Shown here: piece by piece, positions 1-28,472 of the stretch
Position numbering within the stretch: position 1 is the stretch's first letter
How the letters are laid out: every line of letters starts with the position of its first letter
Origin: a virus
Virus record (IMG/VR): IMGVR_UViG_3300017767_000086
Coordinates: 1-28,472 of that record
DNA length: 28,472 nucleotides
Strand: one strand, 5' to 3'
Translations under genes and position numbers: made by a program
The notes under the pieces: generated by a model
What the model was told of the DNA's origin: nothing
The model's input: the letters and a program-made list of their open reading frames with translations, nothing else
The model's database searches: none

Positions 1-1322
1 AGAAGTTGATACAGAACGCTTGAGGGTTCTTTGTATGGAATAAATGTAATCGCATCCTTGATTGCCCCGCCCGGAACATCAACGTCACGGAACTCTCCGG
101 GCATTAGCGGCGAGTCATCACCCTTGATGCGAAGTCCGCGAGCCTTGAGGCCAGCCGGAAGATTAGAGAGCGTTCCGGCGTCGATGAGTTGGCGTAATAT
201 AGAGGTGGCGCTTTTTGCGAGGCCACCGATGAGATGTATGAGTCCGGTGCCATAAAAGCCGAGTCCGGGCAAATATCTGTAGTGTGTGAAGTGGAGTCTT
301 TTTTGTTTCTCAGGGTCATCTTCATACCAGTTCTTTCTAATAGATAGAATCGTTCTCGACGATTTATCTACGGTTATTACATAAGGACAGGCCAACCCGT
401 TTGGTTCGTCAAATGGCGGCGGCATAAGCAGGTCGGTGTGTATCTCCAACAAGGTATGCCTGTCGTCATCCTCTATTACCGCTTCTTCGCCATCAAGCTC
501 GTCATACTTTTCCTGAATGTCTGAATAATCTGGCTCTGGGTCTGGCAGTTCCGTGTCTCTATAGAAGCCATTAAAGATAAGCTCTGCCACCTCGTTGGAC
601 GTTTTCTTCATCACATGGGTGTATCTTGGACACGTTGCCAAATCAGAAGCGCCGTAAGAAACAACAAAGTCTTCTGCCGGAACAAACATGGACGCGGGGC
701 GTTTTCTGATTGGGTCGTAATATGATTTTTTAAATGCGGAGCCTGCAAGCGGTAGCCGGAACAGCATCTGCTCAAGCTCGTCGCGGTACTCAGTCATCTC
801 CTCTGTCAGGAGATAGTTCATTTCGTTTTCTACACGCTTGGCTTGCTGAACTCTTTCCATCGTCTGCTTGCCAACCACCTTGGTGCGGACGGGGCCAGAT
901 GCAGGAAACAACTCACCCATAGCCTGTGCTTGAAACCTTACAACCGCTTCAGTCAGCACTGGATGAAACACACCCGATGCGCCTGCCCACGGCTGGCTTC
1001 TTTCTTCAATCTTCATTCCCAGAAGGTCTAGCCCTTTGACGTAGCTTCTTGCCCATTCTTTTCTGGACATGCGGTCACCATCGAAGTCGCCAACAAGCTC
1101 CGAGGCCATTGACTGCAAGTCTCCCTCATCAATAAATTCTGCAAGGTTTGCGTCATGGCTTGGGCCAAGTATTTCGTCTGCAATCTCTCCAGAAAAATCT
1201 ATCAGCAGTCCGCCGTCTTCCGTTTCCACGGACACGGCCTCTGGGTTAACAACCTCTATTTCTATGTTCTGTCCACCCTCAATCTCTATGTCAGAGGGTT
1301 CCATCTTTTTTTCTATTGCCAT
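1..1322 (-). CDS. Phage portal protein, C-terminal part missing (cut by window edge)
   Basis: The reading frame is open for 440 codons from ATG at 1322 down to base 1. The start is preceded by an AGGT ribosome site about 8 bases upstream. The N-terminus is acidic (EIEGGQNIEIEVVNPE), followed by a segment with SQPWAGASGVFHPVLTEA and LFPASGPVRTKVVG. Later segments (LSNLPAGLKARGLRI, ITFIPYKEPSS) match what I remember of podovirus-type portal proteins of marine phages. A portal forms the dodecameric ring at the capsid vertex through which the terminase pumps DNA. The position supports this: it lies downstream of terS and terL on the same strand, with one Gly-rich gene between. The 3' end continues outside the window. 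The family call rests on recalled sequence style, gene order and size, with no database search. Confidence 0.82.
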   Translation of the reverse strand, partial: MAIEKKMEPSDIEIEGGQNIEIEVVNPEAVSVETEDGGLLIDFSGEIADEILGPSHDANLAEFIDEGDLQSMASELVGDFDGDRMSRKEWARSYVKGLDLLGMKIEERSQPWAGASGVFHPVLTEAVVRFQAQAMGELFPASGPVRTKVVGKQTMERVQQAKRVENEMNYLLTEEMTEYRDELEQMLFRLPLAGSAFKKSYYDPIRKRPASMFVPAEDFVVSYGASDLATCPRYTHVMKKTSNEVAELIFNGFYRDTELPDPEPDYSDIQEKYDELDGEEAVIEDDDRHTLLEIHTDLLMPPPFDEPNGLACPYVITVDKSSRTILSIRKNWYEDDPEKQKRLHFTHYRYLPGLGFYGTGLIHLIGGLAKSATSILRQLIDAGTLSNLPAGLKARGLRIKGDDSPLMPGEFRDVDVPGGAIKDAITFIPYKEPSSVLYQL

Positions 1323-1327
1323 TTGTT

Positions 1328-2095
1328 TTACCTAATGAAACTGGTGAACATATTAAACGGATTACGCATACTGCCAAACGCTGACATTTGGGTTTGTCTG
1401 GCCGGATTAAATGCCGATGGGCCTAACCCAGTAACGGTCTGGCCGGAAAGAAAACCTTTTGGCTGGGCAACGGGTGGATTGGAAAGCAAAGTTATTTCTT
1501 GTGCGGGTGGAGACGCTATCGGCGCGGTGGGTAGAGGTTCCGGTGTGGTTTGATAAGAATTTGATGCGGGCTGATTACCTATAAGATTTTGATACCCTTG
1601 ATTGCTTCGGGAAAAAGGTTGCACCATAGGCATGAATCCACGGCCCAAGTTGTCGTAAGAATATGGATTTGCAAAAGCACCATAAAATGATGGGCCTCCG
1701 AAACCGCCATAAACTCCCATTGGCGATGGGCCTCCAAAGCCACCATAGCCACCATAAAATCCCATAGGTGGTGGGGGCGTAAAGCTACGCCTCTCGTTCA
1801 TTTGAGGCGGCGGAGCATAGGTTGGTTGCGTCAAAGGGTTGTAGGTTTGCAGTTCTCTTTCTCGCATAAGATTCTGTTTAGCCGCAACTTCATCGAAGAA
1901 CTGACCGAAGAAGCCACCACCCTTGCCGCCACCTTTGCCACTACTTGCTGTTTGCACAGGGGGCAATGTTCTAGGGCTAACATAGGACGGCACCAATCTC
2001 ATTTGCTGTTGCCGCAGTGAGGGGTTCGCGTTGTAACCTCCACCCTTGCCGCCAGCCATACTTGCGCTTTGCCTGCCGCCTCTGTAACTGCCCAT
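1328..2095 (-). CDS. Gly/Pro/Tyr-rich low-complexity protein between terL and portal
   Basis: A 255-residue protein with no catalytic motif that I recognise. The N-terminal third has GGKGGG blocks (near residues 15-20 and 53-61). The middle (about 85-150) is a run of Pro-rich and GFGGP/YGG repeats with many aromatic residues. The C-terminal third is Gln/Asn/Pro-rich. Such composition suggests a flexible or disordered protein. The start has an AAGGTG ribosome site about 7 bases upstream, and the gene begins 9 bases after the terL stop. The portal starts 5 bases after its stop, so it sits inside the packaging/head operon. It could be a minor virion or head-assembly protein, but that is inference from position only. 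Confidence 0.75.
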   Translation of the reverse strand: MGSYRGGRQSASMAGGKGGGYNANPSLRQQQMRLVPSYVSPRTLPPVQTASSGKGGGKGGGFFGQFFDEVAAKQNLMRERELQTYNPLTQPTYAPPPQMNERRSFTPPPPMGFYGGYGGFGGPSPMGVYGGFGGPSFYGAFANPYSYDNLGRGFMPMVQPFSRSNQGYQNLIGNQPASNSYQTTPEPLPTAPIASPPAQEITLLSNPPVAQPKGFLSGQTVTGLGPSAFNPARQTQMSAFGSMRNPFNMFTSFIR

Positions 2096-2104
2096 GATTA
2101 CACC

Positions 2105-3610
2105 TTAGTAATAACTTACTGGTCTACGATACACTGGTTCGTCATCCCAGTCATCCATTGTTGACCTAATCCATCCACCTTGTCGGAATCTTAATAGCGC
2201 CTGCGTGGTAGAGTCAACTAGGTCATCATGGTCGCCCGATGGGAACGAAGCACATTCCTCGATTACTTCGTCTGCCCATCTTGTCGGGGGACACCACACC
2301 ACACCGCTGGCAAACAAATCCGTTACGGCGTTTACCCGTGCAATCTTGTCCTGACCCCTTGAGGGTGTGAACTCCGTTACGGGTATGCCCATAGCGCGTA
2401 GCTCGAATATCAATGGAGAGCCTGAAGCCTTGGCTTCAATAATCATCTGGTCAGGTTCCCACTCCCAGTATTTGTCATAGGCCGCACGCTTCAGTTCTGG
2501 AAACTCCAGCTTCTCTTTGAAGCTATCCAGCAGGATAAGATTGGGAATGGTCTTTCCGTCTTCGTCAGGCCAGTTGAATATTCCCCATGTCGTACACGCA
2601 GAATAGTCAGCGCGTTGTGTTTTCAGAAAAGCCGTATCCCATGACTGGATGATTGCTTCACACTCAGGCAGTTGTGATTGCGTCCATTCCTGCCACCACT
2701 CACGTTTGATAAGTGCGCCTTCTTCCGATGTCGGGTTCTGCTGATACTGTGCGTTCCATTTCGATACTGGCAGTTCAGCTTTTAATGATTCTAATTCTTC
2801 CTGTTTCCAGAATCCGGGCCATAGCGACTTTCCTGATGGAAGAATAGCTGGGAGTTCTATGACTTCCCATTCGCCTGCGCCCTCTTTCTGGATAGAGTTT
2901 TTAATTATCTGTCCTGTCAGGTCGCGCAATGACCAGCGCGTCATCACGATAATGATAGCGCCGCCGGGTTGCAGTCGCTGGCGTGGGCCAGAGGTGTACC
3001 ACTCATAGACCTTGTCGTAGACATCCTTGTTGTATTGACCGACTGCCGCTTCCTGTTCGGAGTGGGGGTCGTCAATAACCAGAACGTCAGCACCCTTACC
3101 CGTGACTGCACCGCCAACACCAATAGCGAAATAGTCTCCGCCCTTGTTTGTGTTCCAGCGTCCTGCCGCCTTGCTGTCAGATGATAGCTCTATGCCCTTG
3201 AAGACTTTCTGGTAGTCGTCATTGCCAATCAGATTTCTGACCTTACGGCCAAACCCGACAGCAAGTTCTGCCGTGTGAGCAGTCTGGATTATTTTTTTTT
3301 CGGGATACTTACCCAAGAACCATGCCGGAAAAAGATAGGATGCAAACTCTGACTTGGTGTGTCGGGGTGGCATGTTGATGATAAGGCGTTTGAGTTCACC
3401 GCTGGCGACACGCTCAAATGCATCAGCCATTATTTCGTGATGGTCGCCCTTGATGAAAGCGGGCCACATGGTTTCAACGAAATCCAGAAAACTTTGCTCT
3501 GCTTTTTCCTGCGTTTTCTTTTCGTTGAGGAGTTCGAGCTTTTTAAGAAGGTCAGCTTTTTCTTCTGGCGGTAGCCTGTTTATTAAATTTTTAATTTTTT
3601 GGGGTTGCAT
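2105..3610 (-). CDS. terL: Terminase large subunit (ATPase and nuclease)
   Basis: A 501-residue DNA-packaging motor that translocates DNA into the prohead and cuts the concatemer. The ATPase half shows an unusual Walker A, PPRHTKSE (about residues 81-88), with Thr where many terminases have Gly. It also has Walker B VLVIDD (176-181) and a coupling motif VMTRW (222-226). The RNase H-like nuclease half has candidate metal ligands Asp325 (IIQSWDTAF), Glu392 (IIEAKASG) and Asp462/Asp463 (GDHDDLVDS). Length is normal for the family. The start has a GGAAG site about 8 bases upstream, inside the end of the preceding 60-aa gene, with a one-base gap between them. This is the most secure call in the window. 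Confidence 0.97.
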   Translation of the reverse strand: MQPQKIKNLINRLPPEEKADLLKKLELLNEKKTQEKAEQSFLDFVETMWPAFIKGDHHEIMADAFERVASGELKRLIINMPPRHTKSEFASYLFPAWFLGKYPEKKIIQTAHTAELAVGFGRKVRNLIGNDDYQKVFKGIELSSDSKAAGRWNTNKGGDYFAIGVGGAVTGKGADVLVIDDPHSEQEAAVGQYNKDVYDKVYEWYTSGPRQRLQPGGAIIIVMTRWSLRDLTGQIIKNSIQKEGAGEWEVIELPAILPSGKSLWPGFWKQEELESLKAELPVSKWNAQYQQNPTSEEGALIKREWWQEWTQSQLPECEAIIQSWDTAFLKTQRADYSACTTWGIFNWPDEDGKTIPNLILLDSFKEKLEFPELKRAAYDKYWEWEPDQMIIEAKASGSPLIFELRAMGIPVTEFTPSRGQDKIARVNAVTDLFASGVVWCPPTRWADEVIEECASFPSGDHDDLVDSTTQALLRFRQGGWIRSTMDDWDDEPVYRRPVSYY

Positions 3611-3611
3611 A

Positions 3612-3794
3612 TCAGTCTTCCACTATCGGCATACAAGCAGAAGCGTATTTAGGCTCAATCATAGCGTTGTGCGCCACTGCTTCTGCGGCACACTCTTCTA
3701 GGCTGGTATGAAATCTTGCGGACACCTCCTCATAATTATGAGGCACGTTCCCTGACGCAATGGAATAAACCACAAAGACCCAAGTGACATTCAT
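3612..3794 (-). CDS. Small unknown protein upstream of terL
   Basis: A 60-residue ORF with a hydrophobic N-terminus (VTWVFVVYSIASG) and two cysteines. The N-terminus could be a short membrane or signal-type segment, but the prediction is weak. Its ATG overlaps the stop of the previous gene (ATGA), and only one base separates its stop from the terL start, so the three genes look translationally coupled. No clear Shine-Dalgarno site is present, consistent with coupling. I do not recognise the family. Confidence 0.6.
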   Translation of the reverse strand: MNVTWVFVVYSIASGNVPHNYEEVSARFHTSLEECAAEAVAHNAMIEPKYASACMPIVED

Positions 3795-4021
3795 TGAGTC
3801 AACACATCCTCATCAAGAAATACCTGAGCAACATCCAGTAGCCAACGCATGCTTGGCCCCTCTGTCATGTTGCTGGCAACGAATAGCTGGCCGTTTTTTG
3901 TCCAGCCAAGAACCACAGCCTGTGAAAGGTTGTCCTGTTCTGCGATGTCCTCAAACATTTCTGAAGCATCACTGGTGCAATCCATTGCTGGTTTCTCTGG
4001 AAACTTAATCACGTTTGACAT
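3791..4021 (-). CDS. Small conserved-type phage protein (MSNVIKFP start)
   Basis: A 76-residue protein. The open frame extends upstream to 4054, but ATG at 4021 is preceded by AAGGAG at ideal spacing and gives the natural N-terminus MSNVIKFPEKP, so I chose it. The core, VVLGWTKNGQLFVASNMTEG followed by a WLLDVAQVFL helix, resembles a recurrent small protein of phages and plasmids of Proteobacteria with no known function (recalled pattern). It is the first gene of the short leader to terL and its stop overlaps the next start by ATGA. A GC-rich hairpin (4042-4073) and a CTAATAA repeat array (4105-4167) lie upstream and probably belong to its control region. Confidence 0.75.
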   Translation of the reverse strand: MSNVIKFPEKPAMDCTSDASEMFEDIAEQDNLSQAVVLGWTKNGQLFVASNMTEGPSMRWLLDVAQVFLDEDVLTQ

Positions 4022-4041
4022 TCCCACTCCTTCCCCAAAAT

Positions 4042-4073
4042 GGGCGGACGCCAAAGAGGTGAAACGCCCGCCC
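4042..4073 (-). promoter_or_regulatory. GC-rich hairpin in the leader of the terL-proximal operon
   Basis: On the minus strand, GGGCGGGCG (4073-4065) pairs with CGTCCGCCC (4050-4042), nine pairs including one G-T, around a 14-base loop. It is followed by a short T-run and then the AAGGAG site of the gene at 4021. This echoes the hairpin-then-ribosome-site layout of the plus-strand operon. It is not a convincing terminator. A role in mRNA stability or translation control is inference. Confidence 0.5.
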
Positions 4074-4104
4074 GCGATGCATGGGAGGTATCGCCAAGCC
4101 CCCT

Positions 4105-4167
4105 CTAATAATTAGTTTCTCTAATAATTAGACTAGGACTAATAAATATATTATACTAATAAATATA
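4105..4167. repeat. Iteron-like array A: four CTAATAA repeats, 16-18 bp period
   Basis: CTAATAA begins at 4105, 4121, 4139 and 4156 (steps of 16, 18 and 17). The first two copies are the near-perfect palindrome CTAAT-A-ATTAG. The last two are CTAATAAATATA. The block is A/T-rich against a mixed background. It starts 84 bp upstream of the start codon at 4021. A second array of the same unit is at 13512-13590. It could be an operator array, a promoter zone or replication iterons. Confidence 0.75.
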
Positions 4168-4201
4168 TATAATCTACATGTAGATAAAAATAGGCTAGGC
4201 A

Positions 4202-4411
4202 GTGATACATCTAGTTGAAGCGGCGTCAATCATCTGCCAACTGTCAATGCAGGGCGTAACAATGTCCTATATGGACGGCAGGTCTAACGTGTTAGTACGC
4301 AGATGTACCTATCAATGCCAAGATAAAAGCTTCAAGCGTCATCAAATCTACTACGAAGACAGATGCCCGCGCCAAATACGCAAAAACACGCGGTCATTGT
4401 ACTACGGATAG
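4202..4411 (+). CDS. Small Cys-rich protein, copy 1 of a tandem pair
   Basis: A 69-residue ORF starting at GTG 4202, with an in-frame stop just upstream and an AGG-containing stretch (TAGGCTAGGCA) before it. The Cys-containing segment RRCTYQCQDKS and then YYEDRCPRQI align with the next ORF (KQCIFQCQGRS and YEQCPKIL), which is hard to explain unless both are coding. The N-terminal 20 residues are moderately hydrophobic. It lies on the opposite strand to the surrounding packaging genes, like a late-acquired cargo gene. Function unknown. An extracytoplasmic Cys-bonded protein is a guess from the Cys spacing. Confidence 0.55.
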   Translation: MIHLVEAASIICQLSMQGVTMSYMDGRSNVLVRRCTYQCQDKSFKRHQIYYEDRCPRQIRKNTRSLYYG

Positions 4412-4416
4412 CAGTC

Positions 4417-4626
4417 ATGCTCAGTTTTGTTACCGCAACTCTCCTAACATGTAACCTGATAAGCCAAGACATCGTAGATGTAGGGGGGAAGTACACAACC
4501 CTCATAGTGAAACAATGCATCTTTCAGTGCCAAGGCAGGTCTATCGTCTATCAAGACACTGGCAGGTACGAGCAATGCCCCAAAATTCTCTACCATGAAG
4601 GTGGTATCCCAGAGAAAGACCTCTAA
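4417..4626 (+). CDS. Small Cys-rich protein, copy 2, with signal-peptide-like start
   Basis: A 69-residue protein if it starts at ATG 4417. The frame is open from ATG 4363, but that start would overlap copy 1. The 4417 start gives MLSFVTATLLTCNL, a compact hydrophobic segment like a signal peptide or lipoprotein leader, with a weak GGA site upstream. The body carries KQCIFQCQGRS and RYEQCPKILY, matching copy 1. The gene follows copy 1 by 5 bases. Small exported proteins of this kind occur in phages as accessory genes, but I cannot name the family. Absence from relatives, or secretion in the host, would decide what it is. Confidence 0.6.
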   Translation: MLSFVTATLLTCNLISQDIVDVGGKYTTLIVKQCIFQCQGRSIVYQDTGRYEQCPKILYHEGGIPEKDL

Positions 4627-4640
4627 AGCCCCTCAGTGCG

Positions 4641-4753
4641 TTTCTAAAAAAATATATTATAGTGGGGGGTGGGACTCCTAGAAACCTCTGAGCGGCTTTC
4701 TATGTCCGTTCTAGGGGCATCTGAGCCTAGAAATAAAAAAGGGGGTGGGGGGG
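4641..4753. repeat. Cluster of nested inverted repeats and G-runs beside terS
   Basis: TTCTAGG (4709-4715) and CCTAGAA (4726-4732) form a perfect 7-bp stem with a 10-base loop. TAGAAA (4678-4683) pairs with a TTTCTA (about 4697-4702). Another TTTCTA is at 4641-4646. CCTAGAAA occurs twice (4677-4684 and 4726-4733), each near a TCTGAG. G-runs flank the block (4664-4673 and 4741-4753). No ORF of credible length runs through it. It may be a protein-binding or packaging site. Confidence 0.5.
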
Positions 4754-4827
4754 TCTATTTAAAACTGTTGGGATTGAGTGTGCAAAACTCTAGTACAACA
4801 TGCGACTGTTGCACGCGACACACGCGC

Positions 4828-4846
4828 GGGTGGGGGAGGGGTGGGG
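4828..4846 (+). other. Strong G-quadruplex motif
   Basis: Four G-runs of 3, 5, 4 and 4 bases are separated by single-base loops (T, A, T), the canonical form of a very stable parallel quadruplex. It lies about 25 bases beyond the terS stop codon, on the non-template side relative to terS. Folding in the cell is inference. Confidence 0.6.
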
Positions 4847-4855
4847 TCTGGCAAA

Positions 4856-4871
4856 AAGTTGGATGCAACTT
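4856..4871. promoter_or_regulatory. AAGTT-N6-AACTT palindrome overlapping the terS stop
   Basis: Exact match to the 16-bp inverted repeat, with inner bases GGATGC. It covers two bases of the terS stop codon and lies 9 bases from the G-quadruplex motif. Confidence 0.6.
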
Positions 4872-5343
4872 AGTCCCCCAGCAGAGCCGCTAGCCTTTTC
4901 TCTAGGTCACGCTCCAATTCTGCCGCCGTCTTGTCCCCATCGTGTTCTATCTCGATGCGCTCCGAAAAAACCCCACAACTTTTTCCTAAGAGTTCGAGCG
5001 CTCGAATGCGTGCGCCGTCTGTCTCCGCCCCCTCGCTTTCTTCTTGAAGCCTTTTCAAGACGTACTCACTTCGCCTAGCCATCTGCGTGCGATGCGATTG
5101 CTCTCTGTCAGCTTGTATGGCCTGAACCCTTGCCATGACCTTGCTATTGCCCGACATGAGACGGCTGGCGGCTTCCCACTGGGTTTTAGCGGAACCATTG
5201 GGCATATAGCCTGCATCACGGTATGCATCCACCAACATCTTGCCGTCTGCCACGCCTTGGCAGAATGCTTCCTGCTTTGCCGTCAATCTATCAGTGTCCT
5301 TCACTACCCTAAGATAGGGCTTCCCCTTGTCCTTATCTGTCAT
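4870..5343 (-). CDS. terS: Terminase small subunit
   Basis: A 157-residue DNA-recognition subunit that binds the packaging start site and loads TerL. The N-terminal region LTAKQEAFCQGVADG (about residues 19-33) followed by AYRDAGY is the typical helix-turn-helix of the Terminase_2 type family. A basic middle part (about 75-90) follows, then RALELLGKSCGVFSERIE, also typical of the family, and an acidic C-terminal helix. It is the first gene of the leftward packaging module, although terL lies over 1.2 kb downstream with two plus-strand genes inserted. The ribosome site is modest (GGGGCAG about 4 bases before ATG). Confidence 0.88.
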   Translation of the reverse strand: MTDKDKGKPYLRVVKDTDRLTAKQEAFCQGVADGKMLVDAYRDAGYMPNGSAKTQWEAASRLMSGNSKVMARVQAIQADREQSHRTQMARRSEYVLKRLQEESEGAETDGARIRALELLGKSCGVFSERIEIEHDGDKTAAELERDLEKRLAALLGD

Positions 5344-5435
5344 GTTCTGCCCCGTATTGCTTGCGCTACCGCTTGATTACGGCGGCGACCTCAAAAAAAA
5401 TACACCCATAACTTATTGAAAGCAAACAGCAAATA

Positions 5436-5451
5436 AAGTTACATGTAATTA
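5436..5451. promoter_or_regulatory. Near-exact AAGTT-N6-AACTT palindrome between divergent modules
   Basis: AAGTT-ACATGT-AATTA differs from the exact repeat at one half-site base. It lies in the A/T-rich divergent spacer between terS and the plus-strand operon, where an operator would be expected. Confidence 0.5.
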
Positions 5452-5476
5452 AATGGAATAAATGTGTATTTAGGGG

Positions 5477-5504
5477 TTGCAATGTGTAATTTAATCCTTA
5501 TATT
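5477..5504 (+). promoter_or_regulatory. Candidate sigma-70-type promoter for the plus-strand operon
   Basis: TTGCAA (5477-5482) and TATATT (5499-5504) are separated by 16 bases in an A/T-rich stretch. It is placed where the rightward operon must begin. Only the consensus match and position support it. Confidence 0.4.
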
Positions 5505-5784
5505 CATCTTATCAGCAGGGGTTGAGACACACTCCTCGCCACGCCACGCTAGCGGTAAACAAAGCGAAGCCCACGTTGCAGTGTACTAGTGACGCATGGG
5601 CAGGACGGTTTGAGGCCGTCAGGCGAACGGGGAAAAACGGCGCAACGCGCTTGGCTACCAATCCCACAACCCATATGTCGACAAGACCGCCACCACTAGG
5701 AGCCTATCCCGTAAAAACGGGATTGAGACAATGCGAAGGCCACCCGTGGCACATCACATTTTTCCCTGAATTGAAACTACCCTT
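5505..5784 (+). other. Long leader region, possibly structured RNA or an unproven 88-codon ORF
   Basis: No certain gene lies here. A frame from TTG 5522 is open to a TGA at 5786-5788, but the start lacks a properly spaced ribosome site and the protein resembles nothing I know. Hairpins are visible: GACGG (5604-5608) with CCGTC (5616-5620), and ATCCCGT (5706-5712) with ACGGGAT (5717-5723) around an AAAA loop. TTGAGACA occurs near 5522 and again near 5722. The first intercistronic-type hairpin follows directly, and elsewhere these hairpins follow stop codons, which mildly favours a real ORF. A leader RNA is the other option. Confidence 0.35.
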
Positions 5785-5833
5785 GTGAAGCGGGTTAAGC
5801 TTCACCCTTTCATTCAAACAGGAGATATGAAAA
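5785..5833 (+). promoter_or_regulatory. Hairpin/ribosome-site cassette 1
   Basis: A perfect 7-bp stem, GTGAAGC (5785-5791) with GCTTCAC (5799-5805) and a 7-base loop, is followed by CCTTTC and CAGGAG. Two ATGs follow. The first (5827) opens only an eight-codon frame, and the second (5834) opens the gene. Confidence 0.7.
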
Positions 5834-6469
5834 ATGGAAAATGTAAACCTTAATACTGACGTTGTCGCTTCAATCGTAACCAGCGAAAAGGCAATTATCC
5901 GGCGCAAAAACAAAAACGCCGATAATACCGCTCAAAACAATGTCGCACGGCTTGGCAACTATGCCGCAATCGCGGTTGAGATTGCCGACCCGAAACGCTT
6001 TCCGCGCAATAAGGGCGGCAAGAATTTATTTGATACTACAGTATCGGGTGAGATTAAACGCCAGCTAGAAAACGGCGGCGTTACTACCTCGCAAGCTAAA
6101 TACTACTATCGCCATGCCGCTGACCTTGTCCGCGAATTGAAATTGAACGGCAACGCTACCGCTTCACAAGTCGCGGAGTTTTTCACAGACAATGAAATCA
6201 CCAGCGAAGCAAAACTGAAGTCTTACTTCTCCGGCGATAGCGCGAAATCTGCTTATGACAAGCTACTCGACAAGGCAATCGGACGCCTGACAAAAACGGG
6301 CAAGGTATCCACCGAAGCGGCTGTATTGCTGACCGATGCAGATATTGAAAAATTCGCCGCTGATTGCAGGGCGCGGCTTGCCGATGCCCAACGTGAAACC
6401 GAAGCGGTCGAGCAGGCCGTGCAGGACAACGCAACGGTTGGCGATGTATTCGCCAAGGTCACCGCTTAA
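5834..6469 (+). CDS. Unknown protein, first clear gene of the plus-strand operon
   Basis: A 211-residue soluble protein that I do not recognise. The N-terminal 60 residues are basic and Asn-rich (IIRRKNKNADNTAQNN). The middle (about 65-145) reads as a helical domain (SQAKYYYRHAADLVRELKL, then SQVAEFFTDNEI). The C-terminal 60 residues are a long charged Ala/Glu-rich helix (about 170-200), possibly coiled coil. No membrane segment or catalytic motif is seen. The start has CAGGAG ten bases upstream. As the promoter-proximal gene in an early-type operon it could be abundant, and the basic N-terminus would suit nucleic acid binding, but that is conjecture. Confidence 0.8.
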   Translation: MENVNLNTDVVASIVTSEKAIIRRKNKNADNTAQNNVARLGNYAAIAVEIADPKRFPRNKGGKNLFDTTVSGEIKRQLENGGVTTSQAKYYYRHAADLVRELKLNGNATASQVAEFFTDNEITSEAKLKSYFSGDSAKSAYDKLLDKAIGRLTKTGKVSTEAAVLLTDADIEKFAADCRARLADAQRETEAVEQAVQDNATVGDVFAKVTA

Positions 6470-6471
6470 TT

Positions 6472-6518
6472 GTGGGGGGTAGCGCCCCCACCCTTTCACT
6501 CAATCAGGAGAATATGAA
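6472..6518 (+). promoter_or_regulatory. Hairpin/ribosome-site cassette 2
   Basis: GTGGGGG (6472-6478) pairs with CCCCCAC (6485-6491) around a six-base loop, followed by CCTTTC and TCAGGAG. The AATATGAAATG start region contains an extra out-of-frame ATG four bases before the chosen start. Confidence 0.75.
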
Positions 6519-6851
6519 ATGCGAAAAGTTACAAAACAAATTGCCGAAGCTTTCAAAAACGGTAAAAGCCTGACAATTAAAAACACTAAAACAGACGGTC
6601 AATCGGTCTGGTTACACGGCAACGAGATTGCCCGAAAAACAGACTATGGAATTGAAGTAACGCTAGCCGGATGGCCTACCGTCACAACGCGCGAGCGGGT
6701 GGATGGCATCCTGCAAGTTTATCAATCAAACATGCGTATTATTCAGCGCAACGGCGAACAACGTGCAATTTCACTGGCAAGCGATTGCAAATCAGGGGTT
6801 GCTATACACGAATGCGACTGGATAAACCCCGAAAACTACCCCTGCTTCTAG
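6519..6851 (+). CDS. Small unknown phage protein
   Basis: A 110-residue protein with a lysine-rich helix at the start (VTKQIAEAFKNGKSLTIKNT), a beta-rich middle (QSVWLHGNEIARK, then VTLAGWPTVTTRERVDGIL) and a tail with two cysteines (about residues 88 and 99). The phrase LAGWPTVTTRERVNGI recurs, as I remember it, in small hypothetical proteins of many environmental phages, so the gene is likely real and mobile, but no function is known to me. The start at 6519 has AGGAG with 8-base spacing. It is followed by cassette 3. Confidence 0.78.
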   Translation: MRKVTKQIAEAFKNGKSLTIKNTKTDGQSVWLHGNEIARKTDYGIEVTLAGWPTVTTRERVDGILQVYQSNMRIIQRNGEQRAISLASDCKSGVAIHECDWINPENYPCF

Positions 6852-6857
6852 GGGCAT

Positions 6858-6901
6858 GTGAGGCGCAAGCCTCACCCTTTAAACAATCAGGAGAATATGA
6901 A
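6858..6901 (+). promoter_or_regulatory. Hairpin/ribosome-site cassette 3
   Basis: GTGAGGC (6858-6864), GCAA tetraloop, GCCTCAC (6869-6875), then CCTTT and TCAGGAG. The stem bases differ from cassettes 2 and 4 but the pairing is kept. The AATATGAAATG double start is present again. Confidence 0.75.
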
Positions 6902-7075
6902 ATGCAGGATATAATACACTGGGCGATTATGTGCGTGGCAGGGCTGGCAAACATGCTGGCCGCTTACCTCGCCGCAACGCAATCAACCTTTGACCCTACC
7001 ATTATAGGCGTGGCTGGAATGTTTGGCCTAGCTTGCTTTTTATGGGGCGGGATTAAGACAATCCAAAACCTCTAA
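6902..7075 (+). CDS. Small two-helix membrane protein
   Basis: A 57-residue protein starting at ATG 6902 (AGGAG 8 bases upstream). Two hydrophobic segments, about residues 5-26 (HWAIMCVAGLANMLAAYLAA) and 33-51 (IIGVAGMFGLACFLWGG), are joined by a short polar loop with one acidic residue. This shape fits a hairpin membrane protein. Phage holins, superinfection-exclusion proteins and host membrane modifiers can all look like this. Its place in an early-type operon argues against a classical holin. I cannot assign a family. Confidence 0.7.
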   Translation: MQDIIHWAIMCVAGLANMLAAYLAATQSTFDPTIIGVAGMFGLACFLWGGIKTIQNL

Positions 7076-7078
7076 TAT

Positions 7079-7144
7079 GTGGGGCGCAAGCCTCACCTTT
7101 TCGCGTGCAAAATTAGTTGCATGCAACTTTTTCAGGAGAAAATT
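7079..7144 (+). promoter_or_regulatory. Hairpin/palindrome/ribosome-site cassette 4
   Basis: GTGGGGC (7079-7085), GCAA, GCCTCAC (7090-7096) form a 7-bp stem with one G-T pair. The regulatory palindrome follows at 7114-7129 as TAGTT-GCATGC-AACTT, with a self-complementary core. Then come TTTT and CAGGAG. Confidence 0.75.
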
Positions 7145-8161
7145 ATGAGACTATCAACAGCTATGAATATCATCAAAGCATCATGCACCGACCAATGGTC
7201 AGCACATGGCGGTCAATACGTCACCTGCTATCTAGAAGGTAGCGCAGGCGGCGGGAAAACCAGCGCGGTGCGGCAAGTCGCGGATGATTTGGGCGCGGTG
7301 TTTATCGACCAACGCCTGACTGACCGTGACTTCACCGAAGTGTCGGGCTGGCGTATCCCCAACGCTGACAACAGCGCGATGATACACCTGACACCTGACT
7401 GGTTCGACTTTGACCCAGCCAAAAAATATGTTCTGTTCTTTGACGAATTGCCACAGGCACCCGTCACTAATCAGAACATTGCGGCGCAGATTATCAACGA
7501 GCGGTCACTGGGCGGTCATATCCTGCCGGACAATGTCGCTATCGTATGCGCTGGCAATCCAGCAAAAGATAGGGCTGGCACCAACACCATGCCGACCCAT
7601 CTGCGCGACAGGTTGACGTTTTTGCCTATTGAAAGCGACCTCGAAGACGTTGTCGGATATTTCGCGGCGAATAACCGCGACCCGCTTGTCATTGGCTACC
7701 TACGCGCACGGCCTGACAATCTGCACAAGTTTGACCGCGATGCAAAAGCATGCCCTAGCCCTCGAAGCTGGGACAAGGTCAGCACATTGCTGGGCTTTAC
7801 CCTGCCCGATGGCGCGTTTCAACATGCTTTGTTTGGCACGGTTGGCGATGGGGTAGGCGCAGACTTTCTAGCCTATCGCAAGCTAACGACTAAAGCCCCT
7901 GCGATTGCTGATATTATCGCAGACCCAGATGGCACACCATTGCCGGAGGAAAGTGACGTATTGTATGCGCTATGCGCTGGCCTATCAGCTAGCCTAAAGC
8001 CCGACAATGCCACACCGATATGTGCATATCTCGACCGCATACCGCAAAAAGAAATGGTCGCCTTTGTGATGCGTGACGCTATCAATCGTGACGCAGACCT
8101 AAAGCAGGCCAAGGCGGTGCGTGACTGGGCTTTGAATGGCGGCGTTGACTTGTTCAACTAA
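7145..8161 (+). CDS. MoxR-family AAA+ ATPase
   Basis: A 338-residue ATPase. It has Walker A GSAGGGKT (about residues 32-39), Walker B VLFFDE (96-101), a sensor-1 Asn in CAGNP (138) and arginines in LRDRL (154/156) suited to be the arginine finger. MoxR-type enzymes work as hexameric chaperones that remodel a target, normally with a VWA-domain partner encoded next door. That is exactly the arrangement here, with the DUF2201-type gene starting 60 bases downstream. The start at 7145 follows CAGGAG at good spacing, and the longer in-frame start at 7079 is rejected because it would include cassette 4. The phage target is unknown: host complex remodelling or virion maturation are both possible. Confidence 0.9.
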   Translation: MRLSTAMNIIKASCTDQWSAHGGQYVTCYLEGSAGGGKTSAVRQVADDLGAVFIDQRLTDRDFTEVSGWRIPNADNSAMIHLTPDWFDFDPAKKYVLFFDELPQAPVTNQNIAAQIINERSLGGHILPDNVAIVCAGNPAKDRAGTNTMPTHLRDRLTFLPIESDLEDVVGYFAANNRDPLVIGYLRARPDNLHKFDRDAKACPSPRSWDKVSTLLGFTLPDGAFQHALFGTVGDGVGADFLAYRKLTTKAPAIADIIADPDGTPLPEESDVLYALCAGLSASLKPDNATPICAYLDRIPQKEMVAFVMRDAINRDADLKQAKAVRDWALNGGVDLFN

Positions 8162-8165
8162 AACT

Positions 8166-8221
8166 GTGGGGTTTCGCCACCCCACCTTTAAGTTTCATAT
8201 AACTTTTATCAGGAGAAAATT
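8166..8221 (+). promoter_or_regulatory. Hairpin/palindrome/ribosome-site cassette 5
   Basis: GTGGGGT (8166-8172) with ACCCCAC (8179-8185), loop TTCGCC, then CTTT. The exact palindrome AAGTT-TCATAT-AACTT lies at 8190-8205 and overlaps the run into ATCAGGAG. ATG is at 8222. Confidence 0.8.
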
Positions 8222-9352
8222 ATGGACACACAACTTAAAATTGCACGTTCACGGACGCAGGCACTTATCCGCGCGCCCTTTTATGGGGCCGTGCTTATGG
8301 GATTGCCTAGCGAAGAAGCTACAGGTCAGACCGAAACAATGGCGACCGATGGCAAGCGTGTGCTTTACGAAAGCGTATTCGTTGACGGGCTGACCGAAGA
8401 TGAATTGCTGTTCGTGAATTGTCACGAAGCATTGCACGTTGCATTTTGTCACCACCTACGCAGAGGCGAGCGCGATGCCAAGCTGTGGAACATTGCCACA
8501 GATTACGCAATCAATATCCTGCTTGCGGATGCCAGCATAGGTCACATGCCAGCGGGTGGATTGCTTAACCCAGACTATCGGGACATGAGCGCGGAGCGTA
8601 TCTATGACTTGCTCAGACAAGAGCAGGAGCAAAGCGGCACAAGCCCAGAACCTTGCCCGTGGGGTGAGGTTACTGAGCCGACCAATGACGATGGTTCGCC
8701 ATTGTCAGCGGAGCAGGTCGAAGCGATGGAAGCTGACATTTCTCAGCGGATTATCGCGGCGGCTGACAGGGTACGGGAAGCTGGCGGCGACTTGCCGAAT
8801 GCGATAAGCGACCTCATTGAGGAGTTGATGACCCCGAAGGTAGATTGGTGCGATGTACTGCGCCGATTTGCTGGCGGCGAACAGCCCGATGGCGTGACGT
8901 ATCAGCGTGTCAATCGCAAGCATTTCCACCACGGGCGCATGATTATGCCCAGCATTGACCGTATTGGATGCGGCAATATCGTGGTCGGGATTGATAGTAG
9001 TGCATCACTGAGCCAGAGCGAACTGACACAGTTTGTCAGTGAACTCAACGCTGTGACCGAAGAACTGTCACCGGAAAGCGTGACCGTGATTGTCTGCGAC
9101 ACACGGGTGCGCGAGGTACACCACTTTGGGCAGGGCGACATCATTGATGCGCTAGACGTAAAGGGCAGGGGCGGCACACGGATTGCCCCTGTGTTTGAGT
9201 ACATTGACGAGCATGGTCTGGATGTTGATAGCTTTATTTACTTCACCGACTTGTACGTTAATGACTTCCCAGCACCGCCCAGCTTTCCCACGCTATGGGT
9301 TAGCACAGGCAAGGATGACGCGCCTTTTGGCGAGGTCGTCAAGCTAGACTAA
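8222..9352 (+). CDS. Metallopeptidase-like plus VWA-like protein (DUF2201 type), MoxR partner
   Basis: A 376-residue two-domain protein. The N-terminal part has a zincin-type HEALH (about residues 68-72) with a following WNIATDYAIN whose Asp94 may be a further metal ligand. The C-terminal part is a VWA-like domain with a MIDAS pattern: D258-S-S260-A-S262, Thr319 in GRGGTR and Asp343 in FTDLY. This order (peptidase-like domain, then VWA-like domain) and the adjacent MoxR ATPase are characteristic of DUF2201 partners. Likely role: the ATPase moves or loads this protein onto a target in the cytoplasm. Whether it cleaves protein is unknown, though the HExxH residues are intact. Confidence 0.88.
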   Translation: MDTQLKIARSRTQALIRAPFYGAVLMGLPSEEATGQTETMATDGKRVLYESVFVDGLTEDELLFVNCHEALHVAFCHHLRRGERDAKLWNIATDYAINILLADASIGHMPAGGLLNPDYRDMSAERIYDLLRQEQEQSGTSPEPCPWGEVTEPTNDDGSPLSAEQVEAMEADISQRIIAAADRVREAGGDLPNAISDLIEELMTPKVDWCDVLRRFAGGEQPDGVTYQRVNRKHFHHGRMIMPSIDRIGCGNIVVGIDSSASLSQSELTQFVSELNAVTEELSPESVTVIVCDTRVREVHHFGQGDIIDALDVKGRGGTRIAPVFEYIDEHGLDVDSFIYFTDLYVNDFPAPPSFPTLWVSTGKDDAPFGEVVKLD

Positions 9353-9353
9353 T

Positions 9354-9412
9354 GTGGGGGGCGCAAGCCCCCTACCTTTAAGTTTCATCTAACTTTTTAT
9401 CAGGAGAAAATT
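9354..9412 (+). promoter_or_regulatory. Hairpin/palindrome/ribosome-site cassette 6
   Basis: GGGGGC (9357-9362), GCAA, GCCCCC (9367-9372), extended by G54-C75, T55-A74 and a G-T pair at the base. Then CTTT, the exact palindrome AAGTT-TCATCT-AACTT (9380-9395), TTTATCAGGAG and ATG at 9413. Confidence 0.8.
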
Positions 9413-10357
9413 ATGGATGATTTACAAAAAATATACACACCTCATGTTCGTGAGGAGATAACACGGATGCGTAAGGTTTACGGCATACCCCATGCTGTCA
9501 TGGATGTTTTATCCAAGCAGGGGTTGCGCGGTGTTCGCTGGTCAAGCGATGCACAGGTGGAGAATTTCCACGACTATCTAGAAAGCGAGTACGGCGACAA
9601 CTTTGCCGATGCCACACTTGGGTATGTTAGTGGTCTGATGCACCAGATTAGCACCGCGCGAACACGAGTGCAGAACATTACCACGGCAGGAAGATTTGAG
9701 GCTTCTCAGCGACCACTAATGGAAGACTACTTAGCTGACAATCTCAAAGCCTTGGAAAACTATTGGGACAAAATGTTTTCTCGTACAAAATGTGCGACAT
9801 ACCAAACGCATCGTGACAACTATATGGGCGACAGGGTTTTGTTCGCCGCTGGCACGGGTGCCTTCAATAGTGCCGTGCAAAGGAACCATGTTGAACGGCT
9901 TGATGAATTGAAGCGATGGCACAGTAGCGAAAATGGCGAAACAGAAGTTGTTGAAGAATGCCAAGGCCACTACAGCACCATCAAAGTTTTTAGAAACGAT
10001 AGCGACAAGGTTGTTAGCACAGGCTGTATCGTGAAGGTTGGTCACGACTGGAAGTATCGTCAAGAACGAGACATGCACAGTGTTGTTGTTAACAGCAAGA
10101 ACTACCTTGTCACACACTGCCGTAAGGTAGACCATCCTTACGTCGATGAGCCAGACCGCGATTGCTACAAGGCTCATATTGTCGGGGTCAATAAGAAAGA
10201 AATCGACTATCAGGTCGGGCATCTTGTTGTCCACAAAGGTCACAGCAAGGTAACCAAGGCTTTCAGCGCAGGTAATGGCGGCGCAAAGACTGCCAGCCAG
10301 CTACTTGACCGCAGACTTAGAAAGTCGGTTGTCGATACGTTGATGGACAATCTCTAA
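9413..10357 (+). CDS. Unknown 314-residue protein
   Basis: I do not recognise this protein. Residues 1-140 look mainly helical and charged (YTPHVREEITRMRKVYGI, LKALENYWDKMFSR). Residues 150-280 look beta-rich with many His, Cys and Asp (ECQGHYSTIKVF, YLVTHCRKVDHPYVDEPDRD). The tail is basic (LDRRLRKSVVDTLMDNL). The His/Cys content could reflect metal binding, but no standard zinc-finger spacing is present. The start has CAGGAG at ideal spacing and the gene sits directly after the MoxR/VWA pair, so it may be a substrate or third component of that complex. That is only guilt by association. Confidence 0.82.
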   Translation: MDDLQKIYTPHVREEITRMRKVYGIPHAVMDVLSKQGLRGVRWSSDAQVENFHDYLESEYGDNFADATLGYVSGLMHQISTARTRVQNITTAGRFEASQRPLMEDYLADNLKALENYWDKMFSRTKCATYQTHRDNYMGDRVLFAAGTGAFNSAVQRNHVERLDELKRWHSSENGETEVVEECQGHYSTIKVFRNDSDKVVSTGCIVKVGHDWKYRQERDMHSVVVNSKNYLVTHCRKVDHPYVDEPDRDCYKAHIVGVNKKEIDYQVGHLVVHKGHSKVTKAFSAGNGGAKTASQLLDRRLRKSVVDTLMDNL

Positions 10358-10360
10358 TAT

Positions 10361-10410
10361 GTGGGGGGTGAAAGCCCCCCCACCTTTTCAACTAAATCAG
10401 GAGAAAGATT
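10361..10410 (+). promoter_or_regulatory. Hairpin/ribosome-site cassette 7
   Basis: GTGGGGGG (10361-10368) pairs with CCCCCCAC (10376-10383) around a seven-base loop, followed by CTTTT and AATCAGGAG. The palindrome is absent here: only CAACTAA remains in its place. Confidence 0.72.
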
Positions 10411-10626
10411 ATGACGGATGAAATTTGGCTGTCCGAAAGTTACTACACCATCACACAGAAAAAACAGGTGGATGACTGTGACTATGGCAAAGGTACAGAG
10501 TTTCGCTTTGAACACGAAGGCAAGACGCTGGCTATTGCAATCTATACTGCGCGACAAAAAGACTGCGTAGGAGAGGCCGTTCTGTCTGTGCTTGATGTCA
10601 CGGATGAATACAACGATGGATACTAA
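10411..10626 (+). CDS. Small acidic unknown protein
   Basis: A 71-residue acidic protein, probably one small beta-rich domain (GTEFRFEHEGKTLAIAIY). It has no recognisable motif and two cysteines. The ribosome site is CAGGAG with good spacing. It lies between cassettes 7 and 8. Size and position suit a host-interaction protein, but nothing in the sequence shows a function. Confidence 0.7.
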   Translation: MTDEIWLSESYYTITQKKQVDDCDYGKGTEFRFEHEGKTLAIAIYTARQKDCVGEAVLSVLDVTDEYNDGY

Positions 10627-10627
10627 C

Positions 10628-10686
10628 GTGGGGGGCGCAAGCCCCCTGCCTTTTTGTTACATATAACTTTTTATCAGGAGAATGTT
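10628..10686 (+). promoter_or_regulatory. Hairpin/palindrome/ribosome-site cassette 8
   Basis: GGGGGC (10631-10636), GCAA, GCCCCC (10641-10646), then CCTTTTT, the most terminator-like tail of the set. The palindrome is TTGTT-ACATAT-AACTT (10654-10669), followed by TTTATCAGGAG and ATG at 10687. Confidence 0.78.
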
Positions 10687-10947
10687 ATGACTAACAACGA
10701 TAAGACAGGCAAAACAATTCCAAGCAAACAAATACGCGCTTGGTTGTCAAAAAATCAGGACATTGTTGAAGATGCTTTCTACGGCGATGTCGGTGACCAC
10801 TGCTCTCGGTATGAAATTTACTTTGGCGACAACATCGACTTAGAAAAGCTGATTGAATATCGGTGCAAATACACACTGAGAGAAGACACAGCCAGCGACA
10901 TAATTGAAAAGCTCAAAATGATTGACCTTGCTAGGTCAGACTTTTAA
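10687..10947 (+). CDS. Small unknown protein
   Basis: An 86-residue charged soluble protein starting at ATG 10687 (an upstream in-frame start at 10654 lies inside cassette 8 and is rejected). It is predicted helical at both ends (KQIRAWLSKNQDIVEDAF and ASDIIEKLKMIDLA). No motif is recognised. It is the last gene of the cassette series: the next gene follows after only 14 bases with no hairpin. Confidence 0.72.
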   Translation: MTNNDKTGKTIPSKQIRAWLSKNQDIVEDAFYGDVGDHCSRYEIYFGDNIDLEKLIEYRCKYTLREDTASDIIEKLKMIDLARSDF

Positions 10948-10961
10948 GGGGGGAAAATATT

Positions 10962-11129
10962 ATGAATAAAATTGGAAATCTTTTGTGCGGCCTAACCTTC
11001 ATTGGCATGGGCGCACTGTATGCACGGGCGGCAATAGACCATTGGCTACCCCACGCAATCGGTTTAGTATTTTTGTTGGCTGGGATGTCATTTATTTACA
11101 GAGCGATTAATAGGTGGATTGATGGTTGA
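10962..11129 (+). CDS. Small two-helix membrane protein
   Basis: A 55-residue ORF starting at ATG 10962 after a purine-rich GGGGGGAAAA site. Two hydrophobic segments are visible, about residues 5-21 (GNLLCGLTFIGMGALYA) and 31-48 (HAIGLVFLLAGMSFIYRA), with a basic C-terminus (RAINRWIDG). It overlaps the next gene by 8 bases, a sign of real coupled translation. A membrane role such as exclusion or envelope modification is possible. No family is recognised. Confidence 0.65.
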   Translation: MNKIGNLLCGLTFIGMGALYARAAIDHWLPHAIGLVFLLAGMSFIYRAINRWIDG

Positions 11130-11343
11130 GAACTTTGAAAACCTTTTGGAAGCATATCGCAACGAGTGTCGGGCGGCAGGCTTGCAACCACAATCAATCG
11201 CCAACGCAGATGTTGATGTTTTTACAGGCGACTATTTCTTAGAAGATGCTGATGGCAATGTTGTTTGTTGTCTGTCTAAGGATGCTGTTGTCGTGTCAAT
11301 CTTTCATTACACGGAGATAAGAAATGACCGCCAAGAGAATTAA
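11122..11343 (+). CDS. Small acidic unknown protein
   Basis: A 73-residue protein. ATG 11122 is chosen over the TTG one codon earlier because AGGTGG lies at a suitable distance. It has an N-terminal helix (ENLLEAYRNECRAAGL) and a beta-like part (DYFLEDADGNVVCCLSKDAVVVS). It overlaps the preceding gene by 8 bases and the following one by 20 bases. No function is visible. Confidence 0.65.
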   Translation: MVENFENLLEAYRNECRAAGLQPQSIANADVDVFTGDYFLEDADGNVVCCLSKDAVVVSIFHYTEIRNDRQEN

Positions 11344-11521
11344 AACCAACCGCGAATATATTGTTACAAAAATATCTGGAGATGAACGCACCCGCTTTCT
11401 GGTCGATGCAGAAAGTATGCACGGGTTGTCCGATGGGTGTGCCTTTGTTACAAGAAACCACCCTACGGCTGAACAAGTTTATCAAACCAGCCTGTCAGCA
11501 GAATATATATTAACGGAATAA
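11324..11521 (+). CDS. Small unknown protein at operon end
   Basis: A 65-residue protein with a basic N-terminus (TAKRIKTNREYIVTK). ATG 11324 has GGAGATAAGAA immediately upstream. It is the final gene before the structured spacer and intrinsic terminator. It reads like a small beta domain. No family is recognised. Confidence 0.65.
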   Translation: MTAKRIKTNREYIVTKISGDERTRFLVDAESMHGLSDGCAFVTRNHPTAEQVYQTSLSAEYILTE

Positions 11522-11608
11522 GCTGGCTATCCTGAGCGCGCATCGGGGCGCGTCGAGATGTGTGGTGTGCCAGCGTTTGTTTCATGCACCATACGTCACC
11601 CGAACCAA
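11522..11608 (+). ncRNA. Candidate structured RNA in the operon 3' end
   Basis: GCTGGC (11522-11527) can pair with GCCAGC (11569-11574), enclosing an inner hairpin CGCGC (11537-11541) with GCGCG (11548-11552). The outer stem begins immediately after the stop codon at 11519-11521 and the region ends in an intrinsic terminator. No ORF is present. It could be a 3' UTR element or a processed small RNA. Only pairing supports this. Confidence 0.35.
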
Positions 11609-11642
11609 CCCCCTGCTATTAATTTAGCGGGGGGTTTTTTTT
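11609..11642 (+). terminator. Strong rho-independent terminator of the plus-strand operon
   Basis: CCCCCTGCT (11609-11617) pairs with AGCGGGGGG (11626-11634), nine pairs with one G-T, followed by eight T. It ends rightward transcription before the convergent primase-helicase gene. Read from the other strand it has no good T-run, so it is one-way. Confidence 0.92.
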
Positions 11643-11656
11643 GTTACATATAACTT
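11641..11656. promoter_or_regulatory. Palindrome between convergent genes
   Basis: TTGTT-ACATAT-AACTT is identical in core and flank (TTTTTA) to the copy in cassette 8, but it sits after the terminator and ends beside the primase-helicase stop codon. There is no ribosome site or start here, so the element is not just part of a translation leader. Confidence 0.55.
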
Positions 11657-11657
11657 T

Positions 11658-13427
11658 TTAGAACGGATAATTTGTGTTGTAACTTCGGTCGGACGATTGC
11701 GACAAGAAAGGGTCGTATGTTTTCTCAGAGTAGGTGGACGTAGTTTTATCATAACGTAAGTCAGTCCGACCCTGTCTGCCGACCCAGCTAAACCTGCACT
11801 TCCAAACTATCACACTTGATATATCGCTTTCAGGGTCATTTCGGTGAACAGTCAACCCGACATCGGCCTTTGCATAGAACGCCGCCGAACCAGAAATATC
11901 ATGGCCTGTCGGCACTGGTATGGTTCCATCAGCCAGTCGCTTCATCTTTGCTGGGTGTGCCACGAACCAGATGTGTACGTCATGTGCTTGTGCAAACACG
12001 CGCAACTTGGTCAGCATCTCGCTAACCCAGTCAGTCTCAGACATGGAGCGGTCACGTTCGATGTAATTATAAGGGTCAATCACTGCGCCCCGAATACCAT
12101 AACGCAACACCGCCGCTTTGATGCGCGAGATGATGTGGTCGATAGTGCATAACGAACCATCAGCCTGATACACAAAACAGAAATTGTTAGATATAAATTT
12201 TTTGGCATCATCCAATTCATCGTGCGTCATGCGTGGCGTTACCCCGTCAAAGAAAGGCTTGCGTAGGTACTTACTTGCTAGCTTGCTTATGTGAAGGCTC
12301 GGCTCGTTCTCAAACGAGCATATCGCAAACTTCCAGTCCCTGCTCTCAGCTAGGTTAACCATAAGCTGGTCGATGAACTCCGACTTACCCGATGAGGGTA
12401 TGCCAGTGACAACCGTTAGCTGTCCCTCGCGGATAGTGTACAACTCGTCCACATTTTTGTAGCCAGTCGTTTCACCCTGCCCCAGCCCGTGAGCGTATAT
12501 CTCATCAACGTGCTGGAAAAAATGGTCGGGGTCATACAGACCAGAGATTGGGAGCGGCTTTGCGCCTTCAACCAGTCCGACGACCCCGTCAATCCCGTGT
12601 TCACACAGGACATCGTTTGCATCCTTACAGTCTTCTGGGTAGCTAACGACAAAGACCTTGTCTTTTCCCAGTCGCCTAGACAACTCTTCGGCAGTCGCTT
12701 CACCCGCTGGGTCTGCATCACAGGCAATTACAATGCGGTCTAGCCCCTCGATTACTTCCTTGTTGTCCCACAGATACTGAAACTTTTTATCATCAGTCGG
12801 GTCAACCTTGCCATCGACTACCTTGTTCACTGCCCCATTGGGTATGGAGACACTTGCAATACCTGCTTCAGCGAATGCAAGGCAATCCATTTCGCCTTCA
12901 CAGATAACGAGCGTGTCGCCTTCAAACTTGTGCATACCAAAAAAGTTTTTGGGACTGCCCACGCAAGCAAAGTTTTTACTTTCAATACTGCGTATCTTAT
13001 AGGCGGTGGGGAATTTGTCAGAAAAGTTAGGGAAAGCTAGACAGTCCTGCGTAGCCCCGGCCCCCGGTAGGAAATGTCGTATGGCCTGAACTCCAAACTT
13101 TTCTGCTGTCTCTCTGCCAATCTTCCTCAATTCAAGCCACTCAACTGCCGCATCGTCCAATGGTTTTAATAGCAACTCAGGTGATTTGGATTTGGCTGGC
13201 TCAAATGGCGATGGCTTTAGGTGCTTCTCGACTGTGAACGCACCGTCCACCCCACAATGCCAACACTTGTAACGTACATCGTTGTCGAGTATCTCGACTG
13301 ACATTGACCTGTCTTTGTTTTTCTTTCGCTGACCACTGCAATGTGGGCATACTATTCTGTGTTGACCAACCCGCAGACCCTTAACGGCTTGCATAACTGG
13401 CTCTTGTTCGCTTGAATTATCTGTCAT
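11658..13427 (-). CDS. Bifunctional DNA primase-helicase (T7 gp4 / Twinkle type)
   Basis: A 589-residue replication protein. It has an N-terminal zinc finger (Cys27, Cys30, Cys55, Cys58), a TOPRIM primase domain (EGE at 177-179 with Asp181, then DAD at 237-239), and a C-terminal RecA-fold helicase with Walker A GIPSSGKS (342-349), Glu373 in SFENE and Walker B VID (449-451). It would prime lagging-strand synthesis and unwind the fork as a ring. I chose ATG 13427 because GGGAG lies 8 bases upstream and it gives MTDNSSEQEP. The open frame reaches 13484. It is separated from the upstream RusA gene pair by a repeat array. No DNA polymerase gene is in the window. Confidence 0.95.
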   Translation of the reverse strand: MTDNSSEQEPVMQAVKGLRVGQHRIVCPHCSGQRKKNKDRSMSVEILDNDVRYKCWHCGVDGAFTVEKHLKPSPFEPAKSKSPELLLKPLDDAAVEWLELRKIGRETAEKFGVQAIRHFLPGAGATQDCLAFPNFSDKFPTAYKIRSIESKNFACVGSPKNFFGMHKFEGDTLVICEGEMDCLAFAEAGIASVSIPNGAVNKVVDGKVDPTDDKKFQYLWDNKEVIEGLDRIVIACDADPAGEATAEELSRRLGKDKVFVVSYPEDCKDANDVLCEHGIDGVVGLVEGAKPLPISGLYDPDHFFQHVDEIYAHGLGQGETTGYKNVDELYTIREGQLTVVTGIPSSGKSEFIDQLMVNLAESRDWKFAICSFENEPSLHISKLASKYLRKPFFDGVTPRMTHDELDDAKKFISNNFCFVYQADGSLCTIDHIISRIKAAVLRYGIRGAVIDPYNYIERDRSMSETDWVSEMLTKLRVFAQAHDVHIWFVAHPAKMKRLADGTIPVPTGHDISGSAAFYAKADVGLTVHRNDPESDISSVIVWKCRFSWVGRQGRTDLRYDKTTSTYSEKTYDPFLSQSSDRSYNTNYPF

Positions 13428-13492
13428 GTTAAACGCTCCCATGCTCAACACGACCAGTGTATTTCGATTTGGGGCGAGGGTCAAAAAAAGAA

Positions 13493-13508
13493 AAGTTATG
13501 GGTAACTT
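13493..13508. promoter_or_regulatory. Exact AAGTT-N6-AACTT palindrome next to iteron array B
   Basis: AAGTT-ATGGGT-AACTT lies 66 bp upstream of the primase-helicase start and four bases from the first CTAATAA repeat, as expected for two control elements sharing one regulatory region. Confidence 0.6.
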
Positions 13509-13511
13509 ATT

Positions 13512-13590
13512 CTAATAATTCTATGTGCTAATAATTAGTTTTATTAATAATTATTATTTATTCTAATAAATATAATTATAACTAATAATA
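13512..13590. repeat. Iteron-like array B: five CTAATAA-type repeats
   Basis: Units begin at 13512, 13528, 13544 (first base T), 13563 and 13582, with steps of 16, 16, 19 and 19. The 13528 copy is the palindrome CTAATAATTAG and the 13563 copy is CTAATAAATATA, both identical to copies in array A. The array starts 85 bp upstream of the primase-helicase ATG. It lies in a 166-bp spacer with no gene. Confidence 0.78.
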
Positions 13591-13593
13591 ATA

Positions 13594-13860
13594 CTACTGG
13601 GGGGCAGTCAAGTTATTTCTGTACTCTTCCATTTTTTTTCTGACGCTGGTCGGCTCAAGCTGTGCGAGGGAACAAACCAACTCAAAGTCTTCGCTGTCCA
13701 TCCAGTCAATGACCTCTGTTCTTTTTCTTACGTCTGGTTTATTCAGGTCGTAGATAGACTGGGCAATCACTGCTCTCCACAGCCTGCACTCTGATAACTG
13801 TTCGGGGGTTCTCTCTGTCCAGCCCCCACCATATATGCTTTTCTTTGACTTGCCTGTCAT
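13594..13860 (-). CDS. Small phage protein overlapping rusA, possible DNA-binding helical protein
   Basis: An 88-residue basic protein. Residues 12-37 (GGWTERTPEQLSECRLWRAVIAQ) and the tail DFELVCSLAQLEPTSVRKKM resemble a recurrent phage protein in which an RLW-AV helix and a VC-LAGL-P--VR helix are the conserved parts (recalled). The tail reads like a helix-turn-helix. Start ATG 13860 has AAGGTG about 9 bases upstream. The first 122 bases overlap the 3' end of rusA in another frame, far more than usual, and both readings look genuinely coding. No function is proven. Confidence 0.75.
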   Translation of the reverse strand: MTGKSKKSIYGGGWTERTPEQLSECRLWRAVIAQSIYDLNKPDVRKRTEVIDWMDSEDFELVCSLAQLEPTSVRKKMEEYRNNLTAPQ

Positions 13861-14134
13861 TTTTGTACACCTTCCCCTGCATCGCGTCCAAGATAACGCT
13901 TTCGTCTAGGTCTGGTCGGCGGCTCGCGTAATAGATAATCATATCCACACGGACATCTGCCTCTATCTCCTCATCTAAATTGGGACACTGTTCACCAAAT
14001 AATTTTAGATACTTAATAGCTTTATCTGATTTGATGAACGCTGGCCTGCCTTTTATTGTGACCAGCCTTCTAGAGTTTGCTTTGCTCGCAGGCTCCCCAT
14101 AAATCGTGAAAGTTATATGAAACTTTTTATCCAT
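13739..14134 (-). CDS. rusA: RusA-family Holliday junction resolvase
   Basis: A 131-residue nuclease that resolves four-way junctions during phage recombination and before packaging. The family core is visible: PASKANSRR (about residues 15-23), then RRPDLDES with Asp75 and Asp77, ILDAMQGKVYKND with Asp83 and Asp93, and a closing KEKHIWWG. E. coli RusA uses three Asp in equivalent places. Here the usual DD of the third motif is ND. ATG 14134 is chosen (AGGTG about 8 bases upstream), and the longer open frame to 14296 would run across the divergent plus-strand gene. It is the first gene of a leftward operon with the 88-aa protein and the primase-helicase. Confidence 0.9.
   Translation of the reverse strand: MDKKFHITFTIYGEPASKANSRRLVTIKGRPAFIKSDKAIKYLKLFGEQCPNLDEEIEADVRVDMIIYYASRRPDLDESVILDAMQGKVYKNDRQVKEKHIWWGLDRENPRTVIRVQAVESSDCPVYLRPE
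14110..14125. promoter_or_regulatory. Exact AAGTT-N6-AACTT palindrome at the rusA start
   Basis: AAGTT-ATATGA-AACTT with an A/T flank (CTTTTTAT) lies over codons 4-8 of rusA, immediately downstream of the divergent promoter region. A bound protein here could block leftward transcription. Confidence 0.6.
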
Positions 14135-14145
14135 TGTTACACCTA

Positions 14146-14175
14146 TTGACACATTGTTATACATTATTATATGTT
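14146..14175 (+). promoter_or_regulatory. Candidate promoter for the recombination operon
   Basis: A perfect TTGACA (14146-14151) is followed at 16 bases by TATATG or at 18 bases by TATGTT. ATG 14198 lies close behind with AGGAG between. The -10 match is imperfect. Confidence 0.45.
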
Positions 14176-14194
14176 CTGGGTCATCAAGGAGCAA
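14166..14194 (-). promoter_or_regulatory. Candidate promoter for rusA and the primase-helicase operon
   Basis: On the minus strand TTGCTC (14194-14189) and a perfect TATAAT (14171-14166) are 17 bases apart, ending about 32 bases before the rusA ATG. It overlaps the plus-strand candidate, so the two would compete for polymerase. Confidence 0.5.
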
Positions 14195-14197
14195 GCT

Positions 14198-14482
14198 ATG
14201 AAACAATGGAAGAACAATGTGTCTGACTGGTGCATGAGGGCAAACACCAGCAGTGTGCGCCACGCAATGATTACGCTGGCAGAAAGCGAAGCCCAAGAGG
14301 GCAACAAAAAACTTGGCGAAGATATATGGGGGACAATACTAGACGACGCGAAAGACAACGAAGACTGGGCGCTTGTTGCTCACATGCTGACCTTCGGCAA
14401 TAAGGTCTTAGGTGTTCAGCCCGACAAGCTAGAGGGCGAAAGATATTTTCGTAAAGAGATGGATAGAAAAAGCAATGGATAA
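14198..14482 (+). CDS. Small unknown protein opening the recombination operon
   Basis: A 94-residue helical charged protein (VRHAMITLAESEAQEGNKKLGEDIWG, shown only as a style example, about residues 20-45). ATG 14198 has AAGGAG 8 bases upstream. It overlaps the next small gene by 8 bases. No motif is recognised. It may serve the recombination or nuclease genes that follow, but there is no direct evidence. Confidence 0.7.
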   Translation: MKQWKNNVSDWCMRANTSSVRHAMITLAESEAQEGNKKLGEDIWGTILDDAKDNEDWALVAHMLTFGNKVLGVQPDKLEGERYFRKEMDRKSNG

Positions 14483-14636
14483 AAGAGAAAAGACACCGTC
14501 TGCTTTGCAGGACACCGTGCGCTTTGTAAACATCGAAGGCACAGTACACGTTATTGATTTAGACAAAGAGGTTAGCGTTGAAGCGTACCGTAAGAAGATT
14601 ATGGACGACCCAGTGATAGACGAGATGGGTGAATGA
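14475..14636 (+). CDS. Tiny unknown protein coupled to the PD-(D/E)XK gene
   Basis: A 53-residue acidic ORF. Its ATG overlaps the previous gene by 8 bases, and its stop overlaps the next start as ATGA, the usual sign of translational coupling. It has a beta-like middle (VRFVNIEGTVHVIDLD) and an acidic tail. Function unknown. Confidence 0.62.
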   Translation: MDKREKTPSALQDTVRFVNIEGTVHVIDLDKEVSVEAYRKKIMDDPVIDEMGE

Positions 14637-15511
14637 AGTTAACCAACAGACACAATCTGCCGGAGCCTTTTCTAGATTTTATCCGTAACGATAAATACTC
14701 GAAGGGGTCTGCGGATATAAGCGTTACACAGCTTATCGACAGCCCCCGTGTTCGCTTGCTTAATACCATCGGCAAAGACGAGATAGAAATGGATGCGGTT
14801 GACCGCGTCTGGCCCTTGTTCGGCACGGCAGTCCACCACATTTTGGAAACATCAAATCAAACTGATGGGGTTATTAAGGAAGAGCGATTGGATATGGTTA
14901 TACGCGGCTGGGTTTTGTCGGGTGCGGTAGACTATCAATATCATTACGTTCAGGCTGGCCCCAAAGTAGATATCATTGACTACAAAGTTACCAGCGCATG
15001 GTCGGTCATGCTGGGCAAGGAAGACTGGGAGCGGCAGTTAAACTGCTACGCACACCTGATTGAGAGCCAATGCCCCAGCAAGGTAAACAAGCTACAGATA
15101 TGCGCGATACTCAGAGACTGGCAACGCAAGAAAGCAGAGACTGACCCCTCATATCCACAAGCACCAGTAGCGATGGTAGATGTGCCTATCTGGGCTTACG
15201 ACCAGCGCGTTATGTATTTAAACGAGCGCATGACACTGCATCAAGATGCACAGCAAGCATGGGACACGAACCAAGAGTTGCCGCTGTGTAGCACAGAAGA
15301 AATGTGGGAGAAGCCCGACACCTTTGCTGTCAAAAAGGCCAAACAGAAACGAGCATTGCGCGTGCTGAACTCATTTGAAAAAGCACAACACTATATCTCA
15401 GACCAGCCCAACCCCTCTGGACTGAGCATTGAAACTAGAACGGGCGCACGGACGAGGTGCGAGGGAAATTATTGCAATGTCGCAGACATATGCAAGCGCA
15501 TGGGAGCGTAA
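14633..15511 (+). CDS. PD-(D/E)XK exonuclease (RecB/Cas4-like), possible Fe-S cluster
   Basis: A 292-residue nuclease of the restriction-endonuclease fold. Seen in order: AVHHILE with the conserved His (68/69), GAVDY with Asp100, DIIDYK with Asp116 and Lys118, then RQLNCYAHL, the Gln/Tyr helix of RecB-like nucleases (about 134-142). Cys219, Cys276, Cys281 and Cys287 have the one-plus-three pattern of Cas4/AddB-type iron-sulfur nucleases, so a 4Fe-4S cluster is plausible but unproven. It is followed within 300 bases by a putative annealing protein, matching the exonuclease-annealase pairs of phage recombination systems. Confidence 0.85.
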   Translation: MKLTNRHNLPEPFLDFIRNDKYSKGSADISVTQLIDSPRVRLLNTIGKDEIEMDAVDRVWPLFGTAVHHILETSNQTDGVIKEERLDMVIRGWVLSGAVDYQYHYVQAGPKVDIIDYKVTSAWSVMLGKEDWERQLNCYAHLIESQCPSKVNKLQICAILRDWQRKKAETDPSYPQAPVAMVDVPIWAYDQRVMYLNERMTLHQDAQQAWDTNQELPLCSTEEMWEKPDTFAVKKAKQKRALRVLNSFEKAQHYISDQPNPSGLSIETRTGARTRCEGNYCNVADICKRMGA

Positions 15512-15512
15512 G

Positions 15513-15797
15513 ATGGAAGACGGAAAAGAAAACTCAGCCAAGTATACGGTTGTCAAGAACATGCCAGTCCCGCCAAGGCAGGGGCGCAAGTCTAAGTATA
15601 TCGAACTGAATGGCATGTTAGGACAAATGGACATAGGTGACATGATTGAAGTTAGGACGGAGCCTGAGAGGGTCAACGCCGCCATCCGATTGCGAGAGGC
15701 AGGCTTTGGCGTGGCTTGTCGAAAATGCCCAAACGGGTGGCGCATTTGGAAGTTAGAACCCCAATGGAAGAAAAAGGCTAACAAACATGGCTACTAA
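15513..15797 (+). CDS. Small basic unknown protein
   Basis: A 94-residue protein from ATG 15513, preceded by GGGAG at good spacing. The longer frame from 15429 would overlap the exonuclease and is rejected. The sequence runs KYTVVKNMPVPPRQGRKSKY, a helical part with IRLREAGFGVACRKCPNGW, and a Lys-rich end. This looks like a small domain that might contact nucleic acid. It lies between exonuclease and annealase candidates and overlaps the latter by 11 bases. No family is assigned. Confidence 0.7.
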   Translation: MEDGKENSAKYTVVKNMPVPPRQGRKSKYIELNGMLGQMDIGDMIEVRTEPERVNAAIRLREAGFGVACRKCPNGWRIWKLEPQWKKKANKHGY

Positions 15798-16572
15798 AAA
15801 AGTTACATCCAACAAAGCTTCAGCGTGGGACGAACACAGCAAACTAGGCAGGGCGGTTGTTGAACTGAATGAAATCAACAGGACGCATGGCGTTGATATG
15901 CGCGGCGGCAAAAAATATACGATGGTCAAAGACCGCGTAGAAATTTTCCGCAAACACTTTCACCTAGACTTAGGCATCGAAACATTCATCGAATATTGCG
16001 ATGACACATTTGTCAGAATGAAAGCCATCATCACAGAACGCGTAAAGTTTGGGGACACCTACCACATCAGGGTTATTGGTTCAGGTCATGCAGAAGAACT
16101 GCGCGGGTCAACCAATGTAAACAAAACATCAGCCCTAGAAAACGCGGAGACTGGTGCAATCGGTAGGGCGTTAGCAAGCATTGGTTTAGCTGGCGGTGAG
16201 TACGCATCAGCCAATGAGATGGAAGCTGTAAGCCGCAAGGAAGAGGTGCAGAAATCTCCGCCACCAAAGGCTACGCCGACAGAGAAGGTAGAGCCAGTCA
16301 AGGAAGCAGAAGCCATTGTTATAAACCCCGATGGCGTTGAGACAGGGGTTGTTGCAGAAGGAGAAGCACGACTTGAGGACTTGGTGCTTGAGGCTTTCAA
16401 GACGTTTATCCCTACTTGCGACACAGATAAACACCTTGACGCCTTTCTAGAAATGAACAACGAGCCTATCAAGGTGCTTCAAAATTCTGACCGATGGGAT
16501 GAGTTTTGTGAACTTGGCAAGCGACAACGAGTAAGAATTAAACAGGTAACTAAAGGAGATACAGATGAGTGA
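15787..16572 (+). CDS. Putative single-strand annealing protein (ERF/Rad52-like)
   Basis: A 261-residue protein. Residues about 40-145 form the conserved part, ending in NKTSALENAETGAIGRALA (112-130) and SIGLAGGEYASANEM, the hallmark of phage annealing-type proteins often annotated ERF-like. The C-terminal 100 residues are a linker rich in Pro, Glu and Lys (about 150-175) and a helical tail, as in ERF proteins where the tail binds partners. It would anneal single strands made by the exonuclease upstream. A near copy of the genome palindrome (AAGTT-ACATCC-AACAA) lies over codons 5-10. Class assignment within the annealases is uncertain. Confidence 0.72.
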   Translation: MATKKVTSNKASAWDEHSKLGRAVVELNEINRTHGVDMRGGKKYTMVKDRVEIFRKHFHLDLGIETFIEYCDDTFVRMKAIITERVKFGDTYHIRVIGSGHAEELRGSTNVNKTSALENAETGAIGRALASIGLAGGEYASANEMEAVSRKEEVQKSPPPKATPTEKVEPVKEAEAIVINPDGVETGVVAEGEARLEDLVLEAFKTFIPTCDTDKHLDAFLEMNNEPIKVLQNSDRWDEFCELGKRQRVRIKQVTKGDTDE

Positions 16573-16837
16573 TAATCGTTACCCGCCTAGTGGCGCACTG
16601 TTTACAGTTGATGAAGAGAAACGCAAGAGCGAGAAGTCGCCCCACTATCAGGGGGATTTTGAGTTACCGCGTGAGGTGGTTGAGGATTTGTATAAGCAAA
16701 TACAAAGTGACCCGACTGCAGACAGAGCCAAGTGTAGGCTGGTCGGTTGGAGACAAACTGCCCGCAAGTCAGGCAATACTTTTGTAAGTATCAAAGCAAA
16801 TGTCTTTGAAGAAAAACCTTTCAAAGCCCCCTTCTAG
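16565..16837 (+). CDS. Small phage protein, possible ssDNA-binding type
   Basis: A 90-residue protein with the pattern SGALF (9-13), charged linker, HYQGDFELP, and CRLVGWRQTARKSGNTFVSIKANV (57-80, abbreviated here by its ends). The arrangement of GALF-charged-YxGxF-GWxxxxxxGxxFxSxK recurs in small phage proteins, as I recall, and the beta-strand spacing would suit an OB-like fold. It has an excellent AAGGAG site and overlaps the annealase gene by 8 bases, which makes an ssDNA-handling role attractive but unproven. Confidence 0.68.
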   Translation: MSDNRYPPSGALFTVDEEKRKSEKSPHYQGDFELPREVVEDLYKQIQSDPTADRAKCRLVGWRQTARKSGNTFVSIKANVFEEKPFKAPF

Positions 16838-17096
16838 AATACGAAGTGAACGCTACCTAAAGACCTTGCGAGGGCAACCTTGCTTGGTCTGCGGGGCGGG
16901 GGGAGAGGCGCATCACGTTACCTTTGCTGAACCAAAAGCTATGGCTAAGAAAGTAGGAGATAACTGGTGCGTACCCCTTTGCCACAAACACCACATGGAA
17001 CTACACGGACACGGCAAGGAGACACAGTGGTGGGCGTTGCAGGGGGTAGACCCAATAGAGTGGGCGAAGGACAGTTGGGAACAATTCAATGAGTGA
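16800..17096 (+). CDS. HNH-type zinc nuclease-like protein (DUF968-like)
   Basis: A 98-residue protein with RSERYLKTLRGQPCLVCG, then EAHHVTF, NWCVPLCHKHHMELHG and WWALQGVDPIEWA. The metal and catalytic pattern is Cys28-x2-Cys31, His38-His39, Cys57 and Cys61, and His64/His65/His69, typical of phage HNH proteins that act in recombination. It overlaps the preceding gene by 38 bases, with a weak ribosome site, so it probably relies on coupled translation. The alternative is a non-nucleolytic zinc fold. Confidence 0.82.
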   Translation: MSLKKNLSKPPSRIRSERYLKTLRGQPCLVCGAGGEAHHVTFAEPKAMAKKVGDNWCVPLCHKHHMELHGHGKETQWWALQGVDPIEWAKDSWEQFNE

Positions 17097-17493
17097 AGAG
17101 GTCATTAAGTACAAGAAGCGCATGGGGCAACTAAAAAGTTTTAGGGAACTTTTTATAGGCAAGTACACCCCAAGCGACATTGATTTGGCCTATGAGATAG
17201 GCGGCAGAGTTTTTGTTTTTGGTGAATTAAAATTAGCTGGCGTTGAGGTTCCAACGGGACAGCGTCTATTGCTTCAGCATATAGGCGAGGCACTGTTTGA
17301 GGCTGGCAAGAATGTTCTTTTGTTTGTAGCCGAACACGACACAAGTCCTGATGAAGTTATAAATGTTGGCGAACTGCCCGTGACTTATATGTGGTACACG
17401 CACGGCGGCAAAGTCAGGACAATGGAAGATGTAAACCGCAATGTACGGGATGTTTGTAACCAGTATGTGCGTAGATTTGTACCAGATTTGTGA
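17089..17493 (+). CDS. Small restriction-fold (PD-(D/E)XK) nuclease candidate
   Basis: A 134-residue protein. The segment PSDIDLAYEIGGRVFVFGELK (about residues 28-48) has the strand-turn-strand layout of the PD-(D/E)XK core, with Asp30/Asp32, Glu46-x-Lys48, and Gln58/Gln63 in the next helix. Small proteins of this type include VRR-NUC-like nucleases and archaeal-style resolvases. An exact genome palindrome (17136-17151) lies inside its 5' part. It overlaps the HNH gene by 8 bases. The fold call rests on the motif alone. Confidence 0.62.
   Translation: MSEEVIKYKKRMGQLKSFRELFIGKYTPSDIDLAYEIGGRVFVFGELKLAGVEVPTGQRLLLQHIGEALFEAGKNVLLFVAEHDTSPDEVINVGELPVTYMWYTHGGKVRTMEDVNRNVRDVCNQYVRRFVPDL
17136..17151. 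promoter_or_regulatory. Exact AAGTT-N6-AACTT palindrome inside a gene
   Basis: AAGTT-TTAGGG-AACTT with A-tract and TTTTTA flanks, about 50 bases into the coding sequence that starts at 17089. Confidence 0.55.
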
Positions 17494-17499
17494 GGAATT

Positions 17500-17922
17500 A
17501 TGAGCGAATATAGAGAAGCCGCACTGTCCTTTGAGGCAGTTAAGATTGGGATGACGCAGAACAGGGAAGGAATAATACTGCGCCTTGCTGTTCACCCACA
17601 AGAATGTCCACCGAAGTTACACACTGACTTTGTCGGACAGCGTTATGGTGTGGCGCTAGTTGCATTGGCGGATGACGAGACACCGAAACACGCGCCAGAA
17701 CTTGAGGAAATCAGGAAGCTAAAGGCAAGCGCAGGCGCGCTATGTCGTGATACGGACTTTCAGGTTTTCCTTGGGGCCGAGTCGGAAGACTCTGCAACGA
17801 CCATATTGCGAACTAAATTAGGCGTGCAATCCCGCAGTGAGTTTGATGACAATGCAGACGCAAGAGTTAGGTTTGTTAACCTAAGAGAGGAGTTTCAAGC
17901 ATGGCTGAAGAAGAAAAAGTAA
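17500..17922 (+). CDS. Unknown conserved-type phage protein
   Basis: A 140-residue soluble protein. The N-terminal beta-rich half (LSFEAVKIGMTQNREGIILRLAVHPQECP, cited by its ends, about 9-37) is followed by FVGQRYGVALVALADDETP. In memory the phrase VHP-x(3)-P-x(8)-G-x-RY-x(2)-ALV recurs in phage hypothetical proteins near recombination genes. The C-terminal half is helical and charged. GAGG lies before ATG 17500, and its end overlaps the HTH gene by 22 bases. Function unknown. Confidence 0.72.
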   Translation: MSEYREAALSFEAVKIGMTQNREGIILRLAVHPQECPPKLHTDFVGQRYGVALVALADDETPKHAPELEEIRKLKASAGALCRDTDFQVFLGAESEDSATTILRTKLGVQSRSEFDDNADARVRFVNLREEFQAWLKKKK

Positions 17923-18137
17923 TCCCTGAGAAAGAACAGAACGAATTTATAACGCTGTTGGAAGCAACACAAATTCTAGGGGTGACCAGAAAAACTATTT
18001 ACAATCTGATGCAAGAGGATGAGAGCTTTCCAAAACCTTTTTCTTTGGCAATTACAGTCAGTGCGCGAGGTCGCCGGAACTATCGTTTTGATAGAGGGGA
18101 GTTGGTCGAATGGGTCAAGACAAGACGAGTGAAGTAA
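17901..18137 (+). CDS. AlpA/excisionase-type helix-turn-helix protein
   Basis: A 78-residue DNA-binding protein. Residues 18-38 (TLLEATQILGVTRKTIYNLMQ by position) form the winged helix-turn-helix of the AlpA/MerR-like class, and residues 55-74 (GRRNYRFDRGELVEWVKTR) give the typical wing and closing helix. Such proteins act as excisionases or transcription regulators. No integrase gene is present, so a regulator is the better guess. It is the only clear sequence-specific regulator in the window and so a candidate for the repeated operator-like sites, though AlpA proteins do not usually need perfect palindromes. GAGGAG precedes the ATG. Confidence 0.82.
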   Translation: MAEEEKVIPEKEQNEFITLLEATQILGVTRKTIYNLMQEDESFPKPFSLAITVSARGRRNYRFDRGELVEWVKTRRVK

Positions 18138-18502
18138 TCAGGTCTATCGAAGAAAAGTTTGGTGTAACTTTACACAACATGTCTGAGAAGTATTGCGTTG
18201 ATTATGTCGCCGTAAAGCAAGGCGAAATAGTTAGCTTTGTTGAGGTCAGACAATGCGGAGATTTGTTTTCTGCATACATTCCCTTGGATGTGACAAAGAA
18301 CGCAGTGATATTACAAATGCTAACAGGCAAACCAGTCATCATGTTCATGCAGTGGCCTGACGAAGTAACATGGATTGATTTGACCCAGCAGTTTCCATAC
18401 ATAGTCGGCGGTCAAAAGCAAGACGATGCGTTTATGGAAGTGGAGCCGTGTGCAGTTATACCGAAGACAATGTTTAGAAGTGTGGAAGAGATAGAGGTTT
18501 AG
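18110..18502 (+). CDS. Restriction-fold-like protein with E-x-R in place of E-x-K
   Basis: A 130-residue protein. The core CVDYVAVKQGEIVSFVEVR (about residues 29-47) matches a PD-(D/E)XK strand pair with Asp31 and Glu45, but the usual Lys is Arg47. The later part, LQMLTGKPVIMFMQW and EVTWIDL, fits a family of small phage nuclease-like proteins I have seen in recombination operons. The Lys-to-Arg change may reduce or abolish catalysis. It overlaps the HTH gene by 28 bases. An exact palindrome lies inside it (18155-18170). Confidence 0.62.
   Translation: MGQDKTSEVIRSIEEKFGVTLHNMSEKYCVDYVAVKQGEIVSFVEVRQCGDLFSAYIPLDVTKNAVILQMLTGKPVIMFMQWPDEVTWIDLTQQFPYIVGGQKQDDAFMEVEPCAVIPKTMFRSVEEIEV
18155..18170. 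promoter_or_regulatory. Exact AAGTT-N6-AACTT palindrome inside a gene
   Basis: AAGTT-TGGTGT-AACTT, 18 to 33 bases after the HTH gene's stop and within the first 20 codons of the gene at 18110. Confidence 0.5.
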
Positions 18503-18504
18503 GT

Positions 18505-19824
18505 ATGGAGCGTAAAACAAAAGAGTTTTTCAAGGATAAAAAAGACAATCCTTTTGCCACCACTGACCACGAAGGCCGCGATGGGAAAAATAAAACTCGC
18601 CCGATATACCGCAAACATGGCTTACATGTGCTTGCAGAAAGAGCAGAAGCAGGCGACCCAACAGCAAAGAAACAACTCCGCAATGGCAAGTATGCTTTCC
18701 CTCATCTCAGGAACTTTGACAAGCTACCGGAACTCAAGGGCGAAATGCTGATTGATAATTTTATCTCCGCACTTACAACCCACCCCAAGCACCTGTATGC
18801 AAACTATAAAAGCAAAGAGAACCAAAGAGTGATGAAGCATCTCGCCTTGTTTCTCAAGCGGGCGCACAGGTTTAAGGTTGACGATGACTTGGTTGAAAGG
18901 GTTTTGTTCGATAGCGCAACCGCACAATGGGAGAAAATTTTTGACGTAATCAACAACGCCATCCCACCCTTTGACAATATGTGGATTGAGGGAGAGCGTA
19001 ACTCTCGCTTGTTTCAGCGCTGGAGAAACGATGAGACACACTTTGCCCCAGAATGGGTGGGCTGGCACATCCAACGCGGGGGAACCGTAAGAGGCCACGA
19101 GGTAGGCTCGACCTACCCTGACTGCCTTGTCAGGCCGTCTAGCGTTTATCAAGTACCAGACGACACGATTGTCGTTCAAAAATATATGAAGCCCACGCGT
19201 CACGCGGTTGAAAATCTTTCATACTTTATTCCAAAAACTTGCTATGTCTTTACAAGTAAAAAGCACATGGCAAAGATACCTGACCAAGGGCCAAAATCAT
19301 TTAAGTGTTTTGGAGAAACTTGGGCAAAAGAAATAAAAGAATTTGCCCCAACGCACATACGCCAGAACCTTGGCAAAAGAATTATCTCACAAATAGGCAT
19401 GGCATATAATCTTGATGACTATGGGTTTTTGCTTGGAGATGCAGACATTCTTGAGCCGACAGTAACGGCCTCCACGGATATGTATGAAGATGATATTCGT
19501 ATGTTGGCGTGGCTGTTCAGTGAGTTAAACTTTGCATGGCGTGAAGTTAAACCTATTGGCAAACCGACACGCAAGAACAGGGCGAACAATCTAATCAATC
19601 CGACTATCGACCTGAAGACAATAGAGATAGAACTGCCCAAGCCCAACGGTATTGCACTACGCCCAACAACACCAAGCGAGGACGCCTGTCGCAAACTCCA
19701 CTGGGTCATTGGTCACATGCGTACATACAAAGACGGTCGGACTGTGTGGATTAAGCCACATCAACGAGGTAACGCAAAGTTTGGTGAAGTAATTAAAGAT
19801 TACTCATTAAAGAAAGCCAGCTAA
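18505..19824 (+). CDS. Unknown 439-residue phage protein with conserved C-terminal motif
   Basis: The function is not known to me. The N-terminal third is basic and helical (LHVLAERAEAGDPTAKKQL near residues 40-58). The middle has many Trp, His and Tyr. The last 50 residues contain H399-W-V-I-G-H-M-R and W415-I-K-P-H-Q-R-G (ending 422) and then DYSL. This H-x-V-x-G-H-x-R / W-x-K-x-H-x-R-G ending recurs, by memory, in many otherwise unrelated phage hypothetical proteins. Start ATG 18505 has AGAGGT about 8 bases upstream. Its stop codon directly abuts the stop codon of the convergent giant gene. Confidence 0.78.
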   Translation: MERKTKEFFKDKKDNPFATTDHEGRDGKNKTRPIYRKHGLHVLAERAEAGDPTAKKQLRNGKYAFPHLRNFDKLPELKGEMLIDNFISALTTHPKHLYANYKSKENQRVMKHLALFLKRAHRFKVDDDLVERVLFDSATAQWEKIFDVINNAIPPFDNMWIEGERNSRLFQRWRNDETHFAPEWVGWHIQRGGTVRGHEVGSTYPDCLVRPSSVYQVPDDTIVVQKYMKPTRHAVENLSYFIPKTCYVFTSKKHMAKIPDQGPKSFKCFGETWAKEIKEFAPTHIRQNLGKRIISQIGMAYNLDDYGFLLGDADILEPTVTASTDMYEDDIRMLAWLFSELNFAWREVKPIGKPTRKNRANNLINPTIDLKTIEIELPKPNGIALRPTTPSEDACRKLHWVIGHMRTYKDGRTVWIKPHQRGNAKFGEVIKDYSLKKAS

Positions 19825-22800
19825 TTACCTATACAATTCTGACACAACCATGTTGCCGCGCTGTGTTGCACGTTGCAGTTGCTCGTCTATCTTGTCGAGC
19901 ATCTTTCGTTTGGTGACATCAGGGATGCGGGGGTTCTTGGCTATCTGTGCTTTCTTTCTTATCAATCTGTTTCTCGCATTGTTGGTAGCTTTCATACGAC
20001 CAAGAAGTTTTAGCTCTTTTTGATATTGAGAGCGTATATATTCTATTCTGTTTTTATCCTTGCGGGTGATGGCATCTTTTAAATCTGCCTCTATCTGTAG
20101 TATCTGGTCACGCCCCTCAATAAATCTGGTCGTATCTTCTCTGGTGCTAATTGAGCCTATGAGTTTACGAGTGAAGGGGATTTGTCTTAGCCCCTCTTCA
20201 CTAAACAGCGAGGCAGGGTCATCTACGGTATTAAACGCAAAGCGCCCAGACCGTTCAACAAATCGCCCAACGCCACCCGTTAAGAACCCATACCAGTATT
20301 CCATTACGTCAGGTGACCAATCAATAAGACCCGACTTGGCTGGTGAGCCGCCCGTTGCAGTGTTCAGGAAATCGGCAGTGTTCTTAAATACTGGAGATGT
20401 TGTTGACCAATAAAGCTGACTGTCTGGTTTTTGTATTCCAAATGGGGAGCCTTCTTTGTAAACAGGCTTGTTTGCGAAGTCTTTGTTTTCATAAAGGTCA
20501 ACGAATGGGTCGGTAACAGTGGGAGATAAAAAGTTTCCTAGGCTTTCAGTGCCGCCAATCGGATTGACTGCGTCAACAAATGTGCCAAAGAAGGAGTTGG
20601 TGAACTGACCATTTGTGTATCCGCCACGACCTCTTCTTGAAAGACTGCGCCCCATGTTTACAGCAAAGTTGAGGCCGTATGGCATCGGTATACTTAAATA
20701 CTCTCTGCCCCCCAGACCGTTAAGTTTAATAACAAAGTTATGTTCGAGTACATGGTCTGGTATTTTGTCTACCATTTTCTGGCCGTCTTCATCATCTTCA
20801 GACATAAGCGCCAAGAGTTGGTCTTGCAAGAACCCGGCGACGACAGCGCCCATCCATATAGCCCGAACTTTTTTGCTTCTAACAGCGGCAGACATTAGCG
20901 CAAAACTACCTTGGATAGATGCGTTATAGAAAAGATACAAAGAGTTCATAAGAACTTTTTGGTCACCGCCCTTGGAAAAGTTAACTGTAACATTTCGTGC
21001 GGCCTGACCAGCCCTCGCCCGCGTAAAGCCCTTCTCCCGCAATGTCTTGTAGGTCGCAACGCGGATGGCGTTTTCTATAACATTGTTGTAATTTTCAACC
21101 AGCTTGGCAAGCGGAGTATCTGTTAATCTGTTAACACCTTTCTTGAATTGACTGACCAGCTTTGGGTCATCAGCCGTACCCAATATCTCGTCCATGTTGC
21201 CTAGCTTTTGTTCTAGGCTGTCAATCATGTTGAGCGCACTCTGCCCGCCATCTTCTAGGAACTCTTGATACACCTGAGATAGCTCGTTTGTTTCTCCCGC
21301 TCTTATGATGCCGCGTAATTTTATCACGGTTGAAGGCAACTCTTTAAGAACTGCCTTGGTTATGCCTGCTATCTCAGTAGCATTTATGTTTGTTAGGCCA
21401 GTTGAAATATCTCGCAAGAAGTTAGTTACAAAGAACTCAGGGTTATAACTTGTATTAATACTGGACAGATACCTGTTAACAGAAGTCATTGCCTTTACAA
21501 GGAACATTGAATTATCTGGCCCCAAGCCAGTCGCGCCTTTGAGTGCTTTGGCAATGCGAGGGTCAAGCACATTTATTTGCACTTCTTCGCCATTGACCTT
21601 GACAGTCATTATGCTGGGGTCGTTTTTATCAATGCTACTTACTGTTTTAACGTAGCCATTCTTGCTTAGAACTCTTCGGGTCTTTACCTTCTGCTCAACA
21701 TTAGCAACACCCTCTACAACACTTCTGTAATCCTCGCCCCTCTCTACGGAAACTGACTCACCCTCATCCAAGATGTTGTCTATTCTGGACAACAAGTCTT
21801 GCCTTTCGGCCTCACTTATTCTGGCGTTGCCCTGTATTTCTTGTGCTAATTCTTCACGGGTTTTGGTAACTTCTGATACTGACCCAAAGTCTTCGACTGT
21901 CTTTGTGGTGCTAACTGCCTCAGTCTTGTCTATCATTTTAAGAAATGTCTGACCTACCAAGTTGCGCTGTCCACGGTCTATTGCTCTTTCGTGCTGATTA
22001 AATAAAGAAGCAATAAGATTATCTGGGTAGCTACCACGGCCCAAGGCCGCTATGTATTCTTTACCTTTCGCCCCGTACTTATTGGCAGTCTTTCTTCTTA
22101 TTTCTGCAACCTCTGCCTCAGTCTTGTCTGGGTCAATTTCCAAAAAGCCCTTGAGCGGTACATAATTTTGATACTGCGGGTAAGGCACCCGTGTTTGCGT
22201 GCCTTCATATGTAAGCTCTTGTTTTCTGTCTGGCTCAAGACCAGTTTCAATGTTCATCTTTCTTGTAGCTTCTACAACATCCTGAACGTCTTTTGATATT
22301 TGCTCTAGCTGGGCGCGGGCGTTTTCATCTGCGCCAACTATATTGAGTATCGCGTCAGCCTCTGCGTCTGTCATGCCCGAACCGCTATCGTTCCGTTCAT
22401 CTATCTGACGTATGTATGCGTTTCTTTCTTTTGCATGCATGGCAAACAAGTATGCTTCTGCTAGCGCAAGCTCTGGTTTCCTGCCTATTTGAATTAGACT
22501 TGCATAAAATCCCTTGCCATCTTTGCCCTGTATCGCTTCAAGAGATGCTTGCAACGCGGGATTTACAGGCAGGGATTTAATCCTTTCCAGTATGGGGGTA
22601 AACAATATGTCCCGCGCTCTGCCAAGCATGTACCCTGTCTTGTTGTGGTACTGTTCTTCCATGAGATAGGTGTCAAACATCTCTGGAACTTCAAAGCCAG
22701 CCTTGCGTATCTCATCTATAAACTGTCCAACAGGCAAAAAGGCGTCTTGTAATTTAGTTATTAAGTTATCTGTAACTTCTTTGGCGTCAATGTCTCCGAA

Positions 22801-25800
22801 CAGACCTGTTGAGGCTATGGCTTTAATCGGAACGCCTAGCACCTTCGACATAAACTCCGCGTTTTTGCCATACAGATACACGCCCTTTGCATTGTCCACT
22901 TGTGTTGTGGCTTCTGGGCTTGCCGTAACTGTTGGATGTGTGGGGAGCAGGCTGTATTTATCTCCCGGCTTGAATTTGTTTTCGACTTTGCCCGTTTCTA
23001 TAGCCTCGGTTATCATATCTTGTGTGCCGATGGCGCGGCCAAGATTGTTTCGAGCTTGGTTGTAGGCCATAGGCATAGTTGTGGTGATAAAGTTAACTTT
23101 GCTCGCCAGTATTTCTGGGTCTGATACCACAAGTTTAGGAGTGGCATTAACTATATCTTCGACTTCGTTTATAAATGCTCGGCGCATTATTGTACGCATG
23201 ACCAAGTTCTTATTGAGGCCGTTGTTGCCGAACCAGTACAACTCAGTGGTAAAGGATTCAGTTGGATAGACTGGGCTTCTGGCCCTAACCTTTTGCGTAA
23301 CCTGTATTACACCGTTTATTTTCTTTAATTTGATTTCATTTATCGTGCGCTCATTTCCGCGTTGCAAGACGGGGATGCGGATTGGAACACCCCCTTGCTG
23401 GTCTAGCTGGCGCATCATTGCATCCATTGCGTCCTTTGCGCTGGGATAACTACTGCCTTTTACATAAGCCGCATCTTTGCCTCCGCCCTCTATATGAGCA
23501 AGGCCGTGGTTCGTGCCACTTTCTTCTCCGTTGATAATATGCCTGCCGTTTGTAAGGGCAATCACCTTGGCGACCCCATCCCTATCTACAAACTGACCAA
23601 ATATAGGTGTGCCTACGCTGTTAGGTATTAGTTCAAACTCACTACGCACGACACTGTATTTAATTTCTCCACCATCTTGTGGAATTTGTCGTGCTGGCAT
23701 GGCCTCTAAAAAGTCTTCTGCCGTTTCTATATTTATTTCTGTGTCAACAGCGCCCTCTTCTGTCGCCTGTACAATGCCTGCGTCTTCCTCTGGGGATTCC
23801 CCAGTGACTATCTCGCGCGCGGCTTCCATTGCGCTTTCTTTCACAGCTTCTGTGACTGGCAGGGCGGCACCCAACTCTCTTATTCTTGCTCTATTTTCTG
23901 CGCTTGCTATTTCACCGCTTTCGATGCTGGCAAATATATCGTCGGGACTTGCAAAGCCCGTGTCCCTGAACCCGCTCATAACAGCTTTGAAAAAATCAAT
24001 TATTCTGTCGAACAATGTTTTGGTTGTACCCACAACCTTTAGCTGACCGCCCGCATACATGCGGAACATCTCTGCAATAGCCTCTTCTACTATTGTCGCC
24101 TCATCTCTGCCTCTATACATATCTGCGGCGCGGTCATAGAACGTGTATTCGCGTAACTCTGTTGAGCCATCGCTGTTTACTTTTACAAACTTTCTGGTCT
24201 TGGCGGCTTTTGTAAGTGTCGCCCACTCCTGTTGTGTAAACAAACCTATGTCAAATAGCGCATGCAGTAGTTCATGGTTTGCCACGCCCATGACGGTGGC
24301 CTCAAACTCTTGAGGGTCTGCGTCTAAGCCATGCATTGCCGTTGCTAGTGTAATAATTTTTTCGCTTGGGTTATATGAGCCTTGTGCCAAAAAGCCTTTT
24401 GGCCCATCTAGTTTTGCCACAACCTCCACCGCCTCAAGGTCTTGGTCTATGCCTATTTCTTTTATTCTTTTCTTAACAGCAGTCTCTACCTCTTGCCGCG
24501 CGTTCTCAAACTTTGTTGTTACCCTGATTGCTTCATCACGCTTAGTTCTCGCGGCATTTTGGGCATCGGTATTTAGCTGTGGCCCCTGCTTCGACCTAGC
24601 CGTTTTGCGCCTTGCTCTTTGAGCCTTGAGTATTTTTGCCAATCTATCTAATTCAGACTGACCTTCCGCTACACGCGAGCGGGCATCCTCTATTTCAGAT
24701 ATGGCTTTCTTGTATTTCTCTGGCTGGCTCTGCTCAAACTTTGCAATCTTGTTTTCTTCTTTTGCTATTTGCCTTTCTGCCGCCTCAACAGAGGTTTGTA
24801 ACTCAGAAACCCTTTGCTCAAGCTCTCGTAGTGGCCGAGCTTTTGTTTCTGCATCGGCAGTCGCGGCGTATTTGTTTCTTTTATATTCTTCTATTACCCC
24901 GTCTGCGACCATTCTCTTTCTGATGGCAACAGCGCCAGCACGATTAACTTTGCTGACCTTCATAATGTCCTGAACACTTACGTTGGCGTTTTCTACAACC
25001 TCGCCTTCGTTATTTCTGGTTTGTGCAATAGATAGGCGTACAGCCTTTTCATACTGCGACCATCTAAATCCATCAGGTTTTTCAAAGTATGTCTCTGGTG
25101 CGCCGTCTAGGGTTCCCCTGAATGTTAGGGGCTTTTGTTGCCTTGCAATGCGGTTTGCGGCTGTCTTTCCCAGAATCTCTTGTACTTCTGGTAGCTCGAT
25201 ATCTCTACCGGGTTCCGGGTCACCACGTTCTTTTCGCGTATCCCGAACTTTTTTCTGCTCATTCTTTTTTAAATGCGCGATTTTTACAGGAGAAAAGTTG
25301 GTTGCAACTTCCTCCTTAATGCCAGAAATAACTGAAGCCCTGCTTTCAGGTGGTATGTTTTCATCATTAAAAGGTATGGACTGCTGTTCAATAACACCAA
25401 TCTGTGGGTCATCAATTTCCTCAAGGTTTGTGGCCCTGTTTGATTGTAGGTCATATTCCTCTTGCTGTGCTATCTTGGCCGCAGTCGGAACCTTGTCTTC
25501 TTTTTGGTCTTGCTTTAGCTGTGTCTGCGCTACCGTGTCTTCCTTGTCACGTTTAACGGAGTCAATCGTTCCGCGCACCGTGCCGCCAACAATACCAGCG
25601 GCAACGCCCACCTCAAGATATTCTTTGTACGCTTCTTCACTATCAATAGGTTTGCCAGCCTGAATGCGGGTAAGAATTGTTTGCCCTATTTCGGTTGGCA
25701 TTTCAGCTATCGCACCTTTAAATGCACCTGCCCCCGCCCTTTTTGCAATCTCTTTCTTGATGCTCTCGCCAGCAACGCCTGATATGTTTTTTGCCCCAAC

Positions 25801-26520
25801 AAAGGCCTTTTTAGTCAGAAGGGGTTTGGCTATCTTGCCGCCCAAGCCAAGAACTATCCTGTCACCAAGGGTGTCCAAGAATGTTGCGGGCAGTGCAAAC
25901 AGCGCCGCCGCCCCATCATCAACGTGAGGCAGTATTCCTTCCGCCACACTTTGGTCTTGCTCAAGTAGATTTTCACCAAATAAAACAGGATAGTTTAGGG
26001 CCGCGCCTGCGCTTGCACTAAGAATAGTTGCGCCAGTGCCAGCCAGCCCCAACGCAGGAGCCGCAACAGCCGCCGCTCCCGCGCCAACAGCAGTAGGCAC
26101 CAAGGTTGCAATGCCTTGTCCTAGCGTTTCTCCAACATAAGTGAGGCCAGAGCTAATGCCCGAAACATCTTCAAGGCGTGTGGCGTATTGCGCTACGTCC
26201 TGTAGCTCTGCCTCGTTGTGGGCGACAACCTCTTCACCATATTCTTCAAGACCCTTGAAGCCTATGTTTTCTCCGACAGACTGGAGCGCCCTGCCAAACA
26301 TCATTTGCGTTTGGTCTACGCCCATGCTCAAGCCCCTGCCAAAAGCGGTTCCCGGCGGGTTGGTTACCTCTTCTATCTCTTGTTCTGATATTTGCAGAAT
26401 ATCGCCCCGTTGGGCGACAAGGTTCTTGAATTTTTCTAGCTCTTGCGCCGTGGGTGTATTACCAGCAATCTGCGCTTGATATACCTGTCCACTTTTACCT
26501 AATCGAAGTATCTGACCCAT
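19825..26520 (-). CDS. Giant polyvalent virion-associated protein (2231 aa)
   Basis: A very long protein, probably packaged and perhaps injected with the DNA. Seen in order: a hydrophobic Ala/Gly-rich stretch (about 137-180); a winged-helix-like segment, VQDIMKVSKVNRAGAVAIRK (about 510-535), similar in style to the FtsK gamma domain; a coiled coil (about 560-640); a zincin-type HELLH (749-753); a segment with NHGLAHIEGGG (about 1004-1014) like MuF/toxin-type domains; and NPEFFVTNFLRD (about 1690-1702) with a long helical C-terminus, resembling LPD38-type polyvalent domains. Domain calls beyond HExxH and coiled coil are tentative. It is the last gene of the minus-strand structural module. Its ribosome site is weak and lies 7 bases after the upstream stop. 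Confidence 0.85.
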   Translation of the reverse strand: MGQILRLGKSGQVYQAQIAGNTPTAQELEKFKNLVAQRGDILQISEQEIEEVTNPPGTAFGRGLSMGVDQTQMMFGRALQSVGENIGFKGLEEYGEEVVAHNEAELQDVAQYATRLEDVSGISSGLTYVGETLGQGIATLVPTAVGAGAAAVAAPALGLAGTGATILSASAGAALNYPVLFGENLLEQDQSVAEGILPHVDDGAAALFALPATFLDTLGDRIVLGLGGKIAKPLLTKKAFVGAKNISGVAGESIKKEIAKRAGAGAFKGAIAEMPTEIGQTILTRIQAGKPIDSEEAYKEYLEVGVAAGIVGGTVRGTIDSVKRDKEDTVAQTQLKQDQKEDKVPTAAKIAQQEEYDLQSNRATNLEEIDDPQIGVIEQQSIPFNDENIPPESRASVISGIKEEVATNFSPVKIAHLKKNEQKKVRDTRKERGDPEPGRDIELPEVQEILGKTAANRIARQQKPLTFRGTLDGAPETYFEKPDGFRWSQYEKAVRLSIAQTRNNEGEVVENANVSVQDIMKVSKVNRAGAVAIRKRMVADGVIEEYKRNKYAATADAETKARPLRELEQRVSELQTSVEAAERQIAKEENKIAKFEQSQPEKYKKAISEIEDARSRVAEGQSELDRLAKILKAQRARRKTARSKQGPQLNTDAQNAARTKRDEAIRVTTKFENARQEVETAVKKRIKEIGIDQDLEAVEVVAKLDGPKGFLAQGSYNPSEKIITLATAMHGLDADPQEFEATVMGVANHELLHALFDIGLFTQQEWATLTKAAKTRKFVKVNSDGSTELREYTFYDRAADMYRGRDEATIVEEAIAEMFRMYAGGQLKVVGTTKTLFDRIIDFFKAVMSGFRDTGFASPDDIFASIESGEIASAENRARIRELGAALPVTEAVKESAMEAAREIVTGESPEEDAGIVQATEEGAVDTEINIETAEDFLEAMPARQIPQDGGEIKYSVVRSEFELIPNSVGTPIFGQFVDRDGVAKVIALTNGRHIINGEESGTNHGLAHIEGGGKDAAYVKGSSYPSAKDAMDAMMRQLDQQGGVPIRIPVLQRGNERTINEIKLKKINGVIQVTQKVRARSPVYPTESFTTELYWFGNNGLNKNLVMRTIMRRAFINEVEDIVNATPKLVVSDPEILASKVNFITTTMPMAYNQARNNLGRAIGTQDMITEAIETGKVENKFKPGDKYSLLPTHPTVTASPEATTQVDNAKGVYLYGKNAEFMSKVLGVPIKAIASTGLFGDIDAKEVTDNLITKLQDAFLPVGQFIDEIRKAGFEVPEMFDTYLMEEQYHNKTGYMLGRARDILFTPILERIKSLPVNPALQASLEAIQGKDGKGFYASLIQIGRKPELALAEAYLFAMHAKERNAYIRQIDERNDSGSGMTDAEADAILNIVGADENARAQLEQISKDVQDVVEATRKMNIETGLEPDRKQELTYEGTQTRVPYPQYQNYVPLKGFLEIDPDKTEAEVAEIRRKTANKYGAKGKEYIAALGRGSYPDNLIASLFNQHERAIDRGQRNLVGQTFLKMIDKTEAVSTTKTVEDFGSVSEVTKTREELAQEIQGNARISEAERQDLLSRIDNILDEGESVSVERGEDYRSVVEGVANVEQKVKTRRVLSKNGYVKTVSSIDKNDPSIMTVKVNGEEVQINVLDPRIAKALKGATGLGPDNSMFLVKAMTSVNRYLSSINTSYNPEFFVTNFLRDISTGLTNINATEIAGITKAVLKELPSTVIKLRGIIRAGETNELSQVYQEFLEDGGQSALNMIDSLEQKLGNMDEILGTADDPKLVSQFKKGVNRLTDTPLAKLVENYNNVIENAIRVATYKTLREKGFTRARAGQAARNVTVNFSKGGDQKVLMNSLYLFYNASIQGSFALMSAAVRSKKVRAIWMGAVVAGFLQDQLLALMSEDDEDGQKMVDKIPDHVLEHNFVIKLNGLGGREYLSIPMPYGLNFAVNMGRSLSRRGRGGYTNGQFTNSFFGTFVDAVNPIGGTESLGNFLSPTVTDPFVDLYENKDFANKPVYKEGSPFGIQKPDSQLYWSTTSPVFKNTADFLNTATGGSPAKSGLIDWSPDVMEYWYGFLTGGVGRFVERSGRFAFNTVDDPASLFSEEGLRQIPFTRKLIGSISTREDTTRFIEGRDQILQIEADLKDAITRKDKNRIEYIRSQYQKELKLLGRMKATNNARNRLIRKKAQIAKNPRIPDVTKRKMLDKIDEQLQRATQRGNMVVSELYR
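20942..20957. promoter_or_regulatory. Near-exact palindrome inside the giant gene
   Basis: GAGTT-CATAAG-AACTT with a TTTTT flank: one half-site mismatch to the repeated palindrome. Its coding location makes chance more likely than for the spacer copies. Confidence 0.3.
22763..22778. promoter_or_regulatory. Exact AAGTT-N6-AACTT palindrome inside the giant gene
   Basis: AAGTT-ATCTGT-AACTT, about 3.7 kb into the 6.7-kb gene. It is too far from any start to be a classical promoter operator. Confidence 0.45.
25295..25310. promoter_or_regulatory. Exact AAGTT-N6-AACTT palindrome inside the giant gene
   Basis: AAGTT-GGTTGC-AACTT, about 1.2 kb after the start of the giant gene. Its right inner half, TTGCAACTT, also appears in the cassette 4 copy as ATGCAACTT. 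Confidence 0.45.
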
Positions 26521-26527
26521 ATCATCA

Positions 26528-27961
26528 CTAAGACGCTAAACTTCCAAGATTTACGGTTGGTGAACTGCCGCCGGATAACGCGGTTATTCTATCCTGAATT
26601 GCAGTTACAATGGTTTTAACATCAAGGCCATAATCTGTTCCAAGCTCTTGCCCCTTCCGAATTTCTGTAAGTAGCTTAGTAAGCTCACCTAGGTCTTCAA
26701 TGTCGGTGTCTGTCGCCGCCGCCGCTTTCTGCAAAGCTATCTCTGTATCAAGAACATCTGATAGCCCTGTCTGGTATCTATCAGACGCATCTTGATACGC
26801 CTGTATGCCAGCCACGCCAGCCTTACCTAGCGCCTCACCAAAGCCGCCTTCGGTGGGTTGCATGAGGGTAAAGCCTGCCTGTGCCAGTGCAAGATACTTG
26901 TCCATGTCTGCGCTTTTTTGACGTTGCTCCATCAAATCCATGATGCGGTCTTGGATTGTTCCCGACTCGTCTGGTGCCGCCGCAAGTCTTGGCGTCTTAG
27001 GTATTTGTTTTTCTCTTTCCTCTGCCTCCTCAAAAGGCATCGGGGGTTTTGGAGAGGTTGGGCGCTGGGCGGGCGGCAGTCTTGACTGCTGTCTAATGCT
27101 AGCGCCCATTGGTGCTGGGGCGGATGATGCCTGACCCTGCGCTATATTTGAGCTAGCCGTGCGAGAGCGTTGCAATAATCGCTGTTGCCTAGGGTTAAGA
27201 TTGGGATTTATTGGCGGCAACGATGAGGATGCAACTGGCGCTGGAAGCGGCGTGTTTCTGCTCTGCGCCCTTCTTGTTGCACCTCTAACTTGCGTCTGTG
27301 GTGTTGTTGCTCCCACAGGTGGTGTCGTTGCGGCCTGTGCTGACATACCGAAAAGGCCACCGCCACCACTTGGTTGAAATGAGGCAGGCTGTGCTGTCTG
27401 GCTTGCGCCAGCACTTCTTTGATTATAAGCATTTAAGGCTTGGGTAAATGTCATTCCGCCTGACCTTGGTGTAATCGGAATGTTTCTTGCCAATAGTTCG
27501 GCTTCATACTCCTGCGGTGTCTGGCCCCGTTTAGCGGCCATGTCTATAATATCTTGAGTTGAAAACCCTGAGCCTCGTGTACCCAGTTGTGTGTTGCCAA
27601 CATAAAACATCGGCATACCGCCAGTGAGTCCGCCACTCTGCATACCCATAACCTCACCGCTCATCGGCTCTTGCATTTGGGCAATGCCTGTATTCATAGC
27701 CATGTCTGTTTGCGGAGCCATAGCTTGTGCCATTGCACCAATACCACCCTGCGGTGCGCCTGCGGCGGCTACGAGCTTCTCTGCAACTGTGGGCTGGCCT
27801 TGCGCCTGTTGAGCCTCGAAGGTCTGTTTCATTCGCTGTCTGCGATTTAGCTCTGACAGCACCAAGAATTGCGGAGCCTGACCGCTCGGCATTTGCATTT
27901 CCCTAATAAGCTGGTCTTGAGAGAAATCTTTTAGGGCTTCTTGTACCTCAATTATGTTCAT
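26528..27961 (-). CDS. Gln/Pro-rich virion protein candidate
   Basis: A 477-residue protein. The N-terminus, LKDFSQDQLIREMQMPSG followed by LSELNRRQRMK (about residues 10-45), is a signature that I recall from structural-module proteins of marine phages. A Met/Gly/Gln-rich low-complexity region (about 60-120) follows, then a disordered Ser/Pro/Arg-rich linker (about 185-330), and a helical C-terminus (about 340-470, AAAATDTDIEDLGELTKLL). This architecture suggests a virion or internal core protein. Its ATG directly follows the stop of the upstream gene with no gap. The ribosome site AGGGG lies inside that gene's end. Exact role unknown. Confidence 0.75.
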   Translation of the reverse strand: MNIIEVQEALKDFSQDQLIREMQMPSGQAPQFLVLSELNRRQRMKQTFEAQQAQGQPTVAEKLVAAAGAPQGGIGAMAQAMAPQTDMAMNTGIAQMQEPMSGEVMGMQSGGLTGGMPMFYVGNTQLGTRGSGFSTQDIIDMAAKRGQTPQEYEAELLARNIPITPRSGGMTFTQALNAYNQRSAGASQTAQPASFQPSGGGGLFGMSAQAATTPPVGATTPQTQVRGATRRAQSRNTPLPAPVASSSLPPINPNLNPRQQRLLQRSRTASSNIAQGQASSAPAPMGASIRQQSRLPPAQRPTSPKPPMPFEEAEEREKQIPKTPRLAAAPDESGTIQDRIMDLMEQRQKSADMDKYLALAQAGFTLMQPTEGGFGEALGKAGVAGIQAYQDASDRYQTGLSDVLDTEIALQKAAAATDTDIEDLGELTKLLTEIRKGQELGTDYGLDVKTIVTAIQDRITALSGGSSPTVNLGSLAS

Positions 27962-28472
27962 TTACTGCCCCTGCAAAGCCTTATACAAACTTACCCCACC
28001 TATACCAGCACCTAGAGCTTGCTGTAGTGGGTTTACCTGCAACAAGCGTTGCTCCGTCAGTCCCATCTGTGATGGCATACCACGCAGTATGCCACTCAAG
28101 AAGCCTAGCTGGTCGCGTCCATAGCCTTGTTGCCTCAAGAAATCTTCATAAGCTAGGTCTTGTGCGGCCTGCTCTCGCAAATCCATCTGCTTGCCCACAG
28201 ATGCAAGAGCCTCAATCGCCTGCATGTCACCAGCGCGAGCCATCTCCTGTAACTTGGCTAACTGTGCGGCCTGTGCGCCAGAGGCTTCTGCGGCAGTTAT
28301 TCCGAATGTTGCCGCCGCCCTATCTTCTTGAGCCTGATTTGCCTGCACCCTAGCGGCGTCCTCGTACTGGGACGCTTGAATCCTAGCTCTTTCTGCGGCG
28401 GCTTGGTCGCCAGCACGGGCAAACTCTGAGGCTTGCGCTCGCTCCCTCTCTGCAAGCTCTCCAAGTCTCCGG
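27962..28472 (-). CDS. Ala/Gln-rich helical virion protein, N-terminus missing (cut by window edge)
   Basis: The frame is open from the right edge to a TAA at 27962-27964, giving about 169 residues of the C-terminal part. A GTG at 28348 is internal to the open frame and is not taken as the start. The visible part is a long Ala/Glu/Arg/Gln helix (AAAERARIQASQYEDAARVQ) typical of coiled-coil internal virion or tail-fibre-associated proteins. It ends with a Gly-rich tail (LGAGIGGVSLYKALQGQ). It is co-directional with, and immediately upstream of, the 477-aa gene. Confidence 0.75.
   Translation of the reverse strand, partial: RRLGELAERERAQASEFARAGDQAAAERARIQASQYEDAARVQANQAQEDRAAATFGITAAEASGAQAAQLAKLQEMARAGDMQAIEALASVGKQMDLREQAAQDLAYEDFLRQQGYGRDQLGFLSGILRGMPSQMGLTEQRLLQVNPLQQALGAGIGGVSLYKALQGQ

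Follow-up and report, generated by a model that had tools for sequence, protein, structure and literature searches.

A fast-diverging gene family linked to a MoxR ATPase and metallopeptidase-VWA pair in a marine phage lineage

The closest described systems pair a MoxR-class ATPase ring with a VWA protein. NorQ-NorD (PMC13036017), midasin (PMC8837202) and RavA-ViaA are described as MoxR-class rings that act via a VWA/MIDAS partner. In NorQD, the ring pulls and twists the VWA partner and acts on nitric oxide reductase (PMC13036017), and the MIDAS of Mdn1 serves to extract assembly factors (PMC8837202). Bacterial MoxR-vWA ternary conflict systems, which include VMAP and iSTAND, comprise MoxR, vWA and a linked third protein, with one fast-changing component (PMC7159879). 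Among phages, the group 2.2 jumbo phages carry a MoxR AAA+ ATPase together with a vWA protein bearing an N-terminal metallopeptidase domain; virion assembly was proposed as the role of this pair in 2021, with the Acidianus two-tailed virus cited as precedent (PMC7824862). The N4-type gp24 (ATPase) and gp25 (VWA) of Schitoviridae form a homologous pair, e.g. in EcP1, where it is annotated as gp24/gp25-like. In roseophages, a second module of virion genes lies near the homologues of N4 gp24/gp25 (PMC4193335).

The DNA analysed here (the window, 28,472 nucleotides) is a 28.5 kb piece of phage DNA from a marine lineage, and it encodes the same pair as the group 2.2 jumbo phages, followed by a third gene. 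A phage-borne pair had initially been regarded as unusual, which it is not: tblastn detected VWA relatives in 774 and MoxR relatives in 765 of 50,697 phage records, and several of the annotated phages with the pair are N4-like. The pair is already known in phages, and the third gene family is the new part. The portion of the jumbo-phage description consulted names no third component (PMC7824862), and no member of the third family was detected in the complete records of EcP1, SBP1, MAG4 or the large phage PA5oct, which has relatives of both window pair proteins. The Roseobacter phage CRP-7 does encode a member, gp16 (MK613349, 1.8e-29), directly behind the VWA gene and annotated as a hypothetical protein. 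The window resembles the ternary conflict systems in its three linked components, one of them fast-changing. In contrast, the vWA proteins of those systems have C-terminal effector domains (PMC7159879), which are absent in the window protein, where the peptidase domain is N-terminal and the VWA match reaches the last residue. NorQ-NorD and midasin have other clients, and the sections consulted mention no peptidase domain for them (PMC13036017, PMC8837202).

The pair, its spacers and gene B

The MoxR, VWA and third genes are three consecutive ORFs on the + strand in the ORF list of the window. The MoxR-type AAA+ ATPase gene (7145-8161) encodes 338 residues when counted from the ATG behind TCAGGAGAAAATT, with an alternative GTG start at 7079; the gene of the metallopeptidase-VWA fusion (8222-9352) encodes 376 residues and the third gene (9413-10357) 314 residues. 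The initial annotation had placed three genes at these positions, and all three are real. It had also described the pair as intact, with all nucleotide-binding, MIDAS and HExxH residues present, and these residues are kept in the relatives. The MoxR protein (median pI 5.5 in the family) corresponds to the PHROGs family phrog_1297 'ATPase' (3.1e-72), and it scores below the Pfam cut-offs for AAA_3 (14.8 bits, cut-off 27) and AAA_5 (13.8 bits, cut-off 22). A profile of eight MoxR relatives matched the AAA modules of midasin, its closest relative in the PDB (9.4e-16). The Walker A residues G35, G37 and K38, the Walker B residues D100 and E101 and the sensor N138 are retained by 61 of the 63 MoxR proteins compared, and the remaining two have gaps at these positions. 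The VWA protein (median pI 4.9 in the family) matches DUF2201_N (1.9e-30, 106.9 bits) and, over residues 253-376 of 376, the VWA-like DUF2201 (8.8e-28, 97.3 bits), both above the Pfam cut-off. The HExxH motif, D94 and the MIDAS residues D258, S260, S262, T319 and D343 are identical in all 66 VWA proteins compared. Its N-terminal domain is a putative metallopeptidase.

Individual regulatory cassettes had been proposed for these genes, and the spacers confirm this: a G+C-rich hairpin followed by TCAGGAGAA occurs in each of the six spacers examined, with fold z-scores of -1.87 to -3.33. On the + strand, the hairpins are located 3' of the MoxR gene at 8166-8185 (z -1.87), 3' of the VWA gene at 9354-9375 (GCAA loop, z -2.90) and 3' of the third gene at 10363-10380 (z -2.25). 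An Rfam search returned no match.

A further + strand gene upstream of MoxR, gene B (5834-6469, 211 aa, function not assigned), is a fourth conserved gene that was absent from the initial annotation. Among 26 dereplicated loci, MoxR is present in 26, gene B in 25, the VWA gene in 25, the third gene in 25 and a primase-helicase in 21, the counts of 25 for the VWA and third genes coming from automatic grouping, in which the choice between overlapping ORFs left gaps at L094 and L161. Every other neighbouring family occurs in at most 10 of the 26 loci. Phage MinM2 likewise has a gene B relative upstream of its MoxR gene (hhalign probability 91.7%, E 7.9e-7). As gene B is kept upstream in the lineage and in MinM2, the module may comprise four genes, gene B included.

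Linkage of the third gene to the pair

The third family was searched for with an iterated profile of 51 dereplicated proteins. This profile detected the third gene in 96 of 245 sequences, in one copy each, the window and its partial copy (L002) being counted. After loci with identical VWA ends were merged, 191 loci were retained, 66 of which form the window's lineage, defined by a VWA blastp score of at least 276 bits, a cut-off picked after inspecting the table. The third gene was detected in 57 of these 66 loci, and the nine misses have just 398-1706 bp behind the VWA gene. All 43 distinct lineage loci with at least 2.5 kb downstream carry the third gene downstream of the VWA gene and on the same strand. 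The two genes are separated by no more than 310 bp in 36 of the 57 loci; distances in the others reach up to 2447 bp, and in 21 of the 57, other genes (up to 2.4 kb) lie in between. Of 103 pair loci beyond the lineage with 2.5 kb of downstream sequence, just two, CRP-7 and its near-copy L089, contain a member of the family. In CRP-7, the third gene starts 15 bp behind the VWA gene, seven genes separate MoxR from VWA, and the terminase is not among the 12 closest matches listed.

A second set was selected by terminase (TerL): of 80 loci, the 26 contigs with a length of 10 kb or more were searched over their full length, which yielded MoxR in 14, VWA in 13 and the third gene in 12, at least five of the 12 positive contigs being already in the first set. 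The third gene is present in 12 of the 13 VWA-bearing contigs, the thirteenth (G033) ending inside the VWA gene, and another contig (G016) ends inside MoxR. In all 12, there is a single third-gene match, at most 329 bp from the VWA match. In the 12 contigs without the module, the sequence stops no more than 3.7 kb upstream of the terminase, where the module would lie or short of it (in the window, MoxR starts 3.5 kb from the terminase), so that these contigs do not bear on independent loss. The whole records of HTVC027P, HTVC023P, 023Pt_psg01 and DSL-LC04, of which the terminases are 52-59% identical, contained neither the VWA nor the third gene.

The initial annotation linked the third gene to the pair and named its absence beside the pair in most relatives as the finding that would speak against this. 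Within the lineage, the gene is not absent: it is found wherever there is room (43/43) and in 12 of the 13 terminase-selected contigs with the VWA gene. The co-occurrence of the three genes that was to be sought in other phages is constant in the lineage. In a wider view it is limited to 2 of 103 loci outside it, and there the condition named would apply.

Since the module seems to be present throughout the lineage, part of the linkage is accounted for by vertical inheritance of a core gene. In another reading, the third protein has nothing to do with the pair, and its gene is simply a lineage core gene located nearby; gene B and the primase-helicase, which are conserved nearly as well (25/26 and 21/26), would fit this. 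We consider this reading quite improbable, since adjacency to the VWA gene is retained in CRP-7, the VWA and third genes are jointly absent in the four phages with related terminases, and the other flanking genes turn over.

Sequence, divergence and predicted structure of the third protein

The third protein showed no match in Pfam, PHROGs, NCBIfam, PADLOC or the PDB. As a direct query, the window protein matched no phage record, and a scan of viral contigs yielded no relative; inspection of the sequence that follows VWA in the relatives explains this, as the gene is present there in diverged form. Recognized by its own profile, the third gene thus encodes a real, undescribed protein family. 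Pfam searches with 12 and with 10 members gave no match of note, the Pfam copy used being possibly without a VMAP-C model, and no mention of the family was found in the literature search. No member was found in plasmids, and searches run without a positive control gave no match in six bacterial genomes with a relative of the pair or in 385 genomes of the class of one pair-bearing bacterium. A known defence or counter-defence family was rejected on the PADLOC result. DUF3150, annotated between MoxR and VWA in MinM2, was rejected as well, as hhalign gave no match, also with a larger alignment; no paper on DUF3150 was found. Two further observations concern possible relatives. MM2_64, located directly behind the VWA gene in MinM2, has an ending like that of the third family (hhalign P 0.004, probability 8%) and is a lead only. 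The BFVD entry A0A646QWM3 (321 aa) matches the third protein with an E of 4.7e-7 and may be CRP-7 gp16, judged by length alone.

The third protein had been described as His/Cys-rich, and it does contain 16 histidine and 5 cysteine residues out of 314; nevertheless, none of these is conserved. The best-shared of the 21 positions in a well-filled column is H274, present in 12 of 42 sequences, and a zinc protein was rejected on these grounds. The conserved residues are R301 and L310 (42/42), R83 (38/41) and W213 (38/42). No acidic residue is fully conserved as a possible MIDAS ligand, the best column being acidic in 76% of 42 sequences. The median pI of the family is 9.1, and that of the window's own third protein is 7.7.

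The three genes differ greatly in how fast they change. Compared with three close relatives, the window's third protein shows 49, 42 and 48% identity, its MoxR protein 93, 92 and 94%, and its VWA protein 91, 89 and 88%; the terminase is 95% identical in the two that contain it. The dN of the third gene is 0.37-0.59, compared with 0.03-0.06 for MoxR and 0.04-0.11 for VWA. Within the third gene, pN is 0.37-0.51 over the first 215 residues and 0.10-0.22 over the remaining C-terminal part. As dS is high or saturated among these close relatives, these figures do not demonstrate positive selection and are explained equally well by recombinational replacement of alleles. Over 22 loci, mean identities are 21% for the third protein, 51% for VWA, 50% for MoxR and 62% for the primase. 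Pairwise distances of the third and VWA proteins correlate with an r of 0.91, and with a partial correlation of 0.64 when primase distances are fixed; third and primase distances correlate with an r of 0.87.

These rates bear on two other roles for the third protein. It could be the machine's own client, folded, assembled or clipped by MoxR-VWA rather than choosing clients for it. The complete linkage and the opposed charges of family and pair (pI 9.1 versus 4.9 and 5.5) would also fit a client, and known MoxR-VWA pairs serve a specific partner, as described for NorQD and nitric oxide reductase (PMC13036017). Nevertheless, the rate of a client might be expected to be nearer that of its chaperone, whereas the dN of the third gene is several to ten times higher, and an unsystematic look revealed no cleavage-like motif; we regard a client as unlikely. 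The pair could also, with the third protein as assembly factor, build or process parts of the virion, as proposed, with the Acidianus precedent, for the group 2.2 jumbo phages (PMC7824862) and in keeping with the virion genes near the roseophage homologues (PMC4193335). However, divergence in these phages is far faster in the third gene than in the terminase. In addition, the module lies on the + strand of the window and the terminase on the - strand, although neither place proves timing. A virion-assembly machine therefore appears distinctly unlikely.

Structure prediction of the third protein alone, which had been suggested as a check, gave a model for the window protein (pLDDT 84.3, pTM 0.69), and a second model was obtained for the protein of locus L103 (pLDDT 87.1, pTM 0.59). 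Despite their low mutual identity, both models have a common layout of N-terminal helices, a sheet domain and a long C-terminal helix. In these models, the third protein has a variable helical N-terminal part and a better-kept C-terminal sheet and helix. Foldseek and PDB fold searches with both models gave no match at an E of 1e-3. The best PDB comparison of the window model is RF2 (Z 7.0, 60 residues, 2.5 Å), and the best Z for the L103 model is 5.6. The C-terminal sheet and helix resemble a double-stranded-RNA-binding domain (dsRBD), and the third protein could be a nucleic-acid binder through which the machine reaches DNA or RNA. Chains that contain a dsRBD are aligned by both models with Z of 5.1-5.5 over 53-63 residues, namely DCL3 (Z 5.2, 58 residues, 3.2 Å) and a Dicer/TARBP2 entry (Z 5.1, 63 residues, 3.5 Å) for the window model and DCL4 (Z 5.5, 53 residues, 2.7 Å) for the L103 model, and the basic median pI of the family would suit such a role. 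Nevertheless, a Z below 8 can reflect a common arrangement, RF2 and Rv1738 outscore the dsRBD chains with the window model, and Foldseek gave no support at the threshold used, which makes a nucleic-acid binder very improbable.

A possible remodelling machine with a client selector

We tentatively favour, as a possible reading, a phage MoxR-VWA remodelling machine that contains its own peptidase and in which the third protein would be a dedicated subunit and lineage-specific client selector. MoxR would assemble as an ATP-driven ring on which the VWA protein would dock, and the VWA protein would pass a client on either to the ring or to the zinc peptidase domain that it carries itself. Analogy with NorQD (PMC13036017) and Mdn1 (PMC8837202) suggests that the client would be bound by the VWA protein while the ring works on it. 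The third protein would select the client: its C-terminal sheet-and-helix domain, with the invariant R301, would dock on the acidic pair, and its fast-changing N-terminal part would bind a target that differs between hosts. A client selector fits best with a basic family facing an acidic pair, a fast N-terminal part and a steadier C-terminal part.

A partnership of the third protein with the pair is supported by the linkage in all 43 loci with room, by the adjacency in the terminase-selected set and in CRP-7, and by the joint absence in four phages. The turnover of the flanking genes and the correlation of the third and VWA distances, which persists with primase distances fixed, point in the same direction. 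In contrast, the universality of the module, and hence vertical inheritance, the intervening genes in 21 of 57 loci, the pI of the window's third protein, the lack of an invariant acidic MIDAS ligand and the correlation with the primase argue against it.

Other pair loci carry different genes between MoxR and VWA. In many other phages, these are an unrelated gene of about 330 aa, with one weak DUF3150 match (1e-4, below the cut-off), and a gene of about 235 aa, with an Nmad5 match of 3.4e-6 in the one tested; in gut-bacterial loci, they are genes of about 130 aa. None of the three kinds is detectably related to the third family, the probabilities obtained being no higher than about 0.5%. Pair loci may in general include a variable extra component, as a pattern of gene order only. 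More broadly, the module could be for phages what the MoxR-vWA conflict systems are for bacteria: a three- or four-part AAA+ peptidase machine with a diversifying subunit aimed at a host or defence protein, in which other lineages would fill the same slot with unrelated proteins (DUF3150-like, Nmad5-like and others between MoxR and VWA); we consider this somewhat unlikely.

The pair is present in hundreds of sequenced phages, and its function is a proposal only in the literature found. The always-present, fast-changing third protein offers a handle on this question, as its binding partner would reveal the target of the machine.

Genes and spacer cassettes around the module
Gene B (211 aa, 5834-6469, plus strand) is a kept upstream partner of the module, found in 25 of 26 loci and also present in phage MinM2, and shows no above-cut-off family match in Pfam or PHROG. 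A relative of the cyanophage family Kyano_Gp96 is located at 6519-6851 (Pfam 4.8e-10), and is also close to the module in L005 and several other loci. A single 2231-aa gene occupies 19825-26520 on the minus strand, with partial conservation among relatives.

Six consecutive genes of the window are each trailed by a near-identical spacer cassette, comprising a G+C-rich hairpin, a short T run, and the TCAGGAGAA ribosome site, in this order. The hairpins (6858-6875, 7079-7096, 8166-8185, 9354-9375, 10363-10380, and 10628-10649, one per cassette) differ in their stems, yet base pairing is preserved. The cassettes may act as weak terminators or as sites where the mRNA is processed.

MoxR-VWA loci of other lineages
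The MoxR-VWA interval of other lineages (L042, L050, L057, L026, and L180) holds differing, mutually unrelated genes, including DUF3150-like and Nmad5-like genes and, in gut bacteria, genes of ~130 aa. In MinM2 (L079), MM2_64 (6243-7145) lies directly 3' of the VWA gene, and its C-terminal end resembles the third family, i.e. the fast-diverging relatives of the window's 314-aa product (hhalign P 0.004). MM2_64 may be a very distant member.

Naming of the metallopeptidase-VWA protein
The metallopeptidase-VWA protein (8222-9352) is labelled 'HNH endonuclease' in PHROG phrog_1314 and in many phage records. Its Pfam matches comprise DUF2201 instead of an HNH domain, and the label looks like a spreading misannotation.

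Follow-up and report, generated by a model that had tools for sequence, protein, structure and literature searches.

Matched AT-rich repeat arrays beside the primase-helicase and terminase genes are candidate paired replication origins in an uncultured phage family

The satellite phage P4 carries two separate cis sites, ori1 and crr, with the same iterons, both bound by its alpha protein, and in the operator/stoperator systems of temperate phages lineage-specific palindromic sites co-diverge with their regulator. The replication origins oriL and oriR of Bacillus phage SPP1 consist of direct repeats with an AT-rich unwinding element, lie 12-13 kb apart and are served by one initiator, gp38 (PMC6316719, PMC3485210). 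SPP1 uses the host replisome and encodes an exonuclease, an annealing protein and a Holliday resolvase, as well as a separate helicase loader and DnaB-type helicase; its oriL lies inside the initiator gene, and forks are proposed to stall at its second bound origin, which would then initiate concatemer synthesis (PMC6316719, PMC3485210).

The window analysed here (the whole stretch of 28,472 nucleotides) is a virus contig with two repeat arrays. Array B (site B, 13512-13591, no strand) is intergenic, located between orfX (13594-13860, minus strand; 88 aa) and the primase-helicase (11658-13427, minus strand; zinc motif, Toprim, DnaB-like helicase), with the order on the minus strand being a RusA-type Holliday junction resolvase (13739-14134), orfX, array B, a sigma70-like promoter (TTGACC-17-TACACT, 13456-13484) and the primase. 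Array A (site A, 4105-4165, no strand) occupies the gap between the terminase small subunit TerS (4870-5343, minus strand) and a small gene (phrog_11040, 3791-4021, minus strand) that precedes the terminase large subunit TerL (2105-3610, minus strand), which opens the late operon. Five CTAATAATTA-type units make up array B (about 87-90% AT), starting at 13512, 13528, 13544, 13563 and 13582; the unit at 13528 is an exact CTAATAATTA(G), the unit at 13563 an exact CTAATAAATA, and the remaining three are one base off CTAATAATTA. The four units of array A represent the same two sub-types, CTAATAATTA (4105 and 4121) and CTAATAAATA (4139 and 4156). The first-pass annotation had described five units in steps of 16, 16, 19 and 19 beside the primase-helicase, exact copies of both array A sub-types among them, and distances to the ATG of 85 bp for array B and 84 bp for array A; each of these was borne out in the window (distances from 13512 to 13427 and from 4105 to 4021).

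TRF called array B at 13507-13593. Between 13500 and 13600 we counted five matches at one mismatch or fewer. The 2000 local dinucleotide shuffles gave 0.26 on average and three at most, and none reached the density of array B (0/2000). At two mismatches the motif count over the whole window was 36 compared with 23.6 expected, only a modest excess; the motif is nearly all A/T, and the case therefore rests on clustering and comparison rather than on whole-window counts.

A primase search of IMG/VR found 80 relatives, and 21 longer contigs were fetched for comparison (genomes and lineages are given G and L numbers). The phage family is uncultured and mostly marine, and the fetched contigs share a common gene order wherever they cover it. 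Synechococcus phage MinM2 and Planktothrix phage Pag-Yong1 are cultured relatives; MinM2 resembles the family in its genes for primase-helicase, AlpA, VWA, MoxR and TerL, and no comparable AT-rich repeat array was found in its primase upstream region. HTVC023P and HTVC027P have a different replication module, and our literature search found no description of these sites.

The arrays resemble the SPP1 origins in being two distant sites with similar repeats (9.3-12.3 kb apart across the genomes) and in having, by computed stability, an AT-rich unwinding element at both A and B, with site A of G012 as the exception. The gene content is also similar, with a PD-(D/E)XK exonuclease of a recombination module (14633-15511, plus strand) and the RusA resolvase encoded in the window; a Sak annealing protein was encoded in G004, and none was recognised in the window. 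Unlike SPP1 oriL, array B does not lie within an initiator gene, the primase and helicase are fused and no gp38 or loader was recognised, and A and B are usually inverted, with a motif that changes between lineages. The likeness to P4 lies in two separate cis sites with the same repeats and presumably one replication protein, although the primase-helicase here is of the Toprim/DnaB type, and no additional DNA-binding domain was seen in it. Lineage-specific palindromic boxes recall the operator/stoperator systems, but here they form just two clustered sites.

In most lineages both positions, A between TerS and TerL and B upstream of the primase-helicase, bear repeat arrays whose sequence varies by lineage, yet the A and B motifs match within one genome (nine lineages). 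The motif was TAATTATTAG in G000-G002, AGTACATA in G004, G017 and G018 (also at B of G006), ATCTCTCTCT/AGAGAGAGAT in G005, ATATTTATAAATAT with AGAAGTTTATA in G009, G010 and G021, ACTAGTCTAGTA in G012, CTATCTCTAATAG in G019 and TATATTATATATAGG in G003. Many of the boxes are palindromic, and inverted boxes often flank a TATTATATATTATATA-like core. Site B was missing in lineages G013, G014 and L072, so at most A could be essential in those. An AT-rich patch was still seen at site A in L155 (G034), G013 and G014, which have no primase-upstream gap; in G013 and G014 this patch has TAGTCTAGACTACT palindromes, and in G014 it is located after a promoter-like site.

The matching of A and B was assessed in several ways. 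In an unbiased 8-mer scan that covered whole contigs and was blind to site A, the window sharing most with site B was the TerS-TerL gap in 10 of the 12 contigs holding both sites. The exceptions were G003, whose near-pure AT array did not pass the G/C filter, and G012, for which the core of B had been misplaced; A and B of both do match in the 8-mer permutation test, and those of G012 also by recurrent k-mers. Across seven lineages, shared 8-mers numbered 92 on the diagonal versus 2.9 per off-diagonal pair, the best of 5040 permutations. With two lineages added for the alignment test (L154/L040 and L152/L054), giving nine in all, the true A/B pairing had the top alignment score of 362,880 permutations, for lineages that were grouped by eye before testing and include two related pairs (G004/G023 and G009/G024), so that they are not wholly independent. 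Each A/B pair also beat its own shuffles (p<=0.003-0.007). Alignment lengths were about 55-105 bp for most lineages, with 26 bp for G003, and the orientation was mostly inverted but direct in G000 and G003; only clusters A and B stood out per genome among recurrent k-mers. Because the motif changes across lineages yet stays matched at both sites, a trans-acting factor common to both arrays is strongly supported by these comparisons.

Duplex stability computed by the nearest-neighbour method set the same two sites apart. In 11 of the 12 genomes with both, A and B took the two lowest stability ranks among all 80-bp windows of the contig. The test is partly circular, since site A was found partly by its AT-richness, but this circularity does not extend to the genome-wide rank or to the 8-mer scan. 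In the window itself array B ranked least and array A second least stable. The exception was G012, where B ranked first and A fell outside the five least stable windows. B also ranked least stable in four contigs without A, and A did so in G013 and G014, both of which lack the gap upstream of the primase.

From sequence comparison, we interpret A and B as paired initiator-bound replication origins that would work like SPP1 oriL/oriR, with a probability of about 0.55. The two sites, their matched motif, its co-divergence, the lowest duplex stability and the position are all seen in the sequence. Each site would consist of a very AT-rich core that unwinds easily and of clustered boxes, often with dyad symmetry, to which one phage-specific protein binds, and we infer that a single protein binds both A and B. 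At one site, probably B beside the primase-helicase, the bound protein would open the core and load the primase-helicase together with the host polymerase, the latter because none of the genes examined was recognised as coding for a phage polymerase. The other site, beside TerL at a distance of about 10 kb, would either be a second origin or block forks and so bring about the switch to concatemer synthesis, the role suggested for SPP1 oriR. In addition to the binding protein, we infer initiation itself, its direction and this division of labour between A and B. An origin had been one of two suggestions in the first-pass annotation and is the better-supported half, favoured by the lowest stability, the adjoining primase-helicase and the likeness to oriL/oriR, although GC skew, one of the checks it had proposed, gave no origin signal. 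The skew merely follows gene strand, and we rejected it as an origin test because of this confounding.

The main rival to origins is that A and B are paired operators of a phage regulator, at which a repressor or activator would couple control of the primase operon (B) to that of the late TerL operon (A), a reading we consider less likely. Fast repressor-operator turnover, as in immunity systems, would explain the lineage-specific motifs, the palindromic form of many boxes is that expected for dimeric regulators, and A precedes a long late operon. B in turn is directly followed by a conserved sigma70-like promoter: with a loose pattern, 67 of 75 loci had a promoter-like site after the AT patch, often near-consensus TTGACA-17-TATCGT, and in lineages without the B gap the promoter region of the primase is absent too. 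With a promoter next to B in nearly every case, B could be explained by regulation alone. At A the fit is poorer, as no sigma70-like promoter was found on its TerL side in the window and its distance to the gene varies. The gaps at A and B were 98/83 in G017, 81/55 in G005, 201/66 in G009 and 83/87 in G002, and the equal spacing of about 84/85 bp, previously offered as an argument for a shared site, therefore fails among the relatives. The other earlier suggestion, a shared promoter or activator, thus keeps its conserved promoter after B but loses both the matching distances and a counterpart at A. Nothing requires an operator to be the least stable part of a genome either, and the low stability of A and B is more in line with DNA unwinding elements than with plain operators. 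Moreover, a second, dispersed set of palindromes already resembles an operator system and fits the operator/stoperator kind better than the arrays do. This set comprises nine exact copies of AAGTT-N6-AACTT in the window (16 bp each, at 4856, 8190, 9380, 13493, 14110, 17136, 18155, 22763 and 25295) versus 0.1 expected, with 8 in G001 and 13 in G002; the copy at 13493-13508 (no strand) lies between array B and the -35 box. The counterparts are AAGTTCAATTGAACTT in G005 and AAGTTAAAGTTAACTT in G012, and the whole looks like a separate lineage-specific operator/stoperator set.

Other readings of the arrays appear improbable. The location of A between TerS and TerL, seen in all lineages that cover both, would suit packaging or concatemer-processing (pac/cos-like) sites bound by TerS, but the same boxes recur at B, about 10 kb away at the primase, and the TerS N-terminal region differs strongly between G021 and G010 while array A is nearly identical, a difference that also led us to reject TerS as the binder. 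We likewise give little credence to A and B as recombination sites, mostly in inverted orientation, through which the intervening 10 kb would be flipped or amplified and which homogenisation by recombination would keep alike. The A-B alignments of 60-105 bp, inverted in most lineages, and the inverted boxes flanking the AT core are what such sites might show, yet the relative orientation of primase and TerL was identical in every contig with both genes, and segment inversion was rejected for want of any orientation variant among them; A and B are also only partly identical, and no shared recombinase was noticed among the conserved genes examined. Chance likeness of AT-rich intergenic DNA with no common function is the least credible of these explanations and very improbable: low-complexity AT sequence does inflate similarity, and the off-diagonal scores were not zero, but the dinucleotide-shuffle and permutation controls contradict it, and array A is kept in the close relative G002 although the non-coding flanks diverge.

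Several proteins were considered as the common binder of A and B. An AlpA/HTH_17 DNA-binding protein (17901-18137, plus strand) is an uncertain candidate, encoded in 20 of 22 contigs (window counted) and absent from the distant G015 and from G018, a contig that ends before the region; its recognition helices differ between genomes with the same arrays (G020/G021 versus G009/G010; G013 versus G014). We rejected g5834, which shows 51% identity between G018 and G004 despite near-identical arrays; its predicted structure is helical and gave no significant hit in the PDB. orfX was a weak candidate and was also set aside, the gene being absent in G003, G005, G008 and G016; its model has a confident four-helix core with no significant PDB match, and its relatives are only uncharacterised phage proteins. 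The primase-helicase was rejected as no variable DNA-binding insert was seen. A host factor may instead be the common binder.

If A and B are origins, they provide candidate replication origins for an uncultured phage family, and the nine co-diverged site pairs would be a natural set for finding and studying the initiator. For most environmental phages, to our knowledge, it is not known where replication starts, and the co-divergence of paired low-stability arrays could be a generally usable way to locate them. We also propose, tentatively, that initiator and boxes turn over together between lineages as a private origin 'password' at two fixed positions, which if true may set compatibility between co-infecting relatives.

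Some further features of the window were observed. Tandem hairpins with C/T-rich loops (4024-4100, minus strand) lie between array A and the next gene. The loops are of the CCTCCC/TCTCCC type, with equivalents in several lineages (G002, G004, G019, L154) and lineage-specific stem sequences; the folding z-score was -5.7 in G004, the hairpins of the window folded no better than shuffles, and an Rfam search of the site A hairpins gave nothing above threshold. Beside array A are two small adjacent open reading frames (4202-4411 and 4363-4626, plus strand) with similar C-x-x-Q-C-Q stretches, apparently paralogues. A protein of 2231 residues is encoded at 19825-26520 (minus strand), with homologues of up to about 3000 residues in the relatives.
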